Source of the DNA: Paenibacillus sp. G2S3
Lineage (GTDB): Bacteria; Bacillota; Bacilli; Paenibacillales; Paenibacillaceae
DNA length: 64,000 bases
Assembly: GCF_030123105.1 (NCBI RefSeq)
Contig: NZ_CP126095.1
Location: 6,386,001 to 6,450,000, forward strand
Direction: 5' to 3'
This document shows, piece by piece, positions 1 through 64,000 of the stretch; positions within the stretch are counted from its first letter, which is position 1; each line of letters opens with the position of its first letter. Made by a program: the position numbers and the translations under genes. Below the pieces are notes generated by a model, which saw only the letters and a list, made by a program, of their open reading frames with translations, was not told the origin of the DNA and ran no database searches.

Positions 1-2150
1 AACCATTCGTCTGAAACAGATCGCAGCTCCCTTAGCAAATCTTCAGCGTGCGGCGTCTCTACAACTTCGAACGCATATCCTTCCCGCTCAAATCGGTTGC
101 ATACGCTTCGCAGATCACTGTTCTTCTTGCCACTGAGCGTAAAGGTATCAAGCGTTACCAACGCCTCTTCCCCCAGCTTGAAAAAGTGATATCCCTGCTC
201 ATGATAGATCGATAAGAAATCAGGTGTGGCCTGATAAAAAACTACTACCAAACCGAACTTATCCGCAGCTTGCCTAAATTCACTGATCGCCTCATTCATG
301 AGACTTCTATTTCCCAATGGATCACCAAGGACTACAAGCTTATCTCTAACCCTAGCGAAAGCGAGCAGCACCTTGCCGTCTTGCGCCCAGAAGAAGCTTT
401 TGTCACCCAAAAACAACATATGCGTTAAGGCATTACCTTGAGCTTCGCCTAGAAAACGTTCCAGCCTTGCCATATCAAAATTCCCGAATAACTCCTCAGG
501 TTTACGATGGGGTCTAAGGGTTATCAGCAAAGTAAGAATGATCCAAGAGAAAGCCAGCCCCCCCACGGCTGTAAAAGCAACATGACTATGCCGCTGTAGC
601 CACTCTGGCTCTACACCGGGTGGGAGATGCTTCAGAAACCCACGATGAACATGGCTTCCCAATAGATAGTAGCTTAAGGCAATTACTGAAGTAAGCGCAA
701 GCCACCAGATCGTATTCTGTCTGCTGACAGGAGCACTAATCCTGTAGAACCGGGATCTGGAGATCCACAGAATGAGTGCAACGAGGAGCAGAAACAGTGC
801 CTCTTCATAATCAAAGCCTTTTGCCACCGCAAACACGGACCCAGAAAATAACAGAATACTGGTCCAAATATACGCGCTACGGACCCGTAATGTAATGCCT
901 CGCGACAACAATATGAGCATAAAACCAATAAGCACAGATAAATGATGTGAGAGCTGCATGATCGAGAATGACAATATTTCCTCTGTAATCTTCAGCCGGT
1001 ACAACAATCCAGGCGTAGCAGTTGATAGTAATAGTATAAGCCCACTAGCTAATACAAGCTTGCCTAGAGCCCACACACCAAGATCGCTCAGAAAGGTATA
1101 CTGACCCGGCCATCCCCAGATCTTCTGCCATATGTTAAGAGAGGGTTCGAACCCTGGAGCTGAACGATCTTGACCCTTTTTTCCCTGCAGACCAAACTCC
1201 AGAGCAGCCAGCACCAGACCGATCAACCATGGAATGAGATAATAGAACAATCTAAAAATTACAAGCACCGCCATGGCCTGATCACTTTTGAATCCAAGCT
1301 GCGTGAGACCCAGCAATGCGATAAGATCAAAAGCACCGATACCACCAGGTGCCATACTCAAGATGCCCGCGATCGCAGCAATCGTAAAAATACCGAATAT
1401 GACTGGAAAATGAACCTCGTGCAAGAGATGGCTACTGATTGTCCAAAACGTTACGCCAGCAAAACTCCATTCCAGAAAGGAGGCACCCACAGAAGCAACT
1501 ACTGTAAGCCAGGGTGTTCTACCTTGTCCCCGATTAATCCACTTTGCATAAAGAGCAGAGCGCTGTACAAACACAAAAAACGGTAAATAAAGCGCCATCC
1601 CCCATACCGCAAATACTAACCAATGATGCTCTTCCAGCAATGCCGTTGCCGGGAGTAAACCAAAAATATTTGCCCAAGAAAGTAAAGATAACCCGGTAAT
1701 CATGAGTGGTGATAGAAATACGATTGCCGGTGTTAGGACGGAAGTTGGCACTCCGCTTTTTTTGTACATCAACGTTCTTAAACCTACTCCAGCCAGACCT
1801 GCAAAACCAATTAAATTATTAAACGTATTAGCAATCCAGGCATAGCGGAAGGTGTCCCACAGCCCTACTTTTAAACGAAAATGTGCCCGAATCAAATAAT
1901 CGTAGGCACTCATTACAGCTACTGCAAGAAGCGCAAATCCAATCATTTGCAAAACGGCAGACGTAGGCACTCTTCTTAACTCGCGCATAATAAGTCCTAA
2001 ATGAACCTGCTTTAGCTCATGCTGCCCCTCCCAATACACCAGCGCTATGATAGCCACTGGAAAGAGAGCTCTCACCGCTCGGATCCGGTAAATGGATAAG
2101 AACAGCCTTACAATTTTGAATCTCTCTAATGTCTGTTGTTTTGAATGCAT
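1..2150 (-). CDS. mprF: Phosphatidylglycerol lysyltransferase/flippase MprF, 3' part outside the window
   Basis: MprF adds lysine from Lys-tRNA to phosphatidylglycerol and flips the product outward, which lowers the negative surface charge and protects against cationic peptides. Reading leftward from an ATG at 2150 (upstream AGGTGG) gives an open frame of about 716 codons with no stop before the window edge. The first ~500 residues are polytopic membrane segments (flippase part). The soluble synthase part follows, with the recognisable motifs GDPLGN, YHEQGYHFFKLGE and LSGKKNSDLR. The C-terminus lies beyond position 1, so the gene is cut by the window and not shown to be broken. It is transcribed alone; its left-hand neighbour is not visible. 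Family assignment is firm. Confidence 0.92.
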   Translation of the reverse strand, partial: MHSKQQTLERFKIVRLFLSIYRIRAVRALFPVAIIALVYWEGQHELKQVHLGLIMRELRRVPTSAVLQMIGFALLAVAVMSAYDYLIRAHFRLKVGLWDTFRYAWIANTFNNLIGFAGLAGVGLRTLMYKKSGVPTSVLTPAIVFLSPLMITGLSLLSWANIFGLLPATALLEEHHWLVFAVWGMALYLPFFVFVQRSALYAKWINRGQGRTPWLTVVASVGASFLEWSFAGVTFWTISSHLLHEVHFPVIFGIFTIAAIAGILSMAPGGIGAFDLIALLGLTQLGFKSDQAMAVLVIFRLFYYLIPWLIGLVLAALEFGLQGKKGQDRSAPGFEPSLNIWQKIWGWPGQYTFLSDLGVWALGKLVLASGLILLLSTATPGLLYRLKITEEILSFSIMQLSHHLSVLIGFMLILLSRGITLRVRSAYIWTSILLFSGSVFAVAKGFDYEEALFLLLVALILWISRSRFYRISAPVSRQNTIWWLALTSVIALSYYLLGSHVHRGFLKHLPPGVEPEWLQRHSHVAFTAVGGLAFSWIILTLLITLRPHRKPEELFGNFDMARLERFLGEAQGNALTHMLFLGDKSFFWAQDGKVLLAFARVRDKLVVLGDPLGNRSLMNEAISEFRQAADKFGLVVVFYQATPDFLSIYHEQGYHFFKLGEEALVTLDTFTLSGKKNSDLRSVCNRFEREGYAFEVVETPHAEDLLRELRSVSDEW

Positions 2151-2209
2151 GAGGCCACCTACCTTTACCGCCGACACACGTTGTGCTAGACAATTTTTAC
2201 AACCATTTC

Positions 2210-2215
2210 ATTATA
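2210..2215 (-). promoter_or_regulatory. Extended -10 element before mprF
   Basis: The minus strand reads TGTTATAAT here, a perfect TATAAT preceded by TGn. It lies about 60 bases upstream of the mprF ATG. No good -35 hexamer is seen at 17 bases, as is usual for extended -10 promoters. Inferred from sequence only. Confidence 0.4.
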
Positions 2216-2333
2216 ACAATTATTGGAATAAAAAACCCATGATAATCAACACCTACTACATTAGACTGCCAACACAGCCCTAATCCCTGCAATAGAACAC
2301 CGAAACTGTAGTTTACACGTAAAAATGCACAAC

Positions 2334-2366
2334 AAAAAGGACATCCCTCACGGCAAAGGATGCCCT
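2334..2366 (-). terminator. Rho-independent terminator of the FlxA-like gene
   Basis: On the minus strand GGGCATCC pairs with GGATGTCC around a short loop and is followed by TTTTTG. It sits about 30 bases after the stop of the small gene at 2398. Confidence 0.75.
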
Positions 2367-2397
2367 CCCTGTTATGTAGCACGGATCTAACTAGCGT

Positions 2398-2748
2398 TTA
2401 TACTCGAATATCAAATCTACCTTTGCTATCCGTTGTTGCGGTAGCGATCTCTTGCGGACTTGCTGCAGCAAGCGCATTGTTCGCAGGTTTAGCAGGCGCC
2501 TCTACACCACTGCCTGCGGTGGAAGTACTGCTCTGAGTCTTCTGCGAGATTTGTGCCTCGATGGTCTTAATCTGTTGCTCAATTTGCTTCGTTTTCGTTT
2601 CCTTGGTCTTGTCATCGTCTGAGCTGGCATTAATCTTGTCTAGTTCAGCTTCCAGCTTCGCTTTTTGTTTCTCAAGCGTACTGGTATCTGTAGCGCTAGA
2701 TGTCGAGGTAGTATACGATGTGGAACCTGAGACTGCGGATATACTCAT
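2398..2748 (-). CDS. Small FlxA-like coiled-coil protein
   Basis: A 116-residue protein. The N-terminus is serine/threonine rich, the middle (about residues 20-70) is a charged heptad-like coiled coil rich in Lys, Glu, Asp and Gln, and the tail is Ala/Pro rich. This layout matches the FlxA-like family, whose role in Gram-positive bacteria is unclear; in enterics flxA is co-regulated with flagella. Three starts are possible. I chose the ATG at 2748 because GGGAGG lies six bases upstream of it; the ATG six bases earlier abuts that site, and a TTG at 2775 has none. It is a single gene with its own terminator. No membrane segment or signal peptide is visible. Confidence 0.6.
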   Translation of the reverse strand: MSISAVSGSTSYTTSTSSATDTSTLEKQKAKLEAELDKINASSDDDKTKETKTKQIEQQIKTIEAQISQKTQSSTSTAGSGVEAPAKPANNALAAASPQEIATATTDSKGRFDIRV

Positions 2749-2859
2749 GGTCATCCCTCCCTTCCTTACCTCCAATATAATCCTTTTGCAAGTAAGGAAC
2801 GTTAAGACCCGCTGAAAGTTTGCTGAAAGTACTCCATGCTAGGTTACAACGAGAGACTG

Positions 2860-4092
2860 CTAGGAGCTTGCTTTTCCTCGTCTAACAAGCAGCAGATAAG
2901 ATAGAATCGAGAGAATTCCTGTACATGCCATCACAATCGCCATCGGAAGTGCGGATTCAACTCCCCCAAGACCCACAAGTGGCGCTACACAGCTACCTAG
3001 CAACAGGGGTATTAATCCGATTAACGCCGAGGCACTGCCTGCAGTTTCGCCTTGATCTTGCATCGCCAGTGAGAAGCTGGTCGCTCCGACAATCCCTACA
3101 CTGGAGACAACCGCAAATAGACAGATCAGAATAGGGATCAGTCCTCCTCCTACTAGAACCGTTAGCAGTAGCAAGATGCCCCCCATCGTACAGAGCAATA
3201 GTCCACTAAGTAGCAGCTTAGTCTCACTTACCTTTCCAGCAAGTCTGCCGGCTATTTGGCCAGTAATAATAATCCCGATCCCATTCACTGCAAAGATCAG
3301 ACTATATACTTGCGGGGTAACCGCAAAAATATTTTGCAATACAAAAGAAGAACCTGAGATATACGCGAACATAGATGCCGTAACGAAACCTTGAGACAAG
3401 GCATAACCCATAAACTTACGGTTGCCCAGCAATACCCGGAAGGTAAGCAATGTACCCTTCAGTCCACTCTTAGAGCGTCGCTCCTTCGGCAGCGTCTCCG
3501 GCAAGCGCAATAAAATAGTTAAACAAAAAATAATTCCGGCAGCAAATAATACGAGGAATATCCCTTTCCATGTAGTCACTCTTAACAGCTGGCCCCCAAT
3601 AACTGGTGCTAATATCGGTCCGAGACCATTCACAATCATCAATAGTGAGAAGAACTTCGTGAGTTCAGAGCCACTATATAAATCACGAACAGCCGCTCTA
3701 GAGACAACCACCCCCACTGAGCCAGCAAGGCCTTGAATAAACCGCAAAACGATCAGCAGTCCAATCGAAGGACTAAAGGCACATAGCACTGAGGAAACGG
3801 CGTAGATGAACATACCTATAAGCAGCGGACGACGGCGACCATATACATCACTCAGCGGTCCAGCGACCAACTGACCTGAAGCAAGCCCCAGCAAAAAGAA
3901 GGTCAGACTAAGCTGCACTAAAGCAGCGGTCGTACCGAAATCCGAGACAAGCGTAGGCAGTGCCGGCAAATACATATCAATCGACAACGGGCCGATCGTT
4001 GTAATGGAGCCGAGAATCACAGCCAACTGTAATCTCTGCTTCCGTGAGGGTCCATCTGCGGCAAGCTTATTACCATTTTGAATTCCAATCAT
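2860..4092 (-). CDS. Bcr/CflA family multidrug efflux MFS transporter
   Basis: A 410-residue, 12-helix proton-driven exporter of the major facilitator superfamily, DHA1 subgroup. The helix 1 signature SIDMYLPALP (residues 37-46) is characteristic of Bcr/CflA proteins, and the loop 2-3 motif GPLSDVYGRRRPL (78-90) is the MFS motif A. Length is usual for the family (about 400). The ATG at 4092 has AAGTAAGGA upstream. It is transcribed alone in the same direction as the mhq cluster, but the mhqD terminator separates it. Substrate cannot be told from sequence; family members export bicyclomycin, chloramphenicol or sulfonamides. Confidence 0.85.
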   Translation of the reverse strand: MIGIQNGNKLAADGPSRKQRLQLAVILGSITTIGPLSIDMYLPALPTLVSDFGTTAALVQLSLTFFLLGLASGQLVAGPLSDVYGRRRPLLIGMFIYAVSSVLCAFSPSIGLLIVLRFIQGLAGSVGVVVSRAAVRDLYSGSELTKFFSLLMIVNGLGPILAPVIGGQLLRVTTWKGIFLVLFAAGIIFCLTILLRLPETLPKERRSKSGLKGTLLTFRVLLGNRKFMGYALSQGFVTASMFAYISGSSFVLQNIFAVTPQVYSLIFAVNGIGIIITGQIAGRLAGKVSETKLLLSGLLLCTMGGILLLLTVLVGGGLIPILICLFAVVSSVGIVGATSFSLAMQDQGETAGSASALIGLIPLLLGSCVAPLVGLGGVESALPMAIVMACTGILSILSYLLLVRRGKASS

Positions 4093-4208
4093 GATCCTTA
4101 CTTCAACCTTTCTAAAGCAACCCTTGGGCCTTTTTTTGTATTCTTCATACTAACGTAAAGGAAGTAAATTGATCAATCCTTTTATGAAGGGCTACGAGCG
4201 CTTGTGTA

Positions 4209-4237
4209 ACAAAAATAACCGCCATTCGGCGGTTATT
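4209..4237 (-). terminator. Terminator of the mhqPOD operon
   Basis: ATAACCGCC and GGCGGTTAT form a perfect 9-bp stem with a 4-base loop, followed on the minus strand by a run of T. It begins 10 bases after the mhqD stop. Confidence 0.85.
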
Positions 4238-4246
4238 CTGATTGTT

Positions 4247-4867
4247 TTATGCATTTGTAGATGTGCTGCACATTTGCAACCAATCTCTAGCGGCTTCAGC
4301 CTCAGCAACACTCAGGCGATGACCTTGGTTGCCCCAGTGTGTTGTAACCTCTGCGCCTGCCTTCTGAAAAATAATCTCCAAATCCTCAGTCTCCGAAGAA
4401 GCGATAAGCGGATCATTTGTGCCTGCTCCGATGAAGATAGATACTCCTTCCAGTGAAGGAAGCGTAATATTCCGAAGCGGTACCATCGGATGCAGTAGAA
4501 TTGCAGCGCGGAAAACATCCTTATAATGGAACAGCAGGCTACCTGCAATGTTCGCACCGTTAGAGTAACCCACGGCAACCAGATTGTTGGCATTGAAACC
4601 ATATTGCGCTGCGGCTTCATCCAGAAACTGCTTGATCTCGTGAGTACGGAAGATTAGATCTGCTTCATCGAATACCCCTTCGGCTAACCGTCGGAAGAAC
4701 CGCGGCATACCATTCTCCAGCACATTCCCTCTGATGCCTAGCACCGATGAATCAGGAGATAACAACCCGGCAAGCGGCAGCAAGTCCTGCTCATTGCCTC
4801 CAGTCCCGTGAAATAATACAAGCGTGGGTTTCGTTACATCTTTACCTTTATGGAATACATGAATCAT
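4247..4867 (-). CDS. mhqD: Carboxylesterase-type alpha/beta hydrolase, MhqD-like
   Basis: A 206-residue cytoplasmic hydrolase of the YodD/MhqD carboxylesterase group. Visible parts are the oxyanion-hole motif HGTGGN (20-25), nucleophile elbow GYSNGA with Ser102, Asp152 in GTNDP, and His183 in GHR, making a complete Ser-Asp-His triad. In B. subtilis mhqD is induced with the ring-cleaving dioxygenase mhqO by catechol, hydroquinones and diamide under MhqR control. Here its ATG overlaps the mhqO stop by four bases (ATGA), so the two are translationally coupled. The natural ester substrate is unknown. The symbol rests on the conserved cluster and similarity remembered from B. subtilis. Confidence 0.82.
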   Translation of the reverse strand: MIHVFHKGKDVTKPTLVLFHGTGGNEQDLLPLAGLLSPDSSVLGIRGNVLENGMPRFFRRLAEGVFDEADLIFRTHEIKQFLDEAAAQYGFNANNLVAVGYSNGANIAGSLLFHYKDVFRAAILLHPMVPLRNITLPSLEGVSIFIGAGTNDPLIASSETEDLEIIFQKAGAEVTTHWGNQGHRLSVAEAEAARDWLQMCSTSTNA

Positions 4868-5814
4868 CCCTGCTTCACCTCAATTTCTCTTATTTGAAAA
4901 GGACTTAAATTTTCTTCGATAGCCGCACGATGCGGTTCATACCAAGATGGCAGCATCAGCTTCTCACCCATGGCATCCACTGCTTCATCACGGGCAAAGC
5001 CCGGAGGATCCGTAGCAATCTCGAAGAGGATTCCACCTCTTTCGCGGAAATAGATCGCATTAAAGTATTGGCGGTCTTGAACCGGTGTTGGATGATGTCC
5101 ATGACTCTGTATATGACGCCCCCATTCCAGCTGCTCAGCGTCGTCTTGTGCACGCCATGCGATATGGTGAACGGTGCCTGTACCTCCTGCTCCTTGCGGA
5201 ACCGGTGTTGTCTTCAGATCAATAATATTACCCAAATCGCCAGTAGTTCTATAACGACTATATCCGTCTCCATCAGCGATATGCTTCATTCCCATCGTAT
5301 GGACAAGCGTTTCTGCAGTTTGCAGCGGATTGTTGCTGTAGAGCACAGCACCACCGAACCCTTTGATAGCATGCTCGGTTGGAACCCCACCGAAAGACCA
5401 TTTACTAAGCGGTCCTTCCTCACGTTCCACCAGTTCAATGCGCAATCCGTCATAATCAGCAAAGGATAGATAAGATTCCGAGATTCTATTCTTAAGAGTA
5501 ACCGGAATTTGATATGAAGCAAGACGCTGTTCCCAGAATGACAGAGAGCCCACTGGTACTGCGTAAGTCGTTACGCCAACTTGCCCACTGCCGATTCTGC
5601 CTTTACGACCAATAGGTGAAGGGAAAAAGGTAATAATCGTTCCCGGAGCACCTACTTCATTCCCAAAATATAAATGATAAACTTCCGGAGCGTCAAAATT
5701 AATCGTCTTCTTCACAAGCCGTAGTCCTAGAATACCGGCGTAGAAGTCAACGTTGCGCTGAGCATCTCCAACAAAAGCGGTAATATGATGAATTCCTGCA
5801 GTTTGAAGTGTCAT
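4864..5814 (-). CDS. mhqO: Ring-cleaving extradiol-type dioxygenase, MhqO-like
   Basis: A 316-residue protein of two vicinal-oxygen-chelate modules, the fold of Fe(II) extradiol dioxygenases. Probable metal ligands are His9/His10 (GIHHITA), His216/His217 (TVHHIAW) and Glu265 (ILFEIATD). The family (MhqO, YkcA, YfiE) is thought to open hydroquinone or catechol rings and so detoxify quinone precursors. The ATG has AGAAGGAGG upstream. It is the middle gene of mhqP-mhqO-mhqD, 17 bases after mhqP and overlapping mhqD. The gene downstream of a probable MhqR operator supports the naming. Confidence 0.87.
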   Translation of the reverse strand: MTLQTAGIHHITAFVGDAQRNVDFYAGILGLRLVKKTINFDAPEVYHLYFGNEVGAPGTIITFFPSPIGRKGRIGSGQVGVTTYAVPVGSLSFWEQRLASYQIPVTLKNRISESYLSFADYDGLRIELVEREEGPLSKWSFGGVPTEHAIKGFGGAVLYSNNPLQTAETLVHTMGMKHIADGDGYSRYRTTGDLGNIIDLKTTPVPQGAGGTGTVHHIAWRAQDDAEQLEWGRHIQSHGHHPTPVQDRQYFNAIYFRERGGILFEIATDPPGFARDEAVDAMGEKLMLPSWYEPHRAAIEENLSPFQIREIEVKQG

Positions 5815-5831
5815 AATAATAAACCTCCTTC

Positions 5832-6233
5832 TTAATTAAAAATCAATGCATCCAGAGAAATCGAACCCGGTCCCGTAAGTGCTATACCTGCCGCAACCAC
5901 CAATACCGTAAGCGGAAACTCGATACCGTTCGAAGTAGACCAGAAGCCATTCGGCGCATGCACCTTAACGATAGCCCCCAACATTGTGGCTACAATCAAC
6001 ACCGCTGCAACAGGCGTCAGCAGTCCTGCCGCGAACATGAATCCACCTATCAGCTCCAATAGTCCTGCCAATACCGCCATCGTAACGCCCGGTTTAATAC
6101 CGATGGACTCCATCCAGCCACCAGTGCCCTTCGGGCCATACCCACCAAACCATCCAAATAGCTTTTGTGCACCATGTCCTATGAACGCAATCCCGATCAC
6201 TAATCTCATCAATAATATTCCTAGACTTATCAT
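5832..6233 (-). CDS. mhqP: DoxX-family membrane protein, MhqP-like
   Basis: A 133-residue membrane protein with four predicted helices, beginning with the DoxX-family N-terminus (FIGHGAQKLFGWFGG, residues 17-31). DoxX proteins act with quinone or thiol oxidoreductases; MhqP (YdfP) belongs to the MhqR regulon of B. subtilis. It is the first gene of the operon, with GGAG about ten bases before the ATG. The region just upstream holds a perfect palindrome that is the likely MhqR binding site. Exact biochemical role is not established. Confidence 0.8.
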   Translation of the reverse strand: MISLGILLMRLVIGIAFIGHGAQKLFGWFGGYGPKGTGGWMESIGIKPGVTMAVLAGLLELIGGFMFAAGLLTPVAAVLIVATMLGAIVKVHAPNGFWSTSNGIEFPLTVLVVAAGIALTGPGSISLDALIFN

Positions 6234-6265
6234 TTCTAACCCACTCCAATTTCCTTTGATTTAAT

Positions 6266-6283
6266 TATCTTAACATTAAGATA
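6266..6283. promoter_or_regulatory. Probable MhqR operator before mhqPOD
   Basis: TATCTTAA-CA-TTAAGATA is a perfect 8-bp inverted repeat with a 2-base spacer, 33 bases upstream of the mhqP ATG. A near copy lies before mhqR at 6908. Two matching palindromes before the regulator and the target operon are what an autoregulated MarR repressor would need. Confidence 0.7.
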
Positions 6284-6314
6284 TATGATAAAAATTTTTA
6301 TCTTCCAGAGGCAA

Positions 6315-6332
6315 GAAGCAGCGAACTGCTTC
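6315..6332 (-). other. Hairpin between mhqR and mhqP
   Basis: GAAGCAG and CTGCTTC form a perfect 7-bp stem; on the minus strand the loop is TTCG, a very stable tetraloop. No T-run follows directly, so it may be a weak terminator of mhqR or a transcript stabiliser. Confidence 0.4.
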
Positions 6333-6374
6333 CCACCTTATAGAAGCGCCCTTCATAACGATGTTTCAGCGCTC

Positions 6375-6845
6375 CTATACACCTTTGCCTAGCTTCTTCA
6401 GTAATTCAATCGCCTGACCCTTCTCATCCTGATCCAGTCCACGCATCAAATCATGAATCGAATCCACATGACGCGGGAAAATCTTATCGAACAGCTCACG
6501 TCCTGCATCCGTAATCTCCGCATAGGTCACGCGTCTGTCCTCGCTACACGGCACACGTTTCAGCAGACCTTTCTTCTCCAGCTTATCGATATTATAGGTG
6601 ATGCTTCCACTCGTAACGAGAATCTTCTCTCCGATCTGTTGTAGTGGAATACGGGTCCGGTGATACAGCACCTCAAGTACCATGAACTCGGCAGATGCCA
6701 GCCCATAACTCTTCATATCCTTCACAGCTTGATCCATCAAGCTTCTGTAGGCCTTAGATAATACAACAAATAACTTTAAAGAAGACGCTTGATCCATCTC
6801 CGTAGTATTCTCTGCATGACGTACGTTCTCTTCGGTATTACTCAT
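6375..6845 (-). CDS. mhqR: MarR-family regulator, MhqR-like
   Basis: A 156-residue winged-helix repressor of the MarR family. The helix-turn-helix and wing cover about residues 50-110 (LQQIGEKILVTSGSITYNID, then CSEDRRVTYAEITDAG, the usual DRR wing). I chose the ATG at 6845 because GAGGTGG stands just upstream; an earlier ATG at 6881 lacks a site and would add 12 residues. MhqR of B. subtilis represses mhqNOD and mhqED-type genes and is released by quinones. The cluster of mhqP, mhqO and mhqD directly downstream on the same strand supports the assignment. A palindrome about 60 bases upstream suggests autoregulation. Confidence 0.83.
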   Translation of the reverse strand: MSNTEENVRHAENTTEMDQASSLKLFVVLSKAYRSLMDQAVKDMKSYGLASAEFMVLEVLYHRTRIPLQQIGEKILVTSGSITYNIDKLEKKGLLKRVPCSEDRRVTYAEITDAGRELFDKIFPRHVDSIHDLMRGLDQDEKGQAIELLKKLGKGV

Positions 6846-6907
6846 TATTTCCACCTCTACTTTGACAGCGATGTTGTTCAATATAAAGTAAATGTCTTTA
6901 CATTAAA

Positions 6908-6925
6908 TATCTTTAAGTTAAGATA
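6908..6925. promoter_or_regulatory. Probable MhqR operator before mhqR
   Basis: TATCTTTA-AG-TTAAGATA matches the site at 6266-6283 except for one base in the left arm and the central dinucleotide. It lies 62 bases before the mhqR ATG, in promoter position. Confidence 0.6.
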
Positions 6926-7048
6926 ACTATACTTCCTCACACTACCTTTGTCAACCTCGCCACTCCAAAAAGATAACATAAGGTGCTTAACGAGCTGTTA
7001 ATGTTCTTTCTACGACTTTTTAGGAGCGTGATGAAAATCACTCTAAGT

Positions 7049-7077
7049 TTGACCTGACCCTTAAAACGGCGTATTCT
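7049..7077 (+). promoter_or_regulatory. Sigma-A-type promoter of mqnBD
   Basis: TTGACC, a 17-base spacer and TATTCT. The -35 matches five of six consensus bases and the -10 four. It lies about 60 bases before the mqnB ATG. Confidence 0.6.
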
Positions 7078-7135
7078 TGTCTTTACGAATGACTATTTAG
7101 TAAGCGATTTCACTTCTCTCAAAGGAGGCAACCTG

Positions 7136-7798
7136 ATGGTGGAGGAACAAGCTGGTGCGCGGCGCGTGCTGATCGTAACAGCCGTAGCCGCAGAGCGGGA
7201 CGCGGTCCTGCGCGGCCTACAAGGCAGCGACAGGTTCCATGTGATTGCTGCCGGCGCAGGTACGGCAGCAGCGGCGGCGGGAACCGCCGCGGCACTCGCA
7301 GCCGGATCTTACGGCTGCGTAATCAGCGCCGGGATCGGCGGCGGGTTCCCGGGGGTGGCACCTTTAGGCTCGCTGGTCGTTGCCAGCGAGATGATAGCCG
7401 CCGACCTCGGGGCCGAGACGCCGGAGGGCTTTCGCAGCGCTGCCGAGCTAGGCTTCGGCAGCGTGTCCGTGCCGGCTGACCGCGGCACGGTACAGGCGGT
7501 TTCGGCCGCGCTGGCAGCGGCCGGACTGACCGTAAGCACGGGGACCGTGCTTACGGTCTCGACGGCGACCGGCACCGCGGAGACGGCCGCCGCCCTCATC
7601 GCGCGGCATCCTACTGCCGTCGCGGAGGCAATGGAAGGCCACGGAGTTGCCGTGGCCGCTGAGGCGCTGGGGCTCCCGGTACTGGAGCTCCGCGCCATTT
7701 CGAACCCGGTCGGTCCCCGCGACCGGGCCGCCTGGAAGATCGGCGATGCAATGGAAGCATTAACGGCGGCAGCCGCTATACTATTGGAGGTGCTGTAA
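7136..7798 (+). CDS. mqnB: Futalosine hydrolase MqnB
   Basis: A 220-residue nucleosidase of the purine-phosphorylase/MTA-nucleosidase fold. MqnB cleaves futalosine to dehypoxanthine futalosine and hypoxanthine, the second step of the futalosine route to menaquinone. Recognisable parts are the N-terminal TAVAAERDAVL, the glycine-rich ISAGIGGGFPG (about 63-73) and the C-terminal MEGHGVAVAAEALGLPVLEL region with RAISNPVG. The ATG has AAAGGAGG seven bases upstream. The stop overlaps the mqnD start by one base. The gene is far richer in G+C than its neighbours and contains a 13-bp perfect inverted repeat (see 7528-7558), so its base history may be distinct. Confidence 0.9.
   Translation: MVEEQAGARRVLIVTAVAAERDAVLRGLQGSDRFHVIAAGAGTAAAAAGTAAALAAGSYGCVISAGIGGGFPGVAPLGSLVVASEMIAADLGAETPEGFRSAAELGFGSVSVPADRGTVQAVSAALAAAGLTVSTGTVLTVSTATGTAETAAALIARHPTAVAEAMEGHGVAVAAEALGLPVLELRAISNPVGPRDRAAWKIGDAMEALTAAAAILLEVL
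7528..7558. repeat. Perfect 13-bp inverted repeat inside mqnB
   Basis: GACCGTAAGCACG (7528-7540) and CGTGCTTACGGTC (7546-7558) are exact reverse complements around the 5-base loop GGGAC. The transcript would form a very stable hairpin within the coding region. No T-run follows. Confidence 0.8.
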
Positions 7799-8649
7799 TG
7801 ACAACTGAGCTTAATATCGCTTTTTCCCCTTGCCCTAACGATACCTTTGTATTCCATGCCTGGGCACACGGGCTTGTCCCGAATGCACCACAACTTAATG
7901 TAACCTATGCCGACATTGATATTACCAACACACTCGCTGCTAATGGAGAGGGACCTGAAGTCCTTAAAATCTCCTATGCCGCTCTACCTTGGGTTCTTGA
8001 GCGCTACAAATTGCTGCCATGCGGCGGCGCACTGGGTCGTGGCTGCGGGCCGTTGCTTCTTACAGCAAGTGGCCCAACCGCGATTAAACGTCCCGAGAAG
8101 CTAGCTGGACGCCGAATTGCCGTACCTAGCGAACGTTCTACCGCTTATCTGCTCTTCAGATTATGGGCAGCACAGCATATAACGGGAGGGATTGGCGAAA
8201 TCGTCGTCATGCCTTTCGATGAGATCATGCCTGCCGTACGCGATGGACATATCGACGCTGGACTGGTAATTCACGAAGCCCGTTTTACTTACGCATCTTA
8301 CGGTCTTAATATGCTGACTGACCTGGGCAGCTGGTGGGAAAGCGATACCGGACTGCCGATTCCACTCGGCGCGATCATTGCTCGCCGCGATCTGGATGCC
8401 GATGCCATCACTGGCTGGATTCGCAGCTCTCTACAATATGCGTGGGATCATCCTACCGATTCTAGAGACTATGTGCTTAGCCACGCTCAAGAGCTGGCTC
8501 CAGAAGTGGCTAAATCACACATTGATCTCTATGTGAACGACTTCTCGATGAATCTAGGCGATGACGGCTACGCTGCGATCACCTCCTTACTAAATCGTGC
8601 TGCAGCAGAAGGACTTGTACCTGCCATCGAGCCTGCATTACTTCGGTAG
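7798..8649 (+). CDS. mqnD: 1,4-dihydroxy-6-naphthoate synthase MqnD
   Basis: A 283-residue enzyme with the periplasmic-binding-protein fold that turns cyclic dehypoxanthine futalosine into 1,4-dihydroxy-6-naphthoate, the menaquinone ring precursor. The family N-terminus IAFSPCPNDTFVFHAW (residues 7-22) is diagnostic, followed by AALPWVLERYKLLPCGGALG. Length is normal for the family. Its ATG shares one base with the mqnB stop and uses TTGGAGG inside mqnB, so the two are coupled. mqnA, mqnC and mqnE are not in this window. A strong terminator follows. Confidence 0.95.
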   Translation: MTTELNIAFSPCPNDTFVFHAWAHGLVPNAPQLNVTYADIDITNTLAANGEGPEVLKISYAALPWVLERYKLLPCGGALGRGCGPLLLTASGPTAIKRPEKLAGRRIAVPSERSTAYLLFRLWAAQHITGGIGEIVVMPFDEIMPAVRDGHIDAGLVIHEARFTYASYGLNMLTDLGSWWESDTGLPIPLGAIIARRDLDADAITGWIRSSLQYAWDHPTDSRDYVLSHAQELAPEVAKSHIDLYVNDFSMNLGDDGYAAITSLLNRAAAEGLVPAIEPALLR

Positions 8650-8696
8650 CATTGGCTAAACGTTCTTAGCGCACTTTAAAACTAGACATAACCCAC

Positions 8697-8736
8697 AATC
8701 CCCGATTACACCATAAGGTGTCCTCCGGGGATTTTT
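8697..8736 (+). terminator. Terminator of mqnBD
   Basis: AATCCCCG pairs with CGGGGATT, with an inner stem ACACC/GGTGT, followed by TTTTTG. A clear two-tier rho-independent terminator. Confidence 0.9.
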
Positions 8737-8741
8737 GTTTA

Positions 8742-8840
8742 AAATATAAGAAAGTATAAGTTTCACACCATACTTTATGTCTTATATTTCTCGCTTATAC
8801 GCTTGCCGTCCTTAAGGATGCCGAAGGCATTTATGCTTGT
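8742..8840 (+). repeat. Dispersed intergenic repeat, copy A
   Basis: Starts with AAATATAAGAAAGTATAAG and ends with AAGGATGCCGAAGGCATTT plus ATGCTTG. The first half folds: AAATATAAG (8742-8750) pairs with CTTATATTT (about 8781-8789), and AAAGTAT with ATACTTT inside it. Copies B (13137) and C (18537) share both end modules. It starts directly after the mqnBD terminator and carries no gene. Confidence 0.65.
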
Positions 8841-8942
8841 TCTGAGTAACATTCCCCGCGATTACCTGTAATCCATTATTTGGCATAGCGAAGCGATGGC
8901 TATACAATAGACCTATAAATAGGTTCCATGAAGGAGGATCAC

Positions 8943-9764
8943 ATGATACCTGAAAACAATAGCAAGCAAAACATCGATCGATTTCTCGGCTTTCAAGAGG
9001 ACTATGACCGCTATCGTCCTGAAGCTCCTGCCATGATCATCAAGCTGCTGACCGATTACTTGGGCAGCACACCTTCTGTCGTCGCAGATATAGGCTGTGG
9101 TACGGGCTTGTCTACTTTTCTGTGGAAGGATGTCGCGGACAACGTAATTGGCATTGAACCGAATCCAGATATGCTGGGAAAAGCAATCGATAAATTAAGC
9201 CGGATAGAAGATCCCCAATCCATCACTTTTGTACAAGGCTATTCTAACCAGCTTCCACTTGCAGCAGACAGCGTGGACATTGTGACCTGCTCGCAGTCAT
9301 TCCACTGGATGGATCCTGAAAGTACACTTCGAGAGGTCTCTCGGGTCTTAAGAACAGGTGGCGTCTTCGCTGCCTACGATTGCGACTGGCCTCTCCCCCT
9401 TCAACAGAAGGTAGAAGAACGTTACACCCAACTGATCTCCAAATCAGAGGAACTGCTCGCTTCGCTCTTACCTGATGCTGAGAGAGCACATAAATGGGAC
9501 AAAGAGGGGCATTTGTCACGGATTCAGGCTAGTGGAGCGTTCTCTTTTGCTAGAGAGATCGTACTTCATAATCTTGAGTCCTGCGATGCGCAGCGCTATG
9601 TCGGACTCGCTCTAAGTCAAGGCGGAGTAAGAACCGTGCTGAAGCAGGACGCTACCTTACTCGATCAGGACATTGCAGACTTCACAGCTGCGGTTGAACA
9701 ACATTTTCAAGGACGCACCCTAGAGGTTCTGGTCAGCTATCGGATGAGAATCGGCATCAAATAA
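8943..9764 (+). CDS. Class I SAM-dependent methyltransferase
   Basis: A 273-residue protein of the UbiE/Methyltransf_11 type. Motif I VVADIGCGTG (residues 46-55) binds S-adenosylmethionine. The acidic residue of GIEPN follows at the end of strand 2, and SFHWMDPES (residues about 112-120) is the usual post-motif seen in YcgJ/Tam-like enzymes. I place the start at the ATG at 8943, which has AAGGAGG seven bases upstream; the ATG at 8928 lies ahead of that site. It stands alone between terminators. The substrate is not predictable; trans-aconitate methyltransferase-like small-molecule enzymes are the closest general type. Confidence 0.85.
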   Translation: MIPENNSKQNIDRFLGFQEDYDRYRPEAPAMIIKLLTDYLGSTPSVVADIGCGTGLSTFLWKDVADNVIGIEPNPDMLGKAIDKLSRIEDPQSITFVQGYSNQLPLAADSVDIVTCSQSFHWMDPESTLREVSRVLRTGGVFAAYDCDWPLPLQQKVEERYTQLISKSEELLASLLPDAERAHKWDKEGHLSRIQASGAFSFAREIVLHNLESCDAQRYVGLALSQGGVRTVLKQDATLLDQDIADFTAAVEQHFQGRTLEVLVSYRMRIGIK

Positions 9765-9785
9765 TCTCAGTCCTTAAGCGCAAAG

Positions 9786-9833
9786 AAACGCCCCGATTTT
9801 CCTCATACGAGGAACTCGGAGCGTTTTCTTATT
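9786..9833. terminator. Bidirectional terminator between convergent genes
   Basis: AACGC-CCGA pairs with TCGG-GCGTT, with an inner CCTC/GAGG stem, an A-rich left flank and a T-rich right flank. It serves the methyltransferase and probably the convergent hydrolase. Confidence 0.8.
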
Positions 9834-9834
9834 T

Positions 9835-10821
9835 TTATTTAATTTCTCCCATGAATATCCTTAGGTTCTCAGCGATTTCCTTGGATCTGGAATGGTGTAA
9901 ATAATGTCCACCCTCGAATGTCATTACTTTTCCATGTACAGAGTCTTTAACTTGTTCTTCATGCAGAGGAATCCAATCCTTCACGCCTGTATTATTCGCT
10001 TGTATAAAGAATATAATGGGAAGATTCTTGTCGAATTTTAATCCTCTAGCTGCGACAAAGTTAGGATATATATGTTCCATTTCATTTAAGGTGGTGGAAT
10101 TATTCATATTTTTGAGCGATATCAATTTCATTTGTTTTTTGGTCTCATCATCAAATGGCAGTCCATCATAAGGGTCACCACTTAATTGCAGTCCCAATCT
10201 AAGGAGACCTGAATCTTTGAGCAGCTTTAATTTTTTTATTGGAAATTTAACATCCATACCGCCTTGCTCCGGAACACTACTATCAATCCCCACAAATGCA
10301 CTCACTTCGTTCGGATATTTCTTCGCATATTCTAGTCCGTAAATACCTGCAATTGAGTGACCCATTAGAATGTATTGGTCAATGTTAAGATTCTGTACGG
10401 CTTCATGAACTTCACTTACGATATTCTCTGTGGTTCGTTCTTTTTTAGTTTCATCGCTGAGTCCATACCCAAACGGTTCAACCGCCACTACTTTGTAATA
10501 GGGTGATAATTCATCGATCAACGGTTTAAAATCAAGCGCTGGTGCACCTGTTCCAAAGCCCGGTAAAAGCACGATCGTCTGTTCACCTTCTCCTTGGATC
10601 AAAACATTCATACTTTTTCCGTCAACAGGAACTAACTGACCATATTGATGTATCTTTTTCTGATCTGATTTGCTACTAATCACATTAACTGTATAAACAA
10701 CGGCTAGAAAAAGCACGATCAAAATCACTATTGCTCCTACTATTTTCAGCAACAGGTTACGTACTTTATGTTTTTTCTTTTCATTCCCCGTTTTTATTAC
10801 CTCTGTTTGTGTCACCCTCAT
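9835..10821 (-). CDS. Membrane-anchored alpha/beta hydrolase
   Basis: A 328-residue protein. A basic N-terminus and one hydrophobic helix (about residues 22-47) anchor it, leaving the hydrolase domain outside the membrane. The domain shows the oxyanion loop LLPGFGTGAP (85-94), nucleophile elbow GHSIAG with Ser156, and a late His in GGHYLHH. A canonical Ser-His pair suggests an active esterase, lipase or peptidase of the abhydrolase_1 family. AGGAG lies only three to four bases before the ATG, so the exact start is a little uncertain. It is a single gene, downstream of the two-component system but separated by that operon's terminator. Substrate unknown. Confidence 0.75.
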   Translation of the reverse strand: MRVTQTEVIKTGNEKKKHKVRNLLLKIVGAIVILIVLFLAVVYTVNVISSKSDQKKIHQYGQLVPVDGKSMNVLIQGEGEQTIVLLPGFGTGAPALDFKPLIDELSPYYKVVAVEPFGYGLSDETKKERTTENIVSEVHEAVQNLNIDQYILMGHSIAGIYGLEYAKKYPNEVSAFVGIDSSVPEQGGMDVKFPIKKLKLLKDSGLLRLGLQLSGDPYDGLPFDDETKKQMKLISLKNMNNSTTLNEMEHIYPNFVAARGLKFDKNLPIIFFIQANNTGVKDWIPLHEEQVKDSVHGKVMTFEGGHYLHHSRSKEIAENLRIFMGEIK

Positions 10822-10932
10822 CTGCTCCTGTCCTAATCTATTTATTAAGTCGCCTTAACGTTTCGCTAATGAGATCTTAACCAACGATGATGTACTCCTC
10901 ATGACGACAATATGAACTAAATATGAATAGGC

Positions 10933-10986
10933 AAAAAAATACTACGGCAGCGCAAGCAAGAAATCTTACCTGTACTACCGTAGTAT
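10933..10986 (-). terminator. Terminator of the kinase operon
   Basis: ATACTACGG (10939-10947) and CCGTAGTAT (10978-10986) form a perfect 9-bp stem; the minus strand continues with seven T. It lies about 50 bases after the kinase stop. Confidence 0.8.
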
Positions 10987-11037
10987 GAACAATGAGGCGC
11001 GCGTTCAACCCCTCGCAAGAATACCCTTGAACACTAA

Positions 11038-12405
11038 TTACGCTGTGGACGCTATAATTGGCAAGGTAATGATGATAGTCGTTCCTTGGCCGGGTTCGCT
11101 TTCCACTCGGATATCCCCTTTATGAAGCGATACGATCTGTTTAACAATAGCTAGTCCCATACCGCTACCGCCATACTTGCGACTGTGGGAACGATCAGCC
11201 TTAAAGAAGCGTTCAAATATACGCTCTTGGTCCTCGGGAGAAATACCAATGCCATTGTCGGATATTCTGACGGTTACATTGTTCAAATCTTGTTTGATGC
11301 TGATGTTAATCACACTGTCATCCTTGGAGAATTTGATACTATTTCCAAGGAGATTCGTCCACACCTGACTTAACAAATCATGGTCAGCCCATACGATTAC
11401 TGGTTTCAAATCAAGCTCAAAACTGATGTTGCGTGCCGACCATTGAGGCTGTATCGCCACGATTACTCGTCTGATCTGCTCATCCAAACTGAACGTGATA
11501 AGTCGCAGTTGTTGGGCTTGCGATTCAAGCACACTCAGCTTTAACAGACTATCGCTCATCTTGGACATCCGCTCCGCTTCAGCAATAATAATATCAAGAT
11601 AACGATTCCGTTCATCCTCTGTGAGGGCAACTTTCTTGAGCGCAATAGCATAACCAGATATGGAGGTGAGCGGAGACTGAACCTCATGCGATACATTCGT
11701 TACGAACTCCCTGCGCATTTGCTCTAGCTGCTGCAGATCGTGCATCATTTCCTCGAAGCTATTAGCCAAGGTACCTAGCTCACCCGTCTGCTTAATATTC
11801 AATTCGACGTTGAAGTCCCCAGTTGCTATTCGCCTAGTTGCCTTTGTCAGCCTTTTGATCGGTCTCACTAGAAACATGGAAGCGACTAGTATCAACACGC
11901 TTCCCGTTATTAACGAATACGCCAAAAAAGTAAATAGCAAATTCCTCGTAGAAGACATAGTAGGAGGCACAAGCGGCTCCACAAACATCGCCTTCGTTCC
12001 CATATCCGTTTTCAAAGGCAGCCCTAAGAGGTTGGAAGAAGCCATATTCGGTTTAACTTGAACAGCTTGCCCTTCCAATACTTTCTTTAATTGCTCCTTA
12101 GTCACGGTAACAGGGCTCTCTCCATTAAGCACTCCGTAAGAGTGGTACTGGCCGTTCTCATCGTAAATTCGAATATGATAGGAATCAAGCTGCTTCATTC
12201 CACTTACGAGTGCATCCGCCTCACGTAACGGTAAGGCTTCGTATATGCGGGCAATGTCCTGACCAAAGCGAAGTAAGGGAATACGCAGGTTTTCGTTTAA
12301 TTTATCTTGAAATACCCAGGTCGTTACAAATAAAGCAATCAATGTGCCTCCGATCACGGAGATCAGAAAGGTCAGAACAACACGCGTGTACAAGGATTTG
12401 ATCAT
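11038..12405 (-). CDS. Sensor histidine kinase, HssS-like
   Basis: A 455-residue membrane kinase: helix 1 (9-31), extracytoplasmic sensor (about 32-155), helix 2 (157-180), HAMP (180-232), HisKA with phospho-accepting His240 in NVSHEVQSPL, then HATPase_c with LLGNSIKF (N box), DNGIGI (G1) and GGSGMGL (G2). Note Gln rather than Arg in the usual HELRTPL motif. The sensor and its partner recall the heme sensor HssS of Gram-positive bacteria. The hrtAB exporter normally beside hssRS is not here, so the ligand is not proven. Its ATG overlaps the regulator's stop by four bases. Confidence 0.85.
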   Translation of the reverse strand: MIKSLYTRVVLTFLISVIGGTLIALFVTTWVFQDKLNENLRIPLLRFGQDIARIYEALPLREADALVSGMKQLDSYHIRIYDENGQYHSYGVLNGESPVTVTKEQLKKVLEGQAVQVKPNMASSNLLGLPLKTDMGTKAMFVEPLVPPTMSSTRNLLFTFLAYSLITGSVLILVASMFLVRPIKRLTKATRRIATGDFNVELNIKQTGELGTLANSFEEMMHDLQQLEQMRREFVTNVSHEVQSPLTSISGYAIALKKVALTEDERNRYLDIIIAEAERMSKMSDSLLKLSVLESQAQQLRLITFSLDEQIRRVIVAIQPQWSARNISFELDLKPVIVWADHDLLSQVWTNLLGNSIKFSKDDSVINISIKQDLNNVTVRISDNGIGISPEDQERIFERFFKADRSHSRKYGGSGMGLAIVKQIVSLHKGDIRVESEPGQGTTIIITLPIIASTA

Positions 12406-13076
12406 TCGTAAACCTCAAGCCGATAGCCAAGCCCCCGCACCGTCTCGATTCGAAAATCAGGTGTAGTCGCAAACCGTTCGCGTAGACGTTTAATATGTAC
12501 GTCTATCGTTCGATCATCTCCGGCGTAATCAATCCCCCAAATCTGATCGATTAGCTGCTCGCGCGTATAGACTTGTCCGGGTGTTCCAGCGAGCTTATAT
12601 AGCAATTCGAACTCCTTGAGTGGCAACGTGAATGACTCCGTCCCTCTCGTCACCTTATAAGTCTGCCGATCAAGGATGACGTTGCCGAACTGGATCGTCT
12701 GCGTGGAACCAATCTTGTATCGCTTCAATAAGGACCTAACACGAACCGTCAACTCCAGCGGATCAAATGGCTTCGTCAAATAATCATCTGTCCCCAGTTC
12801 GAAGCCCTTTACCTTCTCCCAGGTTTCACCTCTCGCAGTTAGCATAAGCAAGGGAAGATCGGGATTGGCTTTTCGGAGCTCCTTGCATAATGTCCAACCA
12901 TCCATAATCGGCATCATGATATCGAGTACAACAAGATCAACCTGCTTTGAGGCGTAAACGGCTAACGCTTCTTTGCCGTCTGCAGCTTCGGCTGTGTCAA
13001 ATCCATCGTTACGTAGAAATAAACAGACGAGTTCGCGAATGTTCGCATCGTCGTCAGCAACTAGTATAGTAGGCAT
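12402..13076 (-). CDS. OmpR-family response regulator, HssR-like
   Basis: A 224-residue transcription factor. The receiver domain (1-115) has the acidic pocket ADDD, phospho-acceptor Asp52 in VVLDIMMP and the conserved Lys of LTKPFDP. A winged-helix Trans_reg_C domain (about 130-224) ends in ETVRGLGYRLE. The text around FTLPLKEFELLYKLAG and YTREQLIDQIWG is typical of HssR proteins. The gene is first in a two-gene operon with the kinase (ATGA overlap). Its target genes are not obvious in the neighbourhood. The ATG at 13076 has only a weak upstream site. Confidence 0.87.
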   Translation of the reverse strand: MPTILVADDDANIRELVCLFLRNDGFDTAEAADGKEALAVYASKQVDLVVLDIMMPIMDGWTLCKELRKANPDLPLLMLTARGETWEKVKGFELGTDDYLTKPFDPLELTVRVRSLLKRYKIGSTQTIQFGNVILDRQTYKVTRGTESFTLPLKEFELLYKLAGTPGQVYTREQLIDQIWGIDYAGDDRTIDVHIKRLRERFATTPDFRIETVRGLGYRLEVYE

Positions 13077-13136
13077 TCGTACCCTCTTTTCCTGTTATCC
13101 ATCCTAGCCATTATACTACAATATACTTTCAGCCAA

Positions 13137-13230
13137 GAAGGAACGCCTTCGGCAAATTCTCAAGGACGATGATCGTTTCTGAGAACAATAGAAGGAGCAT
13201 GTATAGCGTCAAACTTATACTTCCTTATAT
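13137..13230 (-). repeat. Dispersed intergenic repeat, copy B
   Basis: Read on the minus strand it begins AAATATAAGGAAGTATAAG, nearly identical to copy A at 8742. It carries CGTCCTTGAG followed shortly by GCCGAAGGCGTT, matching the second module of copies A and C. The middle differs. It fills the gap between the response regulator and the potD terminator. Confidence 0.5.
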
Positions 13231-13231
13231 T

Positions 13232-13276
13232 TCAAAAAAGAGCGTCTAACACGGTAATCCGCATGTAGACGCTCTT
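13232..13276 (-). terminator. Terminator of potABCD
   Basis: AAGAGCGTCTA (13238-13248) and TAGACGCTCTT (13266-13276) form a perfect 11-bp stem, followed by a T-run on the minus strand. Confidence 0.9.
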
Positions 13277-13305
13277 GAAGTCGTTTGACGTTGCCTCCAA
13301 ACGAC

Positions 13306-14379
13306 TTACTTCTTATTCATCTTAAACTTCAGGAAGAGCTCATTGTAATGAGCAAGCATCCGTTTGCCAAGATTATCATACACCTCAAGCCGATCCGTAA
13401 TCTCAGCAGGCGGGTAGAACCGGGTATCCTCGGAAGTTTCCTTCGGAAGTAGCTCCAGCGCAGGAATGTTAGGTGTGGAATAACCTACGTATTCTGCATT
13501 CTTAGCCGCTACATCTGGGCGAAGCATGAAGTTAATGAACTTATGCGCTCCATCCACATTATCCGCAGTTCGTGGAATGACCATGTTATCAAACCACTTG
13601 TTCGAGCCTTCCTCAGGCACTACATAATCCAGTTTATCATTCTCGTCCATGATCTCAGAAGCATCACCAGACCACACAATCCCGACCGCAGCCTCTTCAT
13701 TGGCAAGCAGCATCTTGATCTCATCTCCGACAATCGCTTTAACGTTAGGAGACAGCTTATTTAGCTTGGTCAGCGCTTCTTGCAGGTGAGCTTCGTCCCG
13801 GTCATTTACGGAATAGTGTAGGCTGTTCAAAGCCATACCCATCACTTCACGTGCTCCATCCACCAAGAAGATGTTGTTCTTCAGCCTGCTGTCCCAGAGG
13901 GAATCCCAGCTGGTGAAGTCCATCCCTTTGGTCATTTCCGGATTGAAGATGATCCCGACCGTTCCCCAGAAGTAAGGCACGGAATACTTGTTTCCAGGAT
14001 CGAACGAAAGGTCCATAAACCGCGGATCAATATTCTTTAGATTCGGAACCTTGCTATGATCCAGCGGTATGAGCAGATCTTCTTCTTTCATCTTGGCAAT
14101 GGCGTAATCGGAAGGAATTACGACATCAAAGGTAGTTCCACCCTGCTCCACTTTAGTTAGCATGGCTTCATTAGAGTCAAAGGTTTGGTAAATGACCGTT
14201 AATCCAGTCTCTTTTTCAAATTCCTTCAACAGATCAGGATCGACATAGTCGCCCCAGTTATAGATAGTCAGCGTATTTCCTCCGGAGTAGCCTTCTCTCG
14301 AGTTCATCCAGGAGCCCAAGTACATTAGCGCAAATGCCGCAATAATGATCGCCAGAAAAGCATTTACCAGCTGTTTCAT
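13306..14379 (-). CDS. potD: Spermidine/putrescine-binding protein PotD
   Basis: A 357-residue extracytoplasmic polyamine receptor of the PotD/PotF family. The mature part starts with LTIYNWGDYVDPDLL, the family's opening, and includes PYFWGTVGI and VWSGDASEIM typical of polyamine binding. The N-terminal hydrophobic stretch (about residues 5-22) contains no cysteine, so there is no lipobox. The protein would be held by an uncleaved helix or cleaved at an unclear site, unlike the usual lipoprotein receptors of Gram-positive bacteria. It is the last gene of potA-potB-potC-potD, overlapping potC by four bases. Confidence 0.92.
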   Translation of the reverse strand: MKQLVNAFLAIIIAAFALMYLGSWMNSREGYSGGNTLTIYNWGDYVDPDLLKEFEKETGLTVIYQTFDSNEAMLTKVEQGGTTFDVVIPSDYAIAKMKEEDLLIPLDHSKVPNLKNIDPRFMDLSFDPGNKYSVPYFWGTVGIIFNPEMTKGMDFTSWDSLWDSRLKNNIFLVDGAREVMGMALNSLHYSVNDRDEAHLQEALTKLNKLSPNVKAIVGDEIKMLLANEEAAVGIVWSGDASEIMDENDKLDYVVPEEGSNKWFDNMVIPRTADNVDGAHKFINFMLRPDVAAKNAEYVGYSTPNIPALELLPKETSEDTRFYPPAEITDRLEVYDNLGKRMLAHYNELFLKFKMNKK

Positions 14380-15209
14380 CTAGGCACCCCCGCTTCCGCT
14401 ACCGGCTCCGCCACAGCTTCCGAGGTATTCTGACGGTTCTTCTTAAGGGTCAAGAAGTAATAACCGACAACAAGCAGTATCGTGAACAGGAAGATCAGTG
14501 TCGATAGTGCATTAATGGATAGTGACACCCCTTGCCGAGCTCTGGAATAGATCTCAACCGATAGCGTTGAATAACCGTTCCCTGTTACGAAGAACGTAAC
14601 TGCAAAGTCATCCAGTGAATACGTAAGTGCCATGAAGAATCCACTAAAGATCCCCGGTTTGATAATCGGCAGAATAACCTTAGTCAGAACATCCTTGCGG
14701 CTTGCCCCAAGGTCACGTGCTGCATCTGTCAGTGAAGGACTCATATCCTGTAAATGCGGCAGAATCATCAACACGGCAATCGGTACACTGAACGCGACAT
14801 GCGAGAGCAGGACGGAAACGAAGCCAAGCTTGATGCCAGCAATGGTGAACAGGATCAGAAACGATGCACCGATAATGACATCCGGACTGACGATCAATAC
14901 ATTGTTCAGCGATAGCAAGGTGTTTTTAGCACGGCGGTTCTGTACACCTTTAATGGCCAGCGCACCAATAATAGCGATAAGAGTGGCGATAGCCGAGGAC
15001 AGAAGGGCGATTACAAGCGTGTTGATCATGATAATAATCAGACGTGTATCCTGAAGGACCTCACGGTAGTAATCCAGCGTAAAGCCCTCGAACTTGTGCA
15101 TCGTCCCCCCACTGTTGAACGAATAGTACATCAAATAAAAGATTGGCGCATACAGAACAGCGAACACTAGCACTAGGTACAGATTGGAGAACCCGTTTTT
15201 ATTTCTCAT
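14376..15209 (-). CDS. potC: Polyamine ABC transporter permease PotC
   Basis: A 277-residue inner membrane permease with about six helices. The EAA loop that contacts the ATPase reads [20 protein letters not shown], followed by IIKPGIFSGFF. Paired with PotB it forms the membrane channel of the spermidine/putrescine importer. The ATG at 15209 has GGAGAGG upstream and lies inside the end of potB (11-base overlap). It overlaps potD by an ATGA. Sequence is typical for the family, with normal length. Confidence 0.93.
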   Translation of the reverse strand: MRNKNGFSNLYLVLVFAVLYAPIFYLMYYSFNSGGTMHKFEGFTLDYYREVLQDTRLIIIMINTLVIALLSSAIATLIAIIGALAIKGVQNRRAKNTLLSLNNVLIVSPDVIIGASFLILFTIAGIKLGFVSVLLSHVAFSVPIAVLMILPHLQDMSPSLTDAARDLGASRKDVLTKVILPIIKPGIFSGFFMALTYSLDDFAVTFFVTGNGYSTLSVEIYSRARQGVSLSINALSTLIFLFTILLVVGYYFLTLKKNRQNTSEAVAEPVAEAGVPR

Positions 15210-16011
15210 TCCGCACCCCTCTCCGCGATCCGCCGGTAATAATCATGAACAGCGCCATAATAGCAATCAGAAATACTGCAACCGTGGAGCCCATCCCCCA
15301 GTCCTGCGTGACCAGAAAATGCTGCTCAATCGCAGTACCGAGCGTAATAACCCTGTTGCCCGCAATCAGACGAGTAATCATAAACAGGGATAGTGCCGGT
15401 ATGAATACCGCCATACATCCGGAACGCACGCCCGAAATGGTCAATGGAAAAATAACGCGCCGGAACGTTGTCCAGCCCGAAGCACCCAAATCACGTGCCG
15501 CATCCAGCAAGGATAAATTGAGATCCTCCAAAGCGCTGTAGATCGGCAAGATCATGAATGGGATAAAGATATACACAGATACAAATACAAAGCTGAAGCC
15601 CGTAAATAAAATTTGCTGTTCTCCGATTCCAAGCAGATCAAAGAAATTGTTAATCGGTCCGAACGTACCAAATATGCCTATAAAAGCGTAAGTTTTCAGC
15701 AGCAAATTAATCCATGTCGGTAAAATAATCAGCAATAACCATAGCTGCTTATGCTTCGTTCTCGTCAACAGATAAGCCGCCGGATAGGCGACCAGCAAAG
15801 AGAATGCTGTAATCAGAAACGCGTACCAGAATGAGGTCAGCGTCATTTTTAAATACACAGGCGTAAAGAAGTTCACGTAGTTATCTAGCGTAAGATGCCC
15901 ATCCAGATCAAATAGAGAATAATAGATGACAAGCAGCACCGGTGCGATTACAAACAAGGCGATCCACAGGTAATAAGGGATGAGATAATACGATCTGCCC
16001 TTATTCTTCAT
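15199..16011 (-). CDS. potB: Polyamine ABC transporter permease PotB
   Basis: A 270-residue permease with six helices, partner of PotC. The EAA loop reads [20 protein letters not shown]. The open frame extends 36 codons further upstream into potA, but the start is placed at the ATG at 16011 because GGAGAG stands just before it and the product then starts in the usual way ([16 protein letters not shown]). It overlaps potA by 11 bases and potC by 11 bases, so the four genes are tightly coupled. Confidence 0.92.
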
Positions 16012-17125
16012 GACTCTCCACCTCGCCGTAAGCTTCCAGACGTTTGTCGAACTCTTCCTCCGTTTCACCAAAACGCATAACATGAATCGCTTCCGGATCA
16101 AAATAAAGGCCAATTTCACTGCCTACAGTCGCCTTACGTGTAGAATGCACAAGCCATTCATGTCCGGATTCATCATAACAGCTGATTTCATAGTGGACGC
16201 CCCGGAACAACTGGGAATCCACTCTCACACGTAGCTTACCCTGTTCCAGCGTTGAAATTTCCAAATCCTCAGGACGTATAACAATCTCCACAGATTCGTT
16301 TGGTTTAAGACCGGCATCGAAACATTCAAAGCGGCTCCCGTTAAACTCCACCAGATAGTCTTCAATCATAACACCCGGAACAATGTTGGACTCGCCAATA
16401 AAATCAGCCACGAAACGGTTAATTGGCTCATCATAAATATCATTAGGTGTACCACTTTGTTCTATTTTTCCTTTATTCATGACAAAAATCCAGTCGGACA
16501 TCGCGAGTGCCTCTTCCTGGTCATGTGTAACGAAAATGAAGGTAATGCCAAGTCGCTGCTGCATTTCGCGCAGTATGTACTGCATCTCTGTACGCAGCTT
16601 CAGATCGAGCGCAGATAGCGGCTCGTCCAGCAATAGAACCTGCGGCTCATTCACAATCGCACGAGCAATAGCCACGCGCTGCCGTTGACCACCGGACATT
16701 TCGTTAATGGCACGCTGCTCGTAGCCCACAAGGTTAACGAAGCTTAACGCTTCCTGCACCTTCTTCGTGATGACGTCGTTCTTAAGCTTCTTAATGCGCA
16801 GTCCGAAAGCCACATTCTCGAATACGTTCAGGTGTGGAAACAATGCATAATCCTGAAATACCGTATTGACCTGCCGCTCATTGGCTGGAATGTGGTTAAT
16901 CACTTTACCGTTTAAATAGATAGAACCGCTTGTTGGCTCTGCGAACCCAGCGATCAATCGTAGAATAGTCGTTTTACCACAGCCTGATGGACCAAGTAGT
17001 GTATAGAATTTGCCGCGCTCTATCTCAAAGCTGACTCCTTTTAACACCGGATCTTCGTCGTCATATTGCTTGGTAACCTCTTCAAATGAAATAATGGTGC
17101 CTTCCTGAATAGCTATAGCTAACAA
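16001..17125 (-). CDS. potA: Polyamine ABC transporter ATPase PotA
   Basis: A 374-residue ATPase that drives polyamine import. It shows Walker [10 protein letters not shown], the signature [10 protein letters not shown], Walker [13 protein letters not shown] and the His loop [10 protein letters not shown]-terminal TOBE domain (about 280-355) is typical of PotA. The start is unusual. There is no ATG near the 5' end, and an in-frame TAG lies four codons before the TTG at 17125. That TTG abuts its GGGAGG with no spacer, so a rarer start such as ATA or ATT a few codons in is possible. Coordinates give the longest form. Confidence 0.9.
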
Positions 17126-17349
17126 CCTCCCTGCCTAAAGTATCACAATACTATTTTACCCGCATCTCGCGGAGAACAATCGATATGGGCATGCTCAGCG
17201 CTAATAAGCGACAATTCCTCCTCTCATTCGACACTCCAATAGATATAGCATATTAGATTGTACCATTATATGCGATAGCTTACATGGATAAGGAATGCGT
17301 AAACTTAACAACTTTGTAAAATATCCAGTCCTCCACGCCTTTTTTAGGG

Positions 17350-17358
17350 TGTTATAAT
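17350..17358 (+). promoter_or_regulatory. Extended -10 promoter element
   Basis: TGTTATAAT: perfect TATAAT with the upstream TG, about 55 bases before the next gene's start. No clear -35. Confidence 0.5.
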
Positions 17359-17412
17359 GAAAACGAACTGAAAGACCAGACAGTTTTTTCATTTTTTTCC
17401 GAAAGAAGATGA

Positions 17413-18516
17413 ATGATAATGAACGAGGGGTTACAAGACCGCCTTGAAAAATATGGTTTCTCACTTTATATGATACGAATTACGCTGGCTGCTTCACTTT
17501 CATGGGTCGCGGTACACAGCATATATGGTAGCCAATATTTATATTTTGCACCACTTGCGGCCATCCTCATCACCCAAGCCAGCGTTAAAGCATCGCTCGA
17601 AAAAGGAATCTACCGCCTGATCGGCATTATTCTTGGCGGTATCGTTAGCCTAGTTGTTGGCCAGTTTTTTGATGTAGGTGGACTTTCTATCCTGCTCATT
17701 CTACTTATCGGAATTGGTATCGCCACTGCCTGTAAGATGAACATTCAGGCTGTCTCACAGGTGGGTGTCACTTCCGTCCTAGCTCTTACTTTTTACCAGA
17801 ATGACTACGTGCTTTGGAGAATAGGGGAAACATTCATTGGTGTGCTGATCGCCCTGGCCATCAATATGATTATCGTGCCGCCGAACAGGTTCGTCAAGGT
17901 AAAAGCATTGGCATTCGAAGGAAGTCTTCTACTTGCGGATGCATTAAAGGATCTCGTAGGCGTAAGACGTGATTCTCCGAAAGACAATTTGCTGGAGGAA
18001 GCAGGTAAACTCCTGTCGAATAGCAGCCGGGAACAGAAAGAAATGTTCTATACCCTCACACATTATCAGTGCCGTGGTGAACTGAAGGGACTCATACAAG
18101 CTACTTCACATTTGAAGAGCATTCATTCTTACGTCCAAGAAATTGCAGACGAAATTCGCCTTCTACCCGCGCATCATGCCTCTTCTGACTGGATGAAGGA
18201 AGTGTTAGAGGCAACTGCAGATTGTATTGCGCTTTATGGAACTAGAACTTTATCAGACGCCGAGTGCCAGCATTCTCTTGCCGATTGCATACAACGCGCT
18301 CGAGACCTGCAACTGACTAGTTTCTCTGAACTACAAGGAAATTGTTCGCTTCCAAGCATTCGTGATCTTGGTGCGGTCTTCAGTCACTTAAACCGGGTGC
18401 TGGAGGAAGTAGAACGCGCTAAATCTGCTACTTACATCGTCGCCACTCGGCCCTCAACAGCTGAAGTCGCACGCGCTTTACGTTTTATTAAAAAGGGACT
18501 CTCTCAGAAGCTATAA
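17413..18516 (+). CDS. Aromatic acid exporter family (FUSC-like) membrane protein
   Basis: A 367-residue protein with an N-terminal block of about five to six membrane helices (residues 15-160) containing the conserved PLAAILITQASVKASLEKG, then a soluble helical C-terminal half. This is the layout of the aromatic acid exporter family 1 (ArAE/FUSC) found in Bacillota, with no transported substrate proven for this branch. ATGs at 17413 and 17419 are both possible; the Shine-Dalgarno is weak. It is a single gene with its own promoter, and its terminator overlaps the stop codon. Confidence 0.75.
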   Translation: MIMNEGLQDRLEKYGFSLYMIRITLAASLSWVAVHSIYGSQYLYFAPLAAILITQASVKASLEKGIYRLIGIILGGIVSLVVGQFFDVGGLSILLILLIGIGIATACKMNIQAVSQVGVTSVLALTFYQNDYVLWRIGETFIGVLIALAINMIIVPPNRFVKVKALAFEGSLLLADALKDLVGVRRDSPKDNLLEEAGKLLSNSSREQKEMFYTLTHYQCRGELKGLIQATSHLKSIHSYVQEIADEIRLLPAHHASSDWMKEVLEATADCIALYGTRTLSDAECQHSLADCIQRARDLQLTSFSELQGNCSLPSIRDLGAVFSHLNRVLEEVERAKSATYIVATRPSTAEVARALRFIKKGLSQKL

Positions 18517-18538
18517 GCTTCGGGAGTGTCCCTTTTGT
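18491..18538 (+). terminator. Terminator overlapping the exporter stop codon
   Basis: AAGGGAC pairs with GTCCCTT, with inner GAAGC/GCTTC, followed by TTTTG. The stop codon at 18514-18516 lies in the loop. Confidence 0.8.
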
Positions 18539-18634
18539 TCAAATATAAGGATGCCGAAGGCGTTTATGCTTGCCTATTCATCAATATGCCCTCTTACAAC
18601 CCAGATTACTACTTAAACTTTCTTATATTTGAAC
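18537..18634. repeat. Dispersed intergenic repeat, copy C, with terminal inverted repeats
   Basis: A 98-bp element bounded by GTTCAAATATAAG (18537-18549) and CTTATATTTGAAC (18622-18634), exact 13-bp inverted repeats. Inside it has GGATGCCGAAGGCGTTT then ATGCTTG, as in copy A, and AAACTTTCTTATATTT, the end module shared with A and B. It fills the whole gap between a terminator and the convergent gene's stop. No coding content. Confidence 0.75.
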
Positions 18635-19521
18635 TAAACCGACTGCTTCGCAGCACGCCCTATTCTCACATTCACCAGAATAATGCTACAAACAATAAGC
18701 AGTAGACCAATCACAAGATTCAAAGTAATCTGCTCATTTAAAAAAACTACGCTAGTACCTATCGAGATCAGTGGAATCAAAAAAGTGAATGATCCGACCT
18801 TCCCTGCCTCGCCCTCGTTAATCAGCTTGAAATAAATGAGCCAGCCTAAAGCGATCACAAAGACTGCAATAAACAGTGTATCGACTATAAACGTTCCACT
18901 CCAGATGATATCCGACCACTTCTCTGTCGCAGATCCCGAAAGTAGTAAAATGATACCACCTATCGTTATTTGCATAGCGGTCATCCATAGCATATCCACG
19001 CGCACAGCATTTCGTTTCATATATACCGTTCCTAATGCCCAGCTCAAAGCACTGGCTAAAGCAAGCACAATTCCCCATATAGAGATGCTTCCGTTAAGCC
19101 CTCCAATACTGAGGGAGCCTACTCCGATGAACCCTAGCAAGAGGCCAGCCATTTTGAGCCCGTACATGCTCTCCCCTAACCACAGCCATGAAAAAATACC
19201 TAGCAATACTGGCTGCAGAAATACAATGGATGAGAACAGTCCTGCGGGTACATACTGCAAGCCAATCGTCTGAAACCCATAATAAAACACGATACTTAAT
19301 ATAGCCGAGGTCAGATAGATCGGCCAGAGCTGCTTGAAGCGGAGCTTCTTCACCTTAGGAAGTGCAATTAGAATCAGAATGAATCCGCCGATGACGGTTC
19401 GGATGCCTGCAAATAATAAGGGCGGAGCGTAGTCTAAAGCGATTTTGGATATAGGCCAATTAATGCCCCATACAATCACCAAAAATATAAGAAGGATGAT
19501 GCTTTTCTTCTGCTGATTCAT
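18634..19521 (-). CDS. EamA (DMT) family exporter
   Basis: A 295-residue membrane protein of ten helices formed by two EamA repeats, the drug/metabolite transporter superfamily. Motifs include VWGINWPISKIAL at the N-terminus and ALSWALGTVYMKR at the start of repeat 2. The open frame extends 61 codons further, but AAGGAG stands eight bases before the ATG at 19521 and the product then has normal length. It is divergent from the LysR gene at 19618, which suggests that regulator may control it. Substrate unknown; relatives export amino acids or metabolites. Confidence 0.85.
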   Translation of the reverse strand: MNQQKKSIILLIFLVIVWGINWPISKIALDYAPPLLFAGIRTVIGGFILILIALPKVKKLRFKQLWPIYLTSAILSIVFYYGFQTIGLQYVPAGLFSSIVFLQPVLLGIFSWLWLGESMYGLKMAGLLLGFIGVGSLSIGGLNGSISIWGIVLALASALSWALGTVYMKRNAVRVDMLWMTAMQITIGGIILLLSGSATEKWSDIIWSGTFIVDTLFIAVFVIALGWLIYFKLINEGEAGKVGSFTFLIPLISIGTSVVFLNEQITLNLVIGLLLIVCSIILVNVRIGRAAKQSV

Positions 19522-19617
19522 GTATTCACTCCTTGGTGTAGATTCATCACAAATGATACAATAATTAAGAATATAAATGAAATGAATAATACTCATAAGG
19601 GGCATATCATATTTGTT

Positions 19618-20514
19618 ATGAACAATACTCAAATTCGTTTGTTCGTCAAAATCGCGGAGAGCGGTAGTTTTACCAAGGCTGGTGTAGAACTGAATATGAC
19701 CCAACCTGCTGTCAGTCGAGCAATTTCCTCTCTAGAAGCCGAACTGGATGTAAAGCTATTACTTCGAGATCGACGGAATGGCCTAATGCTTACTGACATC
19801 GGCAAGCGTATCCTTGTTATTTTTCGTGAAATTCTAATGGGCTTTGATAAGGTCAATCAGGAGATTTCTGCGGAACGGGGACTTGAGAAGGGAAGCATTC
19901 GAATTGGGGCTTTTCCTGTGGCTTCTGCCTATTTTTTACCGAAGATTATTAGCTCTATCACTGAAAGATATCCGAATATTACGATTAGCCTGCAGGAGGG
20001 TTCTATCGCCGAAGTTAGAGAATGGCTGGAATCCAAAGAAATTGATGTTGGCTTATTGCTCGCTCCTTGCGAGACGTTCGAAACCATCCCATTATATAGG
20101 GAAAAGTTGTACGCCGTAATCAGAGATGACCATCCCCTGCATAAGCGGTCAGTCATAGGTGTGAGAGAATTAGCGGGTGAGCCTATGTTGATCTGTAAAG
20201 CAGGCTATGAACCGCCGGTGGTCGATTTATTCCGCAGAAGCAACAGCCATCTGAATGTAAAATATGTGGTTAATAACTATGCAACAGCGCTTAATATGGT
20301 TCAGGAGGGGCTGGCTGTGGGTGTGATGTCTGAGTTATCTTTGTTATCTTTACCGCCAAATGTAGTGACCCGCGAACTGCAGCCCGACGCCTACAGAGAT
20401 ATACATATCGCGGTTAGTTCGCTTACCGATACCTCCATTGCTGTAAAGATGTTCATGGAGACAGCTCTAGAGCTTTTTACTAAGCCTAAAAAAATGGATG
20501 ATGAGGAGTGCTGA
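19618..20514 (+). CDS. LysR-family transcriptional regulator
   Basis: A 298-residue regulator: winged HTH at residues 2-60 (LFVKIAESGSFTKAGVELN, TQPAVSRAISSLE) and a substrate-binding domain from about 90. The ATG at 19618 gives the canonical short N-terminus; an in-frame ATG at 19582 would add 12 residues, and neither has a convincing Shine-Dalgarno. The gene is divergent from the EamA exporter and is followed two bases later by the aldo-keto reductase, so it probably controls both directions. Similar to CysL/YwfK-type regulators in general form; the effector is not predictable. Confidence 0.85.
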   Translation: MNNTQIRLFVKIAESGSFTKAGVELNMTQPAVSRAISSLEAELDVKLLLRDRRNGLMLTDIGKRILVIFREILMGFDKVNQEISAERGLEKGSIRIGAFPVASAYFLPKIISSITERYPNITISLQEGSIAEVREWLESKEIDVGLLLAPCETFETIPLYREKLYAVIRDDHPLHKRSVIGVRELAGEPMLICKAGYEPPVVDLFRRSNSHLNVKYVVNNYATALNMVQEGLAVGVMSELSLLSLPPNVVTRELQPDAYRDIHIAVSSLTDTSIAVKMFMETALELFTKPKKMDDEEC

Positions 20515-20516
20515 GG

Positions 20517-21491
20517 ATGAACTTTAAAAGACTTGGAAATAGCGGATTACAAGTATCCGCTTTGGGACTGGGAACGAACGCTTTTGGCAAAAGGGCAGAT
20601 CAAGAAACCTCTATTCAGATTGTACATGCTGCGCTGGATCATGGAATTAATTTTATAGATACTGCTAATATTTACGCTGGCTCCGAATCTGAGCGTATTA
20701 TCGGTTTAGCCTTGGAGGGGAGAAGACCTGAGGCTGTTCTCGCCACTAAAGCAGGTTTAGTTAAGAATGATGGACCTAACGGAAGTGGCTCCTCGAGGCG
20801 CCATTTGATGCAGGAATTAGAAGATAGTCTTCGCCGCCTAAAAACAGACTATGTCGATCTATACCAGATTCACACCTTTGATCCCAATACGCCACTTGAA
20901 GAGACGTTACGGACCTTGGACGATATGGTATCTTCGGGAAAAGTGCGCTATATCGGGGCTTCCAACTATACAGCATGGCAATTAATGAAGGCGATTGGAA
21001 TCAGTGAGGCACGGGGCTTCGCCAAATATATTTCAATTCAGTGTAGCTATTCGTTAGCAGACCGGACCCCGGAGAATGAGCTTCTCTCCCTTTGCCTTGA
21101 TCAAGGTGTAGGGATCATTCCTTATTTTCCACTAGCGGGCGGAATTCTCACAGGTAAATATAATTCAAGCGGATCCGCACCTTCAGGATCCAGAGCAGAG
21201 ACCGATCCTAATTTTAAAAGATTCCTGGATCATGACCGGATCGAACTGGGGAACAAGGTGAATCAGATCGCTGAAGAACTAGGAACCTCTTCTACCGCAC
21301 TTTCCTTAGCTTGGCTCATGAATCTTCCTGCCGTTTCGACGGTTATTGTTGGGGCGACACGCGTGGATCAGCTGGAACAGAATTTGCACAGTATATCCAT
21401 TCAGCTTAATGAGGAAACTCTGAGCAAGCTGGATACGGCCAGTGATTCCTTCCGCTTTGGCGAGCCTTTCGCCTTTTATCGGCTCCCATAA
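20517..21491 (+). CDS. Aldo/keto reductase
   Basis: A 324-residue NADPH-dependent reductase with the (beta/alpha)8 barrel. The catalytic tetrad is visible: Asp in FIDTAN, Tyr in NIYAGSESE, Lys in ATKAGL and His in QIHTFD. The C-terminal cofactor segment VIVGATRVDQLEQN is typical of YhdN/Tas-like members. The ATG at 20517 lies eight bases after GGAG; a GTG at 20508 is also in frame but overlaps that site. It is the second gene of lysR-akr-aldh, so the operon likely handles aldehydes or ketones. Confidence 0.88.
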   Translation: MNFKRLGNSGLQVSALGLGTNAFGKRADQETSIQIVHAALDHGINFIDTANIYAGSESERIIGLALEGRRPEAVLATKAGLVKNDGPNGSGSSRRHLMQELEDSLRRLKTDYVDLYQIHTFDPNTPLEETLRTLDDMVSSGKVRYIGASNYTAWQLMKAIGISEARGFAKYISIQCSYSLADRTPENELLSLCLDQGVGIIPYFPLAGGILTGKYNSSGSAPSGSRAETDPNFKRFLDHDRIELGNKVNQIAEELGTSSTALSLAWLMNLPAVSTVIVGATRVDQLEQNLHSISIQLNEETLSKLDTASDSFRFGEPFAFYRLP

Positions 21492-21522
21492 TCTGTCCAA
21501 TTACAATGAGGAGGGAAGTATT

Positions 21523-22914
21523 ATGACACCACATACAACGGCTGGCATTCAAGTCATGCTTGATGAACATAAGGATTTTTTTAATCGTGGCGTAACTAAA
21601 GAGATTGCTTTTAGACTTAGTCAGCTACAGAAACTTAAAGACAGTATTAAACGATACGAGAGTCGTATTATTACTGCCTTACAACAGGATTTAGGAAAAA
21701 GTGAGTTCGAGGCTTATGCCACAGAAATCGGCTTCACCTTGGACAGCCTCGGTTACATGATGAAGCATCTCAAACGTTGGGCGAAGCCCGTAAAGGTTAG
21801 ATCACCACTGCATTTATTTCCTGCAAAGAGTTATATCTTAAGTGAGCCTTACGGTACCGTGCTCATTATAGGTCCTTTTAATTATCCTTTTCAGTTGCTG
21901 ATCGAACCGCTTATAGGCGCCATTGCCGCTGGAAACTGCGCTCTCCTCAAGCCATCGGAGAGCACACCATCCATCACGGCTGTTATAGAGCAGCTCATTC
22001 AGGAGACCTTCGAACCCGAGTATATTCGCGTAGTTCAAGGGGAGAAAGAGACCACCAATCTGCTGATCCATGCCAAGTTTGATTATATCTTCTTTACGGG
22101 CAGTGTTCCGGTCGGCAAAATTGTGATGGAAGCCGCTGCGAAGAATCTAGTGCCTGTTACCCTGGAGCTTGGCGGGAAAAGTCCGGTCATTGTCGATAAA
22201 TCAGCCAATCTAGAGATTGCAGCGAAACGAATCGTATGGGGCAAATTATTAAATGCGGGTCAAACCTGTATCGCGCCAGATTATTTACTTGTGCAAAAGG
22301 ATATTGCTAATGAATTAATTGCCAAAATCAAACATCAGATCACTCAATCCTACGGTCAAGATGCGCAGCCGAACGCAGATTATGGCCGGATCGTGAATGA
22401 GCGCCAGCTGCAAAGACTTGCCAACCTCATTGAACGGGATCGGGAAAAGGTGGCTATGGGTGGAACCGTGATTTCAGAAGAACGTTATATTGAACCTACA
22501 CTAATCTATCCTGCGGCTTGGACTGACGCTTCTATGGAAGATGAGATCTTCGGTCCGATCCTACCCATATTGGAATATCATCAATTGGATGATGCGATCC
22601 GGAGTATTAACGAGCATCCAAAACCACTTGCGCTTTATTTGTTCACAGAGGATAAACATGTTGAACAAGAGGTGCTTTCCCGAGTCTCATTCGGAGGTGG
22701 CTGCATCAATGATACGATCTCACATGTGGCGAATGCTAGCTTGCCGTTTGGTGGGGTAGGCAACTCTGGAATTGGCGGTTATCATGGGAAGCACAGCTTT
22801 GAAGTCTTTTCCCATCGCAAAAGCATCGTCAAGAGAGGCACAAGAATCGACCTCGGAATTGTGTACCCACCCTATGGGAATAAGATTAAGCTGGTGCGTA
22901 AAGTATTGAAATAG
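21523..22914 (+). CDS. NAD(P)-dependent aldehyde dehydrogenase
   Basis: A 463-residue class 3-like (short) aldehyde dehydrogenase. It has the catalytic Cys249 in NAGQTCIAP, general base Glu215 in TLELGGKSP, the cofactor motif FTGSVPVGK, and the proton-relay Asn of GPFNYP. Oxidises aldehydes, often fatty or aromatic, to acids. The start at 21523 is chosen for GAGGAGG seven bases upstream; the frame extends 27 codons into the reductase gene. It ends the lysR-akr-aldh operon, 31 bases after the reductase. Confidence 0.9.
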   Translation: MTPHTTAGIQVMLDEHKDFFNRGVTKEIAFRLSQLQKLKDSIKRYESRIITALQQDLGKSEFEAYATEIGFTLDSLGYMMKHLKRWAKPVKVRSPLHLFPAKSYILSEPYGTVLIIGPFNYPFQLLIEPLIGAIAAGNCALLKPSESTPSITAVIEQLIQETFEPEYIRVVQGEKETTNLLIHAKFDYIFFTGSVPVGKIVMEAAAKNLVPVTLELGGKSPVIVDKSANLEIAAKRIVWGKLLNAGQTCIAPDYLLVQKDIANELIAKIKHQITQSYGQDAQPNADYGRIVNERQLQRLANLIERDREKVAMGGTVISEERYIEPTLIYPAAWTDASMEDEIFGPILPILEYHQLDDAIRSINEHPKPLALYLFTEDKHVEQEVLSRVSFGGGCINDTISHVANASLPFGGVGNSGIGGYHGKHSFEVFSHRKSIVKRGTRIDLGIVYPPYGNKIKLVRKVLK

Positions 22915-22917
22915 ACA

Positions 22918-22955
22918 AAACAGCAAGTCCCCCATGACCGGGAGGCTTGCTGTTT
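22918..22955. terminator. Bidirectional terminator between convergent genes
   Basis: AAACAGCAAG and CTTGCTGTTT make a perfect 10-bp stem, flanked by A and T runs. It lies between the dehydrogenase and the convergent GH65 gene. Confidence 0.8.
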
Positions 22956-22984
22956 ATTAGGCTTATCAGGAAAACAACTTTTTA

Positions 22985-25900
22985 CTACTCAAATAGCTGT
23001 TCCAATTTCTCTATATGTAACTCTGCGGTAGAAGGAACCCATAGCTCAGCACTCTCTTTCAAGGATGGACTTCCCGCTCCAACCGACCTCATCCCAGCGG
23101 CTTTGATGGCAGCTATTCCCACCTCGGTATCTTCGATACCTACGCAGCAGTCAGGTGATATCCCCAGCATCTCGGTGACCTGTAAATAAATTTCCGGATC
23201 TGGCTTGCCCATACGGATGCTTTTGGGATCAACAATCGCCTGAAACAAGCGCCCAATCTTCAGGCGTTCAAGAATCAACATCGCATTCTCATTGACTGAA
23301 GCCAGCCCGACAGGGATTCGCTTTTTTTTCAAAGCGGTCAGCAGTCTATGGATACCCGGGTGCAAATCATCCGGTGTCATTTGTTGAATCAATTCTTTAT
23401 ACTTTTCATTCTTTTTGTTGCAGAGCATTCCTTTTACCGGTTGGGGTAAATTCAGGCCACTTCCCTCGAGTAGGATCTCTAAACATTCCATTCGACTATG
23501 GCCCTTCAGACGTTTATGCTTCTCTCTATCAAAACAAATCGCAAGCTCATCAGCTAAAGCTTTCCAGGCCAGATAATGATGCTCACCAGAATCAGTAATA
23601 ATTCCATCCAGCTCGAAAACGACCGCCTCAAGCTGCTTCACATTTGAAAGGGACAACGACTTCTTTGCAGTAAGCTGTACAAGGCTTCCCTTATGTAGAA
23701 TCTCAATTTCTTCACCCACCAGTAGTGTATAAATGACTACTTTATTATCAACATATATATCCAATAGCTGCCCACCGCTTGTTATTTTAAACCGATAGCT
23801 GTCCCATTGGGCTGGCAAGGCAGGATTGAAGGATAGCATACCGCCACATAAGCGCATCCCACCAAACCCATTTACAATTGACAGCCAGGAGCCTGCCATA
23901 GCTGCAGTGTGCAGCCCATCCTTCACGTTGCGGTTAATATCATCTAAATCCATCCGTACCGTGCGGTCAAAATAGGCGTACGCCCCCGTTAAATCACCAA
24001 TTTCAGCAGAAATAATACTGTGAATGCACGGTGACAAAGAAGAATCATGTGTCGTCAGCGGCTCATAGTAATTATAATTGCGGATCTTGTCCGCCAAGCT
24101 GAACTGATCGCCCAGCAGAAACATGGCCATCACCAGATCCGCCTGTTTGAGCACCTGATGGCGGTAAATCACCAACGGATGGTAATGAAGCAGAAGAGGA
24201 TATTTATCTGCTGGCGTATGTTCAAAGTCCCACTTCTGCTTCGTCAGAAATGTATCATCCTGAGCATAGATGCCAAGCCCCTCATCAAAAGGAATATACA
24301 TCTTCTCCGCGGCCATTAGCCAATCACTAGGTTCTTCTTCAGTTAGCCCAATCTTGCGCTTCAGGCGTTCAAAATGCTCCGGATACTGCTTGCCGAACAG
24401 TATGGCTATCTCATGTGCATAAAAGAGTTGATCTCGTACCATAAGATTGGTGTACGCGTTATTGTTAACGATAGCTGTATACTCATCGGGACCCGTTACC
24501 GCGTCAATACAGAACGCTCCCTCCCTAGCCGGATTGAAATGACCCAGATCTACCCAAAAGCGCGAGGTCTCGAATAGCATTTCCGCTCCCTTCTGGACCA
24601 GAAACTCATAATCGCCAGTAGCCCGCACATACTGTTTAATGGCATAGGCAATATCCGCGTTAATATGCATTTGTGCCGTTCCTGCCGGAAAATAGGAGGA
24701 GTTCTCAGCCCCATCTATGGTGCGCCAAGGATATAGCGCTCCCTTCTGAGACATTACCGCTGCTCGCTCCCTCGCCTTATCTAACGTGGCATAACGAAAC
24801 TCGAGCAGCTTCCGGCTAATTTCCGGCTGTGTAAACGTAAAGAAGGGTATCATGTACATCTCGGTATCCCAGAAATAGTGACCTTCGTATCCTTCACCCG
24901 TCAGGCCTTTGGCTCCGATGTTCGTAACCCCGTCACGTCCTACGGATTGCAGCAATTGAAAAGCATTAAAGCGAATACCCTGTTGAAGCGCAGGATCGCC
25001 CTGAATCTCCACATCGGTATGTGCCCAGAAATGATCCAAATAAGCCCGTTGTTCATAAACAAGAGCTTCAAATCCACTATTCTCCGCTAAATGCAGCACT
25101 TCCAAGCACTTACTTAACAGCTCGTCTTCTATGTAATCCTTAGAGGTGTGATACGAAATGTATTTGGTCAGGGAGATCCTTTCCCCCATAGCCACTGGAA
25201 CAACCCATTGCATAGATAATCGCTGGCCCTCTAGCTGCACGAGTCTTTCATATCCAGAGCTACTGTCCAGACTGTGGCTTATCCCTGTTAAAAGAGCAAA
25301 CTGGGTATGCCGTGTCCGCTGCTTCATCCACAAAAAGGACTGCTCCAGTTCATGACCGGTATCCACGAGCAGCAAACTGGGTTCCTTACTCCCCGAACCA
25401 AGCCGGGGGTCATCCGTCACCCCCGGCCTTTGAATCTCACCATCAATCGATGAAGTGAATGTTAGGTGCCCCTCAAAATTCAATGCCTTGACCTCGTAAT
25501 CTATGGCCGCTAAATGTTTATGCTGCAAGGCCACCATCCGCCGAATGCTCACCTGTACCCTGTGTCCGGCAGGAGATTCCCATTCTACCTGCCGATGCAA
25601 GATTCCATTTCGCATATCCAGCTTCCGTTCATAACGATGCACTTTTCCACTATTTAGCTGAAAGGTATGACCCTCAATGCTCAGCTCAATAATCTTGGCA
25701 TCTGTTACGTTCAGCATTGCTTGATTGCGGGAAGGATACCCATAAGCTCCCTCTGGGTACACAATAGGCTCGGAATCAAAGAATCCATTCAAATAGTTCC
25801 CTGTTACAGATGAGCCGGAGTGGCCATGGTAACCTTCCTCGAAATTACCGCGCATGCCAATATATCCATTACCAAGCGCAAATACACTCTCGCTTCTTTG

Positions 25901-25990
25901 ATTGTTCTCTTCATCATAATTTTCCTCATCTAGACTCCACTCCCGGTAAGGATATACTGCAGCCGGATGTACGTATGGTTTCATCTTCAT
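22985..25990 (-). CDS. GH65 disaccharide phosphorylase fused to a degenerate beta-phosphoglucomutase domain
   Basis: A 1001-residue fusion. Residues 1-780 are a glycoside hydrolase family 65 phosphorylase (maltose, trehalose, kojibiose or nigerose type), which splits an alpha-glucosyl disaccharide with phosphate to beta-glucose 1-phosphate. It shows TGEGYEGHYFWDTEMY (364-379), the catalytic acid Glu503 in TGPDEYT, and the phosphate-binding THDSSLS (647-653). Residues 786-1001 are a HAD domain of the beta-phosphoglucomutase type, the next pathway enzyme. The HAD nucleophile Asp is Glu793 (FELDG instead of FDLDG), while Asp795, Lys929 and Glu953-Asp954 remain. The LASxSKN motif is altered to LASVNEN. 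So the second domain is probably not an active mutase. It ends the alpha-glucoside transport cluster. Confidence 0.9.
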   Translation of the reverse strand: MKMKPYVHPAAVYPYREWSLDEENYDEENNQRSESVFALGNGYIGMRGNFEEGYHGHSGSSVTGNYLNGFFDSEPIVYPEGAYGYPSRNQAMLNVTDAKIIELSIEGHTFQLNSGKVHRYERKLDMRNGILHRQVEWESPAGHRVQVSIRRMVALQHKHLAAIDYEVKALNFEGHLTFTSSIDGEIQRPGVTDDPRLGSGSKEPSLLLVDTGHELEQSFLWMKQRTRHTQFALLTGISHSLDSSSGYERLVQLEGQRLSMQWVVPVAMGERISLTKYISYHTSKDYIEDELLSKCLEVLHLAENSGFEALVYEQRAYLDHFWAHTDVEIQGDPALQQGIRFNAFQLLQSVGRDGVTNIGAKGLTGEGYEGHYFWDTEMYMIPFFTFTQPEISRKLLEFRYATLDKARERAAVMSQKGALYPWRTIDGAENSSYFPAGTAQMHINADIAYAIKQYVRATGDYEFLVQKGAEMLFETSRFWVDLGHFNPAREGAFCIDAVTGPDEYTAIVNNNAYTNLMVRDQLFYAHEIAILFGKQYPEHFERLKRKIGLTEEEPSDWLMAAEKMYIPFDEGLGIYAQDDTFLTKQKWDFEHTPADKYPLLLHYHPLVIYRHQVLKQADLVMAMFLLGDQFSLADKIRNYNYYEPLTTHDSSLSPCIHSIISAEIGDLTGAYAYFDRTVRMDLDDINRNVKDGLHTAAMAGSWLSIVNGFGGMRLCGGMLSFNPALPAQWDSYRFKITSGGQLLDIYVDNKVVIYTLLVGEEIEILHKGSLVQLTAKKSLSLSNVKQLEAVVFELDGIITDSGEHHYLAWKALADELAICFDREKHKRLKGHSRMECLEILLEGSGLNLPQPVKGMLCNKKNEKYKELIQQMTPDDLHPGIHRLLTALKKKRIPVGLASVNENAMLILERLKIGRLFQAIVDPKSIRMGKPDPEIYLQVTEMLGISPDCCVGIEDTEVGIAAIKAAGMRSVGAGSPSLKESAELWVPSTAELHIEKLEQLFE

Positions 25991-26054
25991 CTCTCTAAGC
26001 TCCCCCTGACACAGTTTTGTTCAATTAGCTATACTTGTTCCTACAATGCTAACA

Positions 26055-27146
26055 TCAGCCTTTTATCGACCCACCCATAAGCCCTCTGACGAAATACTTT
26101 TGTAGCAGGAAAAAAATAGCGAGCGGCATCAGCATGGAGATAAAGGCAGCCGAGGTGAGTAAATGCCAATCGTTGCCTCGTGAGCCTACTAAATCGGCAA
26201 TTTTCATCGACATGACCTGCACAGACGGTTGATTGCCGATAAAGATCAGCGAGACTAAATAATCATTCCACACCCATAGGAATTGAAAGATTCCGATAGA
26301 AGCCAGTGCGGGCACAGATAACGGTAGAATCAGCCTGCTGAAAATAGTGAAATGACTCGCCCCATCCATAAAAGCCGACTCGAACAAATCCTTAGGCAGC
26401 TGACTGATAAAGTTATACATAAAGTACGTAACTAGCGGTAATCCAAAGGCCGTATGCGCCAGCCAAATGCCCAAGTAGCTTCCGTTCAATCCAAGAGCCG
26501 TATAATCTTTAAGCACTGGAATAAGTGCTACTTGGATTGGAATAACGAGCATAGCGATAATGATGACAAAGAGTGTTCGGCGCCCAGGAAAACGCAGCCA
26601 AGCAAAAGCATAGGCGGCAAAAGAAGCAATCAACACCGGAATAACCGTTGCTGGAACTGCAATCGTCAATGTATTCCAGAAGGCTTGCGACAATCCGGTA
26701 CCTTTTTGCACCGTTTCACTGCCATCGGCTTGCTTGAGCTTGTATTCCTTACCCGAGAGCACGTTATTGTAGTTATCCAATGTGAGATCCGGTGTCATTT
26801 TCCAGCCTTGTTCCTGTTGATTTATCGTACGCGCTCTACGGTTCTCCCACATCAAACGACTGCCATCGGCCTTCACGCCTGCCTTCAGCTGATCATCTGA
26901 ATAGGTTTTACCGTTCACCTCAATCGGCTCCCGCAGATCCACGTCCTTCGATAGCTGAATGGTCTCTCCAGCCTTCCACTCCTGATGGGGAAAAGCTTTC
27001 CACCACCCAGTCTGCAGAATATCGGCAGCCGGACGAAAGGAGGACATGAACAGTCCAAGGGTCGGAAGCAGCCAAATGAAACAAATCACACCCAGCACGA
27101 TATTAACAATCGTCTTGCTGCCTTTTCTCTTCTTTTTCCCGGCCAT
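26055..27146 (-). CDS. Alpha-glucoside ABC transporter permease, AglG/MalG-like
   Basis: A 363-residue sugar permease. After helix 1 (about 12-34) there is an extracytoplasmic insert of about 120 residues, then five more helices. The EAA loop (ESAFMDGASHFTIFSRLILP) contacts the ATPase. The insert is known from AglG-type alpha-glucoside permeases and distinguishes it from plain MalG. Its ATG shares one base with the preceding permease's stop. No ATPase is encoded here, so a shared MsmX/UgpC-type ATPase elsewhere is expected, as is usual in Bacillota. Confidence 0.87.
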   Translation of the reverse strand: MAGKKKRKGSKTIVNIVLGVICFIWLLPTLGLFMSSFRPAADILQTGWWKAFPHQEWKAGETIQLSKDVDLREPIEVNGKTYSDDQLKAGVKADGSRLMWENRRARTINQQEQGWKMTPDLTLDNYNNVLSGKEYKLKQADGSETVQKGTGLSQAFWNTLTIAVPATVIPVLIASFAAYAFAWLRFPGRRTLFVIIIAMLVIPIQVALIPVLKDYTALGLNGSYLGIWLAHTAFGLPLVTYFMYNFISQLPKDLFESAFMDGASHFTIFSRLILPLSVPALASIGIFQFLWVWNDYLVSLIFIGNQPSVQVMSMKIADLVGSRGNDWHLLTSAAFISMLMPLAIFFLLQKYFVRGLMGGSIKG

Positions 27147-28270
27147 TAGAATCCCCCTTGCTTACGGAACTGACGTAGATTGATTATGATCACAGGCAAT
27201 ACTGCAATCAGCAGAACAATGGCTAATGTAGAGCCGTAACCGAAATTTCGGTACATAAAGAACTGCCGGTAAAACTGTGTGGCCACTACCTCTGTATCGT
27301 ATTGACCTCCTGTCATGACCATGACGACGTCAAATATTTTCAGCGTAAAGACGATAATGGTCGTTGTCACAGTCAGAATGGTTGCTGAAATGTAAGGGAT
27401 CATGATTCCAAAAAATATTTTCACCTCATTAGCACCATCCACCCGTGCGGCTTCCAAAATGTCGTCAGGAACTCCCTTGATGGCTGCCGAGAATATCACC
27501 ATCGCAAATCCGGTCTGCATCCAAATCAGAATGATGATGAGGAAAAAGTTATTCCACGGCTGAAGCATACTCGTCCATGCCTGTGGTTCTCCCCCAAAAT
27601 AAGTAACGATGGCGTTCAATAGTCCAATTTGTTCATCACCGGGTTGATAGTAATATACAAATTTCCAAATGACCCCTGCTGCGACAAAGGAAATGGCCAT
27701 CGGCATAAAAATGATCGATTTGGCGATTTTCTCATAGCTGCTGCGATCGGCAAGAATTGCGATTAAGAGCCCGAATGCCACACAAGCCAGCGTACCCACA
27801 AATACCCAAAGTAAATTGTTACGCAATGCCGTTGCCATCAGATGATCGCTAAAGATAGCCGCATAATTGCTCAGACCTACAAATTTCTCTGAAGAAGCAT
27901 TAAAAAAGCTCAAATACAGTGTTCGTAGCGCAGGCAGGACAAGTAACCAGCCCAAAAGTATCACTGCCGGACCAATAAAGATATATGGCAGCACCTTGCG
28001 CCGGATATGATCCGGGTACTGTTCAACCGCCCATGTAAGCGTATAGTAAATCAGATAAACTCCTAGAACCCCCCAGAGAACAGCCAGTACCGCTGTTAGC
28101 AGCGGATTTAATGTGGAATCCCGGAAGAACAGAAAGATTGCGCCGTTAACAACAACATTGGCTAACAACACTACTAAGGACAGCAATACCGCCTTCAGGC
28201 TAACGGATTGCCTTGCCTGTGGTTGTGCCTGCATTTGTGGTTGTGGTTGTGGCTGTGATTGTGCACCCAT
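27146..28270 (-). CDS. Alpha-glucoside ABC transporter permease, AglF/MalF-like
   Basis: A 374-residue permease with about eight helices. The EAA loop reads EAARVDGANEVKIFFGIMIP. The first 20 residues are an unusual Pro-Gln stretch (QPQPQPQ and variants), cytoplasmic by charge. GGAGGAG stands upstream of the ATG. It follows the binding-protein gene after a terminator-like hairpin and overlaps the next permease by one base, so the two permeases are made at a fixed, lower ratio to the receptor. Confidence 0.87.
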   Translation of the reverse strand: MGAQSQPQPQPQMQAQPQARQSVSLKAVLLSLVVLLANVVVNGAIFLFFRDSTLNPLLTAVLAVLWGVLGVYLIYYTLTWAVEQYPDHIRRKVLPYIFIGPAVILLGWLLVLPALRTLYLSFFNASSEKFVGLSNYAAIFSDHLMATALRNNLLWVFVGTLACVAFGLLIAILADRSSYEKIAKSIIFMPMAISFVAAGVIWKFVYYYQPGDEQIGLLNAIVTYFGGEPQAWTSMLQPWNNFFLIIILIWMQTGFAMVIFSAAIKGVPDDILEAARVDGANEVKIFFGIMIPYISATILTVTTTIIVFTLKIFDVVMVMTGGQYDTEVVATQFYRQFFMYRNFGYGSTLAIVLLIAVLPVIIINLRQFRKQGGF

Positions 28271-28305
28271 ATTAGCTCCAGCTCCTCCTATACTCGCGCT
28301 TTGGA

Positions 28306-28353
28306 AAACAAAAAGAGGGGCAGAGAACCTTCAAATCTCGCTGCCCCTCTTTT
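28306..28353 (-). terminator. Intercistronic terminator/attenuator between receptor and permeases
   Basis: AAAGAGGGGCAG (28312-28323) and CTGCCCCTCTTT (28341-28352) form a perfect 12-bp stem with T-rich flank on the minus strand. Such hairpins after binding-protein genes reduce downstream permease transcription and stabilise the upstream mRNA. Confidence 0.85.
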
Positions 28354-28377
28354 AACTGTGTGCTTTTGAATATTAGG

Positions 28378-29802
28378 TTAGTTGTTCCAGCCAGACTGGA
28401 TTTGCTCTAACGCCTGATCCAGCGTCGCTGTACCACTCACGTAGTCGGTCATACCCTTCCAGAAGGTCCCTGCACCCACTTTGCCCGGCATCAGGTCTGA
28501 GCCATCAAAGCGGAGTGTGGAAGCATCTTGAACCAACTTCGCCATACGGCGGTCGGATTCAGAAGTGTACCAGTCAAGGGAGGCATCATTCATTGGAGCA
28601 ATTACGCCGCCAGACTGTACCCAGCTCTTAATGGACTCACCAGTCGTGAAGAATTCCATAACTGCACGAACTTCAGGACGATCGTTAAACATAGCGTAGA
28701 TATCGCCAGCAACTAGCACTGGTTTGCCATATTGAGGATCAATAGGCGGCAGGTAGAACCAATCATAATCTACGTCAACCTTTGCCGTTTCAGGGAAGAA
28801 GCTTGTAATAAAGTTGCCGAGCATATTAAACCATGCTTTAGGAGGATTATTGAACATTGGCGCTGGAGCATCCCCGAACGATGTCGTCACAATGGATTTA
28901 GCACCACCGTAAACATAATCCTTGTTGAGCCAGATTTTGGACATAACTTCTACTGCATTCTTCACTTCTGGAGAGGTAAATGGCAGCTCACCCTTTACCC
29001 ATTTATCGTAGTTCTCAGGTGTAGTTGTGCGCAGCATTATATTTTCTACCCAGTCTGTTGCTGGCCAGCCTGTTGCAGCACCACTCTCGATTCCAATAGC
29101 CCAAGCAGGATCACCGTCTTTAGCAATTTGTTCTGTCAGAGCCATCATCTCATCCCATGTCTCAGGAACCTTGTAGCCTGCTTCATCAAATTGCTTCTTT
29201 GGATACCAGACCAAGCTCTTTACGTTACTGCGGTTCCAGATCCCCGCCATGATCTTGCCGTCTTTCCCATCCATGTTAGACATATCGAGCCAGCTCTTGT
29301 TGTAATTAGCCGTCAATTTAGCTTGATCCAGCACATTAGTTAAATCGATAACCTTGCCAGTCTTAGCAATGGAGGCTAGCAGTCCCGGCTGCGGGAAGTC
29401 AGCGATATCCGGAGCATTTCCCCCATCTACTCGAATGTTTATCGTAGCTTCGAACTCTTTTGAGCCCTCGTATTGAATATCAATTCCTGTCTTCTCTTCA
29501 AACTCTTTAATACTATTCTCAAATTTCACTTGGTCCGCATCTACAAAGGGGCCGAACATCGTTACTTTAGTTCCTTTATAGTCCCCTTTCATAGCTAGCT
29601 CTAGCGGAGACCCCGCAGGCTCGGTACTAGGAGCAGCTGTAGCTTCCGCGGTGTTATCTGCTGTTGGGCTGGCAGTTGCTGCAGGTGGATCTGTAGTTGC
29701 TGCATTGTTGCTATTACCTCCGCCACATGCACTCAGCATCATAGTGAAGGATAAACACAGTACTAAAGCCAATGACTTTTTACGTCCTGAGGTTTTCTTC
29801 AT
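28378..29802 (-). CDS. Alpha-glucoside-binding lipoprotein, AglE-like
   Basis: A 474-residue extracellular solute-binding protein (family 1). The signal peptide ends in the lipobox LSAC with Cys26 as lipid anchor, followed by a low-complexity Ala/Thr/Pro linker (about 30-65). The mature part resembles AglE-type receptors for alpha-glucosides (ADFPQPGLLASIA, WYPKKQFDEAGYKVPETWDE). The start is set at the ATG at 29802; the longer frame to 29958 would place 52 residues ahead of the signal peptide. It is first in the operon and preceded by a promoter with a cre and an operator. Confidence 0.9.
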   Translation of the reverse strand: MKKTSGRKKSLALVLCLSFTMMLSACGGGNSNNAATTDPPAATASPTADNTAEATAAPSTEPAGSPLELAMKGDYKGTKVTMFGPFVDADQVKFENSIKEFEEKTGIDIQYEGSKEFEATINIRVDGGNAPDIADFPQPGLLASIAKTGKVIDLTNVLDQAKLTANYNKSWLDMSNMDGKDGKIMAGIWNRSNVKSLVWYPKKQFDEAGYKVPETWDEMMALTEQIAKDGDPAWAIGIESGAATGWPATDWVENIMLRTTTPENYDKWVKGELPFTSPEVKNAVEVMSKIWLNKDYVYGGAKSIVTTSFGDAPAPMFNNPPKAWFNMLGNFITSFFPETAKVDVDYDWFYLPPIDPQYGKPVLVAGDIYAMFNDRPEVRAVMEFFTTGESIKSWVQSGGVIAPMNDASLDWYTSESDRRMAKLVQDASTLRFDGSDLMPGKVGAGTFWKGMTDYVSGTATLDQALEQIQSGWNN

Positions 29803-29963
29803 CTTTTGTACATCCCCTTTAATGGTTTTAGAGATTGCTTCTGACTCAATCATCCGGTACCCTGGCATGTATAAGCAGCTTGTAGCAGACCACCTCCTTG
29901 CAAAGCTTTTCAAGATCAAAGGATCTATCCTAAAAAAGAATCGAATCACAAGTTCCACTTAAT

Positions 29964-29976
29964 TGCAGCGCTTACA
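29964..29976. promoter_or_regulatory. Probable LacI-family operator at the alpha-glucoside operon
   Basis: TGCAGCGCTTACA, a near-palindrome with central GCGC. It differs by one base from TGAAGCGCTTACA before the lacI gene at 31215. It lies just downstream of the -10, a repression position. Confidence 0.65.
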
Positions 29977-29982
29977 TTTGTT

Positions 29983-30011
29983 ATAGTATCACATAAAGTA
30001 AGCGTTTCCAA
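29983..30011 (-). promoter_or_regulatory. Promoter of the alpha-glucoside operon
   Basis: Minus strand TTGGAA, a 17-base spacer, then TACTAT. The -35 overlaps the cre box at 29997-30011. Leader about 175 bases. Confidence 0.5.
29997..30011 (-). promoter_or_regulatory. CcpA binding site (cre)
   Basis: Minus strand TTGGAAACGCTTACT matches the consensus WTGNAANCGNWWNCW at every position. Overlapping the -35, it predicts glucose repression. Confidence 0.7.
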
Positions 30012-30091
30012 TCCATATTTAAAATGTTTTGGTAAAAATTATTATTATTGTCCAAGCAAATATTCAAATGTTAATTAAGAAGCGTGTACGA

Positions 30092-30111
30092 TTCTGAAAA
30101 GCTTTTCAGAA
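30092..30111. repeat. Perfect 20-bp palindrome upstream of the alpha-glucoside operon
   Basis: TTCTGAAAAGCTTTTCAGAA reads the same on both strands. It lies between the lacI stop and the receptor promoter. No T-run follows, so a protein-binding site is as likely as a terminator. The core AAAGCTTTTCA recurs near 29904. Confidence 0.6.
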
Positions 30112-30134
30112 GGTGGTACAAAAGTGAACTACCC

Positions 30135-31139
30135 TTACTTCTCCCGTGTAGATTCCCGCACAATCAGCTTATGCTCCATCTTCTCATTCAATACCTGCAC
30201 TTCTCCTGTTGTAAGCAATTCATGCAGCTTCTCGGCTGCACGATACCCTAACTCGTAAATTGGCTGTGCAATCGTAGTTAGCTTCGGGATGAACATACTC
30301 GACATCCTTAGATTATCAAACCCAACCACGGATACCTGACCCGGAACAAGAATATTACGATCCTTCAGATAAGAAATCGTCCCCATCGCGAATTCATCAG
30401 CAACACAGAAAACAGCAGTTAGCTCAGGGTAATCGGTAAATAGTTCATGTGCAGCTTGATAAGCATGTTCAAACCGATGACTAGCATATTTGCTCTTCTC
30501 AATATTCTGCTGTAACCCCGACTCTGTTAGTGCTCTTACAAATCCCTCATAACGTGGTGGTCCTGATACGGAATTATCATGGTTAAAACCAATCATACCA
30601 ATGTCTTTATGACCTAAATCAATTAGGAACTTTACCGCATCATAGGCAGCCGCTTCATCATCCACCTCCACACTTGGAATGTCGAATTGATCGGAATGCG
30701 AGGACACTAGTACAAATGGAATTCTACAACCTTCCAATTTGTCATGATATTCAGGGTAAAGAAAATCACTGGCGAATACAATGCCATCCACCTGTTTCTC
30801 ATGGAAGTTATCAATATAGGACAGTAGTCGTTCTTTGTCGCGGTCCGTATTGCAGATCATTAAACTGTACCCAAGCTTGATGCAAGCATCCTGCATCCCC
30901 CGAATCACCCCTGCGAAATACAGGTTCTCAATATCCGGAATAAGCAGACCCAGTGTAAAGGACTTCTTGTAAATCAGACCACGTGCAAATGAATTAGGTT
31001 GATACCGCAATCGTTCTACAGCCTCCATCACTCGATTCCGTTTGCTCTCCACTACCGAATTCGGTGCATTCATAACACGTGATACTGTGCTAATCGACAC
31101 CTCGGCCATTCTGGCAACATCTCTTATGGTTGGCTTCAT
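30135..31139 (-). CDS. LacI-family repressor of alpha-glucoside use
   Basis: A 334-residue regulator. The HTH and hinge (1-55) include TIRDVARMAEVSISTVSRVM and ARGL, and the rest is a periplasmic-binding-like sugar-binding core. The start at 31139 is set by AAGGAAG ahead of the ATG and gives the exact LacI N-terminus; the longer frame adds 22 unrelated residues. It lies directly upstream of the receptor gene on the same strand. Matching 13-bp sites before it and before the receptor imply that it controls both. Inducer probably the imported disaccharide or a derivative. Confidence 0.9.
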   Translation of the reverse strand: MKPTIRDVARMAEVSISTVSRVMNAPNSVVESKRNRVMEAVERLRYQPNSFARGLIYKKSFTLGLLIPDIENLYFAGVIRGMQDACIKLGYSLMICNTDRDKERLLSYIDNFHEKQVDGIVFASDFLYPEYHDKLEGCRIPFVLVSSHSDQFDIPSVEVDDEAAAYDAVKFLIDLGHKDIGMIGFNHDNSVSGPPRYEGFVRALTESGLQQNIEKSKYASHRFEHAYQAAHELFTDYPELTAVFCVADEFAMGTISYLKDRNILVPGQVSVVGFDNLRMSSMFIPKLTTIAQPIYELGYRAAEKLHELLTTGEVQVLNEKMEHKLIVRESTREK

Positions 31140-31214
31140 AATGATAACTTCCTTTTTTAGGGAACTTTTCGAAGTGATTATAGCAAGCCCGATGGGAAAT
31201 AACAATAGAATTTT

Positions 31215-31227
31215 TGAAGCGCTTACA
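31215..31227. promoter_or_regulatory. Probable autoregulatory operator of the lacI gene
   Basis: TGAAGCGCTTACA lies 76 bases before the lacI start and matches 12 of 13 bases of the site at 29964. Confidence 0.6.
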
Positions 31228-31354
31228 TTATTTTTAAAAATTCATCTTCTCCTCCTCTTTCTTCACTTGGAAGACTGACAGCTTACTTAAAGTGTGTATA
31301 TAGTTTTATTACATGGTATACTAGCCGAGTAGCGATATTCGTAGCTACAAATAC

Positions 31355-31374
31355 TGCTCTATGAGCATAGAGCA
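31355..31374. repeat. Hairpin just before the ribosome binding site of the monooxygenase gene
   Basis: TGCTCTAT and ATAGAGCA pair around GAGC. The hairpin ends about nine bases before AGGAGGG, with TTTATT between, so it could attenuate transcription, mask the site, or bind a regulator. Confidence 0.55.
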
Positions 31375-31395
31375 TTTATTATAGGAGGGATAACA

Positions 31396-32409
31396 TTGAA
31401 ACAACCTCGTGACATTCGATTCTCCGTACTGGACCTGGCTTCTATTGTGGAAGGAGGGACCGCGGCAGACTCTTTTCATAACTCTCTAGATTTAGCGCGG
31501 CACACTGAGAAGTGGGGCTATCATCGGTATTGGTTCGCTGAACATCATAATATGATCGGCGTTGCCAGCTCTGCTACCTCACTTTTGATCGGACATATTG
31601 CTGGTGGAACCCAAAGTATACGTGTTGGCTCTGGTGGCATTATGCTATCCAACCACGCACCACTTGTTATTGCCGAACAATTCGGGACACTCGAATCACT
31701 ATATCCGGGACGGATCGATCTTGGACTGGGCAGAGCACCGGGATCTGATCAACCAGCTTCCCGTGCACTGCGTCGCGGCCTCGGAAGCGATGGCAGTGAA
31801 TTCCCTGAGCAGCTAAGTGAGCTAAGAGCTTACTTCGACCCTGCGGGAGCAGGATCGCGCCCAGCTGGAGTGCGCGCGGTTCCTGGGGAAGGCTTAAATG
31901 TTCCTATCTGGCTTTTAGGCTCCAGCGGCTTTAGTGCTGAGCTAGCAGCCAAGCTTGGTTTGCCTTTTGCCTTTGCCAGCCATTTTGCACCTGAGTATTT
32001 ACTTCAGGCGCTGCACATATATCACAGTAATTTCCGTCCATCAGAAGTACTAGATAAACCTTATGTTATGGTCGGACTCGGGGTTACAGCAGCCGATACC
32101 GTAGATGAGGCCAGAAAGCTAGCTACCTCACAGCAGCAGCAGTTCCTCAATATCATCCGTGGGCGTACAGGCAAGCTACAACCGCCTGTTGAAAGTATGG
32201 ATGGGCTATGGACAGTACAAGAAAAAGCAATCATGCTCGATAAGCAGCGTTATTCTTTCTCTGGCGATAAAGCAGCGATTAAAGAACGACTTCAAGACAT
32301 TCTGAAAGAGACACAAGCAGATGAATTGATTATCTCCGCAGGGATTTATGATCATGAAGCTCGTCTTCGTTCCTATGAAATTGTAGCTGAGGTTATGAAA
32401 GAACTGTAA
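31396..32409 (+). CDS. LLM-class flavin-dependent monooxygenase
   Basis: A 337-residue protein of the bacterial luciferase-like superfamily (YvbT/YtmO-like single-domain type). Features include the N-terminal strand [16 protein letters not shown] (about residues 45-52), [13 protein letters not shown], and the flavin/phosphate region [10 protein letters not shown]. The usual partner is FMNH2 supplied by a separate reductase. The start is a TTG at 31396 with a strong AGGAGGG upstream; no ATG fits. It is a single gene with its own hairpin leader and terminator. Substrate unknown. Confidence 0.87.
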
Positions 32410-32428
32410 GATTGTAATCTTAACGAGG

Positions 32429-32488
32429 CAAGACGATATCTGACTACAGGGAATTCTCCCGTTTCAGATATACGTCTTGTCTTTTTTT
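32429..32488 (+). terminator. Terminator of the monooxygenase gene
   Basis: CAAGACGATATCTGA pairs with TCAGATATACGTCTTG with one bulge, followed by TCTTTTTTT. Confidence 0.85.
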
Positions 32489-32652
32489 ATTTGTTTTCGA
32501 AATCGTTCTTAATAAAACACTACCAAGATATAAAAAATCTTAAAAATAAAGAGATATAGAGAGAAATCAACAGATAAATAGATCTGAGACTTATTATTTA
32601 ACCAAATATGATGGAATTAGTAGTAATATATCATTTTTCTTTGGATATTATT

Positions 32653-32681
32653 TTGATTATACTTTATATATTCGCTATAAC
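32653..32681 (+). promoter_or_regulatory. Promoter of the LPNTA protein gene
   Basis: TTGATT, 17-base spacer, TATAAC. It lies in a very A+T-rich stretch (32490-32700) that holds nothing else I can support. The leader to the GTG start is about 200 bases. Confidence 0.5.
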
Positions 32682-32687
32682 GAACGT

Positions 32688-32885
32688 TTTCTATTTTATT
32701 AACGCCGTCCTCTCCTTTCGTTCTTCTGGAGATTTCGGCGTAGATGCAGCGAAGTAGTACCTTGCGAAACTACTTATTTCGACAATGTAAGATGGAATAA
32801 TCGATTTGAACGGAGAATTTTGCCGGAAGCCCGCACATTTTGTTCGCCAACAGCTAATTGGGCTCAGGAGAGAGGAGCGAGGAAA
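32688..32885 (+). other. Structured 5' leader of the LPNTA protein gene
   Basis: The leader contains stem ACGCCG (32702-32707)/CGGCGT (32736-32741) enclosing TCTCC/GGAGA, then stem AAGTAGT (32752-32758)/ACTACTT (32769-32775), then a C/G-rich stretch before the ribosome binding site. It does not match a riboswitch class I can name with confidence. Confidence 0.4.
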
Positions 32886-33980
32886 GTGAAGAAGAAATAT
32901 CGCTCGGCCTTCATTGCTGCTTATGCTCTGATTATTCTAGTAGGAGTAATATGGCAGGCTGGAGGGGTAAGCGCTCAGGATACCATTAAGCTTACTGTGA
33001 ATTCTCATAGCACGAGTACAGCCACCATGAACAATATGAAGCCTGGTGACGAAATGAGCTCAGAGTACACGATTATTAATGATGGCACAGAAGGCTTTGA
33101 TTACTTTGTGGACTTTAAATTCATCTCTGGAGACGTAGAGTTGTACAATATCCTCCAAATGACACTCGAAAAAGAGGGAGTAATCATCTATTCGGGAGTA
33201 ATGAGTGAGGCAGCTGGCAGAGTGACTATCGGTTCACTTGCTGGAGGTGAGCAGAGTGTCATCCACATGGATGTAACTTTCCCATGGGAAGCCGGCAACG
33301 AATACCAAGGGAAGGCCACAACCGTAGCTTTTGAATTCTCCGCTTCCGGAGAACCAGGTCCATCCGCCGAGCCTACTTCAACACCAACGCCAACAGCGAC
33401 GGTTGCACCTACACCTGATCCATCACCTACAGCTACAGCTACAGCTACAGCTACAGCTACAGCTACAACTGAACCGACCACAACACCTACTGAAACACCA
33501 TCAGCTACACCTGAAGCTTCACCGACACCTACAGTTGCACCAACCACAACACCTACAGATTCACCAACGACTACTGCTTCGCCAACTACGACACCTACGG
33601 ATTCACCACCAGCTACAACTTCACCTACAGCTATCGTGACACCAGGTCAATCGGCGCAACCAACACCATCGCCGACACCTACGGATTCACCACCTGCAGT
33701 AGATGAAATTAGCGTTACTGAAGAACCGATCCCAATGGGCGGAAGCGGTAATGAGTCTACACCTACAGCGTCACCAGGTGCTGGTAGCCAAACCACCAAT
33801 GCAACACCTCAGCCAAGCGATGAAGTATCGTTACCTGACGGAGAGATTCCTTTGGGAGCACCAGAGGCAGGGAACAAGCTTCCAAATACCGCTGAGCCTT
33901 GGTACAACTTAATTCTTGCCAGCTTAGCTATTGCAGTAATCAGCGTAATCATCATGCGCAGATTGAGATCTAAGAAATAA
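32886..33980 (+). CDS. Sortase-anchored cell-wall protein with LPNTA signal and Thr/Pro stalk
   Basis: A 364-residue secreted protein. Signal peptide 1-31 (cleavage after VSA), an extracellular beta-rich domain of about 125 residues (32-155), then a long Thr/Pro/Ser stalk (about 158-300) including a (TA)n run coded by a hexanucleotide repeat. The end is LPNTA (332-336), a hydrophobic helix and a basic tail. LPNTA is the motif of class D sortases, and such a sortase is the next gene. The start is a GTG with GAGGAGCGAGG upstream; the frame continues 22 codons further without support. The N-terminal domain function is unknown. Confidence 0.85.
   Translation: MKKKYRSAFIAAYALIILVGVIWQAGGVSAQDTIKLTVNSHSTSTATMNNMKPGDEMSSEYTIINDGTEGFDYFVDFKFISGDVELYNILQMTLEKEGVIIYSGVMSEAAGRVTIGSLAGGEQSVIHMDVTFPWEAGNEYQGKATTVAFEFSASGEPGPSAEPTSTPTPTATVAPTPDPSPTATATATATATATTEPTTTPTETPSATPEASPTPTVAPTTTPTDSPTTTASPTTTPTDSPPATTSPTAIVTPGQSAQPTPSPTPTDSPPAVDEISVTEEPIPMGGSGNESTPTASPGAGSQTTNATPQPSDEVSLPDGEIPLGAPEAGNKLPNTAEPWYNLILASLAIAVISVIIMRRLRSKK
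33427..33462 (+). repeat. CTACAG hexanucleotide tandem repeat
   Basis: Six perfect CTACAG units followed by CTACAA, coding for alternating Thr-Ala in the stalk. Slippage would change stalk length without shifting frame. Confidence 0.85.
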
Positions 33981-34014
33981 TAACAATTAGTAACATAAGT
34001 CTGGAGGAGAGAGT

Positions 34015-34668
34015 ATGAAAAAGCGTAATGGTGTTTTATTAGCCGTGAAGCTAATCTTCATACTCTCTTTAGTTGTGCTGATTTATTCGATCGTTCAAGT
34101 CGTCAAAGCCCCCATCGAGGCCAAGCAGGCTCTAAATGATTGGGCAAAAAAGAGGGAGGAAGCCATCGCTCGTCCCCTTCCAAACGAAGAAAATCCTCTT
34201 CCCAAAGGAATGGTCAGTTCTCCAAAAGAACAACCAACTTCATCTCCTTCCTATAAAGAGGGTGAGGTGATTGGAGAAATCCGCTTCCCTACCTTAAATA
34301 AGAAGGTGGCTATTCTGGAGGGTACAGAAAGCCCTGAGTTAAAAAAAGGAGCTGGACACTATATAGGTAGCGCAGCCATCGGTGCCGTCGGTAATAACGT
34401 GCTTGCTGGACACCGCGATACCGTATTTCGCAATCTAGGAGAACTTGTCACAGGTGATCTGATCGAACTGGAAAGCATGGACGGTACATTCACCTATGAA
34501 GTCACAGGCAGTACGATTGTAGACGGGAATGAACGCGGCGCAATAAAACCAAGCGATAAGGCTATTCTCACCTTGATCACCTGTTATCCTTTTTCATACG
34601 TGGGGTCAGCACCGGACCGGTATTTACTTTCAGCGAAGCTAGTGAAGCAAGAAACATCGCCTCATTAA
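34015..34668 (+). CDS. Class D sortase
   Basis: A 217-residue membrane transpeptidase: N-terminal anchor helix (8-30), a linker, and the sortase domain (about 84-212). The catalytic residues are His133 in LAGHRDT, Cys190 in LITCYPF and Arg202 in APDRYLL. Class D enzymes cleave LPNTA-type signals and link proteins to the cell wall. The start has GGAGGAGAG six bases upstream. It lies 34 bases after its presumed substrate, with no terminator between, so one operon is likely. Confidence 0.9.
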   Translation: MKKRNGVLLAVKLIFILSLVVLIYSIVQVVKAPIEAKQALNDWAKKREEAIARPLPNEENPLPKGMVSSPKEQPTSSPSYKEGEVIGEIRFPTLNKKVAILEGTESPELKKGAGHYIGSAAIGAVGNNVLAGHRDTVFRNLGELVTGDLIELESMDGTFTYEVTGSTIVDGNERGAIKPSDKAILTLITCYPFSYVGSAPDRYLLSAKLVKQETSPH

Positions 34669-34763
34669 AGCTAATCTTAACTCTTAATCTTCTTCCTCAG
34701 GGATGAGACCGGATATGGAAAGTGATACTATATAGATACAACAGTAATGAGGAGATGACCATT

Positions 34764-35996
34764 GTGAAAAAAGAGGTTATAGAACGGTTTATTTCGTATG
34801 CCCAAATGGATACCCAATCGAACGAGGATAATGAGACTTGTCCTTCCACTCCGGGGCAAATGGTGCTGGCCCACAAGCTGGTCGAAGAGCTCAAGGAAAT
34901 CGGCATGGATGAAGTGCAGGTGGACGAGCATGGGTATGTCATGGCTACGCTCCCAGCCAATACGGAGAAGAATGTTCCAACCATTGGTTTTTTGGCGCAT
35001 CTCGATACAGCAACTGATTTCACAGGAACTAATGTAAAGCCGCAAATCGTGGAGAACTACGATGGCAAAGATATTCTTTTGAACAAAGAACTAAATGTTG
35101 TATTGTCCACAACGAGCTTTCCAGAGCTGGCAGAATATAAGGGTCATACATTAATTACAACCGATGGTACCACCCTGCTTGGCGCAGACAATAAAGCCGG
35201 TATTGCCGAGATTATGACAGCTATGAATTACCTTCTTCAGCATCCTGAAATCAAGCATGGCAAAATTAGAGTCGCCTTCACACCGGACGAAGAAATTGGC
35301 CGCGGCCCTCATAAATTTGACGTAGCTGCTTTTAATGCTTCCTATGCTTACACTGTGGACGGTGGCCCTCTCGGAGAACTAGAGTACGAAAGCTTTAATG
35401 CTGCTTCTGCCAAAATCTCAGTTTACGGCGTCAATGTTCACCCTGGTACCGCAAAGGGAAAAATGATCCATTCCGCAAAAATCGCAATGGCGCTCCATCT
35501 TAGACTCCCTTCTGAGGAAGCTCCAGAATTCACAGACGGTTATGATGGCTTCTACCACCTAAGCTCCATAGAAGGCACTCCGGAGTTCAGCAAGCTCCAA
35601 TATATTATCCGTGACTTCGACCGTGAGAAATTCGAGGCACGTAAAGCCTATATTTCTGCCATCGTAGATGAATTCAAGAGCATCCATGGTGAAGAGAACA
35701 TCGTGCTTGAAATGAAAGACCAATATTACAACATGCGCGAAAAAATCGAACCGGTGCGCCATATCGTTGATATTGCCCATGAGGCGATGGAAAACCTGAA
35801 CATCACACCGATCATCCGCCCGATTCGCGGAGGAACAGACGGTTCGCAGCTCTCCTATATGGGCTTGCCGACACCTAATATATTCACCGGGGGCGAAAAT
35901 TTCCACGGCAAATTCGAATATGCCTCTGCTGACAACATGGAAAAAGCGGTAAACGTTATCGTCGAGATTGCCAAGCTGTTCGAACAAAAAGCCTAA
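34764..35996 (+). CDS. pepT: Peptidase T (tripeptidase)
   Basis: A 410-residue dizinc aminotripeptidase of the M20B family. Metal-ligand regions are visible: [11 protein letters not shown] (His, catalytic Asp), [10 protein letters not shown] (bridging Asp), TPDEEIG (catalytic and ligand Glu), [10 protein letters not shown] (Asp) and [10 protein letters not shown] (His). It removes the N-terminal residue of tripeptides in the cytoplasm. The start is a GTG at 34764, nine bases after GAGGAG; an in-frame ATG at 34755 abuts that site. The resulting length equals that usual for PepT. Confidence 0.95.
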
Positions 35997-36024
35997 ATCG
36001 TAATTCACATCACTCCATATTGAA

Positions 36025-36069
36025 CAAAAAAATCCCTGAAAAGGTCGATCCAGACCTTTCAGGGATTAT
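36025..36069. terminator. Bidirectional terminator, pepT/hxlR
   Basis: AATCCCTGAAA-GGTC pairs with GACCTTTCAGGGATT, with A-run on the left and ATT on the right. The stronger T-run is on the minus strand, after hxlR. Confidence 0.85.
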
Positions 36070-36092
36070 TAACGTCCAAAGTCTATTCGATA

Positions 36093-36470
36093 TTAGCGTC
36101 TTTCTTCCGGCGGCGTGTCTTTCCAGATCACGTTTTCTCCGTAATTCTTACCCCAATCATACATCAATCGAAGGACGGGAAGCAGACTCTGTCCATATGA
36201 AGTCAGGGAATACTCAACTTTTGGAGGAACCTCGGCATACACTTTCCGAAGAACCAACTGATCTTCTTCAAGCTCGCGAAGCTGATTGGTCAACATTTTT
36301 TGCGTGATATGAGGAATTAACTTCTTTAGCTCGCTGAACCGCTTCGTTCCTTCAAGCCCAAGATGCCACAGGATAATCAGCTTCCATTTGCCTCCAATCA
36401 CCGCAAGCGTCAATTCCTTCTCGCAGTTAATTTCCTTTAAATTGATGCGATCTTTAATCTCGGTTGCCAT
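36093..36470 (-). CDS. hxlR: HxlR-family transcriptional regulator
   Basis: A 125-residue winged-helix regulator: [20 protein letters not shown] at residues 16-35, then [20 protein letters not shown] and the wing [13 protein letters not shown]. HxlR of B. subtilis activates hxlAB in response to formaldehyde. The cysteine at position 16 is the conserved one used for sensing in this family. It lies just downstream of hxlAB on the same strand, separated by a terminator, whereas in B. subtilis it is divergent. GGAGAGGAGG lies upstream of its ATG. Confidence 0.87.
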
Positions 36471-36508
36471 ACCTAAAGCGCCTCCTCTCTCCTGTTATCA
36501 TACTAACA

Positions 36509-36548
36509 CAAAAACGAATAACCTCCTTACTAGGAAGGCATTCGTTTC
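36509..36548 (-). terminator. Terminator of hxlAB
   Basis: On the minus strand AAACGAATGCCTTCC pairs with GGAGGTTATTCGTTT, followed by TTTG. It separates hxlAB from hxlR. Confidence 0.8.
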
Positions 36549-36555
36549 TGAACTC

Positions 36556-37113
36556 TCACTCTAAATTAGCATGCTTGCCGAACATCTGCTTAGTGGTCTG
36601 CCCCGTCTTCTCCATCATCCGCAGAATCACCGCATCGTAAAAGACTAACATCGTCTGTTCGAATAAAGAAGCCATCGGTTGAATCGTGCTGTAGCTTCCG
36701 CTCGCTTGATCTTTTGTAGACCCCGGCAGCTTCACTACATAGCTCGCTAAACGTCCGACATTCGAGTCCGGCGCAATCGTAACGGCAATAACCTCTGCAC
36801 CCACTCCCTTGGCCTTCTCTGCCATAGAGATCAGCCCCTTCGTCTCTCCTGAACCGGAACCGAGCACAAGCACATCACCAGGCTCAATACCCGGGGTTAC
36901 CGTTTCTCCCACGACGTACACTTCTTTACCGACATGCATGAGTCGCATGGCAAAAGCTCGTCCCATTAATCCTGATCTACCAGCCCCGGCCACAAATACC
37001 TTATTCGACTGAAGAAGCAGTTCAGCCATTCGTTCAGCCTCTTGATGATCAAGCTGAGAAATGGAGCGCTGAAGCTCCTCTATAATTTGCTGCGCATATT
37101 TCAATGTGTCCAT
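36556..37113 (-). CDS. hxlB: 6-phospho-3-hexuloisomerase
   Basis: A 185-residue SIS-domain isomerase that converts D-arabino-3-hexulose 6-phosphate to fructose 6-phosphate, the second step of the ribulose monophosphate pathway. Visible are VFVAGAGRSGLMGRAFAMRL (39-58) and LVLGSGSGETKG (83-94), the two phosphosugar-binding loops. Length equals that of B. subtilis HxlB. It starts seven bases after hxlA and ends a two-gene operon. Confidence 0.93.
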   Translation of the reverse strand: MDTLKYAQQIIEELQRSISQLDHQEAERMAELLLQSNKVFVAGAGRSGLMGRAFAMRLMHVGKEVYVVGETVTPGIEPGDVLVLGSGSGETKGLISMAEKAKGVGAEVIAVTIAPDSNVGRLASYVVKLPGSTKDQASGSYSTIQPMASLFEQTMLVFYDAVILRMMEKTGQTTKQMFGKHANLE

Positions 37114-37120
37114 TGTAATC

Positions 37121-37753
37121 TTAAGCCTGGTTAACTAGACGTTTCATTTCTGCCGCTGCAGCCTTTTGATCAGCCTCACCCGTAATGCCTCCACCAACGA
37201 TAACAAGATCAGGATTCGCTGCAATAACTTCCGGAAGCGTACTTAGCTTAATACCCCCAGCGATAGCGGTTTTAGCCTGTTTAACCACACTCTTAATTGC
37301 ATTCAAATCCGCAAAAGAATTTTTCCCTTCCGCCTGATGGTCATATCCAGAGTGTACGCAGACATAGTCTACGCCAAGTGCGTCTACTTCAGCCGCTCTT
37401 GACTTAATATCTTTTACATTGATCAGGTCAACCAGAATCTCTCTATTCGTCTTCTTAGCTTCCTCCACCGCACCTCGAATGGTAGCATCATCAGATACAC
37501 CAAGCACAGTAACGATATCAGCACCAGCTTCTGCCGCCTTCATCACTTCATATCCACCAGCATCCATGATTTTCAAATCAGCCAATACTGTCAAAGCAGG
37601 AAATGCTTCCTTTATTGCTTTCACCGCATGCAAGCCTTCATTAATAACGATAGGTGTTCCAATTTCAACGATATCTATATATTCAGCAACCTCTGAGACA
37701 ATCGCTTTCGCTCCCGCAATATCCACTAGATCCAGCGCTAATTGTAATTTCAT
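37121..37753 (-). CDS. hxlA: 3-hexulose-6-phosphate synthase
   Basis: A 210-residue (beta/alpha)8 aldolase of the orotidine-phosphate decarboxylase superfamily. It condenses formaldehyde with ribulose 5-phosphate, fixing and detoxifying formaldehyde. Motifs are LQLALDLV at the N-terminus, the metal-binding DLKIMDAG, DLINVKD, and the phosphate loop AIAGGIKL with VGGGIT. The start is the ATG at 37753, eleven bases after GAGGAG; a GTG at 37765 is too close to that site. First gene of hxlAB, likely under HxlR. Confidence 0.94.
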   Translation of the reverse strand: MKLQLALDLVDIAGAKAIVSEVAEYIDIVEIGTPIVINEGLHAVKAIKEAFPALTVLADLKIMDAGGYEVMKAAEAGADIVTVLGVSDDATIRGAVEEAKKTNREILVDLINVKDIKSRAAEVDALGVDYVCVHSGYDHQAEGKNSFADLNAIKSVVKQAKTAIAGGIKLSTLPEVIAANPDLVIVGGGITGEADQKAAAAEMKRLVNQA

Positions 37754-38017
37754 ATTTATTTGCACTCCTCGTTAATATATTTTAGTAAGTCATGTACAAA
37801 TTGTAGATCCTTACATCCCTTAGGGGAAGTAGGCACTTTATTGTGATGTAGTTACCTGGAGGATACTAATGTGCCCTTACTGGCTTTAACTTTGCAGCAA
37901 TTAATAACGTGATGTCATATTTTTTGTAAAAGTACTGCATTTTCATGAAAGCTGTGCTAACATTACAGTTTGTTTATGGAATAATAGGAAATTTATCATA
38001 ATGTAAGAAGGTGTATA

Positions 38018-39409
38018 ATGAAGCACAATAATCACCAGCAATTCAACCTGGTCAAACTAACTTGGCCGATATTCCTGGAACTGTTCCTATTTATGCTCAT
38101 GGGCAGTGTGGATACTTTTATGATTAGCTCCGTATCGGACGATGCCGTATCGGGTGTTGGCGCAGCGAATCAGATTATCGCGATGGCTATTTTAGTTCTC
38201 AGTGTCATTGGTAACGGCGCAGCGATTGTGGTCTCCCAATATCTCGGTTCCAAAAAACCTCTGGAAGCCGCTCAAGTGACCGGCAATGCCATTACCCTAA
38301 ACCTGTTAGTAGGAATTCTCCTAAGTACACTTTTGCTGATATTCGGAGGGACTCTACTAACTGCCCTGAATGTAAAAGGGGATATTCTCGTTTATGCTAA
38401 ATCCTATATACATATTGTCGGGGGCGGTATTTTTCTCCAAGCATTAATCAATGCTCTGGCGACCACAATCCGTACGCACGGTTTCACTAAACAGACGATG
38501 GTCGTATCCTTGCTGATGAACATCATTCACGTGGTGGGTAACTACTTACTCATCTATGGTCATTTTGGACTTCCAGCGTTAGGTGTCGAAGGTGCAGCTA
38601 TCTCAACGGTTGTCAGTCGTTTTATCTGTCTTATTATTTTCTTCTTACTGCTCTACAGAGTGATGGAGGTACGGGTGAAGTTAACCTACTACATTCATCT
38701 TTCCAAAAAATATGTGCAGCAAATTCTCAAAATCGGCATCCCTTCAGCGTTTGAATCGATTATTTATCAATCTTGTCAGCTCGTATTCACGCTGTATATT
38801 ACCTATCTGGGCGCCGAGGCTATGGCCACTCGTCAATACGCGCTCAACATTTCCAATTATATTTATTTATTCAGTGTAGCTGTCTCCATGGGAACCTCCA
38901 TAATCGTAGGTCATCTAGTGGGAGCTAGACGCCCCGGGGAGGCCTATAAGCGTGTATTCTCCAGTGTGAAGTGGGCACTTCTGGTCACAGTAATAATAGA
39001 TGCTCTGGTGATTGTCTTCCGAGTACCGCTATTCGGTCTCTTCACAGACAACCAGAACATTATTATGATGGGGGCTCAGGTTATACTGCTTAGTTTCTTC
39101 CTAGAGACCGGGCGCACAACCAATTTGGTCATTATTAACTCACTACGCGCCTCGGGCGATGCGAAGTTTCCAGTATATATGGGACTGATCTCCATGGTCT
39201 GCATGAGCTTACCCCTTGGCTATTTCCTAGTGTTCCAGCTTAATCTAGGGTTAGCCGGGGTGTGGATTGCCACTGCGGCTGATGAGTGGACAAGAGCTGT
39301 CATTATGTATTTCCGCTGGAAGAGTCGGGCTTGGGAGAAACATGGACTTATTCAGCACGATGATGCAGAACACATCACGCCTTCCACTACCCCTGCAGCT
39401 GTAAATTAA
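38018..39409 (+). CDS. MATE-family efflux transporter
   Basis: A 463-residue, 12-helix cation-coupled multidrug exporter formed by two MatE repeats. Typical parts are WPIFLELFLFMLMGSVDTFM in helix 1 and GAAISTVVSR in the first half. Length is normal. AGAAGG stands upstream of the ATG. It is divergent from hxlAB and stands alone before a terminator. Substrate not predictable. Confidence 0.88.
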   Translation: MKHNNHQQFNLVKLTWPIFLELFLFMLMGSVDTFMISSVSDDAVSGVGAANQIIAMAILVLSVIGNGAAIVVSQYLGSKKPLEAAQVTGNAITLNLLVGILLSTLLLIFGGTLLTALNVKGDILVYAKSYIHIVGGGIFLQALINALATTIRTHGFTKQTMVVSLLMNIIHVVGNYLLIYGHFGLPALGVEGAAISTVVSRFICLIIFFLLLYRVMEVRVKLTYYIHLSKKYVQQILKIGIPSAFESIIYQSCQLVFTLYITYLGAEAMATRQYALNISNYIYLFSVAVSMGTSIIVGHLVGARRPGEAYKRVFSSVKWALLVTVIIDALVIVFRVPLFGLFTDNQNIIMMGAQVILLSFFLETGRTTNLVIINSLRASGDAKFPVYMGLISMVCMSLPLGYFLVFQLNLGLAGVWIATAADEWTRAVIMYFRWKSRAWEKHGLIQHDDAEHITPSTTPAAVN

Positions 39410-39420
39410 CGAATTCATTT

Positions 39421-39467
39421 AGGTGGTTCTTTAAGGTCACACCAGATCTTATGGGTCCACCTTTTTT
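39421..39467 (+). terminator. Terminator of the MATE gene
   Basis: AGGTGG pairs with CCACCT, followed by six T. The long loop holds further partial pairing. Confidence 0.75.
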
Positions 39468-39491
39468 ATTGCTTCATGATTACATAAATTT

Positions 39492-39521
39492 TAGAATGAA
39501 TGAAGCATTCTACGTTACAAT
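39492..39521 (+). promoter_or_regulatory. Palindrome and -10 before the GAF kinase gene
   Basis: TAGAATG (39492-39498) and CATTCTA (39506-39512) are a perfect inverted repeat with a 7-base spacer. TACAAT (39516-39521) follows at once. The palindrome covers the -35 zone, where a NarL-type regulator could act; autoregulation is inferred. Confidence 0.45.
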
Positions 39522-39556
39522 AGATAGAACCTAATTAATCTAAAGGGGAGAACCTC

Positions 39557-41233
39557 ATGCCGGAAGAAACCGGGATCCACGAGTTATTGACGCTCAAGAC
39601 GATTGCGGAGACCTTAAACAGTTCCAATGAGCTCAAACCGATGCTCGATACAGTTATGGGCAAGCTGTTAGATCTAACAGGAAATACGGCAGGCTGGATC
39701 TTCCTGAGTGAAGAGAATATGGAGTATGAATTCGCCGCAGATCGAGGTTTGCCGCCAGCGCTGCAACGGGATAATAAACAGCCGATGCAGTATGGAAGCT
39801 GTTGGTGTTTAGACCGCCTATGGGACGGACGGCTAGAGCATGCTGTTAACATTCTAAACTGCAAGCGTCTAAGTAATGCCAGGCAATATAAATGGGGCGA
39901 TACGTTGGGGATCACCCACCACGCCACTATCCCACTGTATTCAGGCGAACGCTACTTAGGGCTTATGAATGTAGCTGCACCAGGCAAAGCACATTACCCC
40001 GACAGTGAGCTGGCTCTACTACAATCCGTGGCCCTGCAAATTGGCAGTGCCATTGAACGCATGCAGTTATATAGCACCGAGCAGCGCCGTGCCAATCTGT
40101 ATTCCAAATTAGGGGAATTCAGCGCTGCTTTGAATTTAACGGCTAGTGAATGCATCTCCCCAAGCATTCTGGTGGAGAAAACCACCGCCCTGATTGGCCA
40201 ATATTTCGATTGGCCATTTGCAGCGATCATTGGACAACATGAGGGGAAATTCGAAGTACATGCAGCCGCTTATGCAGCTAATATAACACCTGAATTGGCT
40301 CCTTTTGAGCTCTCGGATACCTTTAAGAATCGTCTAAGGGATATTGCGAAAGGACACCGCTTCGCAACATTAACCTCTGACGAAGAACAGGAAATAACGA
40401 ACTCATGCTGTTCCGAACAGCCTATTACAGAGCGAGTTGTAATGCTTGCCGTCCCCTTTCGGCAGATTACTGCACAAGGCTCAGCCATTCTGCTTATCAC
40501 CTCGCCTAAAGCACTGGCCTCCGCAAACGCAGACGGAGAAGTACTCGAAGCGATTGCCGAGCATATTTCAGCCACACTGGAAAGTGTACAGCTCGGAGAG
40601 AAACGACGGGAAATCGCGCGTCTGGACGAGCGGAATCGACTGGCCCGTGACCTGCACGACTCGGTGAACCAGATTCTATTCTCCCTCTCGATGACGGCTA
40701 AAGGTGTGGAAAGCATGCTGAAGCAAGAGAACACCTCTCATCCGGCTGCTGAGGCGGTCCGCGATATTCAAGAGCTCTCTCAATCTGCACTCAAAGAAAT
40801 GCGCGCTTTAATCATGCAGCTTCGTCCTGCAGGACTGGAAGCCGGGTTATTGACCGCACTGCAGACTCACGGTCAGCAACTAGGACTGCTGATACAGACT
40901 CAACGCAGCGGCGTTCTTGAACTTCCTCGCAATGTAGAAGAAGGGCTTCTGCGCATTGGTCAAGAAGCGCTCAACAATGTACGCAAGCACTCCGGAGCTT
41001 CTAAAGCTGAAGTTTCTCTGCATTTAAATGCTACCGAGGCGATACTGAGCATTGCCGATCAGGGCAAAGGCGGTGCCAAACGGCGCTGTAACACAGACAC
41101 CAATGAATCGCTCGGCCTGCATATTATGAAGGAAAGAGCCGAGGCGCTCTATGGCCGTATTCAGATCCACAGCGAGGAGCATCAAGGCACAACGGTTGAG
41201 GTAACCATCCCTTTACCCCTCCAATCCACATGA
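39557..41233 (+). CDS. GAF-domain sensor histidine kinase, YhcY/AirS-like
   Basis: A 558-residue cytoplasmic kinase with no membrane helix: GAF 1 (about 10-168), GAF 2 (about 195-345), HisKA_3 with His367 in LARDLHDSVNQ, and a HATPase_c end (about 455-553). HisKA_3 kinases pair with NarL-type regulators, and one follows 16 bases later. GAF 1 contains Cys82 and Cys84 (GSCWC) and Cys102, in the region where AirS of S. aureus holds a redox-active iron-sulfur cluster, so an oxygen or redox signal is plausible. The ATG has AAAGGGGAG upstream. Confidence 0.87.
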   Translation: MPEETGIHELLTLKTIAETLNSSNELKPMLDTVMGKLLDLTGNTAGWIFLSEENMEYEFAADRGLPPALQRDNKQPMQYGSCWCLDRLWDGRLEHAVNILNCKRLSNARQYKWGDTLGITHHATIPLYSGERYLGLMNVAAPGKAHYPDSELALLQSVALQIGSAIERMQLYSTEQRRANLYSKLGEFSAALNLTASECISPSILVEKTTALIGQYFDWPFAAIIGQHEGKFEVHAAAYAANITPELAPFELSDTFKNRLRDIAKGHRFATLTSDEEQEITNSCCSEQPITERVVMLAVPFRQITAQGSAILLITSPKALASANADGEVLEAIAEHISATLESVQLGEKRREIARLDERNRLARDLHDSVNQILFSLSMTAKGVESMLKQENTSHPAAEAVRDIQELSQSALKEMRALIMQLRPAGLEAGLLTALQTHGQQLGLLIQTQRSGVLELPRNVEEGLLRIGQEALNNVRKHSGASKAEVSLHLNATEAILSIADQGKGGAKRRCNTDTNESLGLHIMKERAEALYGRIQIHSEEHQGTTVEVTIPLPLQST

Positions 41234-41249
41234 AGTCGGGTGATCACAA

Positions 41250-41942
41250 ATGACAATAGGTTTATTACTGGTCGACGACCATGCAATGGTTCGACGAGGG
41301 CTACAAGTGTTTCTCTCGACACAACCGGACATTAAGGTTATCGGAGAAGCGTCGAACGGCCGCGAGGCGCTAGAGAGAACGGCTGAGCTCCAGCCGGATA
41401 TCATATTAATGGATTTGCATATGCCTGTTATGGACGGCATCGAGACAGCTAAACAGCTACGGATCTCCCATCCACAGGTCAAAATCATTGTGTTGACCTC
41501 CTTTTCGGATCAGGATCATGTACTTCCCGCTATCCGCGTAGGGATCAAAGGGTATTTACTAAAAGACATAGAACCAGAAGCGCTGGTAGTCGCCATCCGC
41601 AAGGTACACAGCGGTCAAGTCGAGCTGCATTCCGAAGCCGCCTGTCAACTGATGAGTCTCATGGCAGCTTCCACACCAGAGAAACTAGATGTTAGTAATT
41701 CAGATCTGAACAGCCTCAGTACAACACCATTTGCAATGACCGGGGCAGAGCTTCTTACTCCGCGTGAGCAGGAAGTATTAGACCTCATTGCGCTAGGCAT
41801 GAGCAACAAAGAGATCGCCAGTAAGCTGGTCATCACCGAGAAGACCGTTAAGACACATGTCAGCCATGTACTGGGAAAGCTGAACTTGTCGGACCGGACT
41901 CAAGCTGCCATTTTTGCATTGAAAAACGGTTACAACTCATAG
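41250..41942 (+). CDS. NarL/LuxR-family response regulator, YhcZ-like
   Basis: A 230-residue regulator. The receiver (1-120) has Asp-Asp near the start, phospho-acceptor in IILMDLHMP and Lys of LLKDIEPEA. The LuxR HTH (about 165-228) reads LTPREQEVLDLIALGMSNKE and ITEKTVKTHVSHVLGKL. It is second in the operon with the GAF kinase. A linker of about 40 residues separates the domains, slightly longer than usual. A palindrome at 39492 may be its binding site. Confidence 0.9.
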   Translation: MTIGLLLVDDHAMVRRGLQVFLSTQPDIKVIGEASNGREALERTAELQPDIILMDLHMPVMDGIETAKQLRISHPQVKIIVLTSFSDQDHVLPAIRVGIKGYLLKDIEPEALVVAIRKVHSGQVELHSEAACQLMSLMAASTPEKLDVSNSDLNSLSTTPFAMTGAELLTPREQEVLDLIALGMSNKEIASKLVITEKTVKTHVSHVLGKLNLSDRTQAAIFALKNGYNS

Positions 41943-41971
41943 CCCCAAAGCTCATCTACAACTTTAGTCTT

Positions 41972-42003
41972 AGACGCTCAGCACAATGGCTGAGCGTTTT
42001 TAT
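41972..42003 (+). terminator. Terminator of the GAF kinase operon
   Basis: ACGCTCAGC pairs with GCTGAGCGT, followed by TTTTATT. Confidence 0.85.
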
Positions 42004-42093
42004 TATGCAGGTTCATTCCATGTGCTGACGTTAACAAATGTCGATTCAGCTATCATTGGTTTATAGCAATCGACCTTATAGGAGTGGATACAG

Positions 42094-42657
42094 ATGAAAG
42101 TCATGATCCTGACAGGCAGCAATCGAAAAGAAGCGACCAGCACGAAGTTGGCAGAGCATGCCGCACATTTTATTAATCAGCAAGGCGAACAAGTTTCCCT
42201 GTTTAATCTCCATAAACGCCCGCTGCCCTTTTATTCACCAGATGAGTCTTACGCGGAGCATGAGCATCTAAGTGCCCTCCATCAAGAGATGCTAACTGCG
42301 AACGCAATCATCCTGATTACCCCGGAATACCACGGTTCCATGAGCGGCGTGATGAAAAATGCTCTCGACCATCTAGGCCAGACGCATTTCAACGGCAAAG
42401 TGGTATTGTCCGCTAGCTCAGCAGGTGGGGCTGTAGGTGTAAGCTCATTGCTTCAATTGCAGGCGGTTGTACGCAATCTACATGGGATTAATACGCCAGA
42501 CTGGATCTCTATCGGCGGGATGCAGCGCAAGCGGTTCGAGGTTGAATACGACGGGTACGAGGGCGGTCAAGAAATTGAAGATCGCGTTCGCCTAGTCTTA
42601 GAATCGTTCCTAAATTTAGCTCGCAAAATCAATAGCCCGGTAGGTGCCGCTCTATGA
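42094..42657 (+). CDS. NAD(P)H-dependent FMN reductase
   Basis: A 187-residue flavodoxin-fold oxidoreductase (FMN_red family, azo- or chromate-reductase type). The FMN phosphate loop is GSNRKEATSTK (residues 8-18), and TPEYHGSMSGVMKNALDHL (76-94) is the family's second signature. It reduces flavin, azo dyes, quinones or chromate. AGGAG lies upstream of the ATG. Its stop overlaps the next gene's ATG by four bases, so it is co-expressed with a VOC protein. Confidence 0.87.
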   Translation: MKVMILTGSNRKEATSTKLAEHAAHFINQQGEQVSLFNLHKRPLPFYSPDESYAEHEHLSALHQEMLTANAIILITPEYHGSMSGVMKNALDHLGQTHFNGKVVLSASSAGGAVGVSSLLQLQAVVRNLHGINTPDWISIGGMQRKRFEVEYDGYEGGQEIEDRVRLVLESFLNLARKINSPVGAAL

Positions 42658-43070
42658 TCAAAGGACTGTTTGAAACCCATCTGAACGTGACTAACCTTGA
42701 ACAATCTGCTCATTTCTACGAACATGTTCTGGGACTACCCTTAGCCCATTCAGAGAATACTGAGGGCCGCAAGCGGCGCTTTTACTGGATTGGAGAAGAT
42801 CGTAATCAGGCCATGCTGGGAATTTGGGAGAAAGCACCCTCAGAGGTCGTGCGTCAGCATTTCGCTTTTCAAGTAACGCTTGAGGATTTGAAGCAGTCAG
42901 TATCCTATCTGAAGGCCAAAGGGATTGAAACCTCCAACTTTCAAGATGATGATAAGGGGCAATTGTATGTATTTGGCGGGATGCCAGCCGTATCGGTGTA
43001 TTTCAGTGATCCAGATGGTCATTCTTTAGAGTGTTTAGCCGTACTGCCTGACCCCCCAGACCTGAGCTAG
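42654..43070 (+). CDS. VOC-family (glyoxalase/dioxygenase fold) protein 1
   Basis: A 138-residue single-module vicinal-oxygen-chelate protein. The possible metal ligands are His9 (FETHLNV), a His in RQHFAFQV, and Glu in HSLECLAV near the end. The family includes glyoxalases, fosfomycin thiol-transferases and ring dioxygenases, so the activity cannot be named. It is coupled to the flavin reductase (ATGA overlap) and is a paralogue of the next gene; both start MIKGL-E-HL. Confidence 0.8.
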   Translation: MIKGLFETHLNVTNLEQSAHFYEHVLGLPLAHSENTEGRKRRFYWIGEDRNQAMLGIWEKAPSEVVRQHFAFQVTLEDLKQSVSYLKAKGIETSNFQDDDKGQLYVFGGMPAVSVYFSDPDGHSLECLAVLPDPPDLS

Positions 43071-43164
43071 GATTGGTACCCTGGAAATAATGGCAAATCA
43101 TACACGGAAGAACCTGGTAGTTATAAATAAAATTCAAGCTAAACCTGCACGAGGAGACGAGAAT

Positions 43165-43626
43165 ATGATAAAAGGACTATACGAAGCACATTTACCAGTA
43201 AATAATCTTGAGGTATCTATCGAATTTTATGAGAAATTGGGGTTAAAAATGGCTTGGCGGGATGAGGATACTGCATTCTTCTGGATTGAGGAGGGTCGGA
43301 GCTGGATTGGAATTTGGGAAGGCGAGGAAGTAGAAACTCCATACCATCCATCCTTGCGTCATCTCGCATTCCGCGTAACCTATGAAGATTTGAAGCAGTC
43401 CTTACAATGGCTGCAATCTATTGGAGTAGAGGCTGTCCCGTTCCGCAAACGAACTTCTGTCGAGCCTTTTATCCGCGCCTATCAAGGGAATGCCTCTGTG
43501 TACTTCAACGACCCTGACGGCAATAGCTTAGAATTCATGTGCCATGTAGAAGTTCCTGAACATTTAAAGCATCTCTCAGAGAATATCACCTTAACCGAGT
43601 GGGAGAAATTGCTCGACCATAAATAA
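43165..43626 (+). CDS. VOC-family protein 2, paralogue of the preceding gene
   Basis: A 153-residue vicinal-oxygen-chelate protein. Probable metal ligands are His9 (YEAHLPV), His in LRHLAFRV and Glu in NSLEFMCHVE. Both neighbouring VOC proteins share MIKGL, EDLKQS and VYF-DPDG, which suggests a tandem duplication. The ATG at 43165 has GAGGAGACGAG upstream; the frame extends 25 codons further without support. It follows VOC 1 by 94 bases, and the operon ends here. Substrate unknown. Confidence 0.78.
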   Translation: MIKGLYEAHLPVNNLEVSIEFYEKLGLKMAWRDEDTAFFWIEEGRSWIGIWEGEEVETPYHPSLRHLAFRVTYEDLKQSLQWLQSIGVEAVPFRKRTSVEPFIRAYQGNASVYFNDPDGNSLEFMCHVEVPEHLKHLSENITLTEWEKLLDHK

Positions 43627-43639
43627 AAAATACTCAAAC

Positions 43640-43675
43640 AAAAAAACAGCTGCCCACCATCAAGGGTCCAGCTGT
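43640..43675 (-). terminator. Terminator of the ydjO-like gene
   Basis: On the minus strand ACAGCTG pairs with CAGCTGT and seven T follow. An outer ATACTCAA/TTGAGTAT pairing may also serve the plus-strand operon. Confidence 0.7.
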
Positions 43676-43732
43676 TTGAGTATGTTAGCTGTTTCTATTT
43701 AACCATCTCTAGCATGGTTTTAGTAAAGGCTG

Positions 43733-43963
43733 TTACTTAATCGTGATGCCTTTCTTCATAGCCTTCATATCTGAATTCGTGTTCACAAGCATTGGCAGTA
43801 TCTTCATACTTCTCGTCATGGGAGAGTTACATTGCCAGCAGGTAGGTACATACTGAAATGCAAAATTATCGCGCATCCAACCGGTGCAACCTTCCTTGGT
43901 ACAAGACCAAATGGCTGTGTCTTCCTGTGGAAGATCCTCCAGTGCTTTTTTACGAAAATACAT
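43733..43963 (-). CDS. ydjO: Small cold-inducible YdjO-type zinc-finger protein
   Basis: A 76-residue protein similar to B. subtilis YdjO (cold-inducible family). It carries two cysteine pairs, CTKEGC and CWQC, about 25 residues apart, which fit a single zinc site. The opening MYFRKKALEDLPQEDTAIW matches the family pattern. I place the start at the ATG at 43963 with AAGGAGGGG upstream; 20 more codons are open ahead of it. It lies downstream of the cold-shock gene on the same strand, after that gene's terminator. Function unknown. Confidence 0.8.
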   Translation of the reverse strand: MYFRKKALEDLPQEDTAIWSCTKEGCTGWMRDNFAFQYVPTCWQCNSPMTRSMKILPMLVNTNSDMKAMKKGITIK

Positions 43964-44031
43964 AAGTACCCCTCCTTGGATCGAATCGAGACGATTTCGC
44001 CACCCTATTAGGGGCAGATTCATAAGAAAAT

Positions 44032-44065
44032 AAAAAAGCTGCCCTCAACTTGTGTTAAGGGCAGC
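44032..44065 (-). terminator. Terminator of the cold-shock gene
   Basis: GCTGCCCT (44038-44045) pairs with AGGGCAGC (44058-44065); the minus strand continues with TTTTTTA. Read-through into ydjO would be limited. Confidence 0.85.
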
Positions 44066-44077
44066 CTAATTTTCGAA

Positions 44078-44278
44078 TTACAGTTTTACAACGTTTTCGG
44101 CTTGTGGTCCACGAGCGCCTTGAGTTACATTGAACTCAACGCGTTGGCCTTCGTCCAAAGATTTAAATCCGTCGCCTGTGATTGCGGAGAAGTGTACGAA
44201 TACGTCGCTTCCACCTTCAACCTCGATAAAACCAAATCCTTTGTCTGCATTAAACCATTTAACTGTACCTGTTTGCAT
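44078..44278 (-). CDS. Cold-shock protein (CspB/CspA family)
   Basis: A 66-residue single-domain nucleic-acid chaperone. It has both RNP motifs: KGFGFIEV (RNP1) and VFVHFSAI (RNP2). It binds single-stranded RNA and DNA and melts RNA structure at low temperature. GGAGG lies seven bases before the ATG. The gene has its own promoter (44432-44460) and a leader of about 145 bases, as is typical of cold-regulated csp genes. Which csp paralogue it is cannot be told. Confidence 0.97.
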
Positions 44279-44309
44279 GATATTACCTCCAATATTTTAT
44301 TTAACACAT

Positions 44310-44367
44310 GTCCTTTTATTCCTACGTAGTGTACGAACAAATAAAAATTCACACATTGGAAAAGGAC
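44310..44367 (-). other. Long-range stem in the cold-shock gene leader
   Basis: GTCCTTTT (44310-44317) and AAAAGGAC (44360-44367) are perfect 8-base complements enclosing 42 bases that contain the palindrome TACGTA. On the mRNA this stem lies about 30 bases before the start codon. Confidence 0.5.
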
Positions 44368-44431
44368 TCATACGCACAAATGATAACCTTTTACAATATG
44401 TGAATTAAGGGTTAAATTTATGATTAACTTC

Positions 44432-44460
44432 ATTGTAACACACTAAATCACTGAATGCAA
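44432..44460 (-). promoter_or_regulatory. Promoter of the cold-shock gene
   Basis: Minus strand TTGCAT, 17-base spacer, TACAAT. Transcription would start near 44425. Confidence 0.65.
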
Positions 44461-44481
44461 TGTAAATGCCTACTTTTTTCA

Positions 44482-44525
44482 TTCCGGCTCTATATCTTCT
44501 TATATTAAAGGCTTTAGAGCCGGAA
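44482..44525. other. Perfect 11-bp hairpin without T-run
   Basis: TTCCGGCTCTA (44482-44492) and TAGAGCCGGAA (44515-44525) are exact complements with a 22-base A+T-rich loop. It follows the small gene at 44537, but no T-run follows on the minus strand. Confidence 0.6.
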
Positions 44526-44536
44526 ATGTGCAAGGT

Positions 44537-44815
44537 TTAATCGATGTATCCTGCCAGTCCTTTATCCATTAAGTAATCCATCTCCGCATCAAGAATCGTC
44601 TCCACTGTGATTTCATCCAGCTTCACATCACGCTGGGCAACAACATAATCAACCAGATCATCATTGTCGATGTCTACCTCACCTTTGGCATTGGCCTTGG
44701 CGTTATTGATAAAGGTCTGTTCATGCTTCAATACTAAACGAATTAATTTAGGATCTACTTTGGTTTTGGCGGATAATACGGTTACTAATTCCTGCTCGTT
44801 TAATTTGTCACTCAT
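44537..44815 (-). CDS. Small acidic protein of unknown function
   Basis: A 92-residue, acidic, soluble, mostly helical protein with no membrane segment or cysteine. I do not recognise a domain. The N-terminal half (LVTVLSAKTKVDPKLIRLVL) resembles a small helical bundle, and the middle is Asp-rich (VDIDNDDLVDYVV). The start at 44815 has AGGGAG, but about 14 bases away, which is long. It is divergent from gdhA. Sequence character and codon use look real, so I count it as a gene. Confidence 0.6.
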   Translation of the reverse strand: MSDKLNEQELVTVLSAKTKVDPKLIRLVLKHEQTFINNAKANAKGEVDIDNDDLVDYVVAQRDVKLDEITVETILDAEMDYLMDKGLAGYID

Positions 44816-45030
44816 TTTTTAAATTTCATCTCCCTACAATTATTACACATCCATTGTAGCATATTTCGCGCTTTAACGCGTCATTACACGAAGTATACCG
44901 CGGTTTGTTCACACTTTTCTTGCTATCACAGGCTCTACAACATTCCACTTCAGGTAAGTTATTTAATAAAAACAGTTGTGAGGAACATTGACTTGTGCCA
45001 AAATATAAAAAAAGTGTTGGACCAAATTGA

Positions 45031-46440
<1,410 letters not shown>

Positions 46441-46467
46441 TCAAGCATACGGCGTTGTGATCATACG

Positions 46468-46515
46468 AAGTCCCCGTAACCGGTGAGTAAGAAGCCGGGG
46501 ACGGGGACTTTTTAA
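46468..46515 (+). terminator. Terminator of gdhA
   Basis: AAGTCCCCGT (46468-46477) and ACGGGGACTT (46501-46510) form a perfect 10-bp stem, followed by TTTAA. Confidence 0.9.
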
Positions 46516-46520
46516 TTCAA

Positions 46521-47234
46521 CTATGAGTTCCAACCTGGGATTTGCCGCAAACCACCATCCCATATAGAATACGTACTCTTCACAACCATATCGGACGGTG
46601 AAGAAGCCGTGTGAATGTAACAGGAATCTATCCCTACCTTCAGAGCCCCCTCAATATCGGTACGAGGATCATTTCCAATCATAATGGCTGAGCTCAAATC
46701 CGCTCCATACTTGTCGACTAAATAACGATAAAATAGCGGATCAGGCTTGCTCACCCCAGCTTCCGAAGAGATCGCAATGCCATCAAATAGATGTATGATT
46801 CCAAGCATAGTTAATTCTGCCTCAATAAAGGTCTTCTGCCCGTTGGAGAGCAAGAATACTTTTTTGCCACGGTCTCTTAACGTTTGTAGAATTTCAGCCA
46901 CACCGTCATATAAAGAGATATGGACCATCGATAACGTCCGTAGCCACCTCACCGTTTCATATAACCACGCTAAATCCGGTTCTCCGCCTAATTGACGGGC
47001 CACAGACCGAAACACTTCCTCCATTATGAAATCGGGATATTCGCAGGTCCGTGCGGCTTCACCTAGTTGAAGATCCCTCTCCCGCAAAAACCGTTCTTGC
47101 AGTTCTCCACCTGATATAGAGAGTCCCTGATATCCGAAATGGAGAGCTAACCTTTCCCATACCTCAGATTGCTCCTCATCTGTCTGAATATCAATTAGTG
47201 TACCGTACATATCGAAAATATAAGTCTGATACAT
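46521..47234 (-). CDS. HAD-family hydrolase (haloacid dehalogenase-like)
   Basis: A 237-residue phosphatase-type HAD protein. Motif I is FDMYGTLID with nucleophile Asp8 and Asp10 replaced by Tyr, as in haloacid dehalogenases and YjjG/YfnB relatives. Motif II is LLSNGQ, motif III the Lys of VSKPDP, and motif IV GNDPRTDIEG. A helical cap lies at about 20-90. The ATG at 47234 has AAGGAAG upstream; a second ATG six codons earlier precedes that site. It sits 33 bases downstream of the DUF2339 gene and may be co-transcribed. Substrate unknown. Confidence 0.85.
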   Translation of the reverse strand: MYQTYIFDMYGTLIDIQTDEEQSEVWERLALHFGYQGLSISGGELQERFLRERDLQLGEAARTCEYPDFIMEEVFRSVARQLGGEPDLAWLYETVRWLRTLSMVHISLYDGVAEILQTLRDRGKKVFLLSNGQKTFIEAELTMLGIIHLFDGIAISSEAGVSKPDPLFYRYLVDKYGADLSSAIMIGNDPRTDIEGALKVGIDSCYIHTASSPSDMVVKSTYSIWDGGLRQIPGWNS

Positions 47235-47267
47235 CCCCGTCTTCCTTCCCATGATTCACATTGTAAG

Positions 47268-49835
47268 TTACCCCTTAGTCACATTCTCCGTCGCTGCCTG
47301 CCCCTCCTCCATTTTGTTTGACACCTTTTGATAGAGATAGGAGATCCCGAGCAGGCAAATCCCAAAGCTGGCATAAGCGATAATTTTACTTCCGGTATTC
47401 AGTAGTCCAAGATCGTATAGCAGCAGCTTACCTGTTGCCAATAACGTTAATCCAAGGCCAAAGCGCCGGATGTACACATATCTTTTGCGGAAGCCGTACA
47501 TGATGAACAGAACTGCTATTAATAGATAGACAAGACTAAATATTAAACCCGCATCGCTCAATTGCAGCTGTACCCCTAGAAAAGCGGTAATGATTCCGAG
47601 TAGATACACTCCCATGAAAACAGGATAGATCTCCATACTTTTATACTCACGTTTGAGCAAGGTGATCAACAGATCACGTCCGCTAAACCATACAAAGATA
47701 TTGAAGATGATAAGTACACTCAGCGCGATATAATCAGCACCAGTATTACGTGAAATATCATTCTGCAGGCTTGGCAAACCTACTGTAATCACCAAACAAA
47801 TAGCGTATCCGATCCCAAAGAGAAATCTCACAAAATACTTAACAATCGTGTCATACAGCACCTTCACCTTTGGCAATACATAGGCGAGAACAATAGTTAA
47901 CAAAGCGGACAGCAGCAAATTATAGAAGGTTCTATGCGAGAAATCCTCCGGTACAGCCAGACGATACAGTCTTCTCGATTCATACAAACCATAGATCCAG
48001 AAATTTAATAACGCCGCGTATTTAAACCACAGGGCTAAGGTGATTTCGTAAGGCTCACTGCGCTGCAGGGCATCCTTGCGGTTATGCTGAACGGCGTACC
48101 ATACGGCGATAATAAGCATTCCTGCGGTAATAAAGACATATTTTAACGGAAAATAGGCATCAGCGGAATTCATCCATTCATTGGCTATATCGAGCTGCAA
48201 CGGCACATTTAAACCGAAGAACACCACAAGGCATAGTGTCAAAATACCCCAACCTGCTCTTTCCATCCCCTTATACCGATTTAGATTACCAAACAGGGTA
48301 AGGACGACGCCTTCGATCAACCACCCTATAGACCACCAAGCTGCTCCGAATTGGAACGGAATCATCAGAATGCCGAAGGTCAGCGAAGTAGCGTAGAACA
48401 GCAGCATGCTTTCTTTTTCCTGTGGCATCAGCTTTTCAAGCCCACGTCCAAGTCCTAAATACAGCAGACAGAAGACTAGCGCGAGCGCACCATTGTAATC
48501 CTTCAGCCCTGCATCCAGAAATAGAAGATACAAGGTGAGACAGCTAATAAACGTGTTGCATCCTAGTAGAGAGAAGTCCCACCAAGACAACTTGGAGCGA
48601 TACTTGAACGGGTACCATAACGTAATGCCCAAATACATCGCAAAAGTCAGCACCGCATAAATCATATTCATTCCGTTGCTATCCGATAACGCTATTAATA
48701 TCAGCATGGAGGGTGTATTAAATAAGTAGCTGATGTAATTGACCACGTTCCAGCGTTTGCGAAAAGAGATCAGTAGAATGAACAAATTCAATAGAAACAA
48801 GTAACCCATTGCCACATAAACCGCGTTGCCGGAAAGCCCGAAAGCCCCAAGATAAGAATATAGTGGCAGGTACCCTCCGATTAGGCCCAAAGCACAAATA
48901 CTTCGTGATTCATACCTTAAAGACAGGAGCACCGCAGTCAAAGTGACGAGCACGGATAAGGACAACCCTACATAAATACTGATAATATCCAGTAAGAAAT
49001 AGCTATAGAAAATAGAGCCGTACAGCACGGAAATCCCGCCGCCAAGCAGCCCAAGAGCGAACGTTCCTTTTCCTTTGCGGTATAGCCACTCCCCGCCCCC
49101 TAACATCAGTAAACCCAGCAGGAAAAAGGCGCCTCCCTTCATATAACCGGTGAACCAGTTGGAATAGGAGTATCTAAATGCCGCTCCTACGGCCAAGATC
49201 AGCAGCAAAATTCCCAGCTTGTTAATCCAGCCAAGTCCAATCTTCATTTCGATCTGATTTTGTTTTCTTCGACGCTCCAGTACTTCTTCACTGATCTCTT
49301 CTGAGGCAAAATCATGTAATCCGTTATCCATTCTGGAGTTCAGACGAATTTCGGATTCCCTCTGTCTTTGTCGCTGCGCTAGTACACGCTCATTTAACTC
49401 CGCCGACAAGGCTCCAAGTCGACTGGATAACTCCACTTTATCCTCACCGAGCTGCCTCGCGGCTGTTTGGTACAGCTGCTGAATATGACGTTTCGTCTCC
49501 ATCTCAAAAGCCGTCAGCCGGTCCGTATGAGCGAGGCTTTTAGAGGAAAAATAAGTTTGCAGCTTCTGTCTCGACAAGCTAAGAATGCCAAGCTTCTCAT
49601 TTAAGATTTGTTCCGTTAGCGTAACTTTTAGCTCCGTATTCTCTTCTTGAAGCTTCCCTACCTGAGTCTTCAACTCCACTAAAGCAAGCTTATGTTTCTC
49701 ATATTGCTTCTTCAGGTGCTCATTCTCGTTGACCAGATCGTGACTTTCATACTCCGCGATCAGAGCTTCATATTCCTTAATAAGCCCGTCCTGCTGGTCC
49801 TTCATGAATCTAAGTCGATCTTTGAATGACTCCAT
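47268..49835 (-). CDS. DUF2339 polytopic membrane protein with coiled-coil N-terminus
   Basis: An 855-residue protein. Residues 1-190 are a cytoplasmic coiled coil (long heptad stretches rich in Lys, Glu, Gln, Leu), and residues about 200-845 are a very hydrophobic block of more than 20 predicted helices. This layout and the GWINKLGILLLILAVGAAFRY entry helix (first part) fit DUF2339 proteins, whose role is unknown; envelope stress and cell-shape links have been proposed for other organisms, not for this one. The ATG at 49835 has only a modest site. The HAD gene follows at once. Confidence 0.8.
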   Translation of the reverse strand: MESFKDRLRFMKDQQDGLIKEYEALIAEYESHDLVNENEHLKKQYEKHKLALVELKTQVGKLQEENTELKVTLTEQILNEKLGILSLSRQKLQTYFSSKSLAHTDRLTAFEMETKRHIQQLYQTAARQLGEDKVELSSRLGALSAELNERVLAQRQRQRESEIRLNSRMDNGLHDFASEEISEEVLERRRKQNQIEMKIGLGWINKLGILLLILAVGAAFRYSYSNWFTGYMKGGAFFLLGLLMLGGGEWLYRKGKGTFALGLLGGGISVLYGSIFYSYFLLDIISIYVGLSLSVLVTLTAVLLSLRYESRSICALGLIGGYLPLYSYLGAFGLSGNAVYVAMGYLFLLNLFILLISFRKRWNVVNYISYLFNTPSMLILIALSDSNGMNMIYAVLTFAMYLGITLWYPFKYRSKLSWWDFSLLGCNTFISCLTLYLLFLDAGLKDYNGALALVFCLLYLGLGRGLEKLMPQEKESMLLFYATSLTFGILMIPFQFGAAWWSIGWLIEGVVLTLFGNLNRYKGMERAGWGILTLCLVVFFGLNVPLQLDIANEWMNSADAYFPLKYVFITAGMLIIAVWYAVQHNRKDALQRSEPYEITLALWFKYAALLNFWIYGLYESRRLYRLAVPEDFSHRTFYNLLLSALLTIVLAYVLPKVKVLYDTIVKYFVRFLFGIGYAICLVITVGLPSLQNDISRNTGADYIALSVLIIFNIFVWFSGRDLLITLLKREYKSMEIYPVFMGVYLLGIITAFLGVQLQLSDAGLIFSLVYLLIAVLFIMYGFRKRYVYIRRFGLGLTLLATGKLLLYDLGLLNTGSKIIAYASFGICLLGISYLYQKVSNKMEEGQAATENVTKG

Positions 49836-50028
49836 AGCGCCTCCTAAATGTGAGCGATTGTTAATAATTACATATTACTACAATTGGAAGGGTCTCTTAT
49901 TCTTTTTTTAGGATTTGGGTAAATGAATATTACGAGCGAATTACAAAAAAACTGCAACATATTGGAGGGATGTCCCGTCTGAATAATAACAAGACTAACA
50001 AAAGATTTAATAAAAGGAGCCTACAACT

Positions 50029-51069
50029 ATGAACAACATTCTAAAAACAAGCACAGTTCTTTTAACTTTGTCCCTAGCACTTTCTACAGGAGCCGCTTAT
50101 GCTGCACCTACCACAACTTCTGCAAAAAATGATGCTGCTCAAACTTCCGTTAGCGCTAATCAAAAAACATTTGCGATTGAAATCAATGGTTCCGCTCTGA
50201 AAGAAACAGGCTTCCAAACTACAAATGGCAAAGAGCCTATGGTGCCACTTCGTTCGGTTACTGAAGCACTTGGCTTCGAATTAACTTGGAATGGACAAAC
50301 TAAATCCGTTGATCTTATCAATGGCGCTGTGTTCACTACAGTAAAAGCCGGAGAAGACCGCTATAGTATTAACAAAATGAATACTACACTTGGAACTGCA
50401 CCACAATTGGTTGACTCCATTTTGTATGTTCCAGCTTCCTTTGTAAGTGAAATCATCCACCACAACATGACCGTGAAGGGAGATTCCATCGTGATCACTG
50501 CTGCTAATCAGGAAGAGCACATGACCAAGACTGGCGTGATTACAGCGGTCAATAATGAGGGCAAATACCAATCCGTTCAGATCCAGGGTGCAGGCACAGA
50601 TGGCGTCGTACTGAATGTAGGGGAAGATACCACTATCGAAATGGCAGACGGTACTAAGCTTGCACTGAAGGATCTTCAGATCGGTATGACCGTAAAAGCA
50701 GAGCATTCCATGATCATGACCATGAGTCTGCCGCCGCAAACCCCAACTTACAAAATCACTGTTCAGGATAAGCAGAAACAAAATGATCTTCTGGGCACTG
50801 CAGGTACCCTTGAAGAAGTTCAAAAAGACGATGAAGGAAACATCAGCATCACCGTTAAAGGCAGTGGCCTGAACGAACAGTCACAACAAGAAGTAGTACT
50901 TCGCATTAGTAAAGATACTGTGCTAATGAACGCTGATGGCAAAGCTGTAAACAGCAGCGAGCTTGTAAAAGGCGCAAAAGTTATAGGCTTCTACAGCCCT
51001 ATGCTGACTAAGAGCCTGCCACCAATCGGCACAGCTGTTAAAGTCGTAGTAGATTCCGTTCAACAATAA
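50029..51069 (+). CDS. Secreted copper-amine-oxidase N-terminal (stalk) domain protein
   Basis: A 346-residue exported protein. The signal peptide is 1-26 (cleavage after AYA). Residues about 45-160 are a copper amine oxidase N-terminal domain, with the typical VPLRSVTEALGFELTWNGQT and VDSILYVPASFV. The rest has two similar beta-rich segments, each ending in a Met/Leu-Pro-Pro motif (SLPPQTP and SLPPIGT). The domain is common in secreted proteins of Paenibacillus and is thought to bind cell-wall material; no enzymatic activity is implied. AAAAGGAG lies upstream. Single gene. Confidence 0.82.
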   Translation: MNNILKTSTVLLTLSLALSTGAAYAAPTTTSAKNDAAQTSVSANQKTFAIEINGSALKETGFQTTNGKEPMVPLRSVTEALGFELTWNGQTKSVDLINGAVFTTVKAGEDRYSINKMNTTLGTAPQLVDSILYVPASFVSEIIHHNMTVKGDSIVITAANQEEHMTKTGVITAVNNEGKYQSVQIQGAGTDGVVLNVGEDTTIEMADGTKLALKDLQIGMTVKAEHSMIMTMSLPPQTPTYKITVQDKQKQNDLLGTAGTLEEVQKDDEGNISITVKGSGLNEQSQQEVVLRISKDTVLMNADGKAVNSSELVKGAKVIGFYSPMLTKSLPPIGTAVKVVVDSVQQ

Positions 51070-51109
51070 GAAGAATAACTTTTCAACTACATCTAGTACA
51101 AACTAAACA

Positions 51110-51152
51110 AGCGCGCGCCAATGAAGTATTGGCGCGCGCTGTTTGATTTTTC
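51110..51152 (+). terminator. Strong terminator after the copper-amine-oxidase-N gene
   Basis: AGCGCGCGCCAAT and ATTGGCGCGCGCT form a perfect 13-bp stem with a 5-base loop, followed by a T-rich tail. It may also stop the convergent kinase gene. Confidence 0.9.
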
Positions 51153-51166
51153 TAGAATCGATCACT

Positions 51167-53884
51167 TTATGTATCACTAGGTAGGATCAATTGCATTAAT
51201 GCTAATAAACGGTCTAGGTTAATAGGCTTGCTGAGATAATCTGTTGCACCCGCTTGTAAGATTTTAGCCTTATCTTCCTTCATTGCTTTCGCAGTCAGCG
51301 CTATAATTGGAATTTTATTCCTTGTCGGTATTTCTCTAATTCGAGTGATAGCCTCATATCCGTTCATAACCGGCATCATGATATCCATCAGAACGATGTC
51401 TATGGATGCAGACTGCTCCAGCGCATATATGCCTTTCTCTCCATCAGTAGCTGTAGTTACCTGCAGTCCACGCTTTCTTAATGTGTTAGACAACGCGAAC
51501 AGATTCCGCTCATCATCATCCACAATTAGAACATGCTTATCATTTAGTGAGGCGAAGTTGCTGCTAGTATTCTCACTGGTTGCAGTGGCAAGAGCAACCG
51601 AACTTTTTTCCTCATGATTAAGAGCTACTTTCTCAGTGGTTTCTTCAAGGCTAGGGTCCTGAAGCTTCAATGGTAAATACACCGTGAAGACACTCCCCAT
51701 TCCTTCTTGACTCTCCACTGTAATTCTACCGCCGAGTAGTGTTGCCAGTTCTTTGGATATGGATAACCCAAGCCCAGTTCCACCATATTGACGTTCCGTA
51801 TTTCCATTCGCCTGTTGAAAAGCTTCGAAAATAACGGACTGCTTCTCGTGGGGAATCCCAATTCCAGTATCTTTGATGGCGAAAGCAATAAATAACCCTG
51901 TTTCCAAATTTCCTAACTTTACTAACTCGTCTTTAGTCGCTAAGCGTATTTCAAGCATTACTGAGCCTTTAGCTGTAAACTTAAACGCATTGGACAGCAG
52001 ATTTATAATAATTTGCCGTACCCTTTGAGCATCCGAATAAAATAGCGGAGGTAAGTCCTCCCCGATTTGTATATGGAAAGGAATCTCTTTTTTGCGAGAA
52101 AGCTGATTAAAGCTCTGAAGCATTGCCTCCGGGATCTCCGTTAGATTTATCGCTTCGATTTCAATATTCAGCTTCCCCGCCTCAACCTTGGACAAATCCA
52201 GAATATCGTTAATCAGCCTCAGCAGATCTTGTCCAGAAGAATGTATAGCTTGTGAAAATTCAATATCCTCCGCGCTTAAGGCTCCCGACTGATTCTCCAT
52301 GAGAAATTCAGAGAGTAACAATATGCCGTTAAGCGGGGTTCGAAGTTCATGAGACATATTGGCCAAGAACTCCGATTTATATTGAGAGCTTTGCCGCAAT
52401 AACTCCGCAGATTCAGCAAGCTCGATTCGAGCTTGTTCAGCCTCAAATGACTTTCGTTCAGCTAAGAGATTCTTTTCCTCCAGCTTTCTATTCGTTGTAT
52501 GTAGCGACTCTGTCTGGATTTGTAGCTCCTCTGACTGAGTTTGTAGTTCTTCGGTATATACCTGAAGTTCTTCGTTTAAGCACTGGGATTGTTCCAGCAG
52601 CTGATCAATTCTCATACTGCTGATCGTACTGTTAATCGCAGCGCCGAATGCATCTGAAATAGACTCCAGGAATTTGATCTGCCGCTCCGTAAGTGGAGAA
52701 AAGGTCGCAATTTCCACCACAGCAACCACTTCACCTGAAAAAGAAACTGGAAGTAATAAAAGAGATTTCGGCGCAGAAACGCCCAGCCCAGACTGAATAT
52801 TGATATAATGCTCCGGAAGATCCGGTATATGCATCAAGCGCGCCTCTTTAGCACATTGACCAACCAAACCTTCCCCCATATGAAATGTCCGATGATCTGT
52901 ACTGTTACTGCTTCCACCAAACGTAGAGGTTCTATTTAACAAATCTTGATGATGTTCTTGTGTCCGTATATATAAGGCACTGTATGGATAACCAATTACT
53001 ACTGCCGTTTTACTTAAAAAAATGTCCCCCAGTTGTGAGACTCGTGTGATGCCCTGATACCTTGACAGTAAATCGTTAGCATGATCCTGAATCCATATTC
53101 GCTCTTGTTGCGTATCTATCAGCTGATTCGTAGCGACGCTGAGATCCCTGATTTCATCATTCGTGGTAATCTCCACTCTTGTATTCATATCAACAGTGGA
53201 ATCTAAGCCAGCAATCGTATGGGTAACCTTACGAATCGTACTAACGATGGCATGTGAAATGATCCACGAGGCGACCACAGAGGTAATAGCAATAATTGCC
53301 CAAGCAATATAAAGGAAATCTAGCAGCAATTTGTTTCGATCTGCCTGTTCGGCTATCAGAGTATTAGTGTTCTCATTCATCGTCTCGCGGTAAGTACTGA
53401 ACTGATTACGAATCTGGTCCATTTGCTCCTTGCCATCATCGGAATTGAAATATTGTAAGATTTCAGCTTCCTGTCCCTCTTTTTTCAGCTCTATTACATA
53501 ATCCCCGGACTGCTCGATCCACTGCTGGATACTATTTTTGATGTCCACCAGACGCTTAAGTTGCAAGGAATCATTAGCAGTCAGCACGGAGAGCTCATCA
53601 TAGTTCACCTTCCATTGTGCTTTCCCCCAATAATAGGGCTCCAGGTATTTATCATCGCCGGTGATCATATAACCTCGTTGTCCTGTTTCCATATCAAGAA
53701 TGTTCTTCTCGATCTTGTTAGCCAAACTAGTTATCTCTCGGTCCTGATGAGAAATAAAGCTTGTTTCCCGCTGTATCGTATTAATCCTATCATGCATGAC
53801 CAGAACAAATCCTAATAGGCAGATCACAATCAAAACTGTAACGGATAATATTTTATACTGCACAGTAAATCGATGTTTTTTCAC
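51167..53884 (-). CDS. Hybrid sensor histidine kinase/response regulator (CHASE3-HAMP-GAF-HisKA-HATPase-REC)
   Basis: A 905-residue membrane kinase: helix 1 (about 12-32), CHASE3-type sensor (about 35-185), helix 2 (about 190-215), HAMP, GAF (about 275-425), a coiled coil with repeated TEELQ and SEELQ, HisKA with His512 in NMSHELRTPL, HATPase with NAFKF, DTGIGI and GGTGLGL, and a C-terminal receiver with Asp834 in LMDIMMP. The start is a GTG with CGGAGG six bases upstream, seven codons inside an ATG frame that has no site. No DNA-binding partner gene is adjacent, so the phosphate probably passes elsewhere. Signal unknown. Confidence 0.9.
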   Translation of the reverse strand: MKKHRFTVQYKILSVTVLIVICLLGFVLVMHDRINTIQRETSFISHQDREITSLANKIEKNILDMETGQRGYMITGDDKYLEPYYWGKAQWKVNYDELSVLTANDSLQLKRLVDIKNSIQQWIEQSGDYVIELKKEGQEAEILQYFNSDDGKEQMDQIRNQFSTYRETMNENTNTLIAEQADRNKLLLDFLYIAWAIIAITSVVASWIISHAIVSTIRKVTHTIAGLDSTVDMNTRVEITTNDEIRDLSVATNQLIDTQQERIWIQDHANDLLSRYQGITRVSQLGDIFLSKTAVVIGYPYSALYIRTQEHHQDLLNRTSTFGGSSNSTDHRTFHMGEGLVGQCAKEARLMHIPDLPEHYINIQSGLGVSAPKSLLLLPVSFSGEVVAVVEIATFSPLTERQIKFLESISDAFGAAINSTISSMRIDQLLEQSQCLNEELQVYTEELQTQSEELQIQTESLHTTNRKLEEKNLLAERKSFEAEQARIELAESAELLRQSSQYKSEFLANMSHELRTPLNGILLLSEFLMENQSGALSAEDIEFSQAIHSSGQDLLRLINDILDLSKVEAGKLNIEIEAINLTEIPEAMLQSFNQLSRKKEIPFHIQIGEDLPPLFYSDAQRVRQIIINLLSNAFKFTAKGSVMLEIRLATKDELVKLGNLETGLFIAFAIKDTGIGIPHEKQSVIFEAFQQANGNTERQYGGTGLGLSISKELATLLGGRITVESQEGMGSVFTVYLPLKLQDPSLEETTEKVALNHEEKSSVALATATSENTSSNFASLNDKHVLIVDDDERNLFALSNTLRKRGLQVTTATDGEKGIYALEQSASIDIVLMDIMMPVMNGYEAITRIREIPTRNKIPIIALTAKAMKEDKAKILQAGATDYLSKPINLDRLLALMQLILPSDT

Positions 53885-53990
53885 AAAGTGCCTCCGTCCC
53901 GTCATCTAACCATAGCTCTTTGCCTAATTCCTTATATTAATGGCTCTTTTCTCCTGCCCCAATACCTTACTGAGTCTTCTATATGAATTT

Positions 53991-54047
53991 TTACTGCTTG
54001 TAAATTAAACGCTTTTGGGTACCGTTGAAACACTTTTTATTTGCCAT
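53991..54047 (-). CDS. Possible 18-residue small ORF
   Basis: An ATG preceded by TTGGAGG at a good six-base distance starts the basic peptide MANKKCFNGTQKRLIYKQ. It lies between the alkD-like and hybrid kinase genes. The site is excellent, but the frame is too short to judge coding from base use. Could also be a chance site. Confidence 0.25.
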   Translation of the reverse strand: MANKKCFNGTQKRLIYKQ

Positions 54048-54132
54048 AAAAAACCTCCAAGTTCACTCGCTCCTAAATAGAACAGGAAGGGAAAAGGAGG
54101 GACTACTTGAAGGCGATATTTCACTGTCTCTA

Positions 54133-54846
54133 TTAACAAATACAAGTCTTCTTCTTCACGCCAAGCTTTCCAGCCTGTTCAACCTTAGCAATATAATCTA
54201 CAGCCAGCGGTACTTTACATGCGGTTTGTCCCATATGTACTTGGACCTTTCCCATGCTTGCAGCAATCTGCGTTGCTTCATCATGCAGTTCGGTTACGCT
54301 GCTGCCAGCAATAATCACAAACATATTCATCGTGTAACGGACTCGATTCTGTTCCTGATGAATAGTCCTTTGAATTTGCTGTATTAGCTCTCTAATCTCA
54401 GCGATGTCGAGCAGATCATCCGGCGTAACGGAAATATAGTTTCCATAAGTACTCCAGCCACAGGTGGCTACCATTTCATCTGAGGAACGAATCCACTCTC
54501 TGGCAAGCTCCAATGCGTGTGGACTCTCTGCGGCCACAGAGGCTACCGTATATTCCGCTAAAGCATAACAGTAAGCCGCTGACACCCAGCTCTGAAGCTC
54601 TTCCTTCGTAAGACGCTTAGGATCAACCGTAATTCCTGCCAAATACATTGCATCATAATTACCCGTCTGGTACAAAGCCTTAACCAGACTCTGGTCTTTC
54701 TTCACGATCTTAACCAGCTTCTTCAGATCGCCTACCTTTACTCCAAATAAAGGCTCCTCAGCACCATGTCGTACGAAGGTACGTTTCGTCTGCTCTGTAC
54801 CCATCTCTTCAAGCCTACTCATCACTTCATCAATAGTCAGACTCAT
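54133..54846 (-). CDS. AlkD-like DNA alkylation repair HEAT-repeat protein
   Basis: A 237-residue all-helical protein of the DNA_alkylation family. Features include EEPLFGVKVGDLKKLVK (about 30-46), YDAMYLAG, and repeated helix pairs as in AlkD. AlkD removes bulky or positively charged alkylated bases by a DNA glycosylase mechanism. Related proteins of this group, with the Asp in the GVKVGDL segment, can have other roles, so activity is not assured. AAAGGGG lies upstream of the ATG. The C-terminus is basic and Cys-rich (KKKTCIC), which is unusual. Confidence 0.75.
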   Translation of the reverse strand: MSLTIDEVMSRLEEMGTEQTKRTFVRHGAEEPLFGVKVGDLKKLVKIVKKDQSLVKALYQTGNYDAMYLAGITVDPKRLTKEELQSWVSAAYCYALAEYTVASVAAESPHALELAREWIRSSDEMVATCGWSTYGNYISVTPDDLLDIAEIRELIQQIQRTIHQEQNRVRYTMNMFVIIAGSSVTELHDEATQIAASMGKVQVHMGQTACKVPLAVDYIAKVEQAGKLGVKKKTCIC

Positions 54847-54898
54847 TAAGACAACCCCTTTATGCTTAGAGAGTGTAAGATCTGCTTCTGGATGATCC

Positions 54899-56473
54899 CT
54901 ATCCCTTCATCGCTTCTCTTAAGACAGGTTCATGACCCAGTGTCACCCTATTCTTGCCCGAATTCTTGGAACGATATAACGCTTCATCTGCTTCCCGATA
55001 TAAATCTTCGAAAGTCACCTCTCTGCGCTCTGTAAAAGAGATCCCGATGCTTGCGGTAAGTTGAACGCTGTCGTGTTCATTCAAGACTATCGTGTAATCA
55101 CTCATCATAGTACGAAAATCTTCAGCTTCCTTTAGTGCTGCGCGTTTATCCTCAGCAAAAAAACATACGGCAAATTCCTCGCCACCGACTCTTCCGGCAA
55201 GGCCTTTATTTTGGTATACCTGAAGTATTTTATTCGAAAAATCAACTAAAGCCTGGTCTCCCGCTAGATGACCATAGGTATCATTAATTAATTTAAAATC
55301 ATCAATATCAAATAACAATAGTGCCAGTCCTAGTCCATCCGGAATCGTTTGACTTTGCACCATTTGCATAAAATGCCTACGATTATAAAGTCCAGTCAAA
55401 TCATCTACCGTTGCTTGATAGACCAGTTCACGTTCATACTGTTTCTTTTCACTATGATCACTAAAAACGATTAGCATCCCCTTGTTCTCTGTTGCCTGAT
55501 CTTCCGTCGCAATCAAAGAGACCCCATAAAAAATGTCTCTCATTCCAGAACACACAATCTCAAACTGTCCTTCTTTCCTTTGGCTGTAATGCGCGCTAAT
55601 GTCCATGTGGTTCCTCATAAGAAGATCAATGTTCTTCCCCATCCAGGTCTCATTCGATATCCCGGTAATCTCCGATAAAATGGAGGTCGCAGCCTCATTT
55701 ATACCAATGATATTATCATTCTGGTCTGTCAGAACTACGCCGTCTTTCATATGCTCTAGGATTTTAATTTTAGTTAAAGGATAGATCGTAGATTTGGAGT
55801 CAATAAACAGGCACAAATAAGCTGCTATAATTGCGGGTAAATAAGTGAAGGCTGTAAAGCCTGTAAGTGTAATCTTCAAAAGGGGAAGTAAAAAAACGGA
55901 AACAACCGGAACAAGCAGCCCTGCAAGCAACAGGAAAGTACGTCGCAAAAAGGCTCTTGGTGTATTTATCAAGGAAAGAGCCAGCAAGCAAACCGCATAT
56001 AGGCCAAAAAGCTGATCATAAGCAATAAAAGCCATGCTTAGAAGCGTAGGCTTTACAGTAATTCCACTAACACCCGCAACAGTGGCCATGCCCACTTCAC
56101 TACGCATTAGATGATGATAGGTATCCGTAAAAATAAGCAGTACATCCACAGCAATTGGAATCGAAAAAATAGCAACCTTTACCGTTAGGCGTTCCGTGGA
56201 AGGAGACACATATTCTTTAACCACAGCATAAGTAAACAGCGCACTTAAGAAAAGCGGAGCCTGCTGTACATTCTTCCACCACAGCTTAGCCTGAAAAGAG
56301 GACGACATAATCTCTCCCGCCGTTGCAATAAATATGAGGCTGACCAGCAGCATTAGGATCCACAAATAGCGTCTTCCTGCCGACTTCCGATGCCGATAGG
56401 AGCTAACGCCCATGTAAAAGCTCAGAACACTGCCCATTAATAAGTAATACGGATATCCTTGAATCCACGGCAT
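54899..56473 (-). CDS. Membrane-bound diguanylate cyclase (7TM-PAS-GGDEF)
   Basis: A 524-residue protein: about seven membrane helices (1-225, histidine-kinase-like 7TM sensor), a PAS domain (about 235-345) and a GGDEF domain (about 350-515). The active-site loop is intact as GGEEF (430-434), and LLFDIDDFKLINDTYGH is canonical, so it should make c-di-GMP from GTP. The product-inhibition RxxD that normally precedes the loop is absent (QNKG there), so no feedback site is seen. It lies on the same strand as the exopolysaccharide locus at 57.7-64 kb and may supply its signal. The ATG has AGGGGAAA upstream. Confidence 0.9.
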   Translation of the reverse strand: MPWIQGYPYYLLMGSVLSFYMGVSSYRHRKSAGRRYLWILMLLVSLIFIATAGEIMSSSFQAKLWWKNVQQAPLFLSALFTYAVVKEYVSPSTERLTVKVAIFSIPIAVDVLLIFTDTYHHLMRSEVGMATVAGVSGITVKPTLLSMAFIAYDQLFGLYAVCLLALSLINTPRAFLRRTFLLLAGLLVPVVSVFLLPLLKITLTGFTAFTYLPAIIAAYLCLFIDSKSTIYPLTKIKILEHMKDGVVLTDQNDNIIGINEAATSILSEITGISNETWMGKNIDLLMRNHMDISAHYSQRKEGQFEIVCSGMRDIFYGVSLIATEDQATENKGMLIVFSDHSEKKQYERELVYQATVDDLTGLYNRRHFMQMVQSQTIPDGLGLALLLFDIDDFKLINDTYGHLAGDQALVDFSNKILQVYQNKGLAGRVGGEEFAVCFFAEDKRAALKEAEDFRTMMSDYTIVLNEHDSVQLTASIGISFTERREVTFEDLYREADEALYRSKNSGKNRVTLGHEPVLREAMKG

Positions 56474-56557
56474 GCCATATTTCCCCTATTTTTCAAGTCA
56501 CTCCTATTATTATATCTTAATCCTATCTACAAATGAATCGACAAATAATAGTACCTC

Positions 56558-57079
56558 TTACGATTTGAACTTCACACGATGAGAGAACATATACTTTCTG
56601 GCCAAATCCTTAAATGCTACTTTATCTTGTTCCGACTGAAAGTAACGCTTAGGGATAATCAGCGCTCTATTAGAAGATACAAAAAACACGAACAAGCTCA
56701 TCGTTTCACCTATTTTATGTATCTCTTCCCATTTCACTTGCCCGGAGCCTGCCTCGGATACGTACTTTATGCCCTCATCTGATATAGAATAACTCTGAGG
56801 CTGTTGGGATAAGCTGTCTGTTGCGAAGGCTTTTTTAGATTTTTTGACTAAACTTGATTTGGTCATATACCATAAAACAGCGGCAAGAATCACAGCAGTC
56901 CCAGCAAGGATTGAAATACTTGTAGTACTATAATCCTTAGTAATTAACAGTAAAATCACAAAATAAGCAACCACACTGAAAGAGTTAAGTATAATTCGGC
57001 TATTCAAGCTAAACCATAGGTTAAACTCCTGAACGTCCTCACTCTTAAGGACTGTATCTACTTTTATTTCATTTTCCAT
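56558..57079 (-). CDS. YcxB-like membrane protein
   Basis: A 173-residue protein with two membrane helices (about 30-70) and a C-terminal soluble YcxB-like domain (SISDEGIKYVSEAGSGQVKW, then a hydrophobic strand and IIPKRYF). Members are short proteins of unknown function in Bacillota. The ATG at 57079 follows GGGGAG by about ten bases; a GTG seven codons earlier overlaps that site. A single gene between terminators. Confidence 0.7.
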   Translation of the reverse strand: MENEIKVDTVLKSEDVQEFNLWFSLNSRIILNSFSVVAYFVILLLITKDYSTTSISILAGTAVILAAVLWYMTKSSLVKKSKKAFATDSLSQQPQSYSISDEGIKYVSEAGSGQVKWEEIHKIGETMSLFVFFVSSNRALIIPKRYFQSEQDKVAFKDLARKYMFSHRVKFKS

Positions 57080-57144
57080 TACTGATCGCTCCCCTGCCAC
57101 TATCGAAATTTATCAATTCCATTTCATTCTAACATGCCTGAACA

Positions 57145-57196
57145 CAAAAAAGGGACATCCCTGAAGCGATCGCTTCTAAATGGGTTGTCCCTTTTT
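57145..57196 (-). terminator. Terminator of rpmE2
   Basis: AAAAAGGGACA pairs with TGTCCCTTTTT, with an inner AGCGATCGCT palindrome. Both flanks suit bidirectional function. Confidence 0.85.
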
Positions 57197-57211
57197 AAAC
57201 CGTATGAATGC

Positions 57212-57460
57212 TTATTTCTTTTGTGCAAGACGTTGTTTGAACTTGTCAACACGGCCGCCTTGTTCTGTATCTCTTTGTTTACCAGTGTAAAATGGGTGGG
57301 ATGCGGAACTTGCGTCCACGCGGATAACAGGATAAGTGTTACCATCTTCCCATTCCATTGTTTCATTGGATGATTTTGTAGATGCACTCAAGAATTTGAA
57401 GCCTACGCTTGCATCCATGAAAATAACCTTGTTGTACTTTGGATGTATGCCTTCTCTCAT
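57212..57460 (-). CDS. rpmE2: Ribosomal protein L31 type B (zinc-independent)
   Basis: An 82-residue ribosomal protein. [18 protein letters not shown] and SHPFYTGKQ are the L31 type B signatures. It has no cysteine, so it lacks the zinc site of type A. Bacteria make this form when zinc is scarce, releasing zinc from the type A protein. The ATG at 57460 has AAGGAGG nine bases upstream. A probable Zur operator lies about 100 bases upstream, which fits that role. Confidence 0.95.
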
Positions 57461-57561
57461 TCTGATCGTCCTCCTTCTGAACAAATTAGTGGAGCCTTTA
57501 TGGTAAATTAACCAAATGATCTGTAGGTTTATATATAAGTATAACCTAATAAACGTAGGAA

Positions 57562-57582
57562 AATTCGTAAATCTTACGATTT
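57562..57582. promoter_or_regulatory. Probable Zur box before rpmE2
   Basis: TCGTAA-ATC-TTACGA is a perfect 6-bp inverted repeat with a 3-base centre and A/T flanks, close to the B. subtilis Zur consensus TCGTAATNATTACGA (two centre bases differ). It fits zinc control of the type B L31 gene. Confidence 0.65.
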
Positions 57583-57667
57583 AGACCACCACTCCATCAT
57601 ACGTGAAATCGACATGTAAAGTCAACTAATATCCGATATTCCTTATATTCCCTTACGTTCAACCAGC

Positions 57668-58534
57668 TTATACATCATACTCCAACTGTTTTTTAGCCTG
57701 AACAATGAAATCGAGCGGATTCTCAATAGTGCCAGATTGATATTCTACGGCACCAATTTTGAGACCGAGACTGACTTTATATTTTTTGACAAATTCAGTG
57801 TCATTAAGCTCTTGAAGCTTCAATTTAATCCGCTCGATCACGATTTTAGCTCCATCGCTATCGGTGAACAGTAGTAAGCCCCATGTTGCGTCATCTTTGT
57901 CTAGCAGATACAGTGCATCATTGGTACGAATACTGGCCTGACTGAGCTGAGACACGTCGTGAATGGCCTCAGCCAGCTTATCTTCGGGAATAATCCGTCT
58001 AATCTCATTCCAGTATTTCACTTTCACTACAAGCAGTGTGAGTGGAATCTGATATCGTGTCGAAATGCCTGTAAATAAGGCGGCATCCTTTTGAAAAGAA
58101 ATACTATTCCGAAGATCTGTGTTCTCGTCGATGATGGCCATATTGGCTGTCTTTTTCTCCAAACGCTGATTCTCTGCCTGCAGCTCTCGGTTGCTTAATG
58201 TAAATATCCATAGCACCACCGTTAACAATGGGGCCATAATTAGCCAGAAGTACGTATTCAGTCCAATCGTTTCTCCCAGAGATATCGTCTGATACATCGT
58301 ATAGAAGCCGTAAGCAAAGATAAACACCAGGTTCAAGACCAACCCTGCAGTCACTGTTGTAAAATACGTAACGATTGCCAGAATAAAAGCCACATTTAAA
58401 ATGATAATATTCTGGATATAATCATCGGGTGCCCCTGAAATGAAGACAATACAAATATAAAGAAGCACCATGAACGATAAGAGAGCGATATCTGAAACTA
58501 AACCGCTGCGATTACGTCTCACGCTTATCACCAC
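57668..58534 (-). CDS. Membrane protein with degenerate GGDEF domain, YdaK/PssE-like c-di-GMP receptor
   Basis: A 288-residue protein: four membrane helices (about 15-112), a short coiled linker (113-132), and a GGDEF-fold domain (about 135-285). The catalytic GGDEF loop is lost (LDKDDATWG in its place), but the I-site RxxD is kept as Arg203-Asp206 just before it. That is the pattern of YdaK of B. subtilis and PssE of Listeria, which bind c-di-GMP and switch on an exopolysaccharide synthase. It is the last gene of the operon and overlaps the BcsB-like gene by up to 23 bases. The start is uncertain among GTGs at 58534, 58531 and 58522. Confidence 0.82.
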   Translation of the reverse strand: MVISVRRNRSGLVSDIALLSFMVLLYICIVFISGAPDDYIQNIIILNVAFILAIVTYFTTVTAGLVLNLVFIFAYGFYTMYQTISLGETIGLNTYFWLIMAPLLTVVLWIFTLSNRELQAENQRLEKKTANMAIIDENTDLRNSISFQKDAALFTGISTRYQIPLTLLVVKVKYWNEIRRIIPEDKLAEAIHDVSQLSQASIRTNDALYLLDKDDATWGLLLFTDSDGAKIVIERIKLKLQELNDTEFVKKYKVSLGLKIGAVEYQSGTIENPLDFIVQAKKQLEYDV

Positions 58535-60608
58535 GTTTCTTCATGTGTTTACGAAGCAACAGAATCAGCGATAGAATCACCAATGTCAGCACTAGTAGAA
58601 TTACAATAATGAAGCTCAGTACATCTGTCCGTTCCGTTATTTTTTTAACCACGGAATCCTCTGCTGCTCCAGTAATGATCTTGAAACGGTGTGCGTTGAC
58701 ATTACCGTCTTTATCAACGATTACCCCATCGCCAAACACCTTCCATTTATCCCGCTCTGTTGCGATCAGCTTCGACGCCAAGTAGGACTCTTCAGAGCCA
58801 ACTCCTGTAACCGCAAGCATGCCCCGACCCGCCTCCAATGGCGATTCAATCAGCTGCAATGTTCCGATTTGTGCTCCGTAATGCTCTTCAATACTCATCT
58901 TCTCATTGGAGCGAATCGCTGTTCCGTTCGCGTTATATTGGAAATAGAGCTTATCATTATGATCACGAATAATCTTATTATTCTTATACTCACCTATCGC
59001 AATGATATTATTATTCTTCAAATGATCAGCACTAACGCTATCCGTGTAGAACTGAATATTTCCTATATTACCGCTAGCGTATTTTCCCAGTAGATTAAAC
59101 ACGTTAGATAAGCTCAAATATGCGTAATCATCCATTTCTTGTGGCAGAACAACCGCTACTTGATTATAAATTCCATCACGTATGAACGGATATGGATAGT
59201 TATTAAACAAGAGATCCGTGCGATCTTTAGTATTAAGACGCATTACAGAATCCTTGCTGATATAAGCCCACGGCGTTTGATCCCTATCCAGGGTACATCC
59301 GGCACCCTTCAGCTCCAAATCAAAAGCTACTGTCACCGTAAAATTACCAGAGATATTCAAGTTCTGTGGAACGGGAAGATCCAGCTTATCGCCATTTGCC
59401 AGCTCTTTGGAAAGCTTCTTGCTGCCAATTGGCGTATTGTTAATGCTGACAGTCACTAATGAACGTTCGAAATCTAAGTTCTGCGCATAGCGGAAATCCA
59501 GTCTGATTCTACCGGAATCCGCAATCGAACGGTTTGAGGGCAGTGAAACAAAATACATCTGTTCCTGATGACGCGCCCCCGTTAGTTTATCACCCGTTTC
59601 TGTAAACGTAATATTGGAGCTAATCGAAAGGGGCGGTGCAGATACTTCTGTAGCATCATCGACCACCTTTAAATCACTGGTGATTTGACCCATTAACTCT
59701 TCATTCGCAACAAAACGGCCTGCTTTAATCAGTAAGTTCTCATCCTTCGAGGTTACGACAAGTGTGGGCTGAGTATCCTTATTCACTAGCTGCAGCAATG
59801 CGTGTGTACTTAGGTCTTCAGAGGTGCTTAGCTGAGCCTTAAGCTTACTTGGTACTCGATCATACATAGCTACCAGTACAACCGCAGCTTTATTCTTCAC
59901 CGAGTCTGACCGGTAGGGAAGCATTGGAATCGTTCTATTGTCCAATGTATTCCCCTTCACAAGCCCGGAGAGCGCGTAAGTAGCCGACTCCAACTCTGCC
60001 CCTGTACTTTTATCCGGTACGGTCAGAACACTATGATTCTTCGTTAAGGTATCTATTCCAGAGAAGCGATCGCTAAAATCACTGATCCCTCCAGTTAAAG
60101 GCTTCGGCGTATACATCACGTTAATGCTGGATGTATTAAACAGATGAAGCCAATGATCATACTCATAATCAACCTCACAGGATAGATCATCTGTATTCTT
60201 CGACTGCAAATAGCCCTGAATACCAAGCGTATTGGATCCCTTTTTCAGAAGCCCCTTAGGTGCCTGAAGGACCAGCTGTTGTTCGCCATTATCTTTTAGA
60301 GAGGGTCTAAATGTATAGAATGGGCTGCCATTTAGCGTTAAGGTGACGCTAGAAATCTGTTCCTCGGTAATTTGCGAAATTTGAAAGTGCAGCTTAATTC
60401 TGATCTCATCCACATTCCAATAATCCATGACTTCAAAATATTGCTGCTGGGCACTCGAACCCGTTAACGCAGTATCAGTCCCTGTGAAAGAGGTTGTGTA
60501 GGTTAATCTAGTATCCTGAGGCGGAGCCTCGGCGGCTGCAACATTCATTTGAATTAGAAAAAGAGAGAGGCAGGTCAACAGTATAACCATTTGTTTTTTC
60601 ATCATCAT
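58512..60608 (-). CDS. BcsB-like exopolysaccharide synthase subunit, YdaN-like
   Basis: A 698-residue extracytoplasmic protein held by a C-terminal helix (about 667-688). The signal peptide is 1-25 (AAA-E cleavage). Two repeats of carbohydrate-binding beta domains and flavodoxin-like modules are seen, as in cellulose synthase subunit B: YFEVMDYWNVDEIRIKLHF in the first half and MYFVSLPSNRSI in the second. BcsB-type proteins guide the nascent polymer out of the synthase. It lies 52 bases after the glycosyltransferase. AGGAG stands ten bases before the first of three ATGs. Confidence 0.87.
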   Translation of the reverse strand: MMMKKQMVILLTCLSLFLIQMNVAAAEAPPQDTRLTYTTSFTGTDTALTGSSAQQQYFEVMDYWNVDEIRIKLHFQISQITEEQISSVTLTLNGSPFYTFRPSLKDNGEQQLVLQAPKGLLKKGSNTLGIQGYLQSKNTDDLSCEVDYEYDHWLHLFNTSSINVMYTPKPLTGGISDFSDRFSGIDTLTKNHSVLTVPDKSTGAELESATYALSGLVKGNTLDNRTIPMLPYRSDSVKNKAAVVLVAMYDRVPSKLKAQLSTSEDLSTHALLQLVNKDTQPTLVVTSKDENLLIKAGRFVANEELMGQITSDLKVVDDATEVSAPPLSISSNITFTETGDKLTGARHQEQMYFVSLPSNRSIADSGRIRLDFRYAQNLDFERSLVTVSINNTPIGSKKLSKELANGDKLDLPVPQNLNISGNFTVTVAFDLELKGAGCTLDRDQTPWAYISKDSVMRLNTKDRTDLLFNNYPYPFIRDGIYNQVAVVLPQEMDDYAYLSLSNVFNLLGKYASGNIGNIQFYTDSVSADHLKNNNIIAIGEYKNNKIIRDHNDKLYFQYNANGTAIRSNEKMSIEEHYGAQIGTLQLIESPLEAGRGMLAVTGVGSEESYLASKLIATERDKWKVFGDGVIVDKDGNVNAHRFKIITGAAEDSVVKKITERTDVLSFIIVILLVLTLVILSLILLLRKHMKKRGDKRET

Positions 60609-60660
60609 GTTCTGTTTCTCCTGTGATTACATATTTCTCGCATTACTTTTTTGTTAATTT

Positions 60661-61911
60661 TTAATAACGCTCCGTCTTATACCACTTTGCTTCTCTTTTG
60701 AAAATGAGATCTTTGGCATAAAGATATAATCCGTAAGCGGCGACGACCATCCACAGCTGGCAATAAGAGACATACATCAGCATTACGATCCATAAATTGG
60801 ACAAGCTCATCTCGCCCTTCTCGGTCGTCAACGTTATGAAAGTACCTACAACGAACAGAATGATGGCGAGCAGCCAGAGAAAATTGCTAAGCCCAGCAAT
60901 GGTAGTATGTACATAGCCCAAAGCATGCAGGATGAGCAGCACATCCGAGGTGATTAATGATATTAGCAATAAGAAGTAAATGGCTAGAAAATAAAGAATA
61001 TCGAACCGGACTTTTGCGGCGGATTTATCGAACAGCAGTGGGATATTTTTGACAATGACATAAATGTTGCCCTTAGCCCAGCGCGTTCGCTGCTTGAACC
61101 AGACTTTTAAGGTCTGTGGCTCCTGCTCCCATGTGACGGACTTCGGCTGGAATTTGATGCGATAACCCATCATATAAATTCTGAAGCTGATCTCTGTATC
61201 CTCGGCTATCGCTTTAACATCCCAGCCGCCGATACTTTCTACGATAGACCTGCGCATAATAAAATTAGTACCGGGAATGGTGCATAACTTGAACAGCTTC
61301 CAGCGTCCGGCTTGCGCCATCCATTGAAAGGACAACGTCTCAATATTAATAAACCGGGTAAGAAGGCTTGCATTACGGTTACGGGTTCTAAACTTACCGA
61401 TTACCGCTCCGAGGCTAGAATCATTCATGATCTCAGCGACCAGATAACGCAAAGCCGTTTTTTCTGGAGTGTTGTCTGCATCATAAATCGCAATCAACTG
61501 CCCTTTGCAATGGGTGAAGCCTATATTCAGCGCATTCGATTTCCCTTTGCCACCCGTAATCGCATCCGTATTAATGACGATCAGCTGGCGCCCCGGATTT
61601 CGGTTTTGGATACCGGCCAGCAGTTCAGCACTGTTATCAGAAGAATTATCATTAATCACAATAATCTCATATCGATCTTCCGGATAATCAAGCGCTAGTA
61701 GGGACTCCACCGTCTTACAGATTACTACCCCCTCATTGTGAGCAGGAACCATAATTGAAACCAAAGGATATTCGCCCTCTATCTCTGGTATGTCCTCATT
61801 TTCAGATTTAATGTAATATAAATAGCCTGCGATAATGAGGGTCACATTCACCAGCAACAGAGACCAGATACAGATCACTGCAATTACCATCAGTATGTCT
61901 GAAATCGTCAT
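60661..61911 (-). CDS. Family 2 processive glycosyltransferase, YdaM-like
   Basis: A 416-residue membrane glycosyltransferase: one N-terminal helix (about 8-32), a GT2 domain (50-290) and about four C-terminal helices. Catalytic residues visible are Asp144-Asp146 (YDADN), Glu237-Asp238 (AEDTE) and the QxxRW motif Gln274-Trp278, so it is likely a polymerising synthase of the cellulose/poly-GlcNAc type. No PilZ domain is present, so c-di-GMP control must come from another subunit. The ATG has GGAGGATCCT directly upstream; the track of codons to a TTG at 61923 overlaps that site. Confidence 0.9.
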   Translation of the reverse strand: MTISDILMVIAVICIWSLLLVNVTLIIAGYLYYIKSENEDIPEIEGEYPLVSIMVPAHNEGVVICKTVESLLALDYPEDRYEIIVINDNSSDNSAELLAGIQNRNPGRQLIVINTDAITGGKGKSNALNIGFTHCKGQLIAIYDADNTPEKTALRYLVAEIMNDSSLGAVIGKFRTRNRNASLLTRFINIETLSFQWMAQAGRWKLFKLCTIPGTNFIMRRSIVESIGGWDVKAIAEDTEISFRIYMMGYRIKFQPKSVTWEQEPQTLKVWFKQRTRWAKGNIYVIVKNIPLLFDKSAAKVRFDILYFLAIYFLLLISLITSDVLLILHALGYVHTTIAGLSNFLWLLAIILFVVGTFITLTTEKGEMSLSNLWIVMLMYVSYCQLWMVVAAYGLYLYAKDLIFKREAKWYKTERY

Positions 61912-61939
61912 AGGATCCTCCAAATCACGATTAGTTGTC

Positions 61940-63496
61940 TCATTTCAAATACTTTTTTCTATACATTCGATAACCGATGATCATTAATCCGCCAAATAGC
62001 AGCAGAGAAATCATGATCACAACTATAAAGAACTGATTCTGTATATTAAAAAGCGTCGTAAAGCTCTTCTTCTGCTCTTCTGTATACCGATAATCGCTAT
62101 TCACTGTTTCTGGCGTATAGTTCAGACTCAGAGGTTGTCCATTAATAGAAATCACTCCTTCTGATGAAGTGATCGTATTCACATCTGTAACAACCTCATG
62201 CCTTTCTTGTTTATAATCCGCAAAAGAAACCCAGTATTGTTCCAGCGTCTTCAGCATTTCCTCAAGCTCTTCCTTATCCTTAGGCATATCCACAGTGATT
62301 ACCGTGTCCATCGGCAGTTCGGGCATCACATTATTGGATGTATGCAGATCTTGCAAAAAATCAAACGGCACACTATATAAAGAGGATGGAAAGGACTTGG
62401 AGGTGTCGCTCTCCTCCATATAATCAACATTTTCATCCGGATACAGTATCACGGAATCGAAAAACCCCATCCCCGCCTCCGAGTATTCCTTGTCATACGC
62501 CCAGTGCATTTGTGCTCCGATTCCAAGCGGCCCAATCTTGTTGTGCACCAGCAGATTAATGAACGCGTTCATCTTCGCCTGAAGGGAATGATCCATATTA
62601 CTAGTACTCGTTGAATGCATCGCAATAGGGGCATTGACCAGAATGCTGCCATTATTCGATTGCACTCTTTTGATGGCTACCAAATAACGCTGCATTGCAG
62701 GATAATCGGTATTGCTGAACACTGGCCGCACACTTGCGAGAAAAGGAATCCCCACTTGATACAGTCGCTCCGCAGTCTCTGTCAGCAGTCCCAGATCAGA
62801 GAAGGGATAGATCTCTTTGATCGCAAGATACACTTTAGGCGTAGCGTTGATATGAAGCCAATCCTTCAGAACATACCCCATCGCCAGTGCACTGACATTC
62901 CCTTGTTCAAAATACGGAACATAAGCAGCATCCTCTTTACTCACAGCATAGGGTGCTTGCAGACCCTCTTCCTGGAAGATCAGCTTTCCAAGGGACTGGG
63001 TTCCCTGACTTCCGGCTATATAGAGCATATCCTGTACCTGAAGTGGAATTTTCGAGAACTGCCCGATTTGGAGATCTGCATTTCCGTCATATTTCACATC
63101 AGTGGTCAACTGTAGTTTATTTTCCAACGAGGCTGGAGGGCTGTATCCGATATGCAAATACTGTCCCCGATAATGCTCCCAATCCTCTACATAAAATTTA
63201 TTAGTAATCAAAATATCCGCTGCATTACGGACCAGAATCAATTTAGAGTAATGAGCCAGCGTCCCTTGTTCATATTGATCCAGACTTCTAAGTGTGACCT
63301 TCATGGAATAGGATGCCAGCAGTCTCTGAAGTTCAGTCACGTTGCCTTCCTTCGCTGTGCCCTTAGCGAGGCTGTCATAGAGCAATAGAACCTGCTGTGG
63401 CGATGCTGCAGATTGAACGGGTGTGACGGGAACAAGAAGGGCTGTTAGAGTTAACGTCAGCAGGAATATACCGTTTAAGACTCCTCTGATGTTCAA
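61940..63496 (-). CDS. YdaL-like (DUF2334-type) exported membrane-anchored protein
   Basis: A 518-residue protein: signal peptide (1-30), extracytoplasmic domain, and a C-terminal helix (about 485-507) with a basic tail. The N-terminal part begins QQVLLLYDSLAKG, and the middle has YLAIKEIYPFSDLGLL and LYQVGIPFLASVRPVFSN, a DUF2334/polysaccharide-deacetylase-like barrel. The usual metal-binding acidic pair and His motif are not evident, so it may be inactive or use other residues. The start is a TTG overlapping the previous stop (TTGA), nine bases after AAGGA. Position in the operon matches ydaL of B. subtilis. Confidence 0.75.
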   Translation of the reverse strand: MNIRGVLNGIFLLTLTLTALLVPVTPVQSAASPQQVLLLYDSLAKGTAKEGNVTELQRLLASYSMKVTLRSLDQYEQGTLAHYSKLILVRNAADILITNKFYVEDWEHYRGQYLHIGYSPPASLENKLQLTTDVKYDGNADLQIGQFSKIPLQVQDMLYIAGSQGTQSLGKLIFQEEGLQAPYAVSKEDAAYVPYFEQGNVSALAMGYVLKDWLHINATPKVYLAIKEIYPFSDLGLLTETAERLYQVGIPFLASVRPVFSNTDYPAMQRYLVAIKRVQSNNGSILVNAPIAMHSTSTSNMDHSLQAKMNAFINLLVHNKIGPLGIGAQMHWAYDKEYSEAGMGFFDSVILYPDENVDYMEESDTSKSFPSSLYSVPFDFLQDLHTSNNVMPELPMDTVITVDMPKDKEELEEMLKTLEQYWVSFADYKQERHEVVTDVNTITSSEGVISINGQPLSLNYTPETVNSDYRYTEEQKKSFTTLFNIQNQFFIVVIMISLLLFGGLMIIGYRMYRKKYLK

Positions 63497-64000
63497 ATAC
63501 TCACATCCTTTTGAGGCTTTGTATAAGGGCTAGAAAGGGTGCTCTTGCTAACTTGCTTAACCTGATTACTATTTTTAGAAACTCTACGCCCAATCACACT
63601 GGAAAGGGTCAGAAAGGTGACCAAATCAAAGGATAGTGTAAATAAGAACTCATGCTTGGAAATGTCGGCATCGCCTGCACCGATAATCGATACAAAAATA
63701 CCTGAAAGCCCAATGCCAATCGAAGCGACAATCAATACCATTCGCTGCATACCTCTGAAATCACGGGACTTGATCGCTTTTACAAAGGAAGGCATATAGA
63801 GACCGATGACAAGCACCATCCAGAGGAAGATGAACCCGAATGTTCGCGGGGCCAGCGTTAGTTTCAGTTGGCTATATCCGGTGAAAAAGTGACTCTGTGC
63901 TCGGAATTCCTTACCAACCGATTGCTCGTAGTTCCCCATAGCTGCCGGTTTGATTGAGAATGCACTTTGAGCAGCTACATTAAGAATCGAGTTAAGCTGG
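63493..64000 (-). CDS. C-terminal part of a polytopic membrane protein of the exopolysaccharide operon
   Basis: The open frame runs leftward from the window edge (no start inside; the ATG at 63939 is internal) to a TGA at 63493, about 169 residues. It has three hydrophobic helices and a basic, Ser/Gln-rich tail. I do not recognise the family from this fragment. Its stop overlaps the TTG start of the YdaL-like gene, so it belongs to the same operon and probably acts in polymer synthesis or export. Confidence 0.65.
   Translation of the reverse strand, partial: QLNSILNVAAQSAFSIKPAAMGNYEQSVGKEFRAQSHFFTGYSQLKLTLAPRTFGFIFLWMVLVIGLYMPSFVKAIKSRDFRGMQRMVLIVASIGIGLSGIFVSIIGAGDADISKHEFLFTLSFDLVTFLTLSSVIGRRVSKNSNQVKQVSKSTLSSPYTKPQKDVSI

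Follow-up and report, generated by a model that had tools for sequence, protein, structure and literature searches.

The C-terminal HAD domain of a GH65 phosphorylase of Paenibacillus sp. G2S3 belongs to the beta-phosphoglucomutases (bPGM) but has lost the nucleophile of that family, and we regard it as probably (about 0.6) a pseudoenzyme domain of single origin: a retired mutase that would be kept as a folded, non-catalytic module, probably binding a metal or a ligand. Glu stands where bPGMs carry the nucleophilic Asp. A whole clade of fusions shares this state and conserves most of the remaining active site; stand-alone pgmB genes are present in the same genome, and relatives are found in which the same operon has no tail.

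The fusion gene lies in a window of 64,000 nucleotides, which is the whole stretch of DNA that was analysed (contig NZ_CP126095.1, positions 6,386,001 to 6,450,000). On re-reading, the coordinates, strand and extent of its open reading frame proved exact. The gene and its domains are:

22985..25990, minus strand: fusion of a GH65 phosphorylase and a bPGM-like HAD domain, 1001 aa, ATG start
25139..25927, minus strand: GH65 N-terminal domain, residues 22-284 (PF03636, 225 bits)
23885..24973, minus strand: GH65 catalytic barrel, residues 340-702 (PF03632, 415 bits)
24482..24484, minus strand: Glu503, the GH65 general acid by alignment (GPDEY aligned to Lactobacillus brevis maltose phosphorylase), invariant
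23672..23857, minus strand: GH65 C-terminal domain, residues 712-773 (PF03633)
22988..23635, minus strand: bPGM-like HAD domain, residues 786-1001, predicted to be without bPGM nucleophilic catalysis

Pfam recognizes the N-terminal, catalytic and C-terminal GH65 domains in order, followed by HAD_2, and the NCBIfam model for bPGM (TIGR01990) scores the fusion at 213.2 bits against a cut-off of 189.4. The full-length protein was modelled with AlphaFold2 (pLDDT 86); in the model of the HAD domain the bPGM fold, with its core and helical cap, is intact and matches Lactococcus lactis bPGM at 1.2-1.5 A. On the phosphorylase side, Glu503, which we take to be the GH65 general acid, and K615-Q616 and HDSSLS, presumably the phosphate-site motif, align with maltose and kojibiose phosphorylases, so that the motifs of an inverting GH65 phosphorylase appear to be present. 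Residues E503, K615, Q616, H648, S650 and S651 are identical in all 105 rows compared, which comprise fusions with Glu or Asp at the HAD nucleophile position (Glu-type and Asp-type), unfused proteins and more distant adjacent ones. The maltose and kojibiose phosphorylases of known structure (1h54, 3wiq) resemble the fusion in their domain order and in the motifs of the general acid and the phosphate site, but they have no C-terminal HAD domain and their acceptor-side loop differs from that of the fusion.

Catalysis by bPGM involves Asp10 in acid-base chemistry and Glu169-Asp170 as the metal site, with further catalytic roles for Thr16, His20, Lys45, Lys145 and Glu169. Asp8 is described as the nucleophile (PMC11283535), the distal phosphate is held in crystal structures by Ser116, Asn118, Arg49 and the Lys117 backbone, with the Lys117 side chain recruited as a surrogate at this site, and the sugar is contacted by Trp24, Gly46, Ser52 and Lys76 (PMC9171722). 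Alignment to L. lactis bPGM places these positions in the fusion as follows:

23612..23614, minus strand: Glu793 (codon GAG), replacing the nucleophile Asp8
23606..23608, minus strand: Asp795 (Asp10 position), kept; 21/21 Glu-type domains
23285..23305, minus strand: distal-phosphate loop LASVNEN, residues 896-902 (Ser116 to Asn, Lys117 to Glu); Asn900 in 21/21 Glu-type domains and 0/79 others
23204..23206, minus strand: Lys929 (Lys145 position), kept; 21/21 Glu-type domains
23129..23134, minus strand: Glu953-Asp954 (Glu169-Asp170, metal site), kept; Glu953 in 21/21 and Asp954 in 20/21 Glu-type domains

The sequence-only reading had reported the motif FELDG with a GAG-coded Glu793, the loop LASVNEN and the persistence of Asp795, Lys929 and Glu953-Asp954, all of which the re-reading and the alignment bear out. 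At the distal phosphate site, the equivalents of Arg49 and Asn118 are retained and Ser116 is Asn. Ser114 is likewise kept in 21/21 Glu-type domains, and the V47, A115 and K117 sites are altered. In the Glu-type domains position 117 is occupied by Glu, Gln or Asp; in the Asp-type fusions it is Leu in 35/55 and Lys in only 4/55, and since it is altered in 51 of these 55, the site had loosened before the Glu conversion.

The replacement of Asp8 by Glu together with the altered Ser116 should abolish bPGM turnover. It is very unlikely that the domain is still a functional bPGM in which Glu serves for Asp: the remaining catalytic residues are in place and the model lies close to the L. lactis enzyme, but the distal-phosphate Ser116 and the Lys117 side chain are both replaced, the longer side chain of Glu would push the phosphate out of position, and a D8E mutant of L. 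lactis bPGM was reportedly described in 2005 as inactive.

The Glu state was traced across homologues by several routes. A search with the HAD part within full-length proteins recovered 34 further fusions, and the nucleophile position in these and the query is Glu in 16 and Asp in 19 of the 35. Among distinct fusions read from DNA, Glu was found in 8/46, encoded by GAG in seven and by GAA in one. When genome loci were added and duplicates removed, the tabulation came to 76 distinct fused HAD domains, 21 with Glu and 55 with Asp; all 24 stand-alone or operon-adjacent HAD domains compared carry Asp. The change of Ser116 to Asn is fully linked to Glu, occurring in 21/21 Glu domains and in none of the other 79 (55 Asp fusions and the 24). 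What had been taken for an oddity of one protein is instead the fixed state of a clade. The sequence-only reading had also considered that most fusions might carry Asp, with this one due to a sequence error. The Asp majority is real (55/76); a sequencing or assembly error, the chance of which is practically nil, is ruled out by 21 of 76 distinct fused domains sharing Glu, encoded by GAG in some and by GAA in others.

When the tree is computed from the GH65 part, a region free of the trait, the Glu rows come together in a single clade (22/22, SH-aLRT 100) that is surrounded by Asp fusions; the tree was built by a quick method without bootstrap and carries a long-branch warning for the distant rows. 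The Glu group was recovered again in a second tree with 21 rows. By these trees, the swap from Asp to Glu has a single origin, at the base of one clade within Paenibacillus. Reversion to Asp needs one base, from GAG or GAA, and is seen in 0/21 Glu-type domains, and none of the full-length Glu-type rows has a truncated HAD domain. One metagenomic Glu-type protein, P0013, is also without the Lys45, Arg49 and Asp170 residues, reflecting either further decay or poor sequence.

Outside the fusions, Glu was sought in stand-alone bPGMs by a domain-only search, whose 78 matches comprise 72 with Asp, one with Ala, four without the position and one with Glu. The lone Glu match (P0036) derives from the same fusion, of which it is a fragment that also includes the GH65 C-terminal domain, and one of the four without the position (P0037) has the Glu-type loop LASVNEN. 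The Ala match, P0095, is a stand-alone homologue with the motif FALDG and thereby another candidate pseudo-mutase. A pattern scan for FELDG and the following motif matched 9/394 genomes of the family, seven through known Glu-type fusions and two (G023, G387) through stretches whose surrounding residues are not HAD-like by eye; the scan undercounts, since it missed the motif IIADS of G081. A second pattern, for the loop, proved too degenerate to be informative: it matched 345/394 genomes, and its reversed control was about as frequent by eye.

Selection on the domain was assessed from pairwise comparisons and from trees. For the Glu group (21 pairs), the median pairwise dN/dS (NG86) comes to 0.183 in the HAD part and 0.089 in the GH65 part, and Asp-type pairs of similar depth (173 pairs) give 0.187 and 0.109, respectively; as the HAD value is the same in both groups, it cannot alone separate a retired from an active domain. 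The HAD/GH65 ratio of dN is 2.24 in the Glu group versus 1.13 in Asp pairs. Tree lengths were compared over 66 rows with 40 site bootstraps, leaving out the distant fusions P0028-P0035, L052 and the broken or partial GH65 rows, including the Glu-type L055. The HAD/GH65 tree-length ratio is 1.44 (1.06-1.84) in the Glu clade, 2.7 (1.7-4.2) on its stem and 0.86 (0.68-1.04) in the Asp rest, which gives a ratio of ratios of 1.65 (1.18-2.25) for the clade versus the Asp rest. The raised ratio means that constraint on the HAD part has been partly relaxed: the rate rose sharply when the conversion took place and constraint stayed partly relaxed afterwards, but the domain is far from neutral evolution.

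The remaining pocket was examined by parsimony. Twelve other catalytic residues of the L. lactis enzyme (D10, T16, H20, K45, R49, K76, S114, N118, K145, P146, E169, D170) show 7 changes in the Glu clade versus 21.3 in random 12-site sets (P 0.009), 4 versus 18.6 when the deviant P0013 is omitted (P 0.004), and 4 versus 36.4 in the Asp group. Eight further sites, at the nucleophile and in the substrate loops (D8, W24, G46, V47, S52, A115, S116, K117), show 15 changes in the Glu clade against 14.2 at random, i.e. no slower than random sites, with zero change at the D8, W24 and S116 positions; for the Asp group the corresponding figures are 8 and 24.2 (P 0.04). Neither test is blind, because the set of twelve was already in use and the set of eight was picked after viewing the domain comparison, and the active-site constraint could reflect the fold instead of ligand binding.

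These rates bear on the main rival explanation, slow decay, according to which a redundant mutase is drifting to loss and the remaining constraint serves solely to keep a misfolding tail from damaging the phosphorylase. The relaxed rate of the Glu clade and the burst on its stem speak for decay, as do the absent and broken tails of relatives presented below. Against it stand the constancy of Glu793 in every Glu-type domain, the slow change of the twelve catalytic residues, the dN/dS of 0.18 and the lack of truncated HAD domains among full-length Glu-type rows, and we consider it rather unlikely. The pseudoenzyme reading agrees with these data in that an essential residue, conserved in the parent family, is lost while purifying selection persists on the domain and its catalytic set; the largely retained pocket and the invariant Glu argue that the pocket still matters. 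The sequence-only reading had called the domain dead or repurposed; repurposed fits better than decaying, given the full length, a dN/dS of about 0.18 and the constraint on the twelve residues, with the qualification that the rate is partly relaxed.

The genomic setting of the fusion is an operon of five genes, in the order LacI regulator, binding protein, two permeases and GH65. The neighbours of the fusion gene are:

26055..27146, minus strand: ABC sugar permease, MalG-like by sequence reading, same operon
27146..28270, minus strand: ABC sugar permease, MalF-like by sequence reading, same operon
28378..29958, minus strand: ABC sugar-binding protein by sequence reading, same operon; listed start GTG, true start probably downstream
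30135..31205, minus strand: LacI-type regulator, upstream of the operon; listed start TTG, true start probably downstream

This order is kept in 12/12 loci examined, of which two are Glu-type, four Asp-tailed (one of them decayed) and six tailless, and the binding protein and permeases at these loci are 82-97% identical to those of the window. Among the genus loci opened, an unfused orthologue is found in 18 genomes (no HAD match in the stretch fetched); in one of these (L059) the GH65 gene is split over two frames. The Asp-type fusion L052 (G060, 2469-5381) has a HAD domain with a large deletion and an altered motif (GVIAGTAGLHDQ), and its tail is apparently in decay. At L026 (G030) / L078 (P. 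jilunlii), an in-frame TAA (3916-3918 of L026), soon after the nucleophile motif, splits the GH65 part of an Asp-type fusion from the HAD remainder; a remainder of 196 aa is also on record as a protein of P. jilunlii (P0041). The same operon thus occurs with an Asp tail, a decaying tail or none, which makes the tail dispensable in these relatives, and the position of the unfused L067 and L072 within a fully supported group of Asp fusions means that tail loss has happened. A Glu-type metagenome locus, L055 (G044, 2196-5138), has its GH65 in three frames and an intact HAD part, in a genome that is 72% complete.

The reaction expected of the tail could be covered by other genes. The genome of G2S3 holds four stand-alone pgmB genes over the cut-off, three of them adjoining other GH65 genes, and FDLDG and SxSKN are intact in all four; the sequence-only reading had suggested looking for an active pgmB elsewhere. 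A bPGM match above the cut-off is present in 100/100 genus genomes searched, fused copies counted, and the eight Glu-type genomes have 3 to 6 bPGM matches each (E up to 1e-40) among the matches listed. In G080, two bPGM matches (G080:C1:794792 and G080:C1:6993135) fall within open reading frames of 978 and 729 aa, respectively, which may be further bPGM fusions of this genome.

We propose that a bPGM with a complete catalytic set was fused to a GH65 phosphorylase, and that the Asp nucleophile became Glu and the distal-phosphate loop was remodelled in the common ancestor of a single clade of Paenibacillus. The HAD tail most likely stopped performing the bPGM reaction, and beta-glucose 1-phosphate from the phosphorylase would pass to the stand-alone pgmB enzymes that the genome encodes at other loci. 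The tail would be kept as a folded module with its remaining pocket residues under selection, and it would most likely bind a metal or a sugar phosphate, or pack on the phosphorylase, in a non-catalytic role that is regulatory or stabilizing. The earlier suggestion that the tail is dead or repurposed and not a channelling mutase is supported by the clade-wide loss of the nucleophile, the intact-motif pgmB genes and the tailless relatives with the same operon.

Tentatively, Glu could instead be a new working residue, either of a HAD enzyme acting on a different phosphosugar or of a sensor for beta-glucose 1-phosphate that gates its own phosphorylase; such a sensor would close on its ligand without turnover. 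A new role is compatible with the data in that most of the metal and phosphate pocket is kept, and the substitutions at the nucleophile and at Ser116 coincide on a single branch and have persisted since. The boldest proposal is new chemistry, in which Glu793 would coordinate magnesium and act as nucleophile or base in another reaction, phosphoryl or hydrolytic and perhaps slower. It could draw on the near-invariance of Glu8, Asp10, Ser114, Lys145 and Glu169-Asp170 in the Glu-type domains together with the changes at V47, A115 and K117, but the reported inactivity of D8E and the lack of Glu in stand-alone homologues with a readable position (24/24 Asp in one set; 72 Asp and one Ala in the other, the P0036 fragment aside) make it improbable.

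The GH65 part was also compared between Glu-type and Asp-type fusions, which differ over one short stretch:

24641..24670, minus strand: Met441-Ala450, bounded by two near-fixed differing GH65 positions

Only positions 441 (Met/Ala) and 450 (Ala/Gly) are near-fixed (>90% each) for different residues in the Glu and Asp groups. Ala450 occurs in 21/21 Glu-type, 14/20 unfused and 3/44 Asp-type rows, and Met441 in 21 Glu-type, 6 unfused and 2 Asp-type of the same rows; with only four independent pairs, the coupling to the HAD state cannot reach significance and is suggestive only. By alignment, position 441 follows the specificity loop discussed in PMC8537180, and it may lie on the acceptor side. 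The same paper places PrGP of P. riograndensis in GH65 'subgroup 9', with its natural substrate unknown (PMC8537180); PrGP may belong with the GH65 group described here.

Among the closest known systems are the Asp-type Paenibacillus GH65-bPGM fusions, which are alike in architecture, HAD family and operon (four examined), with GH65 parts 66-80% identical, but which keep Asp8 and Ser116 (55/55) and have a HAD part that evolves more slowly relative to GH65. In P. sonchi, P. albidus and other species they carry the name beta-phosphoglucomutase; for the Glu clade this label, in curated models and public names alike, is probably wrong. Unlike the stand-alone bPGMs (L. lactis PgmB, B. subtilis 3nas), the Glu-type domain has Glu for Asp8 and an altered distal-phosphate loop, and is fused to the upstream enzyme. 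A next-step enzyme that was fused and then retired is known from plant sucrose-phosphate synthase and trehalose-phosphate synthase, whose inactive phosphatase-like HAD tails are eukaryotic and belong to a different HAD subfamily from bPGM. In the accessible text of the literature searched, neither a Glu nucleophile in bPGM nor this GH65-fused tail is reported, and a fused mutase does not come up in that of the GH65 and phosphorylase papers.

Within one conserved operon, the same phosphorylase occurs in four natural states: Asp-type fused, Glu-converted, with a decaying tail and with no tail. This series makes it possible to test directly whether the fusion of consecutive sugar enzymes is important for channelling, and also what a retired domain does once its chemistry is lost. 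More distantly, GH65-HAD fusions (L115, L119, L121, L153; GH65 part 40-44% identical) were found in Clostridia and related MAGs, beside many operon-adjacent pairs of GH65 and HAD genes; these four lie outside the set of 76 domains and their motifs read FD. By this distribution, the GH65-HAD fusion may have arisen more than once. Elsewhere in the window, 32820-33980 reads as a surface-type ORF in which a long Pro/Thr/Ser-rich stretch precedes an LPNTA motif and a membrane segment lies at the C terminus.
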